Shown here: positions 1 to 57,550 of the stretch, in pieces
Numbering within the stretch: position 1 is the stretch's first letter
Layout of the letters: each line of letters opens with the position of its first letter
Assembly (NCBI GenBank): GCA_027081015.1
Contig: JALWMA010000042.1
Coordinates: 1-57,550, forward strand
From: Campylobacterales bacterium
GTDB taxonomy: Bacteria; Campylobacterota; Campylobacteria; Campylobacterales; Hydrogenimonadaceae
Direction of reading: 5' to 3'
DNA length: 57,550 bases
Notes under the pieces: generated by a model
Told to the model about the DNA's origin: nothing
The model's input: the letters and a program-made list of their open reading frames with translations, nothing else
Databases searched by the model: none
Translations under genes and position numbers: made by a program

Positions 1-1769
1 AAGCTTTTTATTATTTTGTCGGTTTTCTGGGTCAGCTCTTTGCTCAAATCTACGCTGATGCCGTAGGGTGTGACGGGCATATACATGAATGTCTGCTCGT
101 TCAGCATCGGCATGAACTCCCACTTCAACTTCTCGTAGACCGGCACCATCCATACAAGCAGGGCGATTGCCGCGACTATCACCGGATACTTCAGTTTTAT
201 ACCTATGGTCAGGATCGGGTTGTAGAGCCATATGAAGAAGCGGTTCAGAGGGTTTTTGTTTTCGCTTGGAATTTTACCCTTTACGAACCATACCATCAAA
301 ACCGGAACCAGGGTGACGGCCAGCAGCGCCCCGGCTGTCATCGCAAATGTCTTCGTAAACGCCAGCGGTGTAAATAAAAGCCCCTCCTGCCCCGATAGTG
401 CGAATATGGGCAGAAACGAAACGACGACCAGTGCAAGAGCGAAGAATATGGGGCGGCCTACAGTCTTTGAAGCTTTGACGATAGCCGCGATACGCTCTTT
501 GTCGGTTATGGCTCCTCTCTTTTCGATTTTATGTATCTCTTTGTGCGCGTTTTCGATCATTACGATCGAAGCGTCCACCATCGCGCCGATGGCTATGGCG
601 ATGCCTCCGAGACTCATTATATTGCTTCCGATGCCGAACATCTTCATCAGCAGAAAGGTTATTCCGATAGTAAGGGGAAGTACGATCAGAACTATCAGGG
701 AGCTTCTGAGATGGACAAGAAAGAGCGCGATGACGATTACGACTATCAGGCTCTCCTCGAAGAGTGTCGATTTCAGCGTCTCGACCGCTTTTTCAATGAG
801 GCTGCTTCTGTCGTAGGTCTCCACTATCTCTACATCGTCGGTTTTGAGGCTTTGAAGCCTCTTCTTTACATCCTGTATGACGCGGTAGGCGTCCGCTCCG
901 TAGCGTATCATGACGATTCCGCCCACCACTTCGCCCTCGCCGTTTAGATCGGCCACGCCGCGCCTTGGAGCGGGTACCTTCTCTACGCGCCCCAGATCTC
1001 CTATGGTGACGGGGATTCCGCCTCTTTCGGCCACGACTATGCTGCGTATATCGTCGAGGCTGCGTATGTATCCGCGGGCCTGGACCATCCACTCGTAACC
1101 GTTCTGAATCACTATGCGCCCGCCGGTATCGTTGTTGTTTGCCTTCAGCACGCGCGATATGTCGGTAACGGAGAGGTTGTGTCTTACCAGAGCGTCGTTG
1201 CTGAGCGTCACCTGCCATGTTGGAACGAACCCTCCGACGGAGGCTACATCGCTGACGCCGTCGACTCCCATAAGGGCATACTTGTATGTGTAGTCCTGCA
1301 GTGTGCGAAGCTCCGCGAGGTTTTTCGTTTTGCTGACAAGTGCGTACTCATATACCCAGCCGACTCCCGAGGCGTCGGGCCCCAAAGAGACCTCTACTCC
1401 GGGCGGGAGGGAGCTCTGGATCGCGGCCAGCTGTTCGAGCACCCGGCTCCTGCCCCAGTAGAGGTCGGTCCCCTCTTTGAATATGATGTATATGAGAGCG
1501 TTTTCGTAGGTCGAGAAGCCCCGAACCGTCTCTATGTCGGCGATCGCCAAAAATTTGGTGATAAGCGGGTAGGTGACCTGGTCTTCGATGATGTTCGGGC
1601 TCTGACCGCTCCACTTCACCTCTACGATCACCTGCGGAGGCGAGAGGTCGGGCAATGCGTCGAGCGGCGTATTTTTTACGGCCCAGAACGATCCCATAAC
1701 GATGAATAGTGTCACCATCAGGATCAGAAAGCGGTTTTTGACACTGAAGTCTATAATTTTTTCAATCAT
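1..1769 (-). CDS. cusA: CusA/CzcA-family heavy-metal efflux RND permease (3' end outside window)
   Basis: Inner-membrane proton-driven pump of a tripartite metal efflux system, working with the adaptor and outer-membrane channel encoded just upstream. About 589 N-terminal codons are present; the reading frame is open to the window edge, so the gene continues beyond base 1. Translation begins MIEKIIDFSVKNR, typical for the family. The heavy-metal RND signature GAMVDASIVMIEN lies near residues 395-407, with the proton-relay Asp at 399. Residue 564, in FMYMPVTPYG, is a Met that aligns by position with Met573 of the E. coli CusA copper/silver site; CzcA-type zinc/cobalt pumps do not normally have it. 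I therefore favour Cu(I)/Ag(I), by inference. The start is 8 bases after the cusB-like stop, so the two are co-transcribed. Confidence 0.93.
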   Translation of the reverse strand, partial: MIEKIIDFSVKNRFLILMVTLFIVMGSFWAVKNTPLDALPDLSPPQVIVEVKWSGQSPNIIEDQVTYPLITKFLAIADIETVRGFSTYENALIYIIFKEGTDLYWGRSRVLEQLAAIQSSLPPGVEVSLGPDASGVGWVYEYALVSKTKNLAELRTLQDYTYKYALMGVDGVSDVASVGGFVPTWQVTLSNDALVRHNLSVTDISRVLKANNNDTGGRIVIQNGYEWMVQARGYIRSLDDIRSIVVAERGGIPVTIGDLGRVEKVPAPRRGVADLNGEGEVVGGIVMIRYGADAYRVIQDVKKRLQSLKTDDVEIVETYDRSSLIEKAVETLKSTLFEESLIVVIVIALFLVHLRSSLIVLIVLPLTIGITFLLMKMFGIGSNIMSLGGIAIAIGAMVDASIVMIENAHKEIHKIEKRGAITDKERIAAIVKASKTVGRPIFFALALVVVSFLPIFALSGQEGLLFTPLAFTKTFAMTAGALLAVTLVPVLMVWFVKGKIPSENKNPLNRFFIWLYNPILTIGIKLKYPVIVAAIALLVWMVPVYEKLKWEFMPMLNEQTFMYMPVTPYGISVDLSKELTQKTDKIIKS

Positions 1770-1777
1770 AACCGCAC

Positions 1778-2782
1778 CTAAAAGAGCCCGTTGATCTGGG
1801 CGTCGCTGTCGATCAAAAAGAGCGCTTTGTTCACCACTTCGTCGCCCTCCGAAAGGCCGGAGAGAACTGCATAGTGCTTACTGTCTATCGGTTTTACCTC
1901 TACCTCCACCGGCTCATACTCCCCTTCGAACTCTCCGGCTCTGAAGGCGTACCACTTTCCCATTTTGCGTATTACGGCCGTACGCGGAAGCATAAGCATG
2001 GGTTCGCTTTTCGATTCTGCCGTAAGCGTCGCGAACATTCCGGGCAGAAGGCGGGCTTTTGGATTCTTTATCTCCACCCTGAGCGTGGCGAGCCCGTTTT
2101 CCGGGTCGATGTTCGGGTAGAGAAGCGGTTTGTACGCCTCGAATCTTTCCGGCAGCGCTTTTGTGCTCACGATAAATTTCGACGCACTCATAAGCGTCCG
2201 GATATCTGGCTCGCTAACTTTCGCCTCCATCCAGATATTGTCGAGCGAAACGATCTTGAAGAGGCTCGACTTTGCGTTGAACGCACTCCCCTCCGTCAGC
2301 TTTTTTTCGAATACAAATCCCGACGAAGGAGCCTTGACGAAGGTGTAAGGGTCGCTCTTTTTGCCTCTTGCAAGCGCTGCTATCTCCTCTTTGCCGATGC
2401 CAAGAAGCTCGAGTTTGAGCTTCGCGCTTTCGACCATGTTGGAGTTGCCCCGCCTTTTTGCGTAGTTGATGGAGTTGATATACTCCTCTTTCGCCTTGAA
2501 GACTTCCGGCGAATAGACTTTCGCCAGCACCTGACCCTCTTTGACCCTCATATATACTCTGTCGGCGTAGAGTTTCACCACATACCCTCCGTATCTGGGG
2601 ACGACATCGTGTATGAGCGCGTCATCCGTTTTCAGGAGGCCGTAAAATTGCCTCTTAAAAGCGGCCGTAACCTTTTTGACTTTGACGGTCTGCACGTTGA
2701 AGAGCTGCTCCACGGTCGGTTTTTCGGCAGCCGTCACATAGAGTGTCGGTAGTAGCATCAGTGTCAGTAAACTTTTTTTCAT
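1778..2782 (-). CDS. cusB: Efflux RND periplasmic adaptor subunit (CusB-like)
   Basis: Membrane-fusion/adaptor protein of the metal efflux complex, 334 residues. It starts with a signal peptide (MKKSLLTLMLLPTLYVTAA), then shows the adaptor fold: a barrel-sandwich half (VPRYGGYVVKLYAD, KEGQVLAKVYSP), a short helical hairpin (about residues 95-140), the second half (VKAPSSGFVFEKKLTEG) and a C-terminal beta-barrel with LLPGMFATLTAE and a final SGLSEGDEVV segment. Its ATG overlaps the end of the upstream outer-membrane gene by ATGA, and the permease gene follows after 8 bases. Shorter than E. coli CusB (about 400 residues) and without its Met-rich N-terminal metal site, so metal choice cannot be read from this subunit. 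Confidence 0.9.
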   Translation of the reverse strand: MKKSLLTLMLLPTLYVTAAEKPTVEQLFNVQTVKVKKVTAAFKRQFYGLLKTDDALIHDVVPRYGGYVVKLYADRVYMRVKEGQVLAKVYSPEVFKAKEEYINSINYAKRRGNSNMVESAKLKLELLGIGKEEIAALARGKKSDPYTFVKAPSSGFVFEKKLTEGSAFNAKSSLFKIVSLDNIWMEAKVSEPDIRTLMSASKFIVSTKALPERFEAYKPLLYPNIDPENGLATLRVEIKNPKARLLPGMFATLTAESKSEPMLMLPRTAVIRKMGKWYAFRAGEFEGEYEPVEVEVKPIDSKHYAVLSGLSEGDEVVNKALFLIDSDAQINGLF

Positions 2783-3981
2783 ATCTCTTCTCCCAAAACA
2801 GCCTCTATTTTTGCCAGAGTGATAAAATATTTCGCGCGTGCGGTTATCGCTTCCGAATCGAGTCTGAGCTTCTGCTCCACAAGGTCTATGAACCTGTAGA
2901 GATCTCCGCCTGCGGCGATCTCGGAGCGGATCAGGTCGAACATATGCTCTATCTGCGGCAGAGACTCTTTCTCTATGATCTCGACTATTTTGCGGCTGCT
3001 CTCGGCTTCCGCATAGAGCCCCAGCAGTCGGGCCGCGACTCTTTTTCGGGAGTCTGCCGCCATCAGTCTGCGCTCCATTAGAAGGACCCTCTGCTCCTCC
3101 TCTTCGCTCTTTTGGGTGCCGTATACGGGAAGGGTGAAGCCGACTCCGATAGAGACGTAGTCCTCAAAGGAGCTTCTCTGGAAATATCCCAGGCGCACGA
3201 CAGGGTCGATTTTGCTTTTGAGTCTGTAGAGTTCGAGGCGCCGTCTCTGCATCTGTTCTTTGGAAACCGCGATCTCGACTTCGGGACTATCCTCTATCTT
3301 CAAAACGAGCTTTTCGAGCGGCGGCAGCCCCTTTCGTTCCGGCTCTATCTCTACACTCTCGACGTTTGTGAAACTGAGATACCCCAGGAGTGCCAGAACT
3401 TCTCTCTTTTGGGCCTCAAGGCGCTTCAGGGCGGTTTTGAGCCTCGACTTCACAAGCTCTGCCGACATGATGCCCATATGGGTATTTCCCGACCCGCCTG
3501 ATGCGGTGTATGCTTCGAAAAGTTCGATGTTCTGCTCCGTCAGCGTAATGGTGCGTCGTACCACCTCTATGAGCCTTTCGCTCTCCCACAGGCGGTAGGC
3601 GCTCTGCTTTATCTTCGAAAAGAGCTCCGCTTCTGCCTCTTTGAGCGATGCGAAAAAGAGAGATTTTACGGAGACCTTCAGAGCCTCTTTAGCATCTCTT
3701 TTTCCAAACCACGGAATCTTTTGCGAAAATGTGACGGAGTGGGTCTGCATCCTCTCGAGCGAGCGGTCCGCGGGTCTGTCGAGCCTGATATCGTTGATTC
3801 CCACTCCAAAGAGGGGATCGTCGAAATTTTTGGCCCGTTCGACGGCATATTCCGCAGCCGCGATACGCAGCTTTATAGCTTCGAGGGAAGGGTGTTTGGT
3901 GCGTGCCGATTCGATCAGCTGCGGTATCGTAGCCGCGCTCAGGGATGCGGCGAAAAGGGCTGCAAGAAGCAGGGTGCGCAT
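2779..3981 (-). CDS. cusC: TolC/CusC-like outer membrane efflux protein
   Basis: Outer-membrane channel of the metal efflux system, 400 residues. A signal peptide (MRTLLLAALFAASLSAATI) is followed by two OEP-type coiled-coil halves rich in heptads; the segment near residues 180-200 (ELVKSRLKTALKRLEAQKREVLALLGY) and the C-terminal repeat (AESSRKIVEIIEKESLPQIEHM) are typical. No lipobox is seen, unlike E. coli CusC, so it is probably not a lipoprotein. It is the second gene of the minus-strand operon, 9 bases after the YtkA-like gene and overlapping the adaptor gene by 4 bases. Confidence 0.88.
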   Translation of the reverse strand: MRTLLLAALFAASLSAATIPQLIESARTKHPSLEAIKLRIAAAEYAVERAKNFDDPLFGVGINDIRLDRPADRSLERMQTHSVTFSQKIPWFGKRDAKEALKVSVKSLFFASLKEAEAELFSKIKQSAYRLWESERLIEVVRRTITLTEQNIELFEAYTASGGSGNTHMGIMSAELVKSRLKTALKRLEAQKREVLALLGYLSFTNVESVEIEPERKGLPPLEKLVLKIEDSPEVEIAVSKEQMQRRRLELYRLKSKIDPVVRLGYFQRSSFEDYVSIGVGFTLPVYGTQKSEEEEQRVLLMERRLMAADSRKRVAARLLGLYAEAESSRKIVEIIEKESLPQIEHMFDLIRSEIAAGGDLYRFIDLVEQKLRLDSEAITARAKYFITLAKIEAVLGEEI

Positions 3982-3990
3982 GCTCCGCTC

Positions 3991-4374
3991 CTAAAGGTTG
4001 AAAGATGTCTTGAAGCGGTACTTTTTACCCTCTTCGGTAGTCACGAAGATGTGTACCTGCCAGGTGCCGCCCATAGCCGCGTTGAAAGAGGCCTCGTACG
4101 TTCCGTCACCGACCGGCTTCGCTTTCGCTTTGGCTTCCATATAGGGCATTCCGGGCATGGCAGGCATGAAGATTTTGAGTGCCACCTTGGCGTTTTGCAG
4201 CGGTTTGGAAGATTTGAAGAGCTTCACCTTTATATGGTTCATACCGGGTGTCAGAGGTTTTTCAGAGACAAGCTCCACCTTCAGACCCTTCTGTTTAAGG
4301 CTCTTTTGATAAGCCGCGGCATTTAGTGACGTGAATGCGAGGGCTATGCCCAGCATGAGTGTCAAGAGTTTCAT
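3991..4374 (-). CDS. Small secreted YtkA-like/FixH-type domain protein, Met-rich
   Basis: 127 residues, first gene of the metal efflux operon. A signal peptide (MKLLTLMLGIALAFTSLNAAA) precedes an immunoglobulin-like YtkA domain: PLTPGMNHIKVKLF, then a Met-rich loop FMPAMPGMPYM near residue 73, then GDGTYEASFN and GGTWQVHIFV strands. The Met cluster suggests Cu(I)/Ag(I) contact in the periplasm, which fits the operon, but this is inference. The ATG has a good ribosome site (AGGAG, 5 bases upstream). The precise role of such proteins in efflux operons is not known to me. Confidence 0.8.
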   Translation of the reverse strand: MKLLTLMLGIALAFTSLNAAAYQKSLKQKGLKVELVSEKPLTPGMNHIKVKLFKSSKPLQNAKVALKIFMPAMPGMPYMEAKAKAKPVGDGTYEASFNAAMGGTWQVHIFVTTEEGKKYRFKTSFNL

Positions 4375-4392
4375 TTTCGCTCCTTTTGTTTT

Positions 4393-4398
4393 ATTGTA
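4393..4398 (-). promoter_or_regulatory. Candidate -10 element of the metal efflux operon
   Basis: On the minus strand this reads TACAAT, 18 bases upstream of the YtkA-like start codon, with an A/T-rich stretch further upstream. No clear -35 is seen, as is common in Campylobacterota. It faces the divergent two-component promoter across an 86-bp gap. Confidence 0.4.
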
Positions 4399-4417
4399 AG
4401 TGCCATTTTAAAAAAGT

Positions 4418-4434
4418 AGTGTGCAAAGAGTGTG
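4418..4434 (+). promoter_or_regulatory. Direct-repeat operator AGTGTG-N5-AGTGTG in the divergent metal promoter region
   Basis: Two identical AGTGTG hexamers begin exactly 11 bp apart (4418 and 4429), one helical turn, on the side of the intergenic region next to the two-component promoter and covering its -35 area. OmpR-family regulators bind tandem half-sites at this spacing, and an OmpR-family regulator is encoded 27 bases downstream. The match is short; binding is inferred. Confidence 0.45.
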
Positions 4435-4445
4435 GATTCGGTTTG

Positions 4446-4454
4446 TGATACAAT
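4446..4454 (+). promoter_or_regulatory. Extended -10 (TGATACAAT) of the two-component operon
   Basis: TGA-TACAAT is a good extended -10. Only six bases separate it from the ATG at 4461, so a transcript would start at or within a base or two of the start codon. No Shine-Dalgarno sequence is present in front of the ATG (CTTCCT). The regulator mRNA is therefore probably leaderless. Confidence 0.5.
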
Positions 4455-4460
4455 CTTCCT

Positions 4461-5117
4461 ATGAAAATACTGCTGCTCGAAGATGACCCGATGCTTGCCG
4501 AACTCATGGCGGAACACCTCGGTGAAAAGGGGTTCGAAGTCGAACACTACCTCGACGGAGAGGATGCGGAAGATGCGATTTTGTCGAAAAAGTTCGATAT
4601 TCTGCTGCTCGATGTCAACGTTCCCGGCATAAACGGCTTCGAACTGCTCAAATCGATGCGTGAGCGGAAGGACTTTACGCCCGCCGTTATGATAACCTCC
4701 AGAAATACGAGTGCCGACCTAAAAGAGGGCTTCGATATAGGGTGCGACGACTATATAAAAAAGCCGTTCGAATTCGAAGAGCTCGATGCCAGAATTTCTC
4801 ACATAGTGCGCGTCTACGGTCTGAAGCGTAGTGAACCCGTAGAGCTTGGAGAGGGGCTTCTTTTTGAACCGGATCGCCACAGGCTCGTCGTGAACGGGGA
4901 GTATGTGACATTGACTCCGAAGGCGTCGGAGATTCTCCACTATCTCTTCAGAAACAGCGGCAGAATAGTCTCCAGGGAAGAGCTTGTGCAAAACCTATGG
5001 AGCTATGAAGAGACCCCTACCGACGCAACCTTGCGCAGCTACATAAAGGTGCTTAGAAAACATGTACCGCAGATAGTGACGGAGAGGGGAGTCGGCTATG
5101 GCTTTGAGCAGCTATGA
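4461..5117 (+). CDS. OmpR-family response regulator, likely metal-responsive
   Basis: 218 residues: N-terminal receiver domain with acidic pair ED at 7-8, phospho-acceptor Asp51 (ILLLDVNVPG), Ser80 and Lys101 (IKKPF), then a winged-helix DNA-binding domain from about 130 to 217 (LTPKASEILHYLF, TLRSYIKVLRKH, ERGVGYGFEQL). The context, divergent from a Cus-like efflux operon and overlapping its own sensor kinase gene by 20 bases, suggests a CusR/CrdR-like activator of metal efflux. The stimulus is inferred from the neighbourhood only. The start lacks a ribosome site but is fixed by the conserved MKILLLEDD opening. Confidence 0.92.
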   Translation: MKILLLEDDPMLAELMAEHLGEKGFEVEHYLDGEDAEDAILSKKFDILLLDVNVPGINGFELLKSMRERKDFTPAVMITSRNTSADLKEGFDIGCDDYIKKPFEFEELDARISHIVRVYGLKRSEPVELGEGLLFEPDRHRLVVNGEYVTLTPKASEILHYLFRNSGRIVSREELVQNLWSYEETPTDATLRSYIKVLRKHVPQIVTERGVGYGFEQL

Positions 5118-6291
5118 GAAGCGCTCGCTGTTTCGTTTCATGGCGATCTACCTGGGGGCTGTACTTGTCGTAGTGCTGGCCTTTTCGGCCCTCTTTTACA
5201 AGATAGATTCCGAATCTATAAAAGAGCGGATCTTCTCGAACCTGAGAATGGTAGCGATGAAGATCTCCGCTTCCGCGGTGGATGCGCAGATGCAGGGTAA
5301 AAAGTTCAAGATTCCCCCCTCCATAGGGTGCGACTATCTGCTGCTCGACAAAAACAGAAAGGTTTTGCAGGGGTGTATACATGAGTCCGTCGACCTGAAC
5401 AAAGAGGAGTATATCAAAGAGGGGTGCGCATACTATATAGACCGCAGTGCCCGCGGACACCTGGGTATAGACTATATAGTAGTGCGAGACTGCTCTTTGG
5501 AGGAGAATATCACAGAGTCAGGGCGCAGCGTCGCTCTTGCGGCCGTAGCGGCCTTTGGGTTCCTCGTTCTGGTAGGCTGGTACCTTGGGCGGCTATTTCT
5601 CAGGCCGATGCGGGAGAAGATAGAGTCTATGGACCGCTTCATACACGACAGTACCCACGAGCTGAACACCCCGGTCACGACGATGCTGCTCGCTCTTGAA
5701 AAGATCGAAAAAAACGAGTGCAAACCCTCACATCTTCGGGCTCTGCAGATGAGTGGGCGGCTCATTGCAAGGATATATGAGGATCTCACTTTTCTTCTCG
5801 TGAGCGAAAAGCAGAAGGAGAGGAGCAGGCCTGAAAGCGTGGATGTGGCGCAAAAGACAAGGGAGAGCATAGAGTTCTTCTCGATTCTGACCGATCAGAA
5901 GCGCATAGAGGTGAGCTCGTCGCTGCAGAGCTGTATAATAGAGGCCGATCCACACCATATAGAGATAATGATCAAAAACCTCATCGACAATGCGGTCAAA
6001 TATACGCGCCCCAAAGGGAAGATAGAGGTTTCGCTCGACTCTTGCAGGCTCACGGTAAAAGATAGCGGAGTCGGCATAGAAAAAGAGAAGCTGAAGAGGA
6101 TTTTCGAACGTTTCGAGCGCGCCAACACTACAGAGGGCGGGCTCGGAATCGGTCTCGATATAGTCGCCACGATATGCGGCATCTACGGCTTCTCACTCTA
6201 TGTCGACTCCAAAGAGGGGGAGGGGAGTGAATTCAGTGTAGATTTTACATCCCGCTCCGGGCTGCCGGAAAAGGGGCCAGAATCTTCCTGA
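5098..6291 (+). CDS. Membrane sensor histidine kinase partner of the metal response regulator
   Basis: 397 residues. Two membrane segments (about 15-34 and 145-167) flank a periplasmic sensor region that holds four cysteines (78, 93, 110, 132). The kinase core follows: His187 in STHELNTPVTT, N box LIDNAVKY, G boxes VKDSGVGI and GLGIGLDI. The four Cys could bind a thiophilic metal or form disulfides; this is a guess. Start chosen for the GGGGAG ribosome site six bases upstream; it overlaps the regulator gene. Its 3' end overlaps the convergent lipoprotein gene by 47 bases. Confidence 0.9.
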   Translation: MALSSYEKRSLFRFMAIYLGAVLVVVLAFSALFYKIDSESIKERIFSNLRMVAMKISASAVDAQMQGKKFKIPPSIGCDYLLLDKNRKVLQGCIHESVDLNKEEYIKEGCAYYIDRSARGHLGIDYIVVRDCSLEENITESGRSVALAAVAAFGFLVLVGWYLGRLFLRPMREKIESMDRFIHDSTHELNTPVTTMLLALEKIEKNECKPSHLRALQMSGRLIARIYEDLTFLLVSEKQKERSRPESVDVAQKTRESIEFFSILTDQKRIEVSSSLQSCIIEADPHHIEIMIKNLIDNAVKYTRPKGKIEVSLDSCRLTVKDSGVGIEKEKLKRIFERFERANTTEGGLGIGLDIVATICGIYGFSLYVDSKEGEGSEFSVDFTSRSGLPEKGPESS

Positions 6292-6787
6292 CCACATCTT
6301 TTATATAGGCTATCCTCTCCGCGGGTGTGTCGAAATCGCGAAGAAGATCGGTAGCAACGCCCCTGAAGAAGACCTTTTTGTCCGAAGGGTCGAGAGCGTC
6401 TATGACGATCTTGGCCTCGTCGTATGTATATTCGTATCTCGAGGGTATGTAGGCCGGTCCCCAGTATCCGTAATCGTAAGGGTAGAGCCCAAGGCTCTCG
6501 TAGTCGTTAACCACCTCTTTCATTCGCGTTACATCCGTGTGGAACATTATCCAGAAATCGGCCTCATCTTTCGGTACGAGAGTGTAGCCTTTGGCTTCCA
6601 GAGTCTCTATGACGGCGTTTTTAAGGCGCTCCTGAGTCAGCGTTATGACCGACCCCTTTTTGGGTGTGAGTACGGCAAAGCTCCTCAGCTTAGAGAAGTC
6701 GTACTTCGGGTTGTAGTCGTTTTGCACCTGAAGCGAAGAGCATCCTGCAAAAAATAGCATAAGTATAAATATGGCGATCCGTCTCAT
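6245..6787 (-). CDS. DUF4136 family lipoprotein (downstream copy)
   Basis: 180 residues, predicted lipoprotein: signal peptide ending in the lipobox FAGC (MRRIAIFILMLFFAGCSS), then the DUF4136 pattern (NDYNPKYDFSKLRSFAVL, RLKNAVIETLEAKGYTLVPKDEADFWI, and a C-terminal DLLRDF...). The start at 6787 was preferred over an upstream in-frame ATG because an AGGAGG site lies seven bases before it and the signal peptide begins here. It overlaps the related upstream gene by ATGA. Function of the family is unknown. The C-terminal codons overlap the end of the sensor kinase gene on the other strand. Confidence 0.85.
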   Translation of the reverse strand: MRRIAIFILMLFFAGCSSLQVQNDYNPKYDFSKLRSFAVLTPKKGSVITLTQERLKNAVIETLEAKGYTLVPKDEADFWIMFHTDVTRMKEVVNDYESLGLYPYDYGYWGPAYIPSRYEYTYDEAKIVIDALDPSDKKVFFRGVATDLLRDFDTPAERIAYIKDVVRKILAPFPAARSGM

Positions 6788-7338
6788 TGTAGAACCTCCT
6801 TTCGACCTCTTTTCGGAAAGTATTGCAGCATCTGCCTGACCGCTTCGTCTATGATCTCTTCTCTTTTTTCCGGATCGGAGCCGTTCCATTTTTTGGTTAC
6901 GGAAGATGACCAGAACACCCTTTTCGTTTTCGGGTCCACCATCCTGATAAAGATAGATATCTCGTCATGTTTCGGCGTTATCGATGTGGAGATCGACCCG
7001 CCGAAGTTTCCCGAGATTCCTCCGAGGCCAATGCCGAATGTTATGGGAGAGGGGCGGTTTTTGTAGATTTTCATTCCGTACATTACGGTAAAATCGCCCA
7101 GTGCCGAGGCCTCTTCGTACCCTTTTTCAAAAAGGATCCTCTCTATCGCCCCTTTTATCCTTTCGGAGTTGAGTGGATCGGGCATCGCCTCTTTTTCCAA
7201 CTGCATGGTGAAACTGACGAGCTTTTGCGTATCGTAGGAGGGGTCGTAGTCGAAAGGGAGCTTTTTCGTACTGCACCCGCCGAATAGTACAACCCCAAGT
7301 ATCAACAGAATCGCAATTGTCAGGGTTTTCGTTTTCAT
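6784..7338 (-). CDS. DUF4136 family lipoprotein (upstream copy)
   Basis: 184 residues, a paralogue of the next gene: lipobox FGGC after a signal peptide (MKTKTLTIAILLILGVVLFG), then FDYDPSYDTQKLVSF, RIKGAIERILFEKGYEEAS and a glycine-rich loop (GIGLGGISGNFGG) near residue 100 where the second copy has Tyr/Pro-rich sequence. The pair probably arose by duplication. Start set at 7338 from the signal peptide; nine extra in-frame upstream codons are possible but would overlap the -10 element. No ribosome site is visible, see the promoter entry. Confidence 0.85.
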   Translation of the reverse strand: MKTKTLTIAILLILGVVLFGGCSTKKLPFDYDPSYDTQKLVSFTMQLEKEAMPDPLNSERIKGAIERILFEKGYEEASALGDFTVMYGMKIYKNRPSPITFGIGLGGISGNFGGSISTSITPKHDEISIFIRMVDPKTKRVFWSSSVTKKWNGSDPEKREEIIDEAVRQMLQYFPKRGRKEVLQ

Positions 7339-7345
7339 AAAAGAG

Positions 7346-7351
7346 ATTATA
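7346..7351 (-). promoter_or_regulatory. -10 element TATAAT directly before the DUF4136 lipoprotein operon
   Basis: A consensus TATAAT on the minus strand ends seven bases before the ATG at 7338, so transcription would start at or one base from the start codon. There is no Shine-Dalgarno motif in the seven intervening bases (CTCTTTT). A second case in this window of an apparently leaderless gene. Confidence 0.5.
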
Positions 7352-7392
7352 CCGCTTTTATCCAAACAGCTCTATTTACAGGGGTTCATATT

Positions 7393-7482
7393 CATAGAAA
7401 TTCAGGATTTCGAAGCTTCAGAGGGTTGTAGGGCCGCTCACCCGCTACGAAACTGCGGCTTTGCCCGCAGTTTGCGTGACAC
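7393..7482 (+). repeat. Dispersed multi-hairpin intergenic repeat, copy A (5'-truncated or diverged)
   Basis: Shares with copies at 39111-39342 and 47214-47331 the blocks GATTTCGAAGCTTCAG, GGGTTGTAGGGCC and a terminal hairpin; here the latter is AAACTGCGG-CTTTG-CCCGCAGTTT with a near-perfect stem, then TTGCGT. The leading TTTTACGCA palindrome of the other copies has been lost or diverged. Lies between two minus-strand genes. Confidence 0.7.
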
Positions 7483-7485
7483 CGC

Positions 7486-7827
7486 TTAAAGATTCAAAAC
7501 TGCGTTCACCCTGTTTATAGAGTCCTGCTTGCTCAGGCTGAGTCTTACCACGGACTCCTCTTCGGCTTTTAGAGAGTGGACAACGTTCGGCTCCAGCGCT
7601 ATGAGGTCTCCGCTTTTGAGATGGACCGTTTTGTCTCCCACGCCGAAATCTATGGCCCCTCTTAAAACCATTACGGTAATGGGGTAGGCCGTTTTATGGG
7701 CTTTCATTAGCTGATCTTTTTTGAATGCTATGCGGATCTCTTTCGTAAACCCGCTCTCCAGCATAGGCGTTATTACGACATGTTCGTCGTTGAACTCCAG
7801 GTTGTCGAAAAATGATGCGGTCTTCAA
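7486..7827 (-). CDS. Small single-domain cupin protein
   Basis: About 113 residues. A single beta-barrel of the cupin_2 type: MKAHKTAYPITVMVLRGAIDFGVG covers motif 1 and LKSGDLIALEPNVVHSLKAEEESVVRLSL motif 2, with a conserved His in VVHSL. Ligand or activity cannot be told. Start choice: the ribosome site GAAGGAG (7840-7834) abuts an ATG at 7833, which is too close; a TTG two codons later (7827) is six bases away and gives MKTASFFDNLEF, so I prefer it. The gene has its own promoter with a CRP/FNR-like box, suggesting control by a redox or nitrosative-stress regulator. Confidence 0.8.
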   Translation of the reverse strand: MKTASFFDNLEFNDEHVVITPMLESGFTKEIRIAFKKDQLMKAHKTAYPITVMVLRGAIDFGVGDKTVHLKSGDLIALEPNVVHSLKAEEESVVRLSLSKQDSINRVNAVLNL

Positions 7828-7862
7828 CTCCATCTCCTTCGTATAAATTTCTTTTATCCGAA

Positions 7863-7868
7863 ATTATA
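7863..7868 (-). promoter_or_regulatory. -10 element TATAAT of the cupin gene
   Basis: Reads TATAAT on the minus strand, in GTCGTATAATTTCGG. Predicted transcription start is near 7856, giving a leader of about 25-30 bases with a GAAGGAG ribosome site. Confidence 0.55.
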
Positions 7869-7890
7869 CGACTATAAAATTTCGACAGAG

Positions 7891-7904
7891 TTGACACAGG
7901 TCAA
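7891..7904 (-). promoter_or_regulatory. CRP/FNR-superfamily operator TTGAC-N4-GTCAA
   Basis: Perfect palindrome TTGACACAGGTCAA (on the minus strand TTGACCTGTGTCAA), the classical half-site layout of FNR/DNR/NnrR-type regulators and close to the TTAAC-N4-GTTAA box of Campylobacter NssR. Its centre (7897.5) is about 41.5 bases from the start predicted from the -10 at 7863-7868, the class II activation position. Likely activates the cupin gene; the regulator is not in this window. Confidence 0.6.
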
Positions 7905-8000
7905 GCGGCACATAGTGTTAACCTCAGTTTGTTGCAAGACTTCGTAGATATTGGCCGGAACTTTTTCTGTTTGGTATTTGAGTCTCAAAAGATGGGGCCG

Positions 8001-8354
8001 TTATAAATCTTGTGCCAATATTTCCTTGGTATCAGGATCATACACTTTAGCATTCTTATTTTTCTTTTTTGCATTCTCCCAACCCTGCTCAACCTGACCT
8101 TTTCTGTAGGATGGTCTGTGTCTGCTGTAGGGTTCATGTACGGTAGTCACTTCCTCTCTTACATTCGATTTTACCGTAACCCTCTTTTTGAGCCAATTTC
8201 TTTTTTTGATGGCGATGGAGAGTTTTTGTATCAGGGGAGCCGGTTTTGCGGCTACGGTAGCCAAACGTGAGCCTGCGGCACCCGCTGCGGCCGCGCCGTC
8301 CGTGATAACGGTCAGTACATTAGGAGGGGCTCTTCGAAGACCCTCTCCGTCCAT
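8001..8354 (-). pseudogene. C-terminal remnant of a polymorphic toxin (HNH/GH-E nuclease-like, truncated)
   Basis: An open frame of 117 codons whose last third carries RPSYRKGQVEQGWENAK and KVYDPDTKEILAQ. This resembles the entry motif of HNH/endonuclease VII-type nuclease domains (GH-E and relatives) at the tips of Rhs and T6SS-linked toxins, where it is followed by a Trp-Asp and a GH(K/I) catalytic motif. Here a TAA follows ILAQDL and no catalytic motif appears in any frame downstream, so the nuclease is cut off. The Ala/Gly-rich start (GAAAAGAAGSRLATVAAKPA) looks like a linker. There is no convincing ribosome site or start; the frame overlaps the tssA remnant. I read it as a scar, not a working gene. 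Confidence 0.5.
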
Positions 8355-8688
8355 TCGACTATTTTGACTTTGCGTCTTCCCGCCTTCGGATAGAGTTTTT
8401 TTGATAGCTCTCGATGAACCTGGCGTAAGTTTTAAACGAATCCAGAAACTCTCTGCCGCCTCTGAGCTTCCACTGTGAGTAGAGCCGGTAAGAAGCGATC
8501 TTCAGACCTTTGGTGTTCTCTTGAAGTATCTTTTCGCATTTTGAAGCGACATAGTCCCACCTGGTCTCCCTGTCGCTCGTTACGTTGAAGCTCTTCTCTA
8601 TCTCCACTTCGGTTTCGAGGTACTCGTCGTCATATCTGTAGTCGACCCCGTAAGGATGTTTCTCGCTTATGGGCTCAAGAATGGACAT
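8312..8688 (-). pseudogene. tssA: Frameshifted, truncated tssA (type VI secretion ImpA N-terminal domain)
   Basis: Begins with a good ribosome site (GGAGGAG) and ATG at 8688. Residues 1-95 match the ImpA_N family: HPYGVDYRYDDEYLETE, RWDYVASKCEKILQENTKGLKIASYRLYSQWKLRG. The frame stops at 8359, but shifting by one base at a run of seven A (minus strand; 8396-8402) restores the family continuation LYPKAGRRKVKIVEWTERVF up to a TGA at 8312. So the gene has lost or gained bases in a homopolymer and is also truncated: full TssA has several hundred residues. No other tss gene is in the window. A sequencing error in the A run would repair only the frameshift, not the truncation. Confidence 0.7.
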
Positions 8689-9153
8689 CTAATCTCCTCC
8701 GCGTTGAGTGCCGAAAACAATCATAAAAAAGCCGTAAATATGATTTTTTAACACTATTTTATACAAATTCAAGTGTTATATATTGGTGTGAGGATTTTTT
8801 TGGATTTCGGTCCGAAACTGTACCAAAACTGCCCATACCGGTGAAATCATGAAAAACAGGAGCGGCTTGGAGCCACTATTTCGATTTAACGGATAGAGCT
8901 TGAGCGGACTTGGCAATAGACCTGGGGGTATGAAAGAGGGAAGCGCTTTTGCCAGGGGATAGCATAAGGCCGCAACACGCTCTTGTAATATATTAATTAT
9001 GTATGAGAGAGATTGGCATCCTCTTTTACGCAGAATGTGTAGAAATCGGTCAACAAGAGTTTATCTGATTCTCAATGAGAGGGTGGTAACATCCCTTTTC
9101 GGTTTCACTGTTTTGGATCGCGATATTATAGTTTCAATTTTGAGGAGCCCGTT
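8689..9153. other. 465-bp intergenic region between the T6SS scar and fmt
   Basis: No credible gene on either strand. It holds an inverted repeat AACACT...AGTGTT (about 8750-8777) in A/T-rich DNA upstream of the tssA remnant, likely its former promoter area, and a short piece near 9034-9057 (TTTTACGCAGAATGTGTAGAAATC) that resembles the left end of the dispersed hairpin repeat. The rest has no pattern I can name. Confidence 0.6.
9034..9057 (+). repeat. Possible remnant of the dispersed hairpin repeat (left end only)
   Basis: TTTTACGCAGAATGTGT followed by AGAAATC mirrors the palindrome TTTTACGCA-GAA-TGCGTAAAA and the CGAAATC block that open copies B-D. Similarity ends after about 24 bases, so this is a fragment or a chance match. 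Confidence 0.35.
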
Positions 9154-10065
9154 TTGAAGATAGTTTTTATGGGAACGCCCGAGTATGCCGACACTATTTT
9201 GAAAAGGTTGATAGAGCATGGCGGTATGGAGGTTGTATCTGTGTATACGCAGCCGGACAGACCGGTAGGCAGAAAGAGGCTCTTGACACCCCCTCCCGTA
9301 AAGGTTACGGCGCAGAAAGAGGGAATTTGCTGCCGTCAGCCCGCTACACTCAAAGATGGTGAGGTGGCAGAAGAGATAAGAGAGGATTCCCCCGACTTCA
9401 TCGTAGTTGCGGCCTACGGACAGATACTTCCGAAAAAGATACTCGATATCGCGCCCTGTATAAACCTTCACGCTTCGCTGCTGCCCAAATATCGCGGCGC
9501 GAGCCCGATACAGCAGGCGCTGCTCAACGGCGATGCACAGACCGGTGTGACCGCGATGCTTATGGAAGAGGGTCTCGACAGCGGGCCTATGCTTGCATGG
9601 AGCGTCACGCCGATCGAAATATGTGACCGTAAAAACGAGCTTTTCTACCGTCTCGGCGAAATGGCGGCCGATCTTGCGGTGCGGACACTGGAAAAGTACC
9701 GCACTCTGGTACCGCTGCCGCAGTGCGATGCGGATGCCACCTACTGCAAAAAGATATCCAGAGGTGACGGGCTGGTTTCGTTCGATATGCCGGCCATAGA
9801 GATATATAACCGTTTCAGGGCTTACGAGGGGTGGCCCGGTATCTATCTCGAGAGCGGTCTGAAGCTGATCGATCTCGAACTCGAAGAAAAAGTCGGAAAA
9901 ATCGGGCCCGGAAAGATAGTAGCCGTAGATTCCGAGGGCGTAACGGTCGCATGTCGTGAAGGGGCGCTGAAGATCAGGAAGGTGCAGCCGGCTTCGAAAA
10001 GGGGCATGGACGTTCTCAGTTATATACGCGGTAAAAGGTTGGGTGTTGAAGATATATTCGTTTGA
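9154..10065 (+). CDS. fmt: Methionyl-tRNA formyltransferase
   Basis: Formylates initiator Met-tRNA with 10-formyl-THF. 303 residues, normal length. N-terminal Rossmann domain (MKIVFMGTPEYA), the formyl-transfer motif with Asn/His in CINLHASLLPKYRGASPIQQ (about 103-122), catalytic Asp in EEGLDSGPM, and a C-terminal OB-like domain (PGKIVAVDSEGVTVAC, ALKIRKVQP). The start is a TTG: it follows GAGGAG (9142-9147) at six bases and gives the conserved MKIVFMGTP opening. Overlaps birA by 23 bases. Confidence 0.96.
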   Translation: MKIVFMGTPEYADTILKRLIEHGGMEVVSVYTQPDRPVGRKRLLTPPPVKVTAQKEGICCRQPATLKDGEVAEEIREDSPDFIVVAAYGQILPKKILDIAPCINLHASLLPKYRGASPIQQALLNGDAQTGVTAMLMEEGLDSGPMLAWSVTPIEICDRKNELFYRLGEMAADLAVRTLEKYRTLVPLPQCDADATYCKKISRGDGLVSFDMPAIEIYNRFRAYEGWPGIYLESGLKLIDLELEEKVGKIGPGKIVAVDSEGVTVACREGALKIRKVQPASKRGMDVLSYIRGKRLGVEDIFV

Positions 10066-10681
10066 GACTCTTCCCTCTACGCAGAGGTGGATCGAAGAGC
10101 GGTTGTCGGAAAAGAGGGTGGCCCCGCCGTGTGCCGTAATTGCACGGATGCAGACAGACGGGATCGGAAGCCGTGAAAACAGATGGATCGGAGAGAGGGG
10201 CAATTTTTTCGCCTCCGTTCTGCTGGCGCATGACTCTCTTCCCGAAGATCTTCCGCTTGGGGCGGCTTCCATATACTTTGCGTTTCTGATGAAAGAGACG
10301 CTGAAAAAAATGGGCTCGAAAGTGTGGCTCAAATGGCCCAACGATTTCTACCTCGAAGGCACCAAAATCGGGGGCTGCATCACCGCCAAAAAAGGAAATG
10401 ACGTAATCGTCGGAATCGGCATCAATATCCTCTCCGCACCCCACGGTTTCGGGGTTTTGGACATAGAGACCGAACCGATGGAACTTTTGGAAACGTTTTT
10501 AAAAAATTTGAAAAAACCGCCTTCATGGAAGCAGATTTTTAGCAACTATAGTTTAGAATTTGAGAAGAGCAAAAATTACTGCACCCATGACGGGAGTGAA
10601 ACAGTGGATTTGAGCGAAGCCGTTCTGCAAAATGACGGATCGCTGATGATAGGCAAAAGAAGGGTTGTGAGTTTAAGATGA
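10043..10681 (+). CDS. birA: Biotin--[acetyl-CoA-carboxylase] ligase
   Basis: Attaches biotin to the carboxylase carrier protein. 212 residues, a short monofunctional form without the N-terminal helix-turn-helix of E. coli BirA, so not a repressor. Key features: FETLPSTQRWIEE, the biotin-AMP loop QTDGIGSRENRWIGERGNFF (about 35-54), WLKWPNDFYLEGTKIGGC with the conserved KWPND, and GIGINI. Start is GTG (10043), or the adjacent TTG one codon on, inside the fmt gene. Overlaps parA by ATGA. Confidence 0.92.
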   Translation: MLKIYSFETLPSTQRWIEERLSEKRVAPPCAVIARMQTDGIGSRENRWIGERGNFFASVLLAHDSLPEDLPLGAASIYFAFLMKETLKKMGSKVWLKWPNDFYLEGTKIGGCITAKKGNDVIVGIGINILSAPHGFGVLDIETEPMELLETFLKNLKKPPSWKQIFSNYSLEFEKSKNYCTHDGSETVDLSEAVLQNDGSLMIGKRRVVSLR

Positions 10682-11466
10682 GTGAAATTATTACTATAGC
10701 CAACCAAAAAGGCGGTGTGGGAAAGACTACTACGGCTGTCAACCTGGCGGCCTCCCTGGCGGTTGCCGAAAAGAGAGTCCTGCTTATAGATGCCGACCCA
10801 CAGGCCAACGCTACGACGAGTCTCGGTTTTCACCGTAACGACTACGAATACAACATCTACCATGTACTGGTCGGGGCGAAAAAGATCTCCGATACCATTC
10901 TAAAGACTACGCTTCCGACTCTCCATCTGGTTCCCTCGAACATAGGTCTGGTAGGAGTCGAGAAGGAGTTCTACGACTCCGAGACGAGAAAGGGGCGCGA
11001 ACTCGTTCTGAAGCGCAAGATCGACGAGGTAAAAAAGGAGTACGACTTCATAATCATAGACTCTCCTCCCGCCCTCGGGCCGATCACGATCAATGCGCTC
11101 AGTGCCGCCCATTCGGTCATAATACCGATTCAGTGCGAATTTTTCGCGCTCGAAGGGCTGGCACAGCTTCTAAACACTATCCGCCTGATCAAGAAGACGA
11201 TCAATCCCAAGCTTAAGATCAAGGGTTTTCTTCCCACCATGTACAGCGGCCAGAACAATCTCTCCAAACAGGTATTCGCCGATCTGACGCAGCACTTCAA
11301 AAACAAGCTCTTCAAATCTGCCGAAGATGACGAGTTCATCGTCATCCCGCGAAACGTCAAACTGGCGGAGAGCCCGAGCTTCGGGAAACCGGTGATACTC
11401 TACGACGTAAAGTCCACAGGCTCGAGGGCCTATCAGCACCTGGCCGAAGCGATATTGGCCACATAA
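10678..11466 (+). CDS. parA: Chromosome partitioning ATPase ParA (Soj)
   Basis: 262 residues, a Soj-type ParA that moves the origin region with ParB/parS. Deviant Walker A KGGVGKTTTAVNLA near residues 11-24, Walker A' LLIDADPQANAT, Walker B IIIDSPPALG, and a C-terminal VIPRNVKLAESPSFG segment. No N-terminal helix-turn-helix, as in chromosomal ParA. Overlaps birA (ATGA) and precedes parB by nine bases. Confidence 0.96.
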   Translation: MSEIITIANQKGGVGKTTTAVNLAASLAVAEKRVLLIDADPQANATTSLGFHRNDYEYNIYHVLVGAKKISDTILKTTLPTLHLVPSNIGLVGVEKEFYDSETRKGRELVLKRKIDEVKKEYDFIIIDSPPALGPITINALSAAHSVIIPIQCEFFALEGLAQLLNTIRLIKKTINPKLKIKGFLPTMYSGQNNLSKQVFADLTQHFKNKLFKSAEDDEFIVIPRNVKLAESPSFGKPVILYDVKSTGSRAYQHLAEAILAT

Positions 11467-11475
11467 GAGAAGAGC

Positions 11476-12354
11476 ATGGGGAAAAAAGGTAAAAACAGAT
11501 CCCTCGGAAGAGGTCTCGGGGCCATTCTCGGTGAAGTTGCCGAAGCGTACGAAAACGAGTTTCAATCGGGTGCCGATACGCACGAGAAGGTCGTCGATAT
11601 TCCGCTTTCAGAGATCGCTCCAAATCCCTACCAGCCCAGAAAACACTTCGACGAAGACGCCATAAGTGAGCTTGCCGAGTCTATAAAGCGGCACGGGCTG
11701 CTTCAGCCGGTCGTGGTTATCGAGCAGAACGGCGAATATGTCCTTATCGCCGGGGAGCGCCGCGTGCGTGCGAGCAGAGCGGCCGGTCTCGAGACTATAC
11801 GCGCGATAGTGGCGGACATCGACCGTTCCCGTTTCAGGGAGCTGGCCCTGATAGAGAATATTCAGCGTGAGGCTCTGAACCCGATAGAGCTTGCCGAGTC
11901 GTACAAAGAGCTTATAGAAGAGTACGGCATAACACAGGAGGAGCTCGCCAAAACGATCCACAAAAGCAGGTCCCAGATCACCAATACGCTAAGACTCCTG
12001 CAGTTGGACGAATACGTGCGTCAGAGGGTGGCCGCTTCGCAGATCTCTCAGGGTCACGCGAAGGTACTGGCCGGTCTCGATGCCGAAAATCAGCGCATAG
12101 TGTGTGACACGATAACCGGTCAGAAACTAAGCGTGCGTGAAACGGAGCAGTTGGTATCGAGGCTGAAGGGTGAATCGGCAAGGAAGAAGGTGTCCGGCAC
12201 TACCGAAGAAGCCGGCAGCTTCGACCTTGGACCATACTCGAAAATCATAGAAGATCATATACCTTTCAGGGTGAAAGTGAAGAGAGGAAAAGTCGAAATA
12301 GAGCTCAGGAGCGAAGATGAGCTGAAATCTTTTCTGAAAAGGTTTTCGAAATAG
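11476..12354 (+). CDS. parB: Chromosome partitioning protein ParB (Spo0J)
   Basis: 292 residues. Begins with KNRSLGRGLGAILGEV (ParA-stimulating N-terminal peptide), then the ParB/Srx CTPase domain with IAPNPYQPRKHFDEDAI and the GERRVRASRAAGL box (about 93-105), ENIQREALNPIE, a helix-turn-helix (TQEELAKTIHKSRSQITNTLRLL) and a short C-terminal dimerisation region. Forms the partition complex at parS sites near the origin. I see no consensus parS next to it. Ends the fmt-birA-parA-parB run; the ATP synthase promoter follows. Confidence 0.96.
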   Translation: MGKKGKNRSLGRGLGAILGEVAEAYENEFQSGADTHEKVVDIPLSEIAPNPYQPRKHFDEDAISELAESIKRHGLLQPVVVIEQNGEYVLIAGERRVRASRAAGLETIRAIVADIDRSRFRELALIENIQREALNPIELAESYKELIEEYGITQEELAKTIHKSRSQITNTLRLLQLDEYVRQRVAASQISQGHAKVLAGLDAENQRIVCDTITGQKLSVRETEQLVSRLKGESARKKVSGTTEEAGSFDLGPYSKIIEDHIPFRVKVKRGKVEIELRSEDELKSFLKRFSK

Positions 12355-12376
12355 GTTGAATCTGTCGGCACGTTGA

Positions 12377-12397
12377 TACCGGTTTCATAGACCGGTA
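12377..12397 (+). promoter_or_regulatory. Inverted repeat TACCGGT-N7-ACCGGTA before the ATP synthase operon
   Basis: Perfect seven-base arms around TTCATAG, 22 bases after the parB stop and about 90 upstream of atpF'. No U run follows, so it is a poor intrinsic terminator; it could be a protein-binding palindrome or an mRNA stem. Function unknown. Confidence 0.4.
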
Positions 12398-12446
12398 GTG
12401 GAAACTGGAGTATCCATATTATCCTTAATTTTTAATTTTGGATAAA

Positions 12447-12452
12447 TATGAT
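12447..12452 (+). promoter_or_regulatory. Candidate -10 of the ATP synthase operon
   Basis: TATGAT in an A/T-rich stretch (GGATAAATATGATAAC) 33 bases before the atpF' ATG; the upstream 25 bases are almost all A/T. No clear -35. Confidence 0.35.
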
Positions 12453-12485
12453 AACATTGCCCAATTTTTTGAAAGGAGAGTGTGC

Positions 12486-12908
12486 ATGCTGGATATTGTT
12501 CCTTCTTTAATGCTGGTTGTGGCAGTTGTCTTTCTCGTGATGCTGATACTGCTCAACAGTTGGCTTTATCAACCGCTTTTGGCGTTCATTGACGAACGCG
12601 ACAAGAGTATCCGCAAAGATTTGGAAAACATCGACTCCACCGGTTCGGACGTCGAAGAGTTGAAGGCGAAGACCGAAGCGATCATTGCGGAGGCTAAAAA
12701 CGAAGCCGCGGCATTGAGGGCAAAAACGATCGAAGAGTCGAAGCTTCTTGCCATGAGCAAAATAGAGGCGAAAAAAGAGGAGCTCGATAAGAGATACCAG
12801 GAGTTCCTGGCGGAGCTGAAAAAAGAGGAGGAGCAGCTAAAAAGCGAGCTTCTTTCACAGATGCCGCTCTTCAAAGAGTCTCTGAAAGCAAAGTTCAGTC
12901 AAATCTAA
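12486..12908 (+). CDS. atpF': F0F1 ATP synthase subunit b' (first b-type subunit)
   Basis: 140 residues; one of two non-identical peripheral-stalk b subunits linking F0 to F1. One membrane helix (LDIVPSLMLVVAVVFLVMLILL, about 2-24), then SWLYQPLLAFIDERDKSI and a long charged coiled coil to the end. The start at 12486 is preferred over an in-frame ATG 48 bases upstream because AAAGGAG precedes it and the membrane helix begins here. First gene of the operon; subunits a and c are not in this window, as is usual for Campylobacterota. Confidence 0.92.
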   Translation: MLDIVPSLMLVVAVVFLVMLILLNSWLYQPLLAFIDERDKSIRKDLENIDSTGSDVEELKAKTEAIIAEAKNEAAALRAKTIEESKLLAMSKIEAKKEELDKRYQEFLAELKKEEEQLKSELLSQMPLFKESLKAKFSQI

Positions 12909-12918
12909 AGGAGAAAAC

Positions 12919-13440
12919 GTGCGAAAGATATTGTTGACGGCGGCACTTTTCCTTCCGGCCGTGCTTTTTGCTTCGGGAGCGGAAGTTTCGAGCGGCGGGA
13001 CAGACTTCGTACCCCGACTCGTAAACTTCATAATTTTCGTAGCGATACTCTACTACTTCGCAGCCGAACCCGTAAAGAACTTCTTCAAAGGCAGAACCGC
13101 CGATATAGCGGAACGTCTCGAAGAGGTACAGAAGAGGCTGAAGGCTACGAAGCAGGCGAAAGAGGATGCTCTTGCGGAGTATGAAGCTGCCCAGACAACG
13201 GCCGAAGAGATTATAGAAGCGGCCAAGAAGGAGTCCCAGCTTCTTGCGAAAAAGATGGACGAACAGCTGCACAACGAGCTGGAGAACCTCGAAAAACTGC
13301 TGGAAGAGAAGATGGAAGTGGAGAAGCGCCAGCTTGTAAGAAGAACCGTGACAGAAGTGCTCTCCGAACTCTTCAAAGGCGATGCGATCGGTATGGATGA
13401 GAAGAAATTCGTCAATCTCATCATGAAAAAGGTGGCCTGA
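12919..13440 (+). CDS. atpF: F0F1 ATP synthase subunit b
   Basis: 173 residues, the second b-type stalk subunit. A signal-like first helix (RKILLTAALFLPAVLFASG) precedes the membrane helix (FVPRLVNFIIFVAILYYF), then AAEPVKNFFKGRTADIAERLEE and a long coiled coil. GTG start with AAAGGAG eight bases upstream. The extra N-terminal hydrophobic segment compared with E. coli AtpF is seen in other epsilon species. Confidence 0.93.
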   Translation: MRKILLTAALFLPAVLFASGAEVSSGGTDFVPRLVNFIIFVAILYYFAAEPVKNFFKGRTADIAERLEEVQKRLKATKQAKEDALAEYEAAQTTAEEIIEAAKKESQLLAKKMDEQLHNELENLEKLLEEKMEVEKRQLVRRTVTEVLSELFKGDAIGMDEKKFVNLIMKKVA

Positions 13441-13441
13441 T

Positions 13442-13975
13442 ATGGAGATGTTGATAGCTAAACGTTACGTAAAGGCGCTGATCGAGGCGGTAGGCGACAA
13501 AAAGGTTACGGCGGCGACCAAGAGTCTCGAAGCGATCTCGAAAGCCTTCGAAGATAAAAAATTTGCGGAACTGATGGTTTCGCCCGAGGTTAAGAGGAGC
13601 CAGAAAGAGGAGCTCGTACTGGCGATTGCCGGGGATAAGTGCGATCCGAAGATCGCAAACTTCATCAAAGTCCTGAACCTGCACGGAAGGCTTGGGCTTA
13701 TTCCGGAGATCGTCAACCTGCTCCAAAAGGAGCTTCAGAGGCGCGCCAACCGCTATGAAGGTGTGGTGCAGAGCAGTGTCAGGCTCGACAAAAAGCTTTT
13801 GGGAGAACTCGAAAGCTCGCTCTCGAAATATGTCAACGCCAAAGTCGCCCTGCGGCAGGTCAAGAGCAAGAGCGAAGGTATAAAGGTTGTGATAGACGAT
13901 CTGGGGCTTGAGGCGAGCTTCTCTAAAGATCGTGTAGCTTCGGATATGATAAACCACATTTTAAAAGCTTTGTAA
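13442..13975 (+). CDS. atpH: F0F1 ATP synthase subunit delta
   Basis: 177 residues. Crown subunit that ties the b stalk to the alpha N-termini. [16 protein letters not shown] at the start and the C-terminal signature with [21 protein letters not shown] and [18 protein letters not shown] are typical of OSCP/delta. Two bases after atpF, 19 before atpA. Confidence 0.93.
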
Positions 13976-13994
13976 ACAGAAAGGAGAATCGGCA

Positions 13995-15506
13995 GTGTCT
14001 AAACTTCAAGCAGATGAAATAAGCTCGATAATCAAAGAGCGTATTGAGAATTTTGAGTTGAGCGTCGATATCGACGAGACGGGAAAAGTTGTCAGCATCG
14101 CTGACGGAATTGCACAGGTCTTCGGCCTCAACAACGTAATGGCCGGCGAGATGGTCGAGTTCGAAAACGGTGAGCGCGGAATCGTTCTCAACCTCGAAGA
14201 GGCGAGCGTGGGTGTGGTCATCCTCGGCAAGGGTCTCGGTGTGCGAGAAGGGATGAGCGTAAAACGGCTCGGCGAACTGCTCAAGGTTCCCGTCGGCCAG
14301 GAGATTGTAGGACGCGTCGTCAACGCACTCGGGGAGCCGGTAGACGGAAAAGGGCCGATCGAGGCCAAAGAGTACCGCTTTGTCGAAGAGAAAGCTCCCG
14401 GAATCATGGCTCGAAAATCTGTCCATGAGCCGCTTCAGACCGGTATCAAAGCGATCGACGCCCTCGTTCCGATCGGAAGGGGACAGCGGGAGCTTATCAT
14501 CGGTGACCGTCAAACAGGTAAAACGACTGTAGCGATCGACTCGATCATCAACCAGAAGGGCCAGGGGGTAACATGTATCTACGTGGCCATAGGACAGAAG
14601 CAGTCTACCGTGGCCTCAATCGTCCGCAAACTCGAAGAGCACGGTGCGATGGACTACACGATCGTAGTGAACGCCGGTGCGTCCGAGTCTGCCGCCCTCC
14701 AGTTCCTAGCCCCCTATGCAGGCGTTACGATGGGAGAGTACTTCCGTGACAACGGCCAGCACGCACTCATAATATACGATGATCTGAGTAAACATGCCGT
14801 CGCATACAGGGAGATGTCTCTTATCCTCAGAAGACCTCCGGGCCGTGAAGCGTTCCCCGGAGATGTCTTCTATCTCCATTCACGTCTTCTCGAGCGTGCC
14901 GCAAAACTCAACGACGAGCTGGGTGCGGGCTCTTTGACGGCCCTGCCCATCATCGAAACACAGGCGGGTGACGTTTCTGCATATATCCCGACAAACGTCA
15001 TCTCGATCACCGACGGCCAGATATTCCTCGAAACGAATCTCTTCAACTCCGGTATACGACCGGCGATCAATGTCGGTATTTCGGTATCGAGGGTCGGAGG
15101 TGCCGCGCAGATAAAGGCTACGAAGCAGGTTTCCGGAACTCTGCGTCTCGACCTTGCGCAGTATCGTGAACTGGAGGCGTTCGCACAGTTTGCGAGCGAT
15201 CTCGACGAAGCGACGCGTGCACAGCTCGAGCGCGGTGCGAGAATGGTAGAAGTACTGAAGCAGCCTCCCTACTCGCCTCTTCCGATCGAGAAGCAAGTTC
15301 TCATCATCTATGCCGGTGCAAACGGCTATCTCGACGATATTCCGGTCAGTGCGGTAACCAAGTTCGAAGCTGAACTCTACCCGTTCGTCGAAGCGAACCA
15401 TCCGGAGGTGCTCACTCAGATCAGAGAGAAGAAGAAGATCGACGAAGAGACCGAAGAGTTGATGAAGAAGGCGCTGGAAGAATTCAAAACTTCGTTCAGC
15501 GCGTAA
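13995..15506 (+). CDS. atpA: F0F1 ATP synthase subunit alpha
   Basis: 503 residues, full length. Non-catalytic nucleotide-binding subunit: P-loop GDRQTGKTT near 169-177, and the family signature [14 protein letters not shown] near residue 355-370. GTG start with an AAAGGAG ribosome site; the opening [19 protein letters not shown] is the usual N-terminus that binds delta. Middle of the ATP synthase operon. Confidence 0.98.
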
Positions 15507-15522
15507 GCGTTAAGGATCAACG

Positions 15523-17828
<2,306 letters not shown>

Positions 17829-17876
17829 CGGGTTTCGCCTGTCAAGTGAGCTCGCTATCCTAAGTAAAGGATACAA

Positions 17877-18269
17877 ATGGATACTATGAAACTGGAAATA
17901 GTGACGCCGACCGGTCCGATATTCTCAGGCGATGTAAAATCCGCCACCTTTCCCGGTGCGGAGGGCGAATTCGGGGTACTTCCCGAGCACGCATCGCTTG
18001 TCTCTTTGCTGGATGCCGGTGTTATCGAGATTGAGAAGAGTGACGGCACAAAAGAGTCTATCGTGATCGATTCCGGATATGTAAAGGTCGATGAGGAGAA
18101 GACGCTTGTGGTAGTCGAAGGTGCCGTACCTATTATCGGTGAAACCGAAAGTGAAATCGCCAAGGCAATCGCCGAGGCAAAAGAGCTTGTTGAAAAGGCC
18201 GGTAACTCAGACATAGCTATCGCAAACGTCGAAGCGAAAGTCGAAGCTGCCGCAAAGACCAGATTTTAG
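17877..18269 (+). CDS. atpC: F0F1 ATP synthase subunit epsilon
   Basis: 130 residues. Rotor subunit with an N-terminal beta-sandwich (KLEIVTPTGPIFSGDVKSATFPGAEGEFGVLPEHASLVS split across 5-43) and a C-terminal two-helix arm (EIAKAIAEAKELVEKA, AIANVEAKVEAA) that can restrain ATP hydrolysis. Three bases before the tolQ/exbB-like gene, so the ATPase and Tol genes are one transcription unit by spacing. Confidence 0.95.
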   Translation: MDTMKLEIVTPTGPIFSGDVKSATFPGAEGEFGVLPEHASLVSLLDAGVIEIEKSDGTKESIVIDSGYVKVDEEKTLVVVEGAVPIIGETESEIAKAIAEAKELVEKAGNSDIAIANVEAKVEAAAKTRF

Positions 18270-18272
18270 ACT

Positions 18273-18848
18273 ATGTTCGAGATCGTAGGCGGTTATCTCG
18301 ACCGAAGCAGCCCGATAACGATCATCGTATTGGGTCTGCTCTCCTTCTATCTTTTTATTACCGTATGGATTTTCGTCTACCGCTATCTCTCTCTGAGCAG
18401 GTGGCTCTCGAGAGAGAGCGACTCGCTGGAGCAGATGCACATGGGTTCCGCATCGGTCTCGCCCCGATCCATTTTGAAAAGCTGCCTTAAAAAGAGCCTG
18501 ACTCCAAATTCGAGACTGCTGCAGATGTGTGAATATGCTGCAACGAAAGAGGCCACAAAGGGGTTGACGACCCTCTCTCTGATTGCCAGTACATCCCCTT
18601 TTATCGGCCTTTTCGGTACTGTCATTTCGATTCTGGAAGCTTTTGCCGGGCTGGGTACGCAAAAGAGTGCCACGCTAAGCGTAGTGGCCCCCGCAATCAG
18701 CGAGGCGCTTGTCGCGACGGCCGCCGGTATTTTCGTGGCTATATTCGCGTACAGCTTCCACCTGCTTCTAAAGAGAAAAGCGTACGAACTCGCCACTACC
18801 ATATCGATGCAGGCCGATCTGCTTCTCTCCGGCAAAAACGGAAAGTAG
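18273..18848 (+). CDS. tolQ: MotA/TolQ/ExbB proton channel family protein
   Basis: 191 residues. Three membrane helices (about 16-37, 105-128, 145-168). The proton-channel signature STSPFIGLFGTVISILEAFAGLG (split around residues 109-131) is clear. Forms the inner-membrane motor with the next gene. TolQ rather than ExbB is inferred because tolB, pal and cpoB follow. Directly after atpC. Confidence 0.9.
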   Translation: MFEIVGGYLDRSSPITIIVLGLLSFYLFITVWIFVYRYLSLSRWLSRESDSLEQMHMGSASVSPRSILKSCLKKSLTPNSRLLQMCEYAATKEATKGLTTLSLIASTSPFIGLFGTVISILEAFAGLGTQKSATLSVVAPAISEALVATAAGIFVAIFAYSFHLLLKRKAYELATTISMQADLLLSGKNGK

Positions 18849-18851
18849 AAG

Positions 18852-19244
18852 ATGCAGTACGAGTGGGATGAGAATCCGGATCTGAATATCACTCCGCTGG
18901 TAGATATCATGCTCGTGCTGATGGCGATTTTGATGGTCACCGCCCCGACCATCATCTATCAGGAGAAGATAACGCTACCGAAAGGTAGCAAAACCCAGAC
19001 CCTCCAAAAGATAAAATCTATCGAGATAAGGATGGACAGAGACGGTGTCATCTACTTTTTGAAAGATAGATACAAAAAGATCTCTTTTCCCGACAGCTTC
19101 ATGCTCAAAACGGAGAGCATGGACAAGAGCATTCCCGTATATATACGTGCCGACAGGATGCTTAGGTACAAAGATGTCATGTTCCTGCTAAAAACGGTAA
19201 AAGAGGCCGGATTTTCGAAAGTCTCTCTGGTGACAGATGGGTAG
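18852..19244 (+). CDS. tolR: ExbD/TolR family proton-motive-force transducer
   Basis: 130 residues. A single membrane helix near 14-36 carries the essential Asp (PLVDIMLVLMAILMVTAP), followed by a periplasmic domain (IEIRMDRDGVIYFL, IPVYIRADRMLRYKDVMFLL). Three bases after tolQ and overlapping the TolA-like gene by eight. Confidence 0.92.
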   Translation: MQYEWDENPDLNITPLVDIMLVLMAILMVTAPTIIYQEKITLPKGSKTQTLQKIKSIEIRMDRDGVIYFLKDRYKKISFPDSFMLKTESMDKSIPVYIRADRMLRYKDVMFLLKTVKEAGFSKVSLVTDG

Positions 19245-20001
19245 CGACAAGAGACTCTTCTTTATCGGCGGTATTGCGGCCACACTCTTCTATCTCCTTC
19301 TTATCTTTGTACTGATCTACTTTTTTAACGAATACAAACGATCCAAAAGGTACGTTCCCGCAAAAAGCGAGAGCATCGAGGTTTCGATACTGCAGCAATC
19401 TTCCAAAAAGCCGGAGCCTAAGCGGACGGCAGAGGAAAAAAAGGAGCGGAAACGGCAGGTCAAAGCTCCGGCGGAGAAGAAGCTTCCCTCGACGGCTCCA
19501 AAGAGTGTCGCCCATCCCAAGCCCAAACCCATCTCCTCCCTTTTCGAAGGGATAAAAGCGAGCGCCCCGGTCGAAAGCGCCGGTGCGGCAAGGCTTGCCA
19601 ACGCTCCCAGGATAAAGTACAAGGCGGCATCTTCGGAGGAGAGGAGAGCTACCCGGAAGGCCAGCAGGCTCATAAAAGATATAAATCTAAGCAGGCCAGA
19701 GATAGAGATTACGTCCAAAAGCTCCGGCATCGGCGAAGTTGACGAGTATATGAGCAGACTATACGAGAAAATCTACAAATCGTGGCAGCCTCAAGCCGTA
19801 TATGCCGGAGAGCAGGCGAAAGTACGCCTGAGGATCTCCCCTGACGGCAGTTTCGAATATAGTCTACTATATCCTTCGGATAATCAAGGTTTCAATCAGA
19901 GCCTGATAGAATATCTCGATCGGTTGAAGAGAGAGAAGCTCCCTCCAAGGAAAGAGGGCGGACTACTGAACGTCGATATAACATTTAAAGCCAAGGAGTA
20001 G
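19237..20001 (+). CDS. TolA/TonB-like energy transducer
   Basis: 254 residues: one N-terminal membrane helix (RLFFIGGIAATLFYLLLIFVLIYFF without its ends), a Lys/Pro/Ala-rich linker (about 45-150) to cross the periplasm, and a C-terminal TonB/TolA-like domain (YMSRLYEKIYKSWQP, KVRLRISPDGSFEYSLLYPS). Position between tolR and tolB points to TolA; sequence alone cannot separate TolA from TonB. Confidence 0.82.
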   Translation: MGSDKRLFFIGGIAATLFYLLLIFVLIYFFNEYKRSKRYVPAKSESIEVSILQQSSKKPEPKRTAEEKKERKRQVKAPAEKKLPSTAPKSVAHPKPKPISSLFEGIKASAPVESAGAARLANAPRIKYKAASSEERRATRKASRLIKDINLSRPEIEITSKSSGIGEVDEYMSRLYEKIYKSWQPQAVYAGEQAKVRLRISPDGSFEYSLLYPSDNQGFNQSLIEYLDRLKREKLPPRKEGGLLNVDITFKAKE

Positions 20002-20003
20002 CG

Positions 20004-21254
20004 GTGCGCTATTTGATGATACTTTTGACGGCGATTGTGCTTATGGCATCGGATGCGACCCTGGAGATTGTCAAGAGTACGGACAACAGACCCTCCGTTG
20101 CGATACAGGACGCATCGGAATTTGGAGATATGGGTATAAGAGGAAAGTTTTTCCGTCTTGTCACGGGTGACCTGAAAGTTACCGCCCACTTCAAAGTAGA
20201 CGATACATACAGAAGCTGCAGCTACGACTCGATGATAGACCCTCTGCTCAAAAACAGCGACTATATCTTCAGGTACCGTTTCAGGGAGGGTGACGGACAG
20301 AGGCTATATATGGATGTAAGAGCCTACGATATGGGATCGAAGAGTGCGATATACGAGAGGAGCTACCGTGTAGCCAACCGGAGCAGGTACCCGTTTTTGA
20401 TACATCAGGCCGTAATCGACTTCAATGACTACCTGCAGATGCCGAGTGTCGGATGGATGAAGCGATATGTGGTCTTTTCCCAATATACGAAGCCGAAGCA
20501 GGCCGATATAGTAGTAGCCGACTACACATTGACATACAGAAAAAAGGTGGTCAGCGGCGGGTTGAACATATTTCCGAAGTGGGCCGACCGCGACCAGAGG
20601 GGGATCTACTACACCAAACTGGGCAGCAGGCCCGTTCTCTACCATTTCAATATATATACCGGAAAGGAGAGAAGGGTAATATCTTCCGACGGTATGCTTG
20701 TCTGTTCGGATGTGAGCAGGGACGGAAAGAGACTGCTGTTGACGATGGCCCCGGAAGGGCAGCCCGATATCTATATGTACAACATCGAGAGCGGGGTGAA
20801 AGAGCGTCTGACATTCTATTCCGGCATAGATGTTTCCGCGCAGTTTACCGGCTCCGAAAAGAGGATAATTTTCGTATCGGACAGGCTCGGTTACCCCAAC
20901 ATTTTCATAAAAGAGGTCAGGGATAGGGCGGTGCGGCAGCTGGTCTATCACGGGAAGAACAACAACGCCTGCAGTGCGCACGGCAAATATGTCGTATATA
21001 CGAGCAGGGAGAGTGACAACGCGTTCAGCTCCAACACTTTCAACCTCTATCTGGTCTCGACCGAGAGCGACTATATCAGAAGGCTCACGGCAAGCGGTGT
21101 GAACCAGTTTCCGAAATTCTCGCCGGACGGAGAGAGCGTCATCTATATCAAGCACTATGCGTCACAGAGTGCGCTTGGAGTAATCAGGCTAAACTATAAC
21201 GAAGGGTTCCTTTTCCCATTGAGGGGGCATAGGATACAGTCGATCGACTGGTAG
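20004..21254 (+). CDS. tolB: Tol-Pal system beta-propeller protein TolB
   Basis: 416 residues, periplasmic. Short signal peptide (MRYLMILLTAIVLMASDA), an N-terminal alpha/beta domain, and a C-terminal six-bladed propeller with repeated blades such as SDVSRDGKRLLLTMAPEGQPDIYMY, FVSDRLGYPNIFI, YTSRESDN...FNLYLV and FPKFSPDGESVIYI. GTG start two bases after the TolA-like stop. Works with Pal to keep the outer membrane tethered during constriction. Confidence 0.93.
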   Translation: MRYLMILLTAIVLMASDATLEIVKSTDNRPSVAIQDASEFGDMGIRGKFFRLVTGDLKVTAHFKVDDTYRSCSYDSMIDPLLKNSDYIFRYRFREGDGQRLYMDVRAYDMGSKSAIYERSYRVANRSRYPFLIHQAVIDFNDYLQMPSVGWMKRYVVFSQYTKPKQADIVVADYTLTYRKKVVSGGLNIFPKWADRDQRGIYYTKLGSRPVLYHFNIYTGKERRVISSDGMLVCSDVSRDGKRLLLTMAPEGQPDIYMYNIESGVKERLTFYSGIDVSAQFTGSEKRIIFVSDRLGYPNIFIKEVRDRAVRQLVYHGKNNNACSAHGKYVVYTSRESDNAFSSNTFNLYLVSTESDYIRRLTASGVNQFPKFSPDGESVIYIKHYASQSALGVIRLNYNEGFLFPLRGHRIQSIDW

Positions 21255-21372
21255 TACGATCGTTGAATATCTCGGTAAACGGAGATGAACGGCACCGGCC
21301 TTTTATGGGGCTTTAACGGTAAAGTAAGAAAAAGCGTGCTAAAATCCACTAAATTCCGAAGGAGATGAATCG

Positions 21373-21939
21373 ATGAAAAAGAGCCTTATAATTGCTGCGG
21401 CGGCTGCAGCATTGCTGATGAGCGGATGTTCTCAGAAAAAGCCGGAAGTCGATATGACGAAGCAGGAGACGACAGAGAAAGAGGCGCCTGCGGTTACTGA
21501 AGCCGACAGCGGCGTCAGTACAGTCGTGGGTACCGAAGAGAGCGGAGATATCACGACTCTTCCCGAAAACGGAAGGACGGAAGTGATAAAAGAGCTCGAA
21601 GCGAAAGCGAAAAAGATCTACTTCGATTTCGACAAGTACAATATACGACCCGATCAGGAGCCGCGTGTAGACGAAGATGCACAGCTTTTCTCTTCGGATG
21701 CGGCGAAAGATCTTACGATCAAAATAGAGGGTAACTGCGACGAGTGGGGAACGGACGAGTACAACTACGCACTCGGGCTCAGGCGTGCGAAAACCGTAAG
21801 GGACGCACTCGCGATAAAAGGGATCGACGAAAGCCGTATGGTGATGGTCAGCTACGGCGAGAGCAACCCGGTATGCACGGAACATACGAAAGAGTGCTGG
21901 GCCAAAAACAGACGTGTAGAGTTCAAGCTGCTCCCGTAA
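21373..21939 (+). CDS. pal: Peptidoglycan-associated lipoprotein Pal
   Basis: 188 residues. Lipobox LMSGC after a signal peptide; Glu/Thr-rich linker (about 25-72); C-terminal OmpA-like peptidoglycan-binding domain (KIYFDFDKYNIRPDQEPRVDEDA split, IEGNCDEWGTDEYNYALGLRRA, KECWAKNRRVEFKLLP). There is a 118-bp gap after tolB with a possible -10 (TAAAAT) and a ribosome site GAAGGAG, so pal may also have its own promoter. Confidence 0.94.
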   Translation: MKKSLIIAAAAAALLMSGCSQKKPEVDMTKQETTEKEAPAVTEADSGVSTVVGTEESGDITTLPENGRTEVIKELEAKAKKIYFDFDKYNIRPDQEPRVDEDAQLFSSDAAKDLTIKIEGNCDEWGTDEYNYALGLRRAKTVRDALAIKGIDESRMVMVSYGESNPVCTEHTKECWAKNRRVEFKLLP

Positions 21940-22824
21940 ATGAGAAAAGTTCCGCTATCTCTTCTGCTGCTTCTGGGTCTCTCTTTCGCGGGTACGCAGG
22001 AGCCGTCTGCATTCGGAGCCGGAAATCTCGACTCTTCCGAACCGTACGGACTGAGTGAGGATGAGCGGCATATCCTTAAAAACAGGCGTGCTATAGAGGC
22101 GCTTCAAAAGGCCCTATTGAAGCAGCAGCAGACAGTTCAGCATAATCGTGAACGGATAGACGGCCTGCAGAGCATCATAGAGGGGTGGAACAGCAGGATA
22201 AGGGAGTTCGAAAGATCGATCAGGCAGATAGACGATCTCAACCGCTCCGTATCGGACCTTCAGGCAAAAACCGAGACTCTTTCCAAAACCCAGACCGAAA
22301 ATTTCGAGCAGATACGTACCGTACTTCAGGAGCTGGGAACACTTATAGACTCGATCAACGAAAAATATGTCGACAAAGAGCGCTTCGATCGTCTCGAAAA
22401 CGCATTTTTGCAGTTCAAAGAGGCGTATGAATCTTTCGTTAAAAAGGCCGATCTAAGCGGCAAGTCGAATGCCGAGATATTCAAAGAGGCCAAAGAGCTC
22501 TTTCGCAAAAAGAGATATTCGGATGCGAAGAGGTACTTCTCGCATCTGATAAAGAACCACTACAAACCGGCTACATCGAACTACTACCTCGGTGAGATTG
22601 CCTACATGAGCGGACGCTACAAGGATGCTATTGCCTACTATAAAAGGAGCGCGTCACTATACGACAAGAGCAGTTTCATGCCGACTCTGCTTCTGCATAC
22701 GGCCATATCTTTGCAGCGCATAGGCGACAAAGAGCAGGCGAAAGAGTTCTACAACTCCCTCATAAGCCTCTATCCCGAATCCAAAGCCGCATCTGTCGCG
22801 AAAAAGAGACTCTCGAAGCTTTAA
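21940..22824 (+). CDS. cpoB: Cell division coordinator CpoB (YbgF), tetratricopeptide protein
   Basis: 294 residues: signal peptide (RKVPLSLLLLLGLSFAG), an N-terminal trimerising coiled coil (about 45-165), and a C-terminal TPR region (AEIFKEAKELFRKKRYSDAKRYF, SNYYLGEIAYMSGRYKDAIAYY, AISLQRIGDKEQAKEFYNSLI). Start codon is immediately after the pal stop with no spacer, so translation is coupled. Completes the Tol-Pal block. Confidence 0.9.
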   Translation: MRKVPLSLLLLLGLSFAGTQEPSAFGAGNLDSSEPYGLSEDERHILKNRRAIEALQKALLKQQQTVQHNRERIDGLQSIIEGWNSRIREFERSIRQIDDLNRSVSDLQAKTETLSKTQTENFEQIRTVLQELGTLIDSINEKYVDKERFDRLENAFLQFKEAYESFVKKADLSGKSNAEIFKEAKELFRKKRYSDAKRYFSHLIKNHYKPATSNYYLGEIAYMSGRYKDAIAYYKRSASLYDKSSFMPTLLLHTAISLQRIGDKEQAKEFYNSLISLYPESKAASVAKKRLSKL

Positions 22825-22904
22825 GGTGGTAGCCCGGTTCCTTAAGATTCCATGAAAGAACTCTATGATAGAATCTGCTACTTTTTAAAGGAGAACCGAC
22901 AATT

Positions 22905-23417
22905 ATGAAGATTGATGATAACAGTGTAGTCTCTTTCAACTACGAAGTCAAAGATGCGAAAACGGGAGAGGTGGTCGACTCGAACATGGGTCAGGCGCCC
23001 CTCTCTTTTATTACAGGAAAGCAGCAGATCATTCCCGGCCTCGAGAATCAGATGAAGGGGATGCAAAGCGGTGACAGCGCCGAGATTCTCGTGAGTGCAG
23101 CCGAAGCTTACGGTGAGTACAACCCGGAAGCCGTCCAAAACATGCCTCGTGAACAGTTCGCCGGAATCGAACTGCAGGAGGGCATGACCCTTTATGGACA
23201 GAGTGAAGACGGGGGCACCGTTCAGGTAACGGTGAAGAGTTTCGATGATAACGATGTGGTCATAGATTTCAACCATCCGCTTGCCGGAAAAGATCTTCTC
23301 TTCAACGTAACGGTAGCGGAGGTTCGGGAGCCTACGGTAAACGAGTCTCTCAGCGGACAGGTTGAACAGCCAGGCGCTGAAGGTTGCGGTTGCGGCACAG
23401 GATGTGGAAACCATTAA
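22905..23417 (+). CDS. slyD: FKBP-type peptidyl-prolyl isomerase SlyD
   Basis: 170 residues. FKBP fold with inserted flap: VSFNYEVKDAKTGEVVDSN at the start, PLSFITGKQQIIPGLENQM, flap region about 70-125, IDFNHPLAGKDLLFNVTV. A short Cys/His tail (EGCGCGTGCGNH) is the metal-binding (nickel) end of SlyD. Good ribosome site AAGGAG; own promoter likely in the 80-bp gap. Its last bases overlap the next gene. Confidence 0.93.
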   Translation: MKIDDNSVVSFNYEVKDAKTGEVVDSNMGQAPLSFITGKQQIIPGLENQMKGMQSGDSAEILVSAAEAYGEYNPEAVQNMPREQFAGIELQEGMTLYGQSEDGGTVQVTVKSFDDNDVVIDFNHPLAGKDLLFNVTVAEVREPTVNESLSGQVEQPGAEGCGCGTGCGNH

Positions 23418-24165
23418 CTTCATTGCGGAGTCGAAGCCTCTCAAGGAGGCTTTGAAGTCCGCCAACCTTCTGAAATCACTTCAGTTCAATACCCTCATAA
23501 GCGGTGAGGCCGGTACTGGACGTCACACCCTCGCCGCCTACATGATGCCGGACGCTCCCGTCGTACACGGGGACGACCCCGAGCTATACACCCGCATAGA
23601 GAACACTCCACAGATAATATTAGACAGGCTCGATATGGCCGACTCTATCGGAAGAGTCTCGCAAACTGTGCAAAAACATGGAACGAAAGTCATAGCCATC
23701 GTCGAAGATGCTTCGACCCTCGCTTCGATAGATTCGCTCTTTAGTGTAAAGATCGCCCTTCCGCCCCTTCAGCTAAGACCAGAAGACGTTCCGCCGCTGG
23801 CGAAGAAGTTTGCCGACGAGGCCATAGCCATGTTCGCTCCGGAAAGCGATGGAGAGCCTTTCGAGCCGGATCTTCAGAGTGTCGACCTGACCGCAAACGC
23901 ATACTCTCTCAGACGATCTGTATTTTTGCAATATTTCGCCGCCAGGATGGGCAAGGATGAGCTTATGCTTCTGAACGAAGCCTATCTGCTTTCACGTATG
24001 AAGGAGGGTGAAGATCTCTACAGGAGAGAGCTCTTTTTATACGAGGTTCCGCTTATCAGGGCGGGTATGAAGGTATTTAAGAGTCAACTCAAGATGTCGA
24101 ACGTTTTCGGACTCAACCGCAATACTCTCAGAAAAAAAATTACAGAATGGAAGGAATATCTATGA
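23404..24165 (+). CDS. Fis-type HTH regulator with degenerate AAA-like domain
   Basis: About 253 residues from the GTG at 23404 (a longer frame from TTG 23362 exists but lies in slyD). INFIAESKPLKEALKSANLLKS, then a P-loop-like GEAGTGRHT in which the Walker Lys is Arg, then LPPLQLRPEDVPPLAKKF, the layout of sigma-54 activators after the AAA core, and a C-terminal Fis helix-turn-helix (FGLNRNTLRKKITEWKEYL). The GAFTGA sigma-54 contact loop is missing, so it probably does not activate RpoN; it may bind DNA as a shortened relative. Overlaps fabD by ATGA. Start is uncertain. Confidence 0.75.
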   Translation: METINFIAESKPLKEALKSANLLKSLQFNTLISGEAGTGRHTLAAYMMPDAPVVHGDDPELYTRIENTPQIILDRLDMADSIGRVSQTVQKHGTKVIAIVEDASTLASIDSLFSVKIALPPLQLRPEDVPPLAKKFADEAIAMFAPESDGEPFEPDLQSVDLTANAYSLRRSVFLQYFAARMGKDELMLLNEAYLLSRMKEGEDLYRRELFLYEVPLIRAGMKVFKSQLKMSNVFGLNRNTLRKKITEWKEYL

Positions 24166-25103
24166 CAAAAACCGCATTTCTATACCCCGGGCAGGGATCC
24201 CAGGCCGTCGGCATGGGAAAATCTTTCGTGGAGCACTCACGGGAGGCGGCCCAGATGCTCGAAGCCGCTTCGGAACGTCTGAAGATCGATATGGCGCACC
24301 TGCTCTTCGAGCCCAACGATCTGCTGGAGCAGACGAAATATACCCAGCCGGCGATACTTCTGGTCTCCGTGATGGCATACCGGCTCTTTGCGAAAGAGAT
24401 ACCGCAGTCTCCGGCGTTCGCCCTGGGCCATTCGCTCGGCGAATTTTCCGCCCTCTCGGCCGTAGGCGCTCTCGACTGGCTCGATGCGGTGGAGCTTGTG
24501 CACCTTCGCGGAAGCCTTATGCAGAAGGCGTGTGAAGGGATCGAAGCGGGAATGATGGTGGTGCTCGGAGTGGCGGACGAGGATGTCGAAGCGATATGCC
24601 ACGACGCCAGGGAAGAGGGTAAAAAGGTGTGGCCTGCAAACTACAATGCGGACGGCCAGATAGTCATTGCCGGCATCAAAAGCGATCTCGAGAGTCTGCA
24701 GGAGCCGCTGAAAGCGGCGAAAGCGCGCCGTGTAATGCTGCTGAACATGTCGGTAGCCAGCCACTGCCCGCTGCTCGAGCCCGCTGTAGAACCGCTGGTC
24801 GACGCCCTGAAAGGTGTGCTGCGCGACGAGTTTGGTGCACCGGTCATCTCCAATGTTACAGCAAAAGCGTACAACACGAAAGAGGAGGCTCTCGACCTGC
24901 TCGGACGCCAGCTCGTTTCACCGGTTCTCTATAAGCAGTCGATCAGGGACAATGACGACCTGGTAGACAGGTATATAGAGTTCGGACACGGAGGGGTACT
25001 TAAGGGGCTCAACAGGCGTACGACCAAAAAGCCGACGCTGACGGTAGGCGACTACGACTCGCTCTGCTCAGTCATCGAAACCGTGGCGCAGGAGAGCCGA
25101 TGA
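24162..25103 (+). CDS. fabD: Malonyl-CoA--ACP transacylase
   Basis: 313 residues. Loads malonyl groups on acyl carrier protein for fatty acid synthesis. FLYPGQGSQAVGMGK at the start, nucleophile Ser in GHSLGEFSAL (about 87-96), LRGSLMQKA with the substrate Arg, catalytic His in SVASHCPLLEP, and GHGGVLKGLNRR near the C-terminus. Start chosen from AAGGAATATCT-ATG and the family N-terminus. Overlaps its neighbours on both sides by ATGA. Confidence 0.97.
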   Translation: MTKTAFLYPGQGSQAVGMGKSFVEHSREAAQMLEAASERLKIDMAHLLFEPNDLLEQTKYTQPAILLVSVMAYRLFAKEIPQSPAFALGHSLGEFSALSAVGALDWLDAVELVHLRGSLMQKACEGIEAGMMVVLGVADEDVEAICHDAREEGKKVWPANYNADGQIVIAGIKSDLESLQEPLKAAKARRVMLLNMSVASHCPLLEPAVEPLVDALKGVLRDEFGAPVISNVTAKAYNTKEEALDLLGRQLVSPVLYKQSIRDNDDLVDRYIEFGHGGVLKGLNRRTTKKPTLTVGDYDSLCSVIETVAQESR

Positions 25104-25798
25104 TTGTAGGGGTTATGGGCGCCATGCCCGAAGAGATAGAGCCGATTCTCGAGAAGCTCGACAACATCAAGCGCCACGAGGTGGCCGACAATATCTACTA
25201 TACGGCTCTCTACGGCTCTTTGGATCTGGTTATCGCCTACAGCAAGATAGGCAAGGTCTTTTCGGCGCTGACCGCCGCTACGATGATAGAGCGCTTCGGT
25301 GTAAGAAAGATGCTCTTTTCCGGAGTCGCCGGCGCAATCAACCCCGAGCTTCGGATAGGGGATCTCATAGCCGCCACGAAGCTGTGCCAGCACGATCTCG
25401 AGATTACCGCATTCGGTCACCCGTACGGATACGTGCCTGAGGGGAAAGTCTTCGTGGAGGCGGACCCGCGGCTGCTTGAGATCGCCGCGGCCGCCGCAAA
25501 CAGAAAAGGGATAAAACTGAAAAGAGGCATAGTCGCGACCGGAGACCAGTTCGTAGCGGACCCGAAGAGAAAAGAGTGGATAGGCGAAACCTTCGGAGCC
25601 GACGCACTCGAGATGGAGGGGGCATCGGTCGCGGTTGTATGCGATGCGTGGGAGGTGCCCTTTTTCGTGCTTCGTGCCATAAGCGATGCGGCGGATATGG
25701 ATGCGGGGTTCGATTTCGATACCTTCCTGAAGAGCTCAGCGAAAAAGAGCGCCGATTTTCTCTTTGCCATCTTAGATGAACTCGATAAAGCTAAGTAA
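25100..25798 (+). CDS. mtnN: 5'-methylthioadenosine/S-adenosylhomocysteine nucleosidase
   Basis: 232 residues. Splits adenine from MTA, SAH (and, in epsilon species, 6-amino-6-deoxyfutalosine for menaquinone). IVGVMGAMPEEIEPILEKL with the conserved Glu, SGVAGAINPELRIGDLI, ALEMEGASVAVVC with the ribose-binding Met-Glu, and RAISDAAD with the catalytic Asp. Overlaps fabD by ATGA and the TtcA-family gene by 23 bases. Confidence 0.96.
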   Translation: MIVGVMGAMPEEIEPILEKLDNIKRHEVADNIYYTALYGSLDLVIAYSKIGKVFSALTAATMIERFGVRKMLFSGVAGAINPELRIGDLIAATKLCQHDLEITAFGHPYGYVPEGKVFVEADPRLLEIAAAAANRKGIKLKRGIVATGDQFVADPKRKEWIGETFGADALEMEGASVAVVCDAWEVPFFVLRAISDAADMDAGFDFDTFLKSSAKKSADFLFAILDELDKAK

Positions 25799-26540
25799 AA
25801 AGATACTCCGCGCCGCAGGCAGGGCCAACGCAACATACGGCCTCGTAGGCGAAGGAGACCGGGTTCTGGTCGGTTTGAGCGGAGGAAAAGACTCTCTTAC
25901 GCTCGTGCACCTGCTCAAGCATATGCAGCGGCACGCCCCATTCGATTTTGAATTCAAAGCGGTGACGATACGCTACGGGATGCCGGGTGAGAGTTACGAC
26001 GCTCTCGCGGAGCATTGCAAAATGTACGAGATACCGCACGAAGTTTACGACACGAACATATTCGAAGTGGCCCAGGATACCATACGCGAAAACAGCTCTT
26101 TTTGCAGCTACTTTTCGAGAATGCGCCGTGGGGCGCTCTATACGAAGGCGGAAGAGGGGGGCTACGACAAGGTCGCCCTCGGCCACCACCTCGACGACGC
26201 GGCAGAGAGCTTTTTCATGAATATGCTCTACAACGGTACGCTGCGGTCTATGGCCCCAATCTACAAAAGCAGCCGCGGATTCTACGTGATAAGGCCGCTG
26301 CTTTGGGTAAGGGAGCGGCAGACGAGAGCTTTCGTACAGGAGAACGGAATCGCCGCGATAGGCGACGAGGCGTGCCCGGCCATGCGGATGAAGGTGAAGA
26401 TGCCCCACGCCAGGGAGAGCACCAAGCGGATGCTCGAAGAGTGGGAGGAGTGTTTTCCGGATCTCTTTAAAAAATTCAAGGCTGCATTCAGCCACCTGCA
26501 GCCCGACTCTTTCATGGACAAGAGGTATCTCGATATCTGA
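25776..26540 (+). CDS. TtcA-family PP-loop tRNA thiolation protein (variant Cys motif)
   Basis: 254 residues. ATP pyrophosphatase motif VGLSGGKDSLTLVHLL (SGGKDS at 35-40), LGHHLDDAAESFFMN, IRPLLWVRERQTRAF. In TtcA (2-thiocytidine-32 of tRNA) the [4Fe-4S] cluster sits on CSxC plus a later Cys. Here the motif reads FCSYFSRMRRGALY: Cys110 is kept, but the second position is Phe113; a later Cys200 (DEACPAM) is present. So the ligand set differs from E. coli, and substrate or activity may differ. Ends six bases... of the protein cluster before the 110-bp duplication, which starts right after its stop. Confidence 0.82.
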   Translation: MNSIKLSKKILRAAGRANATYGLVGEGDRVLVGLSGGKDSLTLVHLLKHMQRHAPFDFEFKAVTIRYGMPGESYDALAEHCKMYEIPHEVYDTNIFEVAQDTIRENSSFCSYFSRMRRGALYTKAEEGGYDKVALGHHLDDAAESFFMNMLYNGTLRSMAPIYKSSRGFYVIRPLLWVRERQTRAFVQENGIAAIGDEACPAMRMKVKMPHARESTKRMLEEWEECFPDLFKKFKAAFSHLQPDSFMDKRYLDI

Positions 26541-26760
26541 ATAACCGGGTCGCGGAGCGGGCCGGAGCCGCGACTGAGCGGCGGGCCTGCTGCCGAGGCA
26601 AACCCAGTGTTAACGTAGCCGTTCGGGCTTTGCCCGTGCGGCGTAAAGGAATAACCGGGTCGCGGAGCGGGCCGGAGCCGCGACTGAGCGGCGGGCCTGC
26701 TGCCGAGGCAAACCCAGTGTTAACGTAGCCGTTCGGGCTTTGCCCGTGCGGCGTAAAGGA
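26541..26760 (+). repeat. Perfect 110-bp tandem duplication in the intergenic region
   Basis: 26541-26650 and 26651-26760 are identical base for base. Each unit begins ATAACCGGGTCGCGG and ends GCGGCGTAAAGGA, and contains a stem GTCGCGG...CCGCGAC and a stem-loop GCCGTTCGGGC-TTT-GCCCGTGCGGC. The unit end supplies AAAGGA as ribosome site for the NYN gene (ATG at 26766), so both copies carry a copy of that site. Confidence 0.95.
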
Positions 26761-26765
26761 ATAAG

Positions 26766-27506
26766 ATGGAACAGACACAAAAACTCGCAGTCCTGATAGA
26801 TGCCGACAATGCCCAGCCCTCGATTGTCGACGCCCTGCTCGCTGAGATTGCCAAATACGGTACTGCGAGTGTGAAGCGCATATACGGAGACTGGACTTCG
26901 CCGCAGCTAAAAGGGTGGAAAGAGGTACTGCTGACACACTCCATACAGCCCATTCAGCAGTTTGGATACACCAGCGGCAAAAACGCAACCGACAGCGCCA
27001 TGATAATAGATGCGATGGACCTGCTCTATACGGGCAACTTCGACGGCTTCTGCATCGTAAGCAGCGACAGTGACTTCACGAAACTTGCCGCACGCATCAG
27101 GGAGTCGGGTCTTACCGTCTACGGCTTCGGCGAGAAGAAGACCCCGACTCCGTTCGTATCGGCCTGTGACAAGTTTATATTTACCGAAGTTCTAAGAGCC
27201 GAAGAGGCGGGTGAAGAGACGGCGGCACCGATAAAAAGGCTTACCGCCGCAGAGCTCAAGCGCGACCGCAAACTGATACGACTTCTTAAAGATGCCGTAG
27301 ATGCGGCGAGCGACGAGAGCGGGTGGGCCCACCTCGGAGCCACGGGAAACATCATAGCGAAGCAGTCGCCGGAGTTCGATCCGCGCAACTACGGATACAA
27401 AAAGCTCGGCGAGCTCGTGAAAGCTACAGGCCTCTTCGATATAGAGGAGCAGGTTACCCACCGCGGTGCAAAGGCGGTTTACGTAAGAAACAGAAGAAGG
27501 AGATAG
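26766..27506 (+). CDS. NYN-domain (PIN-like) ribonuclease with C-terminal OST-HTH/LOTUS domain
   Basis: 246 residues. N-terminal NYN domain, about 1-145: acidic residues in LAVLIDADNAQPS, NATDSAMIIDAMDLLY and FCIVSSDSDFTKLA, the usual Asp set of this nuclease fold. C-terminal OST-HTH domain, about 165-244: LIRLLKDAVDAASDESGWAHLGATG and NYGYKKLGELVKATGLFDIE. This is the LabA/limkain-like layout, probably an RNA-binding RNase; substrate unknown. Lies between the tandem duplication and the convergent recO. Confidence 0.87.
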   Translation: MEQTQKLAVLIDADNAQPSIVDALLAEIAKYGTASVKRIYGDWTSPQLKGWKEVLLTHSIQPIQQFGYTSGKNATDSAMIIDAMDLLYTGNFDGFCIVSSDSDFTKLAARIRESGLTVYGFGEKKTPTPFVSACDKFIFTEVLRAEEAGEETAAPIKRLTAAELKRDRKLIRLLKDAVDAASDESGWAHLGATGNIIAKQSPEFDPRNYGYKKLGELVKATGLFDIEEQVTHRGAKAVYVRNRRRR

Positions 27507-27509
27507 AGC

Positions 27510-28127
27510 CTACAGCCCCTCGCACATCGTCAGCCACAGCAAATCGACCTCGTCGTCTTCGAGGGCGATCGTCGAGAGGGCTACGAACGCCTCCTTTATC
27601 TTTTTGGTCTCGAACTTGGCGGCTATGACGCAGTGGGGGTGTGCAGGGAGGTAGGCCCTTATAAGCGAGCACCGCTCATCGAGCTCCTTCCCGCAGGCGA
27701 AGCAGTAGTCCGGCATATGGAGCCGCCCCTCATGCCTCAAAAGCTCGAGGTAGGCCTCTACAGCGGCCCTTTTGGGGTTTTGGAGGTGCCAAACGGAGGC
27801 GTATCTCTCCAGTATGTCGAAGTAGAAAGGGCCCGGCAGATCGACATCCTTCAGATGCCTGTAGAGGAGGGTGACGAGGCTCTGCCAGACTCTCATGCGG
27901 TCGAGGTCGGCAAGCCAGGGGTATCCGAGGTGTGTTATGTTGCGGAGTTTGGGCATGAACCGGATAGAGTCCTTCTCTATCTCGAAGTCTATCTTGTAGC
28001 CGGCTGTCACGATGGGGTGACGGGCACCGTAGAAGCGGTAGAGGGTTTCGACCTTTTCTCTCGTGAGCAGGGATACCACGCTGTCTTCGTTCTTCGCTCT
28101 CTTGACGTCCAGAATGTATCCTTGCAC
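27510..28127 (-). CDS. recO: Recombination mediator RecO (epsilon-type, short)
   Basis: 205 residues, shorter than E. coli RecO. N-terminal OB-fold portion (QGYILDVKRAKNEDSVVSLLT), ETLYRFYGARHPIVTAGYKIDFEIE, then a helical part and a Cys motif (YCFACGKEL) in the region of the RecO zinc finger. Loads RecA with RecR on SSB-coated DNA. GTG start at 28127. Ends three bases from the NYN gene stop; convergent. Confidence 0.83.
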   Translation of the reverse strand: MQGYILDVKRAKNEDSVVSLLTREKVETLYRFYGARHPIVTAGYKIDFEIEKDSIRFMPKLRNITHLGYPWLADLDRMRVWQSLVTLLYRHLKDVDLPGPFYFDILERYASVWHLQNPKRAAVEAYLELLRHEGRLHMPDYCFACGKELDERCSLIRAYLPAHPHCVIAAKFETKKIKEAFVALSTIALEDDEVDLLWLTMCEGL

Positions 28128-28228
28128 GTTGAAACCCCGTCTTCAGGTAGTTGTAACCACTTTTTTTGTAAAATCGCTTAATTTTGGAATATTGTACCAA
28201 ACAGAACTGCGATAGAAAAGGGTTTGGA

Positions 28229-31200
28229 ATGGATTTATTGACAGGTTTTAAAGACAACTGCGGATTCGGCCTGGTTGCAAACATAGACAACCGCCCCAGC
28301 CATGCACTGCTCGAAGATGCCATTCACGCACTCGAGAGAATGATGCACCGCGGTGCGATAGCGGCCGACGGCAAGAGCGGGGACGGGAGCGGCCTGCTTC
28401 TTTCGATGCCGCGCAAGTTTATGGCCAAGGTGGCCAAAAAAGAGGGGATCGATCTACCGAAACAGTATGCGGTCGCCCAGATATTCTACAAAAAGAGCGA
28501 ACATCTGAAGATCTTCGAAGAGTACTGCACAAGAAACGATCTGCGTGTACTCTTCATGCGTGAAGTCCCTGTTAATACAGACGCCCTCGGCGAGCAGGCT
28601 CTGCAGACCCTGCCTTCGATGATGCAGGTCTTCGTCACTCCGAACTCTTTGATGGCCACCAAGCGTTTCGAAGCGCTCGTCTATCTCACTCGCAGGGAGG
28701 TGGAAAATGCCATCAGTGAGGACCCGGACTTCTATATTCCAAGCTTCTCCGACCGTGTGATCAGCTACAAAGGGCTGGTTATGCCGACACATATAAAAGA
28801 GTTCTACCCCGATCTGAACGATCCCGATTTCGAGATAAGCTTCTCGCTTTTCCACCAGCGCTTCTCCACCAATACGCTGCCGCAGTGGAGACTGGCTCAG
28901 CCCTTTAGGATGATAGCCCACAACGGCGAGATAAACTCGGTGGAGGCCAACAGGTTCAACGTCGTCGCGAAATGCGAATCGATCCGTTCGGAGGTCTTCA
29001 GCGACGAGGAGATGAAGAGGCTCCTCCCGCTTCTGCAGGAGGGCTCCAGCGACAGCGCCAGCCTCGACAACTTCTTCGAGTTCCTGCGTATTAACGGGAT
29101 GGATATATTCAAGGCGGTGAGGGCGGTAATTCCCGCACCGTGGCAGAACGCCCCGCACATGGATGCGAACCTCAGGGCCTTCTACGAGTATATGAGTACA
29201 TGTTTCGAAGCGTGGGACGGGCCTGCGGCGGTAAGCTACACCGACGGCCGCTATATAGGATGCGTGCTCGACAGGAACGGGCTGAGGCCGGCAAAATACA
29301 TAGTTACCAGGGACAGACGCCTGATAATCTCGAGCGAGTACGGCGTAATCGATCTCGAAGACGACAATGTCGTAGAGAGGGGAAGGCTGCAGTCTGGAGA
29401 GATGATCGGGCTCGACCTCAAATACGGCACCATTCTCAAAAACGATCAGATAAACGAGTATCTCAAAAACGCCAAGCCGTATGCGGAGTGGCTCAACGAC
29501 CAGATGGTCTATCTGCAGGAGTATGTAGAGAAGCCTTTCGACAACCTCGAAAGATACAACCTAGACCAGATGATAGAGAAGCAGCGATACTTCAACATCA
29601 CCCAGGAGGTGATCGACCAGATTATCGAGCCGATGGTAAAAGACGGCAAAGAGCCGACAGGCTCGATGGGTGACGACACTCCTATGGCCGCCTTTTCGAA
29701 TGTGCAGAGGAGCTTTACCGACTTTTTCAAGCAGAAGTTCGCGCAGGTCACCAACCCTCCGATCGACCCGATAAGGGAGAAGGTGGTGATGAGTATAAAC
29801 ACAGGATTCGGCGAGATACACAACATTCTCGACGAAGATCCCGACCACGCCCAGCGTCTTAAAACGACCTCCCCCATCCTCACCTTCGAAAAACTCGAGG
29901 TTCTCAGAAGTTTCGGAGACGAGAAGCACCCACGCTTCAAACCCTACTACAAAAACCGTACATACTCCACCGTTTACGAGGAGAATCTAAAGGGGAGCCT
30001 CGAAGACCTGGTCTACGACATCATAGAAGATGTGAAAAACGATGGAGTCAGGATCGTAATTCTCGACGACAGAGGAGTCGACGAGAGGCACAAGACCATC
30101 CCGATGGTGATGGCGGTGGGCCGACTGAACTATGCCCTTTTGGACGAGGGTGTCCGCCACCTCGTAAGCATTGTTTCGATAACCGGGGAGGTCATAGACT
30201 CCCACTCCACCGCATGCCTGCTCGCGTACGGGGCTTCGGCGGTCTACCCCTATATGCTCTATGCGACCGTATACAGGATGCTCTCGAAAAAGTCGCTGAC
30301 AGACTACGAGATGAGAAACGAGTTCAAAAAGGTGCACGGTGCCCTCGGTGCCGGAATCCTGAAGATCATGTCGAAGATGGGGATCTCGACGGTGGCTTCC
30401 TACCGCAACTCGGCACTTTTCGATGTTCTGGGGCTCTCTACCGATATCGTGGAGGACTGCTTCAGAAACTCTCATGCGCTCGTTCCGGGTCTCGGTTACA
30501 GCGATATAGAAGAGAGGATCGAGAAGTACCACAAAGACGCTTTCGAGCATGAGCACATGCGCAAACTCTTCCCGCTCAACGTTGGCGGCTTCTACAAGTA
30601 TGTAGACAGGGGAGAGTACCACGACTTCGCTCCCAATACGATGAAGGCGATTCGCCAGGCATCGATAACCGGGCGGCGCGAAGATTTCATGGTGCTCAAA
30701 AATATAGTCGAAAAGCGGGGCAAGAAGATGATCCGCGACTTCTTCGAACTCAAAAGCGACCGCAAACCGATACCCGTAGAGAAAGTGGAGCCTGTAGAGT
30801 CCATATTCAAGCGGTTCGCGAGTGCGGCGATGAGTCTGGGGTCGATCTCTCCGGAAGCGCACGAGAGTATCGCCGAGGCGATGAACCGAATAGGCGCCCA
30901 GTCCAACAGCGGGGAGGGCGGTGAAGACGCGTCGAGGTTCGGGACGATCAAAAACTCCAAAATAAAGCAGATAGCCTCCGGCCGTTTCGGGGTTACTCCG
31001 GCCTACCTGCGCAGCGCCGAGGAGATTCAGATAAAGATCGCCCAGGGTGCCAAGCCGGGAGAGGGCGGGCAGCTTCCCGGGCACAAGGTGACCGCCCTAA
31101 TCGCGCGACTTCGCCATACGATGCCGGGAGTTACCCTTATCTCTCCGCCGCCGCACCACGACATATACTCGATCGAGGATCTGGCCCAGCTCATTTTCGA

Positions 31201-32653
31201 CCTCAAGCAGGTCAACCCGGATGCCACCATTACGGTTAAGCTCGTATCTACGGCGGGCGTGGGGACGATCGCCGCAGGTGTGGCCAAAGCCTACGCGGAC
31301 AAGATAATAATCTCCGGAGGAGACGGCGGAACCGGAGCGGCCGCGCTCAGCTCCATCAAGTTCGCCGGAAACCCCTGGGAGATAGGTCTTTCGGAAGCGC
31401 ACAACGCACTCAAGGCGAACCACCTGAGACAGAATGTGCACCTGCAGACGGACGGAGGGCTCAAGACAGGCATAGACATAGTCAAAGCGGCGCTTCTTGG
31501 GGCGGAGAGTTACGCATTCGGTACCGGCGCACTTGCCATGGTCGGCTGCAAGATGCTCAGAATCTGCCATCTCAACCGCTGCAGCGTGGGTATCGCGACG
31601 CAGGAGCCGGTGCTCAGGGAGCACTACGAGGGCAATGTGGAGAGACTCGTGAACTACTTTACGCTGCTGGCCGAGGATGTGCGGGAGATCATGGCCTCAC
31701 TGGGTTATGAGAGGCTCGAAGATCTGATCGGAAGGAGCGATCTGCTGCAGGTTATAGAGGACGATTTCGCCGCCAAGTTCGACTTCAGCTCGATACTGAT
31801 GCGTCTTGATGGCCCCGATACCTGCCAGGTGGAGTCCAACGAGCCGTTCGACAGTAACGAATTCGAAAAAGAGCTCCTCAAAGAGATTTCACCCGCGATT
31901 CAAAACCCCAGCAACAGGATCGTCGTGAAGCGTGAAATATGCAACCTCAACAGAAGCTTCGGTGCCAGAATAAGCGGAGAGATAGCCAAATACTACGGTG
32001 ATGCGGGGCTCCCAGAAGATACTATAGATATCCGCCTAAAGGGCATAACAGGGCAGTCGCTCGGAGCATTTCTGATCGAAGGGGTGAGTCTGAGGGTAGA
32101 CGGTGTAGCCAACGACTATGTAGGCAAGGGTATGAACGGAGGGAAGATCATAGTCTCCCCCAGGACACAGGGAATGCAGTTCTCTGCCGCGGGGAACACC
32201 TGCCTCTACGGCGCCACGGGGGGTAAACTCTTTGTCGCCGGAAATGTCGGAGAGAGGTTCGCCGTCAGAAACTCCGGTGCGCTGGCGGTCGTAGAAGGAA
32301 CCGGAGACCACGCCTGCGAATATATGACCGGCGGAGTCGTAGTGATACTCGGCAGCACAGGTGTCAATTTCGGTGCAGGTATGACGGGAGGTCTCGCCTT
32401 CGTATACGATACCGAACACACTTTCGTGGAGAACATAAACCAGGAGCTGGTGGAGGCTCACAGGATAGACACCGACGATACGGACGAGGCGCGCCACTAC
32501 CTGAAGAAGCTTCTTAAAGAGTACTACAACGAAACCGGAAGCGAAAAGGCGAAGAGGATACTCGATAGTTTCCGAATGGAGATACGCAATTTCTGGATGG
32601 TAAGGCCCAAAGAGTTGCGGAAAGTACCGTTGAATCTGGATGAGGGAGAGTAA
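28229..32653 (+). CDS. gltB: Glutamate synthase (NADPH) large subunit
   Basis: 1474 residues. Makes glutamate from glutamine and 2-oxoglutarate. Start at 28229 (AAAAGGG site) puts the glutaminase Cys nucleophile at residue 11 in KDNCGFGL, after a ten-residue propeptide. Order: class II amidotransferase (about 11-400), central and FMN-binding domains with SGEGGEDASRF and GGDGGTGAAALSS, 3Fe-4S cysteines in MVGCKMLRICHLNRCSVG, and the C-terminal beta-helix with repeated GG motifs (GKGMNGGKIIV, YGATGGKLFVAGNVGERFAVRNSG). A 15-codon upstream extension is possible but unlikely. Divergent from recO; gltD follows. Confidence 0.97.
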   Translation: MDLLTGFKDNCGFGLVANIDNRPSHALLEDAIHALERMMHRGAIAADGKSGDGSGLLLSMPRKFMAKVAKKEGIDLPKQYAVAQIFYKKSEHLKIFEEYCTRNDLRVLFMREVPVNTDALGEQALQTLPSMMQVFVTPNSLMATKRFEALVYLTRREVENAISEDPDFYIPSFSDRVISYKGLVMPTHIKEFYPDLNDPDFEISFSLFHQRFSTNTLPQWRLAQPFRMIAHNGEINSVEANRFNVVAKCESIRSEVFSDEEMKRLLPLLQEGSSDSASLDNFFEFLRINGMDIFKAVRAVIPAPWQNAPHMDANLRAFYEYMSTCFEAWDGPAAVSYTDGRYIGCVLDRNGLRPAKYIVTRDRRLIISSEYGVIDLEDDNVVERGRLQSGEMIGLDLKYGTILKNDQINEYLKNAKPYAEWLNDQMVYLQEYVEKPFDNLERYNLDQMIEKQRYFNITQEVIDQIIEPMVKDGKEPTGSMGDDTPMAAFSNVQRSFTDFFKQKFAQVTNPPIDPIREKVVMSINTGFGEIHNILDEDPDHAQRLKTTSPILTFEKLEVLRSFGDEKHPRFKPYYKNRTYSTVYEENLKGSLEDLVYDIIEDVKNDGVRIVILDDRGVDERHKTIPMVMAVGRLNYALLDEGVRHLVSIVSITGEVIDSHSTACLLAYGASAVYPYMLYATVYRMLSKKSLTDYEMRNEFKKVHGALGAGILKIMSKMGISTVASYRNSALFDVLGLSTDIVEDCFRNSHALVPGLGYSDIEERIEKYHKDAFEHEHMRKLFPLNVGGFYKYVDRGEYHDFAPNTMKAIRQASITGRREDFMVLKNIVEKRGKKMIRDFFELKSDRKPIPVEKVEPVESIFKRFASAAMSLGSISPEAHESIAEAMNRIGAQSNSGEGGEDASRFGTIKNSKIKQIASGRFGVTPAYLRSAEEIQIKIAQGAKPGEGGQLPGHKVTALIARLRHTMPGVTLISPPPHHDIYSIEDLAQLIFDLKQVNPDATITVKLVSTAGVGTIAAGVAKAYADKIIISGGDGGTGAAALSSIKFAGNPWEIGLSEAHNALKANHLRQNVHLQTDGGLKTGIDIVKAALLGAESYAFGTGALAMVGCKMLRICHLNRCSVGIATQEPVLREHYEGNVERLVNYFTLLAEDVREIMASLGYERLEDLIGRSDLLQVIEDDFAAKFDFSSILMRLDGPDTCQVESNEPFDSNEFEKELLKEISPAIQNPSNRIVVKREICNLNRSFGARISGEIAKYYGDAGLPEDTIDIRLKGITGQSLGAFLIEGVSLRVDGVANDYVGKGMNGGKIIVSPRTQGMQFSAAGNTCLYGATGGKLFVAGNVGERFAVRNSGALAVVEGTGDHACEYMTGGVVVILGSTGVNFGAGMTGGLAFVYDTEHTFVENINQELVEAHRIDTDDTDEARHYLKKLLKEYYNETGSEKAKRILDSFRMEIRNFWMVRPKELRKVPLNLDEGE

Positions 32654-32654
32654 G

Positions 32655-34037
32655 ATGCAGAATTTTATTTTTGTCGAGAGAATCGACCCGAAAAAGCGCA
32701 ACGTCGTGGAGCGTATAAAGGATTTTCGGGAGATCTATGAGATATACAATCCGAGTGAAGCATCTTCTCAGTCGGAGCGCTGCATACAGTGCGGCGACCC
32801 ATACTGCCTGAACAAGTGTCCGCTGCACAACTTCATTCCGCACTGGCTCAAAGCGGTGGCCGACAAAGATCTGGAGCTGGCGTTCAACCTTTCGAACGAG
32901 CCCTCTCCCTTCCCGGAGATAATGGGGCGAATATGTCCGCACGACAGGCTTTGTGAAGGCGACTGTACGCTAAATGACGGATACGGTGCCGTTACGATAG
33001 GCCCCATCGAGACATTTATCAGCGAAACCGGTTTCAAAGCGGGCCTGACTCCGAAGTTCGCAGAGGAGAAGGTGGGTAAAAAGGTGGCCGTAATAGGCTC
33101 GGGACCCGCCGGACTCTCGGCGGCCACTTTCCTGCTTCGCGCAGGAATAGATGTGGAGATATTCGAGCGCGCCGATCGGCCCGGAGGTCTCCTGACATAC
33201 GGGATCCCCGGATTCAAACTCGACAAGAGCGTACTTTTCAGGCGAGTCAAGTGGATGGAAGAGGCCGGCTTGAAGATACACTACAACGTAGAGGTCGGGA
33301 AAGATCTGCCTTTCGACAGGCTTACGGAGCAGTTCGACGCCGTTTTCATAGGCATAGGAGCCACGAAACAGCGAAAGGCCGGCATACCGAACGAGAACGC
33401 CGAGGGGTGTATGCTTGCTATGGATCTTCTGGTCAATATTCAGAAGAAGAGTTTCGGTGACCCGTACGACAAGCGTGTCGATGTCAAGGACAAGCGTGTC
33501 GTCGTAATCGGGGGAGGGGATACGGCAATGGACTGTGTGCGTACCTCTCTTCGGGAAGGGGCGAGGAGCGTGCAGTGCCTCTACAGGCGTGACGCAAGAA
33601 ACATGCCCGGATCGCGGAAAGAGTACTACAACGCGAAAGAGGAGGGTGTGGAGTTCATATTCAACGCCTCTCCGAAGCAGGTTATCGTCAACGACGAGGG
33701 GCGCGTAGTGGGTGTAGAGATGCTCAAGACGGCCCTCGGGGAGCCTGACGAGAGCGGAAGACAGAGGCTCAAGGAGATCGAGGGAAGCGAATTCAGGGTC
33801 GATGCCGACGTAGTGATATTCGCTCTCGGCTTCTCACCCGTTCCGTACGAGTTTCTGTCGGCGAACGGAATCGAGACCAACGAGTGGGGCGGCATAGTGA
33901 TAGACGAAAACTTCGAAACGACGACAAAAGGGGTCTATGCCGGGGGCGACTGCCAAAGAGGTGCCGACCTTGTCGTAACGGCGGTATACGACGGGCGCGA
34001 GGCCGCGAAAGCGATAATAAAGAGACTTCTGGATTAG
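32655..34037 (+). CDS. gltD: Glutamate synthase (NADPH) small subunit
   Basis: 460 residues. Supplies electrons from NADPH to GltB. Cys clusters for 4Fe-4S centres: RCIQCGDPYCLNKCPLHNFIP near residue 40-55 and GRICPHDRLCEGDCTL near 95-110. FAD site VIGSGPAGLSAATFLLRAG, NADP site VVIGGGDTAMDCVRTSLREGA, and a final GVYAGGDCQRGADLVVTAV. ATG one base after the gltB stop. Confidence 0.96.
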   Translation: MQNFIFVERIDPKKRNVVERIKDFREIYEIYNPSEASSQSERCIQCGDPYCLNKCPLHNFIPHWLKAVADKDLELAFNLSNEPSPFPEIMGRICPHDRLCEGDCTLNDGYGAVTIGPIETFISETGFKAGLTPKFAEEKVGKKVAVIGSGPAGLSAATFLLRAGIDVEIFERADRPGGLLTYGIPGFKLDKSVLFRRVKWMEEAGLKIHYNVEVGKDLPFDRLTEQFDAVFIGIGATKQRKAGIPNENAEGCMLAMDLLVNIQKKSFGDPYDKRVDVKDKRVVVIGGGDTAMDCVRTSLREGARSVQCLYRRDARNMPGSRKEYYNAKEEGVEFIFNASPKQVIVNDEGRVVGVEMLKTALGEPDESGRQRLKEIEGSEFRVDADVVIFALGFSPVPYEFLSANGIETNEWGGIVIDENFETTTKGVYAGGDCQRGADLVVTAVYDGREAAKAIIKRLLD

Positions 34038-34039
34038 CG

Positions 34040-34765
34040 TTGACTCCTTTTGTAGAGGCGGCAGCAGGGGCCGCCCGGGAGATTTCCGACCGCCTCCTCG
34101 AAGGGTGGAGCCCGCACTACGCGAGACACTTCGAAATAGGTGCCGGAGGCGACAGGAGCGCCGGTATAGACCGGATGGCGGAGTCGGTCTATGTAGAGGC
34201 TCTCGGCCCTTTCGGTACCATCGACTCCGAAGAGTCCGGTATAATTGGCTCGGGAGAGGCCGTAATCGTTCTGGACCCGATCGACGGAAGCGACAACGCC
34301 CTTTCCGGTCTCCCCTATTTCGGCTCCTCCATAGCCCTCGAGCGTAACGGCAGGGTTGAAGAGGCCGTCATCGTGAACCTGGCAAACGGCGATCTGTTTT
34401 ACAGAAGCGGCGGCCGGCTTATGGCGGGAAAGATATCGGGCGGCCGGTTCGCACCCGTTGAGAGGCGTGAAGATTCGACCGTCGGGATTTTCGAAAAGGC
34501 GTATGCGTATCCCGGTCTTGCACGCCGTCTTAACGAGCGGAGCTTGAAGTTCCGTTCACCCGGGGCGGTAGCACTTTCGCTCGCCTATGCCCACTATGTA
34601 GAGTTCGTCATCTTTGCAGGTCCGAGGCGCCGCTACGATTTCGCCGCTGCGCTTTGGATGTGTGAAGAGCTTAACACTATAGAGACAGAGAACCTGCTGA
34701 TAGTTGCAAAAGATAGAGATAAAGCCGAGCTTTTGCACCGTCTGGCACTGCAAGATCAAGGATAG
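34040..34765 (+). CDS. Inositol monophosphatase-family phosphatase
   Basis: About 241 residues from a TTG at 34040, two bases after the gltD stop. Metal-binding motifs of the Mg-dependent, Li-sensitive phosphatase fold: SEESG (motif with Glu), VLDPIDGSDNALSGLPYFGSS (motif with Asp/Asp, about 76-95) and a C-terminal RRRYDFAAALWMCEE in place of the usual WD motif. Could be IMPase, CysQ-like nucleotidase or fructose-bisphosphatase; I cannot decide. Shorter than most (about 260). Confidence 0.8.
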   Translation: MTPFVEAAAGAAREISDRLLEGWSPHYARHFEIGAGGDRSAGIDRMAESVYVEALGPFGTIDSEESGIIGSGEAVIVLDPIDGSDNALSGLPYFGSSIALERNGRVEEAVIVNLANGDLFYRSGGRLMAGKISGGRFAPVERREDSTVGIFEKAYAYPGLARRLNERSLKFRSPGAVALSLAYAHYVEFVIFAGPRRRYDFAAALWMCEELNTIETENLLIVAKDRDKAELLHRLALQDQG

Positions 34766-34768
34766 AGC

Positions 34769-35620
34769 ATGAATTTCGGAAACATTTTCAAGAGTATTCG
34801 CAAAGAGCACCCTAAACCGGCGGAGGCACCGGCCCACTGGATAAAATGTCCAAAGTGCAACGCGCTAATGTACTACAAAGAGATCGAAGCCAACCACCAT
34901 GTCTGCCCTAAGTGCGGGTACCATATGCGGCTCTCGGCCGAGCAGCGCATCAAGCTTCTGGCCGATGAGGGGAGCTTTACGGAGCACGACAGCGGACTGG
35001 AGCCGGTAGACCCTCTCAAGTTTGTCGACAAGAAGAGTTACAAAAAGAGGCTCGAAGAGGCGAAAAAGAAGACGGGGCGTACATCGTCCGTAGTGAGCGG
35101 TTCGTGCACCATCGACTCTGAGCCGGTCGAGCTCGTCGTCTTCGACTTCGCATTTATGGGGGGAAGCCTAGGTTCGGTAGAGGGGGAGAAGATAGTCAGG
35201 GCTGTCGACAGGGCGCTCGAAAAGCGGTGCGGAGTCGTTATCGTCAGCGCGAGCGGCGGTGCGAGGATGCAGGAGAGCACCTACTCTCTGATGCAGATGG
35301 CAAAGACGAGCGCCGCTTTGGCAAAGCTCGATGAGGCGGGACTTCCCTTCATATCCATACTTACAGATCCCACGATGGGGGGAGTGAGCGCCTCATTCGC
35401 GATGCTTGGAGATATAATACTCGCCGAGCCCGATGCCCTTATAGGCTTTGCGGGACAGCGTGTGATAAAACAGACGATAGGCGCGGATCTGCCGGAGGGG
35501 TTTCAGAGGTCGGAGTTCCTGCTCGAGCACGGGCTTATAGACAAGGTTGTCCCGAGGCGCAACCTCAAAGAGAGTGTAGCGATACTTCTAAAGCTCTTCA
35601 ACAACAGAGGGAGAGGGTGA
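34769..35620 (+). CDS. accD: Acetyl-CoA carboxylase carboxyltransferase subunit beta
   Basis: 283 residues. Zinc ribbon with [26 protein letters not shown] parts near residues 27-52, then the crotonase-like carboxyltransferase core with [31 protein letters not shown] (oxyanion Gly-Gly) and [16 protein letters not shown]. Makes malonyl-CoA with AccA/B/C, encoded elsewhere. Three bases after the IMPase-like gene and overlapping thiE by GTGA. Confidence 0.96.
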
Positions 35621-36183
35621 AGCTCTACGCCCTTCTGGATGAGGAGTCGCTGAAACGTCACGGCTGGAGCTTGGAGCGGTTCGTGCGGCGCGCATCCGGG
35701 CTGGGGGCCGAGATACTCCAGTACAGAAACAAGAGCGGCGACATCGAGTTTACGGCACGCAGGCTCGAAGAGCTTGTTTCGAGCTTTCCCGGAAGGGTGA
35801 TAGTAAACGACTATGCGGACCTCGCCGTTATCTGCGGCGGTGTACATCTGGGCCAGGAGGATCTGGCATGCTACGGAGATACTCCCCGCGAGGCGGTAGA
35901 GAAGATTCGCCAGGCGGTCGGCAAGGGGGGATGGATAGGCCTCTCTACCCATAACGAGACAGAGATAAACGAGGCGAACGGCCTCGAGATAGACTACATA
36001 GGGCTCGGTGCCTGCAGAGGCACGGAGACAAAGAGCGATGCGAACGTATTGGGAATAGAGAGGGTCTCGGCCCTCGCCGCGCTCTCTACCCATCCGGTAG
36101 CCGCCATTGGCGGTGTGAGGCTCGACGACGAGATACCCAATGCGGCCTATCGTGTAGTCGGAAGCGGACTCTATGAAGATTAA
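35617..36183 (+). CDS. thiE: Thiamine phosphate synthase (ThiE/TenI family)
   Basis: 188 residues, a little short (about 210 is usual). TIM-barrel with [10 protein letters not shown] (phosphate/HMP site), [34 protein letters not shown] and [18 protein letters not shown], then [11 protein letters not shown]. Couples HMP-PP and thiazole phosphate. GTG start inside the accD stop (GTGA). TenI-type enzymes look similar, so the exact reaction is likely but not certain. Confidence 0.82.
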
Positions 36184-36628
36184 CGTTGCGGCCATAGCGA
36201 AGCCGGAGAGGGACGCCTACACCCAGATATGCGACCGTTTCGCGAAGATGTCCGGCAGGTACGCCTCCGTAATCTCGAACGATATCTTCAGTTCGAAAGT
36301 GACCAGGGCGCAGGAGAGCGGTGCCCGGGAGGCGAAAAAGCTCTACTCGAAGCTTTTCGAACCTTGGATGAGAGGGTACAAGATTGCTCTCGATCCGGCC
36401 GGCAGGAGGGTGGATACCGAGAAGTTCTGCCGTCTCCTCGAAAACAGGAGCGAGGTGACATTCTTTCTCGGGGGAGCCTACGGCCACGACAGCGATTTTC
36501 TGAAGCGATGCGACGAGGTGGTCTCGCTCTCCGATCTGACCATGAGCCACAAAGTCGCGAAAGTGGTCCTGTTCGAACAGATATACCGTTCGCTCACGAT
36601 TCTGCACAACCATCCTTATCATAAGTAG
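36173..36628 (+). CDS. rlmH: 23S rRNA (pseudouridine1915-N3)-methyltransferase RlmH
   Basis: 151 residues, SPOUT methyltransferase. C-terminal knot: FFLGGAYGHD, SLSDLTMSHKVAKVVLFEQIYRS (conserved pattern) and the terminal HNHPYHK, where the Tyr-His-Lys end is the family hallmark. Overlaps thiE by 11 bases. Acts on helix 69 of 23S rRNA in 70S ribosomes. Confidence 0.93.
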   Translation: MKINVAAIAKPERDAYTQICDRFAKMSGRYASVISNDIFSSKVTRAQESGAREAKKLYSKLFEPWMRGYKIALDPAGRRVDTEKFCRLLENRSEVTFFLGGAYGHDSDFLKRCDEVVSLSDLTMSHKVAKVVLFEQIYRSLTILHNHPYHK

Positions 36629-36733
36629 GAAGATGCCGATATTTGAAGGAAGATGAACTGTCGAAACTCTCCCTATTTTGTAATTTAAGGGTATTTCGAT
36701 AGAATTCAATAATTTTTATGCAAGGAGCAGGGG

Positions 36734-37090
36734 TTGAGAGACAACGACATCGAGTATTTCAAGCAGATGCTTGAAGCCAGGCGCGAGCAGATATTGAAGA
36801 ATATCAGGGGAAGCTCCAAAGAGCTTGATGAACTGCACCAGAACCATGAAGTTATGGACGAAGGGGATTTCGCATCGGTCTCGACCGACAATATGATAAA
36901 CGAAGAGATCCTCTCGTCACAGCAGAGAGAGCTCGAAGAGATAGACGAAGCGCTCGCCAAAATAAGAGACGGCTCGTACGGAATCTGCGAAATGTGCGAA
37001 GAGCCTATAGGAATGCAGCGCCTAAAGGTCAAACCTTTTGCGAAATACTGTATCACCTGCAGGCAGATCGCCGAAAAGAGCCCAGCATAA
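36734..37090 (+). CDS. dksA: DksA/TraR-type zinc-finger transcription factor
   Basis: 118 residues. N-terminal coiled coil (about 5-75) and a C4 zinc finger (CEMCEEPIGMQRLKVKPFA then YCITC, about 88-113). Binds RNA polymerase in its secondary channel with ppGpp. Residues at the coil tip (HEVMDEGDFAS) include the paired acidic residues of DksA. TTG start: AAGGAG lies seven bases before it. A -10 (TAGAAT, 36700-36705) precedes it; the 105-bp gap after rlmH makes it a separate unit. Confidence 0.92.
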   Translation: MRDNDIEYFKQMLEARREQILKNIRGSSKELDELHQNHEVMDEGDFASVSTDNMINEEILSSQQRELEEIDEALAKIRDGSYGICEMCEEPIGMQRLKVKPFAKYCITCRQIAEKSPA

Positions 37091-37105
37091 TCAGGAGGGT
37101 TTCCA

Positions 37106-38125
37106 ATGCACTTTAAACGTTACACTCTGGCTTCGATACTACTGATCGCCGCTGCAGGCGGTTATGTCTACTACATGATCACAAAAGACACCTACTCCAT
37201 CGAACTGCTGGGTGTCAACGTAACACTGCCCATTGCCGTCTGGATTGTAGTGCCGATGGTCATCCTCTACCTGGCGTCGCTTTTCCATATGCTCTATTAC
37301 GGATTCAAAGGGTATTTGCAAAAACGACGCGTAGAGCGGGACATCTCGAAACTTTCGGACGCTCTCTACTGGGATATTCTGAAATCTCCGAAACAGCACG
37401 CCTATGACGATAAAGAGATAAGAAAGATAGGCGTTGTCCTCGATCAGGGTTTCGACGATCTGACGGGTGTCGACAAGAGCGAATGCGATGAGAGGGTCAA
37501 AGATGCGCTGGAGATGGTAGAGGCGATAGATCGCGGTGAGTATGTCGACATGAAGAAGGTATCGCTCGACAAGAGCAACCCCTATGTGGTCAAGAACTGG
37601 CTCAATTTCCTGAACTCCGAGCCTGAGCGTGCCGAAGAGATCCTGCGAAAGGCCGAAGCTTACGACGACTCTGTCGTGCATGCCGCGATGAAGAGATTTG
37701 TCGAAAACGCCACACAGCAGCAGATAGAGAAGTATAAAGAGAGGGTCGATATAGAGATCGTGATCCACCTTCTCGACTCGATGCAGGGTGCAGAAGAGGA
37801 GAAGCCGCGGATAGCCCTCGACTTCGTAGATAGCCTGCTCGAATCGTTGAAACCTTCGGAGAAGGATTATCTGCAGATCGCGCAGAGGCTCTCCAAGCTC
37901 TATACCCCTGACGAGGTTTTGAGATTTTTCGAGAAGGTGGTCGCGCGTGACGACAAGGCGTTCAAAGCCTATATCTTCGTTCTTATCGAGTTTGAGATGC
38001 TCGACAAGGCCAATGAACTGCTGCAGGATACCGCACGCGGGGAGTATCTCGACTTCAAAGCCTTCCTCGATCTCAGAAAAGCGGGCAAACACTACCCGAT
38101 GAGCCTGCTGCTGCCGAGGTGCTGA
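37106..38125 (+). CDS. Conserved membrane-anchored protein of unknown function
   Basis: 339 residues. Two N-terminal membrane helices (about 8-24 and 42-68, IAVWIVVPMVILYLASLFHML), then a long soluble helical region, probably cytoplasmic, that looks like irregular TPR-type repeats (NPYVVKNWLNFLNSEPERAEEIL, YTPDEVLRFFEKVV, FVLIEFEMLDKANELLQD). No catalytic motif. I think it is a lineage-conserved protein but do not know its role. Follows dksA by 15 bases with its own ribosome site (CAGGAGG); dus follows after seven bases. Confidence 0.8.
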   Translation: MHFKRYTLASILLIAAAGGYVYYMITKDTYSIELLGVNVTLPIAVWIVVPMVILYLASLFHMLYYGFKGYLQKRRVERDISKLSDALYWDILKSPKQHAYDDKEIRKIGVVLDQGFDDLTGVDKSECDERVKDALEMVEAIDRGEYVDMKKVSLDKSNPYVVKNWLNFLNSEPERAEEILRKAEAYDDSVVHAAMKRFVENATQQQIEKYKERVDIEIVIHLLDSMQGAEEEKPRIALDFVDSLLESLKPSEKDYLQIAQRLSKLYTPDEVLRFFEKVVARDDKAFKAYIFVLIEFEMLDKANELLQDTARGEYLDFKAFLDLRKAGKHYPMSLLLPRC

Positions 38126-38132
38126 TAGAGGG

Positions 38133-39104
38133 ATGAAGAGCAAGATTCTCGATTTCTCCTCGCCCCTTTTCGTACTCGCCCCCCTTGCGGGCCTGACCGA
38201 TCTCCCTTTTAGAAGCGTCGTGAAAAAGTTCGGCGCCGACCTTACCGTGAGCGAGATGATCAGCTCAAACGCACTCGTACACAACAGTAAAAAGAGTATG
38301 AAGATGCTCGAAAAGAGCCCGTTGGAGAACCCCTATTCGGTTCAGATAGCCGGTGCCGACGAAGATATTGTCCGAAGGGCCGTCGAGATATTGAACGGGG
38401 TGGAGGGGATAGATATAATAGATCTAAACTGCGGCTGTCCGGTTCCCAAAATAGTATCTCACGGTTCGGGAAGCTCCCTGCTCAAAGATCTCGAAAAGAT
38501 GGGCCGCATAATAGCCGCCATCAAGAGCAGTTCCAAAAAGCCCCTGACCAGCGTAAAGATACGCATCGGCTTCAACGAAAAAAAGCCTGTAGAGATCGCG
38601 AAAGTTTGTGAAGCGAACGGTGCGGACTTCATAGCCGTTCACGGCCGTACGAGAGCCGGAAAGTTCAAGAGCGAAGTCGACTACGACGCGATCAGAAAGA
38701 TTAAAGAGGCGGTCTCTATTCCGGTAATAGCCAACGGAGATATTACGAGCTACGAAAAGGCCAAGAGTGTACTCGAGTTTACAGGTGCGGACGGCGTGAT
38801 GATAGGGCGCGGCGCCGTCGGAAACCCGTGGATCTTCTACCAGCTGCGGCACGGAGAGGGGGAGATAGACCCGGCCCTGAAGAGGAGTATAATACTCGAG
38901 CATTTCGACCAGATGATATCTTTTTACGGCGACTACGGCGCAACGCTTTTTAGAAAGCATCTCCATACATACTCGAAGGCGGGATATGCCGGCGCATCGG
39001 CATTCAGGGACACGGTGAACCGCACCTCGGACCCGGCCCTGATGAGAGAGATCATAGAGAGCTTTTTCGACCCTTCGAACCTTCTGGGCGCAAAAGCTTC
39101 GTAG
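38133..39104 (+). CDS. dusB: tRNA-dihydrouridine synthase (DusB-like)
   Basis: 323 residues. FMN TIM-barrel: VLAPLAGLTDLPFRSVVKKFGADL, catalytic Cys in DLNCGCPVPKIV (about 92-103), VKIRIGF, AVHGRTRAGKF, PVIANGDI and the phosphate site GADGVMIGRGAVGNPWIF. Reduces uridine in the tRNA D-loop. Ends just before two copies of the dispersed hairpin repeat. Confidence 0.92.
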   Translation: MKSKILDFSSPLFVLAPLAGLTDLPFRSVVKKFGADLTVSEMISSNALVHNSKKSMKMLEKSPLENPYSVQIAGADEDIVRRAVEILNGVEGIDIIDLNCGCPVPKIVSHGSGSSLLKDLEKMGRIIAAIKSSSKKPLTSVKIRIGFNEKKPVEIAKVCEANGADFIAVHGRTRAGKFKSEVDYDAIRKIKEAVSIPVIANGDITSYEKAKSVLEFTGADGVMIGRGAVGNPWIFYQLRHGEGEIDPALKRSIILEHFDQMISFYGDYGATLFRKHLHTYSKAGYAGASAFRDTVNRTSDPALMREIIESFFDPSNLLGAKAS

Positions 39105-39110
39105 CCGATG

Positions 39111-39220
39111 TTACGCAAATTCAGGGCCGAGCCCGCAATTTGGCAGGGGTGAGCTGTCCTACAACCCCCTGAAGCTACGAAATCATAGATTTCGAGAAAA
39201 TTTTACGCATTCTGCGTAAG
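39111..39220 (-). repeat. Dispersed multi-hairpin intergenic repeat, copy B
   Basis: On the minus strand: TTACGCAGAATGCGTAA palindrome, CGAAATC-TAT-GATTTCG hairpin, CAGGGGG...CCCCTG stem, AATTGCGGGC...GCCCTGAATT stem, then TTGCGTAACATC. A 60-base core (39160-39219) is identical to copy C exactly 120 bases on. Confidence 0.9.
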
Positions 39221-39230
39221 CCATTCATGA

Positions 39231-39342
39231 GACGCAAATTCCGAGCAAAGCCCGTAATTTGGCAGGGCCTGGCCGGCCCTACAACCCCCTGAAGCTACGA
39301 AATCATAGATTTCGAGAAAATTTTACGCATTCTGCGTAAAAT
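39231..39342 (-). repeat. Dispersed multi-hairpin intergenic repeat, copy C
   Basis: Same layout as copy B, opened by the full palindrome TTTTACGCA-GAA-TGCGTAAAA with flanking A/T. It abuts the fliO-like stop codon. Together with copy B it fills the gap between convergent dus and fliO, where the hairpins may act as a two-way terminator. Confidence 0.9.
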
Positions 39343-40188
39343 TTAAGGAAGGTTCTCCCTGCTTGCGTTGGCTTTGAAGGCTTCGTAGGCGTCGGGATGG
39401 TTCTCTTTCAGAAAGTGGTCGAGCTGCTTTTTGTTGGCTTCGAAAAGCGATGTGAAACTCTCCGGATCCTCCACCCGCTCATCCGAAAATGTGTCGAGCA
39501 GCAGGTTGCTGCTTCCTACGACCATCAGGTACTGCCTGTCGTTGAACTCAAGAAGTATGAGTCTGTTTTGAGTGTCCAGAGCCTTCTGGTAGCGTATAAC
39601 CGCACCCTCCGGAGCGATCTTCGCTCCACCGATTCCGGGCATGAGCCATCCGCCAAGACCCGACCTTTTTCGTTTTACAAGCCAGAGGACTACGAGCAGA
39701 AGAGCCATTATGCCCAGAACACTCCAGTAGCGCCAGCCCGGAAGGGTCTCTTCCGTTTTCGCTCCGACGAGCGCCCTGCTCTCTTTCTCTGTTTTGGACA
39801 ACATGGCATGGCTTTTCGCAGCTGTAACCGGTACGATCCTGAGGCGGAGGCCGAAACCGTCCACGGTTTTGGAGGCTTCGACCTTTACGCCCTTTTTTGC
39901 AGGCACTATCTTTACGAGTGCCGAGTTTTCGGCCGCTCCGGTTACGGCTATCGACTCCACTATGCTGTTTTGGAGCTCTTTTGCGAAGGGTTTTAGAACA
40001 TGGACATTGGAGAGTCTGATATCGATACTCCCGTCGCCGCCCCTGCTTCTCTTTATCGAACCGTCGAAGGGTGCGTCGAACGAGAGCATCAGGTCTACCC
40101 TGTTCTCCCTTTCGTAGATATTGCGGTTCAAGAGGGTGGCGGCAAACAGCAGGGGAGCCAGGAGGCAGAGTGTTAAAACGGCTCTCAT
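39343..40188 (-). CDS. fliO: FliO-like flagellar export protein with periplasmic N-terminal domain
   Basis: 281 residues. Signal peptide (RAVLTLCLLAPLLFAATL), a periplasmic AMIN-like beta domain (about 20-120; RNIYERENRVDLMLSFDAPFDG split), one membrane helix (about 152-172), and a C-terminal cytoplasmic FliO-type domain (KALDTQNRLILLEFNDRQYLMVVG). FliO helps FliP assembly in the type III export gate. The identity rests on that last domain and on fliN directly upstream. The N-terminal domain is longer than in E. coli FliO. Confidence 0.72.
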   Translation of the reverse strand: MRAVLTLCLLAPLLFAATLLNRNIYERENRVDLMLSFDAPFDGSIKRSRGGDGSIDIRLSNVHVLKPFAKELQNSIVESIAVTGAAENSALVKIVPAKKGVKVEASKTVDGFGLRLRIVPVTAAKSHAMLSKTEKESRALVGAKTEETLPGWRYWSVLGIMALLLVVLWLVKRKRSGLGGWLMPGIGGAKIAPEGAVIRYQKALDTQNRLILLEFNDRQYLMVVGSSNLLLDTFSDERVEDPESFTSLFEANKKQLDHFLKENHPDAYEAFKANASRENLP

Positions 40189-40194
40189 CTAACC

Positions 40195-40506
40195 CTACCT
40201 CTCTTTCGACAGGTAGTATAGTACGGCGTCGGCATCGAGTATCTCGTTTATGCGGATTGCGAGATTCTGCTCATACACCATCACTTCGCCGCGTCCGATG
40301 ATTCGGCCGTTTACGTATGTCTCCACGCTCTCCCCCGCCGGCTTTTGAAGATCTATTACGGACCCCACCCCAAGATGGAGTATCTCGTCGAGTGTCAGTT
40401 CCGTTTCGCCCAGGTACGATGTGATCTTCACTTCTATATCCAAAAGGCGGTCGAAATCGAAAGGTTCGACCTCTCTATTCTCAATATTCTCACTGCTTTG
40501 AGGCAT
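40195..40506 (-). CDS. fliN: Flagellar motor switch protein FliN
   Basis: 103 residues. SpoA/FliN domain: LLDIEVKITSYLGETELTLDEILHLGVGSVIDL, VETYVNGRIIGRGEVMVYEQNLAIRINEI. C-ring component at the base of the flagellum. Overlaps the CheX-like gene by 17 bases and precedes fliO by six. Confidence 0.93.
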   Translation of the reverse strand: MPQSSENIENREVEPFDFDRLLDIEVKITSYLGETELTLDEILHLGVGSVIDLQKPAGESVETYVNGRIIGRGEVMVYEQNLAIRINEILDADAVLYYLSKER

Positions 40507-40921
40507 CGTCTCCCTTTATCTGCAAGGCTATACATCGATTTTCGCTCTTGAACAGAAGAGTCTCGCACCCGCTATGGAGCGGGCCTACGCCGGCGAACCG
40601 CGGTGTGGCGATGGTGCACGGTATGCTGCGGTCGCTTGCGAGCATTTTGGCGTGGCCAACTATAAAGTTCGCCAGCTCGGAAGCCAGATCTTCGAGAGTC
40701 TCCTCATCCGGATCGTTTTCGAAAAGAAGTATCGAAGAGACCTTTTTGAGGGTGGGTTTTTGCAGCCAAAGAGTGGCTACCATGCGCTCCTCACCGTCGC
40801 ATGTAAAGGGTATGGCTGCCCTGTAGCCGCTGCGTACCGGGCGGCTTTTGCAGGGAACCAGCCTCATTCCGAAGTGCTGTTCGAACACTTCACTCATCGA
40901 AGTCTGCAGCAGATCTGTCAC
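40490..40921 (-). CDS. CheX-like domain protein linked to fliN
   Basis: About 143 residues. TDLLQTSMSEVFEQHFG, then the CheX-type pattern with YRAAIPFTCDGEERMVATLW, DEETLEDLASELANFIVGHAKM (the conserved E-x2-N segment of CheC/FliY/CheX phosphatases) and IATPRFAG. In this phylum FliY carries such a domain fused to FliN; here it is a separate gene, so the pair may act as a split FliY. GTG start at 40921, chosen for GGAGG seven bases upstream; the frame is open further upstream. Confidence 0.72.
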   Translation of the reverse strand: MTDLLQTSMSEVFEQHFGMRLVPCKSRPVRSGYRAAIPFTCDGEERMVATLWLQKPTLKKVSSILLFENDPDEETLEDLASELANFIVGHAKMLASDRSIPCTIATPRFAGVGPLHSGCETLLFKSENRCIALQIKGDDASKQ

Positions 40922-40957
40922 TCTCCATCCTCCATTCCGTTTCTTGAATTTTGCTTG

Positions 40958-40963
40958 ATTATA
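40958..40963 (-). promoter_or_regulatory. -10 element of the cheX-like-fliN-fliO operon
   Basis: TATAAT on the minus strand (TCCTATAATCAAGC), 36 bases upstream of the GTG at 40921. No GGCAC-N5-TTGC sigma-54 box is present, so this flagellar operon looks sigma-70 driven. Confidence 0.45.
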
Positions 40964-41020
40964 GGATAAAAATTTTAAATTACGCATTAACGGTATATCG
41001 GCTATTTATCGATATTGCTG

Positions 41021-41026
41021 TATAAT
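41021..41026 (+). promoter_or_regulatory. -10 element of the TauE/SafE exporter gene
   Basis: TATAAT preceded by TG (GCTGTATAATTGC), about 48 bases upstream of the chosen start; a second A/T-rich region lies at 40960-41010. Confidence 0.45.
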
Positions 41027-41073
41027 TGCAGGTTTTTCGCCCGTACCGGACGAAAGTTATCAGGATGGAACAG

Positions 41074-41817
41074 ATGGAAATTCAACTTCTGCTTGCCGGT
41101 GTGGCGATAGGTACTCTTTCGGGCTTCTTCGGTATCGGAGGGGGTACCATACTGGTACCTCTGCTGATGATGATGGGCTACGATATAAAGAGCGCCGTCG
41201 GCATATCTGTGATGCAGATGGTGTTCAGTTCGTTCTACGGCTCATGGATAAACCACAAAAAGGGCTTTTTGAACCTCAAAGAGGGGGTGGTGACGGGTTT
41301 GGGCGGCTTCGCAGGGGCCCTGGGTAGCGGCTGGCTCGTTTCGTCGGTTCCGGAGATCGTGCTCGAGACGATGTTTCTTGCCGTCATAGGGTTTGCGCTC
41401 TATCGCTTTTTCAAAGCCCCCGACTATTCGGAACATGAGGGGGGTCACGACCTCCCCCCGTTCGTGCTTGCCGGAACGGGGGCGGCGATAGGACTCTTTT
41501 CGATCTCCATGGGGATCGGCGGCTCGATACTTCTGACTCCGATCCTGGTGGGCCTGCTCCGCTACCCGCTGAAGAAGGCGGTATCGGCCGGACTCTTTTT
41601 TGTGGTATTCTCTTCGGTCTCCGGCTTCATAAGCCTCTCTCTGGCGGGACACATAGACTACCTGCACGGATTTTTGGTGGGGGCCGCCTCTTTGGTCGGA
41701 GTCTATGCCGGAATCCATCTTGCGGCGGTTACGGGCCATAGAAAGCATAAAAAGGCACTTGTCGTGCTATATATCGTCATTCTCGTAATGATGCTCAAAA
41801 AAGTTTTAGGAGTCTGA
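41074..41817 (+). CDS. TauE/SafE-family sulfite/organosulfonate exporter
   Basis: 247 residues, eight or so membrane helices in two related halves: LSGFFGIGGGTILVPLLMMMGYD in the first and LFSISMGIGGSILLTPILVGLL in the second, the GIGGG/GIGG repeats of the family. Likely exports or imports a small sulfur or organic anion; substrate unknown. Start at 41074 has AGGA eight bases away; ATG 41065 and an upstream open frame are alternatives. uvrA follows after four bases. Confidence 0.86.
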   Translation: MEIQLLLAGVAIGTLSGFFGIGGGTILVPLLMMMGYDIKSAVGISVMQMVFSSFYGSWINHKKGFLNLKEGVVTGLGGFAGALGSGWLVSSVPEIVLETMFLAVIGFALYRFFKAPDYSEHEGGHDLPPFVLAGTGAAIGLFSISMGIGGSILLTPILVGLLRYPLKKAVSAGLFFVVFSSVSGFISLSLAGHIDYLHGFLVGAASLVGVYAGIHLAAVTGHRKHKKALVVLYIVILVMMLKKVLGV

Positions 41818-41821
41818 ATTT

Positions 41822-44632
41822 TTGGAAACGATCAAGATTTTCGGTGCACGTGAGAACAACCTCAAATCGGTAAACCTGGAGATACCGAAAAACAGACTTA
41901 TCGTACTGACCGGACTGAGCGGCAGCGGGAAGAGCACGCTGGCGTTCGACACGCTCTATGCGGAGGGGCAGCGGCGATATATCGAGTCTCTCTCATCCTA
42001 CGCGAGACAGTTTCTCGACCGCGTTGGGAAACCCGATGTGGAGAAGATAGAGGGGCTCACCCCCGCAATCGCCATAGATCAGAAGACCACCTCCAAAAAC
42101 CCGCGCTCCACGGTGGGAACCATAACGGAAATATACGACTACCTGCGGCTGCTTTTCGCCAGGGTAGGCAGGCAGTACTGCCACCTCTGCGGCAGGCCGG
42201 TATCGCAGATGAGCGCAAGCGACATTATAGAGCAGGTGCAGAAGCTGCCCGAAGGCGCTAAGCTGGTGATCATGGCCCCGCTGGTGCGTGAAAAGAAGGG
42301 GAGCTTCGCCGATCTTCTGGAGTCGCTGCGCCACAAGGGGTATGTGCGCGCCCATATAGACGGCGTGACGGTACGGCTGGACGAGGATATCGAGCTCTCC
42401 AAGACAAAAAAACATACGATCAAGGCGGTAATAGACCGTGTCGCGGTAAAGGAGGGGAGCCGAGAGCGGATAGCGCAGGATATCGAAAAGGCGCTTGCCG
42501 AGAGTTACGGAGAGGTCGAGATAGAGGTGCTCAACCACGAAGAGATGAACATGCCGCCGCTCATACACTACAGCGAACATTTGGCCTGCTTCCACTGCAA
42601 GGTGAGTTTCGACCCGCTGGAGCCGCTCAGCTTCTCGTTCAACTCCCCGAAAGGTGCATGCCCGACATGTGACGGTCTGGGAATGCGCTACACCATCGAC
42701 CTGAACCGTGTCATAGACCCACACCTCAGCATCTCCCAGGGGGCGATAAAAACGATGTACGGCTTCAACAGGGGGTACTACTTCGGGTTTCTGAAAGCCT
42801 TTTGCGAAAGTTCGGGCATAGATATAGACAGACCCTACGAAGAGCTCGAGCCTTTCCAGCAGAAACAGATCCTTTACGGGACTCCCGACAAGATAAAGTT
42901 CACGTGGAAAAGGCACCGCCTCGAGCGCGTCTGGCCCGGTGTCGTGAAGATCTCATACGATATGCTCAAAGATGAGAAGGAGTTCGGGGAGTATATGACC
43001 GAAAAGGTGTGCGACAGCTGCGGAGGCCACAGGCTCAAGCCCGAATCACTCGCCGTGAAGGCGGGGGGCAAAACGATAGCAGAGATTATCGATATGCCGA
43101 TAGAGGAGTGCTACTCCTTTTTCCACGACGAGAGCAATTTCGAATCTCTTACGAAGCAGCAGAAGACTATCGCCGCGCCGATTCTGAAAGAGATTCGGGA
43201 GAGGCTCTTTTTTCTCTACGATGTCGGTCTCGGTTACCTGACGCTCGGCAGGGACGCCAGGACGATAAGCGGTGGAGAGGCGCAGCGTATACGTATAGCC
43301 AGCCAGATAGGAAGCGGCCTGACAGGGGTGATGTATGTTCTCGACGAACCGAGCATCGGCCTGCACGAGCGCGATACCCAAAAGCTTATCCGCACCCTGA
43401 AGTCGCTGCAGCAAAAAGGCAACAGCGTAATAGTCGTAGAGCACGACAAAGAGACGATAGAGGCGGCCGACTTCATCGTCGATATAGGTCCCGGTGCGGG
43501 ACGTTTCGGCGGTGAAGTCGTCTTTGCCGGGACCCTTGAAGATCTTAAAAAGAGCGATACGCTCACTGCCGACTACCTGACCGGGCGCAAAAAGATCGAA
43601 TATTTTCATGAGAGGCCCCAGGAGGAGTGGCTCGAGATAAAGAATGTCAATATCAACAACATACGGGGATTGAACGCTAAAATACCCCTTCGAAACTTCG
43701 TCTGCATCACCGGTGTAAGCGGCAGCGGAAAGAGTTCGCTCATTCTGCAGACACTGCTTCCTACCGCAAAAGAGATGCTGAACCGCGCAAAAAAGGTGCA
43801 CAAGGTCGACGGCGTGGAGATAACCGGCCTGGAGAACCTCGACAAGGTGATCTATCTGGATCAGAGCCCGATAGGCCGAACGCCCAGGTCCAACCCGGCC
43901 ACATATACCGGAGTGATGGACGAGATAAGAGCTCTCTTCGCGAAGACGAAGGAGGCGCAGATTCGCGGCTACAAACCGGGCCGCTTCAGCTTCAACGTCA
44001 AGGGAGGGCGATGCGAGAAGTGCCAGGGCGAGGGGGAGATAAAGATAGAGATGCACTTTCTGCCCGACATTATGGTCAAGTGCGACTCATGCAAGGGCAA
44101 ACGTTACAATCCGCAGACGCTGGAGATCCATTACAAGGGCAAAAACATCGCGGATGTGTTAGCGATGAGCGTCGATGAGGCGCTGCACTTTTTCGAGCAC
44201 ATCCCGAAGATATTTTCGAAGCTCAAGACCCTTCACGATGTGGGGCTCGGCTACATAACCCTCGGCCAGAACGCCGTAACCCTCTCGGGAGGAGAAGCGC
44301 AGCGTATCAAGCTTGCAAAAGAGCTTAGCCGGAAAGATACAGGAAACACCCTCTACATTCTCGACGAGCCTACTACGGGTCTGCACTTTGCAGATGTGGA
44401 CCGCCTGACTAAAGTTCTGCACCATTTGACCGATTTGGGTAACAGTGTACTTGTGATAGAGCACAACCTCGATATGATCAAGAACGCCGACTACATCATA
44501 GACATGGGGCCCGAAGGAGGCGACAAGGGCGGTCGGATCATAGCGGTAGGGAGACCCGAAGAGGTTGCGGCGAATCACGAAAAGACGGGGAGCTATACGG
44601 GAGAGTTTCTCAAAAGGGAGCTGAAACTCTAA
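41822..44632 (+). CDS. uvrA: Excinuclease ABC subunit A
   Basis: 936 residues, full length. DNA damage sensor of nucleotide excision repair. Two ABC ATPases: first Walker A GLSGSGKSTLAFDTLYAEG (about 32-50) with a zinc module (CHLCGRP, CFHCKVSFDPLEPLSFSFNSPKGACPTCDGLG in pieces), second Walker A GVSGSGKSSLILQTL near 640 with CEKCQGEGEIKIEMHFLPD and CDSCKGKRYNPQT; ABC signatures LSGGEAQRIKLAKEL and ISGGEAQRIRIASQIG. TTG start with AGGAG upstream. Confidence 0.98.
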   Translation: METIKIFGARENNLKSVNLEIPKNRLIVLTGLSGSGKSTLAFDTLYAEGQRRYIESLSSYARQFLDRVGKPDVEKIEGLTPAIAIDQKTTSKNPRSTVGTITEIYDYLRLLFARVGRQYCHLCGRPVSQMSASDIIEQVQKLPEGAKLVIMAPLVREKKGSFADLLESLRHKGYVRAHIDGVTVRLDEDIELSKTKKHTIKAVIDRVAVKEGSRERIAQDIEKALAESYGEVEIEVLNHEEMNMPPLIHYSEHLACFHCKVSFDPLEPLSFSFNSPKGACPTCDGLGMRYTIDLNRVIDPHLSISQGAIKTMYGFNRGYYFGFLKAFCESSGIDIDRPYEELEPFQQKQILYGTPDKIKFTWKRHRLERVWPGVVKISYDMLKDEKEFGEYMTEKVCDSCGGHRLKPESLAVKAGGKTIAEIIDMPIEECYSFFHDESNFESLTKQQKTIAAPILKEIRERLFFLYDVGLGYLTLGRDARTISGGEAQRIRIASQIGSGLTGVMYVLDEPSIGLHERDTQKLIRTLKSLQQKGNSVIVVEHDKETIEAADFIVDIGPGAGRFGGEVVFAGTLEDLKKSDTLTADYLTGRKKIEYFHERPQEEWLEIKNVNINNIRGLNAKIPLRNFVCITGVSGSGKSSLILQTLLPTAKEMLNRAKKVHKVDGVEITGLENLDKVIYLDQSPIGRTPRSNPATYTGVMDEIRALFAKTKEAQIRGYKPGRFSFNVKGGRCEKCQGEGEIKIEMHFLPDIMVKCDSCKGKRYNPQTLEIHYKGKNIADVLAMSVDEALHFFEHIPKIFSKLKTLHDVGLGYITLGQNAVTLSGGEAQRIKLAKELSRKDTGNTLYILDEPTTGLHFADVDRLTKVLHHLTDLGNSVLVIEHNLDMIKNADYIIDMGPEGGDKGGRIIAVGRPEEVAANHEKTGSYTGEFLKRELKL

Positions 44633-44681
44633 AACGCCCCCGCCCCGTACACGAAACAGACTGTATAAGGAGAAGAGGGGG

Positions 44682-45188
44682 ATGAGAAGGCCGAAGCCGA
44701 TAGATAGGGAGAAGTTTCTGAAAGATGACGAAATACTGGTATCGAAGACAGATACGAGGGGCAGAATCACCTACGGGAACGAGAGATTCATAGAGATAAG
44801 CGGCTATTGTGAAGAGGAGCTCCTCGGGGCTCCCCACAGTATCATAAGGCACCCCGACATGCCGAAAGCCGTATTCAAGATATTGTGGGACGGCATAGAG
44901 GCTGGGGAGGAGATCAACGCCTATGTCAAGAATCTGGCAAAGGACGGCTCTTTCTACTGGGTGCTTGCAACCGTTACGCCGTCGTTCGACCCCGTAAGCG
45001 GCAGAATAGTCGGGTACTTCTCGGTCAGGAGGTCTCCGGAGAGGTCCAAACTTCAGAAGGTCGAGCCCCTATACAGGGATCTTCTGCAGGTCGAGCGCCG
45101 CAGCGGCATGGACGCTTCGAAAAAGATGATAGAGGAGATGCTGGAAAAGGAGGGTGTGACCTATGACGAGTTTGTCCACTCTATCTAA
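44682..45188 (+). CDS. PAS-domain protein, CetB/Aer-like energy sensor
   Basis: 168 residues. Starts [41 protein letters not shown], then [21 protein letters not shown] and [20 protein letters not shown]: the Aer-type PAS pattern that binds FAD in aerotaxis sensors. C-terminal helix with [17 protein letters not shown]. No membrane segment. It overlaps the MCP gene by 26 bases, the same partner arrangement as C. jejuni CetB and CetA, so a bipartite energy-taxis receptor is likely. FAD binding is inferred. Confidence 0.87.
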
Positions 45189-46638
45189 GCTCAGATATCT
45201 CATTTTTACCTCCGCTGCCGCAATAGCGGCGGCTTTTGCCGCGACACTGGCCCAATGCGGAGCAAATGTGCCGCTGCTTCTGCTTTTGGCATCGCTCATG
45301 CTTCTGTGCGGCGGGACATACCGCTGCGCCGTTCGGATAGAGCGCGAGATAGAGCGGATAGAGGGCGTTCTGAAAGACGCGCTGGACGGAAATTTCGAAA
45401 GCAGGCTGACTCATATCTCGGAAAAAGGGGTCCTCGGGCGGCTGGCCTGGAGCCTGAACAATCTGTTCGATCAGATGGAGACGTTCGTTCGCGAACTCAA
45501 CACCTCCATAGAGTACGCCGGTGAGAACAGGTTCTACAGAAGGGTGAATCCCACGGGGCTCAACCTATCGTTCAAGAGGTCGGCGAAGCTGATCAACAAG
45601 GCCATAGACTCAATGCACGAGAACTACATAAAGGCCGAAAGAGACGGCTATACAAGAAGACTCGGGCAGACCGGAAAACAGCTTCAGGAGAGTTTCGCCT
45701 ACATTCAGGAGGAGCTGGCCCAGGCTTCTGAAGAGCTCAAGGCCACGAGTGAAAAGGCGGCAAGCACCGCCGATCTTTCGAACAAGAGTATGGAAGAGGT
45801 CAAGGATGTGGTAACGAGGCTCGAAGAGCTCAGGGAGCGAATAGCCGGAAACGATTCGGCCGTGGACCTTCTAAACGAGAGGGCGCAGGAGATCACCGCG
45901 GTTGTGACGCTCATAAAAGATATAGCGGAGCAGACAAACCTGCTGGCATTGAATGCGGCGGTAGAGGCCGCCAGGGCCGGTGAGCACGGCCGCGGTTTCG
46001 CGGTGGTGGCCGACGAGGTGCGAAAGCTCGCCGAGCGAACCCAAAAGGCTACGCAGGAGATCGCCATATCGATCCAGACTCTTCAGCAGGAGAGCGGCAG
46101 CATAAAGGAGCAGGCGATACTCATGAACGAGATAGCCCAAGACTCTATGGAGTCGATGGAGCGCTTCAGGCAGACTCTCGAGCATTTCAACAGGGAGTCG
46201 AACGAAGTGAGCCTGATAACCAAGGAGAAAGAGGATCTTATGATGGTCATACTTATACAGATAGACCACATCCTCTTCAAGTCGCGCGCGTTCAGGGAGG
46301 TTCTGCGCCAGAGCGGCGAGGTTTTGAACGGAGCTGACAAGTGCCGCCTTGGGCGATGGTATCTGGAGGATGCAAAGGAGCGCTTCGGGGAGACCAGGGC
46401 CTATGCGGAAGTGGCGAAGCCGCATGAAGAGGTGCACAGATACGCCAACGAATCGATTATGCTCGCACACGAGTCGCTCGACCGAAACAACCAGCAGATC
46501 ATCATAGAGAAGTTCAAGGCGATGGAGGATGCGAGCGAAAAGCTTTTCGAGGTTCTCGCCGCTATGCTCGCCGAGAAGAGGAGCAGGATGTTTCAGTCGG
46601 AGTGTGTCGAATCTCCCGGGGTAGACAGATGCGCATAA
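45163..46638 (+). CDS. Methyl-accepting chemotaxis protein with C-terminal CZB zinc domain
   Basis: 491 residues. Two closely spaced N-terminal membrane helices (about 10-30 and 34-52) with almost no periplasmic loop, a HAMP-like region, and the cytoplasmic signalling hairpin ([41 protein letters not shown] in pieces, about 250-290). The C-terminal region has the CZB pattern: His in [14 protein letters not shown], Cys in [11 protein letters not shown], then His in [15 protein letters not shown] binds zinc and senses oxidants or zinc in other receptors. Paired with the PAS protein upstream it resembles CetA, but CZB is an extra input. Confidence 0.9.
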
Positions 46639-46682
46639 GAAGATCGGCTGGCATATGACGGATACCGGGCGCACAATGTTTT

Positions 46683-46691
46683 ATGATACAA
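46683..46691 (+). promoter_or_regulatory. Extended -10 for the small membrane protein gene
   Basis: The stretch TTATGATACAATATG repeats the TGATACAAT element seen before the response regulator at 4446. It lies about 58 bases before the ATG at 46750. Confidence 0.4.
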
Positions 46692-46749
46692 TATGTGATC
46701 ATTCGAATAAGGGTGACAGCATAAGCAAAAGTAGTTGAACAGGAACGAC

Positions 46750-47160
46750 ATGGCTGCGAAAAAGACAAAATTTTACAAATCTATGCCCAAATATAGAGAG
46801 GTGCTCTACGAGAACCACGGCGATTTCCTGCATCAGCAGATGACGGTGGCCGACCTTGTCGGTGGCGATCCGAAGTATGCTTATATAAAAGCGGCCCTCT
46901 ATTTCATTTTCGGTCCCTACATCACCGGTACGCTCGTAATGCTTGTGATTTCGGCGAAGGGGAGCATAAGCGACCTCTTCACGGTGATCATAAACGGCGA
47001 CTTCATAAGCTTTTTCATGCTTTGGGCCATCGGTTACGAAATACTCGCATCGATGTTTCTGGCGTGGGCGATATACAGCATCTTCTCGTTCAATCGCGAA
47101 GCGGCCAGAAGGAAGGCAAAGCGCCGCGGCTCACCGGGCAATGTCAAGTTCGGTTCGTAA
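46750..47160 (+). CDS. Small membrane protein of unknown function
   Basis: 136 residues. A basic, soluble N-terminus (AAKKTKFYKSMPKYREVLYENHGDFL) and two membrane helices (about 54-72, YIKAALYFIFGPYITGTLVML, and 87-110, FISFFMLWAIGYEILASMFLAWA), ending in a basic tail with RRKAKRR. No known domain recognised. The ATG at 46750 has AGGAA six bases upstream; an in-frame TTG 15 bases earlier is less likely. A repeat copy follows. Confidence 0.7.
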   Translation: MAAKKTKFYKSMPKYREVLYENHGDFLHQQMTVADLVGGDPKYAYIKAALYFIFGPYITGTLVMLVISAKGSISDLFTVIINGDFISFFMLWAIGYEILASMFLAWAIYSIFSFNREAARRKAKRRGSPGNVKFGS

Positions 47161-47213
47161 CAGGGTTGCGCTTGGATTTCCTATTAACTGTGTCGTACCG
47201 TTTTATGCTACTG

Positions 47214-47331
47214 ATTTTACGCAGAAGGCGTAAAATCATCTCGAAATCTCTGATTTCGAAGCTTCAGGGGGTTGTAGGGCCGCTCACCCCCTGCCGAATT
47301 GCGGGCTTGGCCCGGAATTTGTGTAACATCA
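47214..47331 (+). repeat. Dispersed multi-hairpin intergenic repeat, copy D
   Basis: TTTTACGCAGAAGGCGTAAAATCATC, CGAAATC-TCT-GATTTCG, AGCTTCAGGGGGTTGTAGGG, CACCCCCTG, AATTGCGGGC-TTG-GCCCGGAATT, TTGTGTAACATC: every block of copies B and C in the same order. Sits between two plus-strand genes. Confidence 0.9.
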
Positions 47332-47372
47332 GATATATACCAGATTAACAAAAACTACTCAAAGGTTGGAGA

Positions 47373-48191
47373 ATGATGAACTCAAAACTGGTCGAACGGA
47401 TCAGCTCGCTTCCGCCTCTACCCCAGACGGTGACGGAGATAGAGAAAGCTTATGCGGATGCGGATGTCAACGTAAAGGCGGTAGCCGCCATCGTCGAGAA
47501 GGATCCGATGGTCGTAGCCGACCTTCTGAAGCTGTTGAACTCCGCGTTTTACGGTCTTAGAAAAGAGTTAACGAGTGTCGAACAGGCCATATCTCTGCTC
47601 GGGCTCAAGAGTGTGAAGGATCTGGTGGTAAACCTTTCGGTGAGAAACATGCTCCGCACCAATCTCTCGCCATACGGAATCTCGAGTGAAGCGTTCGCGA
47701 AGGTTTCGCAGTTTCAGAGTATGCTGGCCCAGGGGTGGATGAGAAAGGTCGATGCCTCCAAAGCCGATAGGATAAGGCTGCTCGCTCTTTTGCAGGAGAT
47801 CGGAAAGATAGTAATAGCCGACGAACTGCTCAGAGAGGGCGAAGATGCGACCTTCAAAGCCGAACTCGATGCCGGCTGGGAGATAAGGGAGACCGAGCGC
47901 AACTACCTCGACACAACAACCGCGGAGGTAAGCGCCGCCATGCTCGCCCACTGGGAGTTCGATTCGACGACGTGCGACATCATACGCTGGTCCGACCTGC
48001 CCACCCAGGCCGATGCAGACGTCAGGGACGATGCGTGGGCGCTCAGACTCGCGGCGGAGGCCGTGAACGTAAGGGAGCCGTTGAGCGAAAAGAGCTGCAA
48101 GCGCGCACTCAATCTCGCGCTGAAGGCGGGTTACGAACAGGAGGGTTTGGCCGAAGTTTTGGACGACCTGGTTCAGCGCTGGAACAGTTAG
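47373..48191 (+). CDS. HDOD-domain protein
   Basis: 272 residues. HDOD fold from residue 10 to about 200: SSLPPLPQTVTEIEKAYAD, AIVEKDPMVVADLLKLLNSAFYGLRKELTSVEQAISLLG (split), LGLKSVKDLVVNLSVRNML, and LLALLQEIGKIVIADELL, AAMLAHWEF in place of the HD pair. HDOD proteins lack phosphodiesterase metal sites and work as signalling scaffolds; role here unknown. polA starts four bases after the stop. Confidence 0.87.
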   Translation: MMNSKLVERISSLPPLPQTVTEIEKAYADADVNVKAVAAIVEKDPMVVADLLKLLNSAFYGLRKELTSVEQAISLLGLKSVKDLVVNLSVRNMLRTNLSPYGISSEAFAKVSQFQSMLAQGWMRKVDASKADRIRLLALLQEIGKIVIADELLREGEDATFKAELDAGWEIRETERNYLDTTTAEVSAAMLAHWEFDSTTCDIIRWSDLPTQADADVRDDAWALRLAAEAVNVREPLSEKSCKRALNLALKAGYEQEGLAEVLDDLVQRWNS

Positions 48192-48195
48192 GCGA

Positions 48196-50877
48196 ATGAA
48201 GACACTGACAGTAATAGATACGTTCGGCTTCTTTTTCAGAAGTTTCTACGCCCTTCCCCCGCTCAAAAACTCCGATGGGTTCCCCACCGGTCTGCTTACA
48301 GGATTCGCGAATCTCATCCACAACCTCAAGAAGGAGTATCCGACCGACTATCTGCTCTTTGCGCTCGATGCACCCGGTCCGAGCTTCAGACAGAAGATAG
48401 ACCCAAACTACAAGGCGCAGCGCCCGGAAGCTCCGCCGGAGCTCAAAAAGCAGCTTCCCGTGGCGATAGAGTGGATAGAGAAGATGGGGCTTTCGAAACT
48501 GAGCCTCGAAAACTACGAAGCGGACGATGTCATAGCCTCTATGGTGAAGTGCGCGAAAGAGCAGGGTATAAAGGTGCGTATCGTAAGCCACGACAAGGAC
48601 CTCTACCAGCTCATAGACGACAGAAACGTCGTACTTTTCGACCCGATAAAAAAGGTCGAGATAGACGAAGAGGCGTGCGAGGAGAAGTACGGCATACACC
48701 CGCGGCAGTTCACCGACTATCAGGCGCTCATAGGCGACAGCTCCGACAACGTTCCGGGAGTACCGGGAATAGGGCCCAAGACGGCGGTAAAGCTGCTTGC
48801 GCAGTTCAAGAGCCTCGACGGCATATACGAACATATAGACGAGGTGAAACCGGAGCGGATAAAAAACCTGCTTGTAAAACATAGGGACGACGCCTACAGA
48901 AGCCGGGAGCTCGTGACGCTTCGGGACGACATATTCGACAACTGCGACCTTACAGCTTTCAGAATGCCGCCGACCGATCCGCTGCTGAAGATCGAAGAGG
49001 AGCTTCGCAAATATGAGATGAGAAACATTCTGCGCCGCCTGCAGAAGGAGAGCGGCTCCGCCCCGCAGAGCGAAAAGGTGCGTGAGAGCAGTTTCGAAGC
49101 GGTGCTGATAGATGATGCCGAGACCCTCTTTTCGATCATAGACACTATTTCTGAAGATACGCCGGTGGCGATAGATACGGAGACCGATTCGCTCGATACC
49201 AAAAGCGCCTCGCTTGTCGGCTTCAGCTTCTGTTTCGATGAGAAGAGGGCCTACTATGTGCCGGTGGCCCACAGCTACCTCGGCGTGGGCAGGCAGGTGG
49301 AGATCGAAGATGCCAAGGAGGCGCTCAGAAGACTGCTCTCGAAACGCTTTTTCGGCCACAACCTCAAGTTCGACCTGGCACTCCTCTATAACGTTTTCGG
49401 CTTCGAAGAGGTAGAGCCGTATGCCGACACGATGCTGCTGGCGTGGCTGGCCGACCCGGAGGGGGCCGTGGGGCTCGACAGGCTGGCGCTGCGCTACTTC
49501 GGCCACGAGATGGTGGCTTTCAAAGATACGGTAAAAAAGGGTGAGAACTTCAGCACCGTTCCTATAGAGGAGGCGACGAAATATGCGGCCGAAGATGCCT
49601 GGATGAGCTACAGGCTCTACTTCAGACTGAAAGAGGTCCTGAAGCTCCAGGGGGCCGAGCACCTGCTCAAGGAGGCCGAAGAGGTGGAGTACCCCTTCAT
49701 AAACCTCCTTGTCTGCATGGAGCGCCACGGTATCGCGATAGATATAGAGAGGTTCGAGTCGCTAAAGAGCGAGATTAGCGGGCGTCTGGCGAAACTTACA
49801 CGGGAGATTTACGATCTGGCCGGCCGGGAGTTCAACATAAACTCTCCGAAGCAGCTGGGCGAAATTCTCTTCGTCACACTGGCGCTTCCGGGCGGAAAAA
49901 AGAACCGCTCCGGCGGCTACAGCACGAACGAAAAGGTGCTCGACTCACTCAAGGGAGAGCACCCGATAATAGAGAAGATTCTGCAGTATAGGGAGCTGCA
50001 CAAACTGATGAGCACATACATAGAGCCGCTGCTGAAGCTGGGCAAAGGAGATCCGCAGCATCGCATATACACCTCCTTCATCCAGACGGGAACCGCGACC
50101 GGGAGGCTCAGCAGCAAAAATCCGAACCTGCAGAACATCCCCGTCAAGACGGAGGAGGGCAGACGCATCAGGGAGGGGTTCGTAGCCGCCGAAGGGTACA
50201 GGCTCGTGGGCATAGACTACTCGCAGATAGAGCTGCGCTTTCTTGCCCACTTTTCGAAAGACCCGGTCCTTACCGAGGCGTTTAGAAGCGGGAAAGATAT
50301 CCATATGGAGACGGCGGTAAAGCTCTTCGGCAAAGAGGAGGCCGCTTCGAAAAGAAATATCGCCAAGACGGTCAATTTCGGTCTTCTTTACGGGATGGGG
50401 AGCAGAAAGCTCGCACAGACGCTCGGCATCTCAACCAAAGAGGCCAAAGAGATAATAGAGAGCTACTTCGCCTCGTTCCCCACCGTAAAGTCGTACCTCG
50501 AATCGATTGAAGCGGGTGCGAAAGAGAGGGGGTATGTGGAGACGCTCCTGGGGCGCAGGCGCTATTTCGATTTCGAGCACGCAAACGCGATGCAGATGGC
50601 CGCCTATCTCAGAGAGGCCGGCAACACAGTCTTTCAGGGGAGCACCGCCGACCTGATCAAGATGGCGATGCTCCATATACACCGCATCATAGAAGAGGAG
50701 TCGCTGGATGCGGCTATAGAGCTTCAGATTCACGACGAACTGATCTTCGAGATCGGGGCCGAAGATGCCGAAAGGCTCTCCGAAAGATTCGCTGAGGTGA
50801 TGGAGCATACGGTAGAGCTCGAAGTACCCCTCAAAACGAGCATAAACATAGGGCGGCGCTGGAGCGACCTGAAGTAG
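48196..50877 (+). CDS. polA: DNA polymerase I
   Basis: 893 residues. Three domains: 5'-3' exonuclease (about 1-290; DTFGFFFRSFYALPPLKN, NYEADDVIA, GDSSDNVPGVPGIGPKTA), 3'-5' proofreading exonuclease (about 300-480; VAIDTETDSLDT keeps the Asp/Glu metal ligands, FGHNLKFDLALL, KYAAEDAWMSYRL), and the polymerase (about 490-893; ATGRLSSKNPNLQNIP, GIDYSQIELRFLAH, KTVNFGLLYGMG, IQIHDELIFE). All three look active. Okazaki fragment processing and repair. Confidence 0.97.
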   Translation: MKTLTVIDTFGFFFRSFYALPPLKNSDGFPTGLLTGFANLIHNLKKEYPTDYLLFALDAPGPSFRQKIDPNYKAQRPEAPPELKKQLPVAIEWIEKMGLSKLSLENYEADDVIASMVKCAKEQGIKVRIVSHDKDLYQLIDDRNVVLFDPIKKVEIDEEACEEKYGIHPRQFTDYQALIGDSSDNVPGVPGIGPKTAVKLLAQFKSLDGIYEHIDEVKPERIKNLLVKHRDDAYRSRELVTLRDDIFDNCDLTAFRMPPTDPLLKIEEELRKYEMRNILRRLQKESGSAPQSEKVRESSFEAVLIDDAETLFSIIDTISEDTPVAIDTETDSLDTKSASLVGFSFCFDEKRAYYVPVAHSYLGVGRQVEIEDAKEALRRLLSKRFFGHNLKFDLALLYNVFGFEEVEPYADTMLLAWLADPEGAVGLDRLALRYFGHEMVAFKDTVKKGENFSTVPIEEATKYAAEDAWMSYRLYFRLKEVLKLQGAEHLLKEAEEVEYPFINLLVCMERHGIAIDIERFESLKSEISGRLAKLTREIYDLAGREFNINSPKQLGEILFVTLALPGGKKNRSGGYSTNEKVLDSLKGEHPIIEKILQYRELHKLMSTYIEPLLKLGKGDPQHRIYTSFIQTGTATGRLSSKNPNLQNIPVKTEEGRRIREGFVAAEGYRLVGIDYSQIELRFLAHFSKDPVLTEAFRSGKDIHMETAVKLFGKEEAASKRNIAKTVNFGLLYGMGSRKLAQTLGISTKEAKEIIESYFASFPTVKSYLESIEAGAKERGYVETLLGRRRYFDFEHANAMQMAAYLREAGNTVFQGSTADLIKMAMLHIHRIIEEESLDAAIELQIHDELIFEIGAEDAERLSERFAEVMEHTVELEVPLKTSINIGRRWSDLK

Positions 50878-50919
50878 AGGGTGTTTATGTACCGCCGGTT
50901 TGGGGCCGAATCACTTTAG

Positions 50920-50938
50920 GTGTCCGATTTCTGGACAC
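50920..50938 (+). promoter_or_regulatory. Inverted repeat GTGTCC-N7-GGACAC before ccsBA
   Basis: Perfect six-base arms around GATTTCT, 84 bases upstream of the ccsBA start and just before an A/T-rich stretch with TATATTAT (around 50957). It may be a regulator site for cytochrome c maturation, or a small stem at the end of polA transcription; no U run follows. Confidence 0.35.
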
Positions 50939-51021
50939 GAAACTTACCGATCTTATCTATATTATGTATTAAATTTGCAATCGGCCCCGGATTTGATAAA
51001 ATTACTGCTACAAAGGCGCCT

Positions 51022-54000
51022 ATGAGAATGAAAAAGATTTCCGAATACCTCCTATCGATGCAGAGTGCGGTTATACTAATGCTGTTTTTCGCACTCGCCA
51101 TCGCCGTAGCCACGTTTATAGAGAACGACTACGGCACCCAGACCGCGAAAGCGCTCGTATACAATGCGGGCTGGTTCGAGTTCCTGCTTCTGGTTATGGC
51201 TCTCAACCTCGTTGCCAATATAGTCCGTTTCCGTATGTGGCGGCCCGGAAAGAGGTTCGTTTTCCTCTTTCACATCTCCTTTATAGTAATACTGATAGGG
51301 GCGGCGATAACCCGCTATTACGGCTTCGAAGGGATCATGCACATAAGAGAGGGGGAAACGAGCAACGAGATCGTCAGCGACAGCACATACATTCAGCTCG
51401 AGGCGATAAAGGGTAAGAAACATCTGACATACGCAAGGCCCGTGCTCTTTTCGAAAATAGGCTCCAACAGCTTTACCGAAGAGATTCGCATGGAGAATGA
51501 GATCATCACCCTGAAGGTTCTTCGCTACGTTCCCGATGCGGTGACGAAAGCGGTGGAGGATCCAAACGGAAAGGCGATGATATCGATGATGGTCGTTTCG
51601 GATGGAAGGCCGGAAGCTCTCACGATCGAAGCGGGCGAGAGTGTCGAAACGCCATCTTTCGTAATAGCGTTCGAGAGTGAAGAGAGCTTCGATAAACCGA
51701 CGGTAAGGCTCTTTTTCGAAAACGGACGTCTGAAGGTAGAGACTCCGTATGCACTCGAATATATGAGCATGGACGATGGAAACTCCGGTACGCTTTCGGC
51801 CGGAGAGTCGGAGATATACCCCCGCCGCCTCTACAGCGCCGCCGGTGTGCGTTTTGTAATAAAAGAGGCCTTCGAACATGCGAAGAGGGTGGTGGTTTCG
51901 GCGGATGGAGAGAGCCCCGAGAACGACATGAAAGGTCTTAAGGATGCGGTCGAGCTCGAGCTGAGGGTGGGCGACAGTTCGAAGAGGTTGGTTGTATTCG
52001 GCAAAAAGGGTGTTCCGGCAGAGCCCGTATGGACCGACCTCGGCGGGTTTCGCATAGCCGTAAGCTACGGTGCGCGCCTCGTACACCTTCCGTTCTATCT
52101 CAAACTCGTCGATTTTCAGCTCGAGCGGTACCCGGGCTCCATGAGCCCCTCTTCGTATGCGAGCGAAGTGGTCCTGATAGATACCCGAAACAATGTCACG
52201 ATGCCCTACAGGATATATATGAACCATGTTCTCGACTACGACGGCTACCGCTTTTTCCAATCCTCTTACGATACCGACGAGAAGGGTACCGTTCTCTCTG
52301 TCAACCACGATCCGGGTACACTGCCCACATACTTCGGGTATCTGCTCCTGACGATAGGGATGTTCGGCTCCATGCTCGTACACTCGAGCCGCTTCCAGAC
52401 CCTCATGCGCAGGGCCAGGGATCTTCAGAAACTCGCTAAGAGGTGTGCCGCCGCTTCGGTGGCGCTCCTGGCGCTTTCGGGCACGTACAGCCTCCATGCC
52501 GCCGATCCTGTCGCGGAGCTTCCGAAAATCGACAAAGAGCATGCCGAAAAGTTCGGCTACCTGCTGGTACAGTCGCACGACGGCCGTATAGAGCCGGTAG
52601 ATACCCTGGCCAGGGAGGTACTGCGGAAAGTCAGCCGCAAAGAGGAGCTTTTCGGCATGAGTGCCGACCAGGCGTTTTTGGGGATGATAGTCCGCCCCGA
52701 GGAGTGGGAGAAAGCTCCCGTGATCAAGATCTCCGACAAGGGGATCAACAGGATAATCGGAATCTCCCCCGAAAAGAGATATGCCGCTTTCGACGACTTC
52801 TTCACAGGCTCCAAAAACAGGGAGTACAAACTGGCCGCGCTCGTCGAAGAGATTTCACGCAAGCGCCCCGCACAAAGAGGTACGCTCGACAAAGAGATAC
52901 TCAAAGTCGATGAGCGTGTGAACGTACTCTACATGTCGTTCAGCGGGTCGCTGTTGCGAATCTTCCCTGATCCGAAAGACAAGCACGGCCGTTGGTACTC
53001 GCCGATAGGGGCCATAAATGAGTTCGATCAGAGGAGCGCCCAGTTCGTGCAGGCCGTTCTCGCAAGCTACTTCAGCAATATCGACGATGCTCTCGTGGAC
53101 GGAAACTGGAGCAGGGCCGACAAGGCGCTGGATGTGATAAAGAGCTATCAGCGTTTCTACGGGGCGGCCATGATTCCGAGCGAAAATAAGATAAAGGCGG
53201 AGATCATGATGAACCGCTACAAACCGTTCGAGAGCCTCGTGCCGCTCTATTTCGGTGTCGGTTTCATCCTGCTGTTCCTCTCGATATTCCATATCCTGAA
53301 ACCGAAGTTCAACCTGAAGTGGCCCGTGAGGGTCTCTATGGCGCTTTTAATAGCCGGCTTTTTCATACATACGGCGGCGCTCGGGCTCAGGTGGTACATA
53401 TCGGGCCACGCCCCCTGGAGCAACGGTTACGAGTCTATGCTCTACATAGCGTGGGCCACGCTGCTTGCGGGGTTCATATTTTCCAAACAGTCGCCCATAA
53501 CACTGGCGGCCACCGGAATACTCGCCGGGCTCATACTCTTCGTCGCACACCTCAACTGGCTCGATCCCGAAATCACGAACCTCGTTCCGGTGCTGAAATC
53601 GTACTGGCTCATGATACACGTCTCGCTGATTACGGCAAGCTACGGCTTCTTGGGGCTGGGAGCGCTTCTTGCATTCATTACGCTGTGGCTCTACATCATA
53701 AAACACGGTGAGAACAGGGCGGATATAGAGTACTCGATAAGGGAGCTGACGCACATAAACGAGATGAGCCTCATCTTCGGCCTGGCGCTGCTTACCGTAG
53801 GCAACTTCATGGGGGGCGTCTGGGCCAACGAGAGCTGGGGCAGGTACTGGGGTTGGGACCCGAAGGAGACGTGGGCGCTGGTGACCATACTGGTGTATGC
53901 GGCGGTGCTGCACCTTCGCTTCTACAAATCGTTCCGCGGCATATTCGCCTTCAACGTAGCCTCGCTGCTTGCGATAAGCTCGGTCGTCATGACATACTTC

Positions 54001-54150
54001 GGCGTAAACTACTACCTGAGCGGTATGCACTCCTACGCCAAAGGCGATGCGGTGCCGATTCCTACATTCGTATACTACGTCGTCGCGGTGGTCGCGGTGA
54101 CGATAGTTCTGGCATACAGAAAAAGGGAGCTTCTTCCGGTAAACAGGTAG
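51022..54150 (+). CDS. ccsBA: Cytochrome c biogenesis protein CcsBA (ResB-ResC fusion)
   Basis: 1042 residues. System II cytochrome c synthase that exports haem and attaches it to apocytochromes. N-terminal half is ResB/CcsB: helices near the start (SMQSAVILMLFFALAIAVATF), a large periplasmic domain (about 110-440) and another helix near 445-470. C-terminal half is CcsA: HTAALGLRWYISGHAPWSNGYES with an external His, the tryptophan-rich haem motif WANESWGRYWGWDPKETWAL, and a final conserved H in YYLSGMHSYAKG. The single-chain fusion is the epsilon form. Start at 51022 has AAAGG six bases before; a longer frame begins inside the upstream palindrome. Confidence 0.95.
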   Translation: MRMKKISEYLLSMQSAVILMLFFALAIAVATFIENDYGTQTAKALVYNAGWFEFLLLVMALNLVANIVRFRMWRPGKRFVFLFHISFIVILIGAAITRYYGFEGIMHIREGETSNEIVSDSTYIQLEAIKGKKHLTYARPVLFSKIGSNSFTEEIRMENEIITLKVLRYVPDAVTKAVEDPNGKAMISMMVVSDGRPEALTIEAGESVETPSFVIAFESEESFDKPTVRLFFENGRLKVETPYALEYMSMDDGNSGTLSAGESEIYPRRLYSAAGVRFVIKEAFEHAKRVVVSADGESPENDMKGLKDAVELELRVGDSSKRLVVFGKKGVPAEPVWTDLGGFRIAVSYGARLVHLPFYLKLVDFQLERYPGSMSPSSYASEVVLIDTRNNVTMPYRIYMNHVLDYDGYRFFQSSYDTDEKGTVLSVNHDPGTLPTYFGYLLLTIGMFGSMLVHSSRFQTLMRRARDLQKLAKRCAAASVALLALSGTYSLHAADPVAELPKIDKEHAEKFGYLLVQSHDGRIEPVDTLAREVLRKVSRKEELFGMSADQAFLGMIVRPEEWEKAPVIKISDKGINRIIGISPEKRYAAFDDFFTGSKNREYKLAALVEEISRKRPAQRGTLDKEILKVDERVNVLYMSFSGSLLRIFPDPKDKHGRWYSPIGAINEFDQRSAQFVQAVLASYFSNIDDALVDGNWSRADKALDVIKSYQRFYGAAMIPSENKIKAEIMMNRYKPFESLVPLYFGVGFILLFLSIFHILKPKFNLKWPVRVSMALLIAGFFIHTAALGLRWYISGHAPWSNGYESMLYIAWATLLAGFIFSKQSPITLAATGILAGLILFVAHLNWLDPEITNLVPVLKSYWLMIHVSLITASYGFLGLGALLAFITLWLYIIKHGENRADIEYSIRELTHINEMSLIFGLALLTVGNFMGGVWANESWGRYWGWDPKETWALVTILVYAAVLHLRFYKSFRGIFAFNVASLLAISSVVMTYFGVNYYLSGMHSYAKGDAVPIPTFVYYVVAVVAVTIVLAYRKRELLPVNR

Positions 54151-54160
54151 CGGCGGCTCT

Positions 54161-54180
54161 TTCTGCCGGCTGCGGCGGAA
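54161..54180. terminator. Possible bidirectional stem-loop between ccsBA and dnaJ
   Basis: TTCTGCCG-GCTG-CGGCGGAA, an eight-base stem with one G.T-type mismatch in the 32-bp gap between convergent genes. A T run (CTTTTT) follows nearby on the plus side only after eight bases, so it is a weak candidate. Confidence 0.35.
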
Positions 54181-54182
54181 GG

Positions 54183-55313
54183 CTACTTTTTGAACCACCC
54201 CTTTATCTTTTCGAAAGCCGACTCGAAGATGCTTTCGTGAGGCTTGCTCTCTATGCCGAAGCTCTCCTGCAGCTCCCTTAGCAGCTCCTTCTGCTTCTCG
54301 GTTAGAGATTTCGGATAGACAAGCCGCACCTGAGCTATGAGGTTGCCCATGCGGCCGCTGTGGACGTTCCTGACCCCTTCGTTTCTAAAGACGAACTGCT
54401 CTTTGTCCTTGGTGCCCTGGTTTAGCTTGAGCTCCTTTTTGCCGCGCAGTGTCGGTATCTCTATCGTCTCTCCCAGGACCGCCTGGGTGAAAAAGACGGG
54501 CACTTCGAGGTAGATGTCGTCTCCGTGTCTTATGAAGTGCTCATCCTCCTCGACATAGAATGTCACGTAGAGATCGCCGCGCCTTCCGTCAGGTGCAATG
54601 TTTCCGGCGCCGGGTATGCGCAGCCTGTTGCCGTCGTCCACTCCTTCCGGGATCTCCACGGTAACGGTGGTCTCCACCTCTTCGTAGCCGCGCCCGTCGC
54701 ACTTGGGGCACTTTTGGGCTATCACTTCGCCGCTTCCGTGGCACCTCGGACATGTCTGCGCGTAGGTCATGAAGCCCTGCCGCATATATACCTGCCCCTG
54801 TCCGTTGCAGTATTCGCACTGCTTGACGGTACCGTCTTTCGCCCCTGTTCCCCTGCAGGCTTCGCACGGCTTTTTGTACCTGTACTTGAGCTCTTTTTCG
54901 GTTCCGAACACAGCCTCTTTGAAGCTGATCTGCATCTGCGCGGAGAGGTCGAGGTTGTATTTGGCGCCGCTCCGCTTTCGGCTGCGGGAGCCGGTGAAAC
55001 CGCCGCCGAAGACCGACTCGAATATGGCGCTCAGATCGTCCATTATATCTTCGTAGCTCTGCCCTTCGAATCCGTGGAAACCCTGCCCCTCGAGGCCCGC
55101 TTTTCCGTAGCGGTCGTATACGGCCCGCTTGTTCTCGTCGCTCAGGACCTGGTAGGCCTCGTTTACGAGCTTGAACTTCTCTTCGGCCTCTTTGTCGTCC
55201 GGGTTTCTGTCGGGGTGGTACTTAAGAGCCATTTTGCGGTACGCCTTTTTGATCTCTTCCTGGCTGCATCCGCGTTCGATCTGCAATATTTCGTAGTAGT
55301 CAAGTTCGGCCAA
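54183..55313 (-). CDS. dnaJ: Chaperone protein DnaJ
   Basis: 376 residues, class A J-protein. J domain with HPD (YHPDRN, about 32-37), short Gly/Phe region ([10 protein letters not shown]), four CxxCxGxG zinc motifs ([32 protein letters not shown], about 145-215) and two C-terminal substrate domains. Co-chaperone of DnaK. No grpE or dnaK nearby. The 175-bp divergent region upstream is A/T-rich. Confidence 0.97.
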
Positions 55314-55433
55314 AAATCTCTCCTGTAGACTCTTAATTTATACTATAAATTCTGCGCGCGATTTTATCATAAATCACGCTGAAACAGAAATTGTGACCGG
55401 TTTTGCATCGGGCAGTATATGTATAAGGGAATT

Positions 55434-55458
55434 ATGAAAGCTCTAAAAAAGAGTTCAT
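55434..55458 (+). promoter_or_regulatory. Imperfect palindrome ATGAAAGCTCT...AGAGTTCAT upstream of the siroheme reductase
   Basis: Outer arms ATGAA/TTCAT and inner arms CTCT/AGAG around a poly-A centre near 55446. It lies about 41 bases before the expected start of the reductase transcript, a position typical for an activator. One-base asymmetry in the arms makes it a moderate candidate only. Confidence 0.35.
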
Positions 55459-55474
55459 TTATCCTGTTTTGTAG

Positions 55475-55480
55475 TATAAT
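55475..55480 (+). promoter_or_regulatory. -10 element TATAAT of the siroheme reductase gene
   Basis: A consensus TATAAT that ends eight bases before the ATG at 55489, with TTTTAAAAG between and no Shine-Dalgarno sequence. Transcription would begin one or two bases before the start codon, so the mRNA is probably leaderless. Confidence 0.5.
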
Positions 55481-55488
55481 TTTAAAAG

Positions 55489-57192
55489 ATGACAGAGATA
55501 AAAATAAACAAGATCGAGAAGCTCAAGCGCACGCTGAAGCCGTACGACTACTACAGGGAGCGCCTCAGACGGCTGAGTGCGGCAGATATTGACGAGGCGG
55601 ACCGCTTCTACCTGAAAAACTTCGGAATATACAACCACAAACTGCGTCCAGAAAACTTCATACTGCGCATACGAATTGCCGGAGGCAGGGTCGGCGCCGG
55701 TGCATTCGAAGCCATTTTCAAAATGGCCGAATCGGCGAACTCGAGGATGATTCTGACCTCGAGGGCCCAGATGGAGCTGCACGACCTCTCTTTGCAAAAG
55801 GCGCTCGAATATTCCGAAGAGGTCGAAAAGCTGGGCCTGAGCTCGTGGCAGACATATACCGACAACATAAGAAACATCGTCACCGACCCGCTCGACGGAC
55901 TCTCGGAAGAGTGCGATATAGAGGTTTACGAAACCATTCTGGCGATGCAGAAGATATTTTTGAAACAGCCGGAATATACCGGGATGCTTCCCCGTAAATT
56001 CAATGTGGCCGTAAGCGGTATGAGGGCCGACATGACCCCGTTTTACGGCAACGACCTCTTTTTCGCGCTGGCCGAAAAAGATGAAGAGCCCGGCTTCAAC
56101 CTCTATGCCGGCGGCAAAAACAGCGACACCGCGGCCGATTTGAACGTTTTCTGCCGCCTCGAGGAGGTAACGGAGCTCTTCGAAGCGGCAGTGAGGCTAT
56201 ATATGCGGAAGGGCCCGAGGGGCAGCCGCACCAAAACGAGGCTATTTCATATGCTGCAGAGCATGGACATAGAAGAGTTTCGCAAAGAGCTGGAAGAGTC
56301 TGCCGGCAGAGAGCTCGAGCCCGCAGGCCGCAGAGTAGCCGGCCGCGCCGCAAGCCGCGCGAAAACGAAACTGAAAGGGGGCGGCTACGCACACCGCTAC
56401 CAAAGCAGGTTCGGAGAGCTCGAACCCAAGCAGGCGGAAGAGATTTTGAAGATATGCGAAAGATACGGCGTAGAGGAGCTCAGACTCGGGTGCGATCAGA
56501 ACCTCTATATACCGCACCTTCCCGAAACCGTGGAGTTTACACACTCATCCCTGCGTTACGAAGGCATAACGGCGTGCGCCGGCTCGAAATACTGCATATA
56601 TTCGCTTTTCGATACGAAAGAGGAGAGCGCAAACCTGAAGCCGCAGAGGCTGGCGCAAAACGGCATAATCCTGGGCTACAGCGGCTGCCTGAAAGGGTGT
56701 GCCCGCCACGCCTTCAGCGACATAGGTTTCGTAGGAATCAGAACGGGGCTTTACAGCGAAAACAGCGAGCTCGGCATCCGGCTCTATCTCGGGGCCGAAT
56801 ACACCTACGGCAAAAAGGCCGGAAGGCTCATTCTCTACGCCGTGCCGCTCAGGTGCATAGACGAGACGGTGGATCTTCTGGTCTCGCTTTTCGAGCTCTC
56901 CGGCTTCGGAACCTTCGAAGAGTTCGCCGGAGTCCTGAACCTCTACTCCCGTGAGGCGCTCGCTTTCTGGCTGCTTCTAAACTACTACAGGCGCTACGTC
57001 GTCAAAAAGGGCGCACCGTTCATGCTGCCGGCGCAAAAGCCCGAAGATGAAAAACAGCGCTTCATGGAGATTCTGAAAGAGCAGGGTGTAGAGGGCGAAG
57101 AGGAGGTTTTGCAAAAGCTCCAGACAGAGGAGCAGTTTGAGTTCAGAGAGGCGATAATCTTTTTGGAAAAAGCCGCTTTTGCGGTAAGATAA
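55489..57192 (+). CDS. Ferredoxin-dependent nitrite/sulfite reductase (siroheme, 4Fe-4S)
   Basis: 567 residues. Two tandem half-repeats of the NiR/SiR fold. Cluster/siroheme cysteines: Cys363 and Cys369 (TACAGSKYC) and Cys400 and Cys404 (SGCLKGC), the standard C-x5-C and C-x3-C. Active-site basics: Arg92 (TSRAQ), Arg128 (DNIRN) and Lys170 in LPRKFNVAVSG. The residue two after this Lys is Asn172. From memory, plant nitrite reductases have Lys-x-Asn here and sulfite reductases Lys-x-Lys, so nitrite reduction is favoured. A basic, Ala/Arg-rich stretch (271-298) between the halves looks like an unusual linker. Likely assimilatory. Confidence 0.88.
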   Translation: MTEIKINKIEKLKRTLKPYDYYRERLRRLSAADIDEADRFYLKNFGIYNHKLRPENFILRIRIAGGRVGAGAFEAIFKMAESANSRMILTSRAQMELHDLSLQKALEYSEEVEKLGLSSWQTYTDNIRNIVTDPLDGLSEECDIEVYETILAMQKIFLKQPEYTGMLPRKFNVAVSGMRADMTPFYGNDLFFALAEKDEEPGFNLYAGGKNSDTAADLNVFCRLEEVTELFEAAVRLYMRKGPRGSRTKTRLFHMLQSMDIEEFRKELEESAGRELEPAGRRVAGRAASRAKTKLKGGGYAHRYQSRFGELEPKQAEEILKICERYGVEELRLGCDQNLYIPHLPETVEFTHSSLRYEGITACAGSKYCIYSLFDTKEESANLKPQRLAQNGIILGYSGCLKGCARHAFSDIGFVGIRTGLYSENSELGIRLYLGAEYTYGKKAGRLILYAVPLRCIDETVDLLVSLFELSGFGTFEEFAGVLNLYSREALAFWLLLNYYRRYVVKKGAPFMLPAQKPEDEKQRFMEILKEQGVEGEEEVLQKLQTEEQFEFREAIIFLEKAAFAVR

Positions 57193-57267
57193 CGGCATAC
57201 AAACCCATAAAAAACATCTGTACGATCTGCCGAAGAGAGCCTCGGCGGGCGATAGAGAAGAAGATAT

Positions 57268-57550
57268 ATGAAGATAAAGATAGAGAGTTTCGAAAACCTT
57301 GTAAACGCGCTGGAGTCGCTCCCATCCGTCGGGAAAAAGTCCGCCCAGCGCATGGCCTACCATATGATGATGGAAGATCACTTCGGCGCACTGAAGATCG
57401 CCCACGCCATCGAAAAAGCGGTGCAGAGCGTCCGGCGGTGTGAACGGTGCGGAGCGATGAGCGAAGACGAACTCTGCCCCGTATGCTCCGACCTCTCGCG
57501 CGACCACACGAAGCTCTGCATAGTGGAACACGCCAAAGATATAATGCAGA
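57268..57550 (+). CDS. recR: Recombination protein RecR (3' end outside window)
   Basis: First 94 codons. N-terminal helix-hairpin-helix (ESFENLVNALESLPSVGKKSAQRMAYHMM split) and the C4 zinc finger (CERCGAMSEDELCPVC, about 58-73) followed by the start of the Toprim domain (KLCIVEHAKDI). With RecO (27510-28127) it loads RecA on gaps. Start at 57268; the upstream AGAAG is a modest ribosome site. Confidence 0.92.
   Translation, partial: MKIKIESFENLVNALESLPSVGKKSAQRMAYHMMMEDHFGALKIAHAIEKAVQSVRRCERCGAMSEDELCPVCSDLSRDHTKLCIVEHAKDIMQ

Follow-up and report, generated by a model that had tools for sequence, protein, structure and literature searches.

What is the repeat that lies between positions 39105 and 39345 of this 57,550-nucleotide stretch (the whole of which we call the window), and how did it come to be there? 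The original prediction, made from the letters alone, described a dispersed intergenic repeat of four successive hairpins and offered a REP/MITE-like element, a processing or terminator cassette, or a nucleoid site as possible identities. Here we argue that the repeat is a non-autonomous miniature inverted-repeat transposable element (MITE) of about 120 bp, belonging to a new family, of ordinary kind but wide spread, of the ISAba11 group. The explanation as a whole, in which a MITE with ISAba11-group ends is moved in trans and its core has spread across the Campylobacterales, is one that we hold with high confidence.

Copies in the window

The copies and their parts are as follows (H1–H3 are the three hairpins of the core).

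39105–39219, + strand: MITE unit 1 (from sequence; covariance model match 39105–39197, 77 bits)
39105–39116, + strand: left end of unit 1, CCGATGTTACGC
39117–39141, + strand: H1 of unit 1
39145–39160, + strand: H2 of unit 1
39161–39177, + strand: invariant linker of unit 1, ACAACCCCCTGAAGCTA
39178–39194, + strand: H3 of unit 1, CGAAATC-ATA-GATTTCG
up to 39219, + strand: palindrome of unit 1, TTTTACGCATTCTGCGTAA
39220–39235, + strand: array junction GCCATTCATGAGACGC separating units 1 and 2 (from copy alignment)
39236–39345, + strand: MITE unit 2 (from sequence; covariance model match 39224–39317, 90 bits), with H1 at 39236–39260, H2 at 39264–39280, linker at 39281–39297, H3 at 39298–39314 and palindrome up to 39339
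47211–47332, − strand: complete single MITE, 122 bp (from sequence, covariance model and relatives' loci)
7392–7485, − strand: decayed MITE copy without the 3' palindrome and end (from sequence, covariance model and orthologue)

Much of the predicted arrangement holds. Every copy is intergenic, unit 1 starting directly after the stop codon of the dus gene (39104), and the tandem units are indeed head to tail exactly 120 bp apart (TACAACCCCC occurs at 39160 and 39280), with an identical 60-base stretch common to both. All four of the predicted copies are matched by the covariance model, which found no further copy in the rest of the window, but the one at 7393 (47 bits, against 77–90 for the others) is a decayed remnant without the TTTTACGCA...TGCGTAAAA palindrome; in Hydrogenimonas sp. 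S141_77 the orthologous copy (L121/L289) has stayed intact and shows the 7-bp duplication TCTTTAA. The blocks said to follow the same order in all copies are shared, but the pair at 39111 is opposite in orientation to the copies at 7393 and 47214, and the order is mirrored. The predicted coordinates missed the true ends, which are CCGATGTTACGC at 39105 and, for the 47-kb copy, CTGAT...ATCAG at 47211–47332. This last copy has both terminal inverted repeats (CTGATTTTACGC...GTAACATCAG) and a decayed 7-bp duplication; in unit 2 the terminal ATCAG has diverged to ATTTA. Junctions related to that between units 1 and 2 (CCATCCATGTTACGC) are seen again when copies from the other arrays of the home genome are aligned.

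Anatomy of the unit

Read in the orientation of the copy at 39105, the consensus starts with CTGATGTTACGC, followed by H1 (AAATTCCGGGC-NNA-GCCCGCAATTT) and GGC, continues through H2 (AGGGCC-TGGCC-GGCCCT), the linker ACAACCCCCTRAAGCTT and H3 (CGAAATC-NNN-GATTTCG), and closes with AGAYGA and TTTTACGC-NNNN-GCGTAAAATCAG. The terminal inverted repeats, CTGATGTTACGC / GCGTAAAATCAG, are 12–14 bp long, and enclose a core of 95 nt made up of three hairpins and an invariant, single-stranded linker of 17 nt. The element is about 115–145 bp long, with inverted ends (CTGAYSTTACGC...GCGTAASRTCAG) and no coding capacity. The successive hairpins are real: one unit folded as single-stranded DNA gives four of them at −24.4 kcal/mol (z −4.7), a value equalled by none of 200 shuffled sequences. 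The stem that had been read as CAGGGGG...CCCCCTG is one of two alternatives, since most copies pair AGGGCC-TGGCC-GGCCCT, but a minority have AGGGGGTGAGC in H2, which is able to pair with CCCCCT of the linker to form the stem first described.

Variants of this plan occur. One subfamily in the home genome (L033, L034, L039, L041, L045) combines the same core with other ends, namely TGTTAYACGG and the palindrome GGCGTTT...AAACGCC, and its arrays are spaced at 116–117 bp; it may depend on a different end sequence, or may not move at all. In some copies of Sulfurimonas type (L106, L126, L151, L091, L074, L084, L225), H1 or H3 contains a nested insert, about 45 bp long (AAGCGAAGCGCTTTTCGCAAAGCGAAAATGTTTCTTTAG), which is itself a hairpin and might be a further small repeat, mobile in its own right. 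In L068, L089 and L134 the H3 region is partly duplicated inside single elements, which is consistent with slippage at the hairpin.

Distribution among Campylobacterales

The home genome (G000) belongs with Hydrogenimonas, its nearest relative among those compared being G005. A whole-genome search gave 47 BLAST matches, resolving into 66 units on 39 stretches, at about 40 places. The outcome that was to refute the original prediction, namely no copies beyond those of the window and no compensatory changes, was checked for and is not what was found (for the stems, see below). With the covariance model, the core was found in 90 of 399 Campylobacterales genomes, representing 22 of 87 genera, and among the matches listed from a pattern scan of all GTDB species it was confined to Campylobacterota. 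The plasmid and IMG/VR collections that were searched yielded no copy of the MITE, and a search of the literature on MITEs in Epsilonproteobacteria/Campylobacterota or Sulfurimonas found nothing relevant to the repeat.

Evidence for transposition

The prediction had proposed a search for target-site duplications, and these were found. Both ends could be located in 88 copies, of which 21 are flanked by perfect duplications of 7 bp (0.65 expected from permuted flanks), and 40 have flanks matching at six or more of the seven positions (3.4 expected). The signal is strongest for a length of exactly 7 bp directly adjoining the ends (z 10.9), and no other length or offset gave a comparable one, except sub-windows of the same 7 bp. 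The duplicated targets are AT-rich, roughly TTATTAA. Related species supply empty sites, from which insertion can be judged to be clean: the place orthologous to that of the L027 insertion (duplication TTGCTTA) is empty in G001 and G016, and the site of the window's 47-kb copy is empty in G005, G001, G003 and G012. Two whole arrays, L002 (CTATTAT) and L059 (TACATAA), are each bounded by just one perfect duplication, which points to growth of the arrays after insertion, or else to their insertion as a unit.

A likely mover

How might an element without a transposase gene be moved? At contig ends of a Sulfurimonas genome, the same terminal repeat is present before a start codon and after the end of coding, and a pattern built from it revealed complete or partial insertion sequences (ISs) in six Campylobacterales genomes. 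One complete IS (L232, in G195) is 1102 bp long, has the ends CTGACCTTACGCAC...GTGCGTAAGGTCAG, and encodes a single transposase of 350 amino acids that scores 329.8 bits against the NCBIfam IS701 model NF049921 (cut-off 250) and also matches Pfam DDE_5; L231 is a 276-bp internal-deletion derivative of an IS of this type, with the duplication TTAATAA. Homologous ISs on plasmids carry annotations such as IS701, transposase or 'group ISAba11'. Those of Acinetobacter and Polaromonas have exactly CTGATGTTACGCAG as their ends and are flanked by the 7-bp duplications TTATTTA and TATTTAA, and the others have the ends CTGATGTTACGCAC (Cyanobacterium) and CTCACCTTACGCAC (Piscirickettsia); the duplications are perfect at the Acinetobacter, Polaromonas and Piscirickettsia copies. 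The published duplication length for ISAba11 is 5 bp (PMC7885321), and this value is also obtained for the same ISs if one further base on each side is assigned to the ends; the two lengths agree only if one end base pair on each side is counted as duplication instead of inverted repeat, as the IS records allow.

The MITE thus shares its outer ends (CTGATGTTACGCA) with the ISAba11 group of the IS701 family (NF049921; Acinetobacter, Polaromonas, Cyanobacterium), and its 7-bp duplication too when this is counted flush with CTGA, but it lacks the transposase gene, and the ISs contain nothing that corresponds to its 95-nt core. Because the same ends and the same duplication length bound these autonomous elements (L232, L231 and those of Acinetobacter and Polaromonas), the MITE is probably moved by an ISAba11-type transposase. 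Such a transposase scored above the NF049921 cut-off in only two of the 399 Campylobacterales genomes, as against 90 with the MITE, so the MITE outlives its mover in most of the genomes sampled. The home genome, a draft of 147 contigs, has no NF049921 match, and its family is therefore probably stranded; a MITE need not share its genome with an autonomous partner, though an active one usually does. The closed genome of a sister species of the same genus (G001) retains a decayed and broken ISAba11-type transposase copy that ends at the same inverted repeat.

Other candidates were considered. Transposases of the IS4/IS5 (PF01609) and IS1595 (PF12762) types are absent from G000, G001, G007 and G016, and the single full-length PF01609 match, in G005, lacks the MITE ends. 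Pairs of ends lying 0.3–7 kb apart (in the retrieved loci and in G001, G007 and G061) had ordinary genes alone between them. We also draw attention to unrelated palindromic elements bearing the same ends (CTGATGTTACGC / CTGACCTTACGC), of 269 bp in G007 (L163–L170) and G001 (L175), and of 263 bp in G062 (L212).

The sequence of events that we envisage is that an ISAba11-type DDE transposase, acting in trans, would cut out or copy the MITE and insert it into AT-rich targets (roughly TTATTAA), giving rise to the 7-bp duplication. Tandem arrays, with a period of about 120 bp, may then arise, and be homogenized, by recombination or slippage after insertion, while the stems and linker would be kept by selection for transposition or, in the case of the stems, perhaps by template-directed repair.

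Stable stems and changeable loops

The prediction had noted paired changes in the last hairpin; the three core stems covary across genera. In an alignment of 110 distinct sequences, itself fitted to the structure, 91.5% of cells pair, double-sided changes are seen in 20 of 23 pairs (10.4 on shuffling), and the covariation score is 0.302, whereas shuffled sequences give 0.105 and slid partners no more than 0.069. For H1, a count based on anchors and made without such fitting agrees with the fitted alignment (0.877 paired, against 0.548). This covariation need not mean RNA function, because template switching can restore stems and yield 'compensatory' changes (PMC8794818).

Rates of change could be compared at insertions shared by the home genome (L013, L014, L016, L019, L034, L035) and G005 (L278, L139, L125, L290, L294, L127, L282), a small sample of seven orthologous units at six sites in one species pair. 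The flanks differ at 73 of 1129 positions (6.5%). Fewer changes are found in the H3 stem (1/98, 1%) and the linker (3/140; together p 0.002 against the flanks), and many more in the 3-nt loop of H3, where 13 of 21 bases differ and all seven units are changed (p 1e-10 against the flanks); in the H2 loop 10 of 35 bases differ. Two nearby variable positions, the R site 14 nt upstream of the H3 loop and the Y site 10 nt downstream, were each unchanged in six of the seven units, which argues against long conversion tracts, and among the copies of the home genome the H3 loop shows no linkage with either. A few Sulfurimonas pairs, judged by eye, gave a mixed outcome. Units of the same array mostly have a common H3 loop. 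A tentative reading, to which we give somewhat less than even weight, is that a process confined to the hairpin loops renews them at about ten times the flank rate, while the stems are held perfect either by that process as well or by selection. Template switching might serve, as might cleavage of the hairpin followed by resynthesis, or conversion tracts shorter than about 25 bp. The turnover of the H3 loop is the most surprising of these findings and worth following.

Is the repeat anything other than a transposon?

Could the core be a structured RNA or DNA signal, selected by the host for some cellular function and merely travelling in a transposon? The near-invariance of the linker and stems between genera, and the slow change of the linker and H3 stem relative to the flanks at shared insertions, would fit such a role, but there is no Rfam family at the gathering threshold (0 matches), the sites occupied vary among species of one genus, the copy at 7393 decays freely, and the orientation of neighbouring genes is unbiased (27 sense and 32 antisense among co-directional sites, p 0.60, with 25 convergent and 14 divergent, as judged with a simple ORF caller, by which only one of 99 copies falls within a long ORF). 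We regard a host function as unlikely. The same lack of orientation preference tells against the processing or terminator cassette of the original prediction: although the hairpins are stable, and a terminator scan marked one end hairpin of unit 1, the G+C-rich core stems are not followed by a T tract and there is no promoter-like site, so that an intrinsic terminator or RNA-processing cassette seems very improbable. Because neighbouring genes show no preferred orientation, we favour a selfish element, whose core would aid its own transposition or replication, over a regulatory cassette.

Least credible of all is a REP or REPIN spread by a REP-associated tyrosine transposase (RAYT). An intergenic location, high copy number, hairpins and, on the reverse strand, a stem flanked by GTAG (GTAGGGCCGGCCAGGCCCTGCC) are all reminiscent of such elements, but the search for a RAYT that had been suggested found no match to Y1_Tnp (PF01797) in the home genome, in which controls were detected, and for this reason we do not consider the repeat to be a REP; moreover, it has terminal inverted repeats and 7-bp duplications, the latter unexpected for REP elements. 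Of 'REP/MITE-like', then, only the second half survives, on the strength of the inverted ends, the 7-bp duplications, the empty sites and the ISs with the same ends.

Relation to other small repeats, and significance

A close parallel is MITEAba12, of about 113–120 bp, for which the link with a parent IS likewise rests on shared ends and an equal length of duplication; it differs in its parent (ISAba12), in its 9-bp duplication and in being mostly confined to Acinetobacter, and the parts of its description that we consulted report no covarying multi-hairpin core (PMC6382973). CIR, Correia/NEMIS, ERIC and RUP are also small intergenic repeats with stable stem-loops, and CIR is, like the MITE, conserved between species and built of two arms and a linker; unlike the MITE, most of these repeats terminate in TA and form their stem by pairing one end with the other, and none is described with the ends, the 7-bp duplication or the ACAACCCCCTRAAGCTWCG linker found here (PMC2229807).

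About one in four of the sampled Campylobacterales genomes carries this repeat, of which we found no description in the literature searched and which now has a name and a likely mover. It also emerges that, within this order, ISAba11-type ends are found on several palindromic mini-elements that are unrelated. A caution applies as well, since RNA function is not a necessary conclusion from 'compensatory' changes in a repeat (PMC8794818). The combination of stable stems and changeable loops makes the mutation and repair of DNA hairpins testable through natural copies, and if loop-local turnover is real, the dispersed copies would keep a natural record of how hairpin loops mutate in living bacteria.
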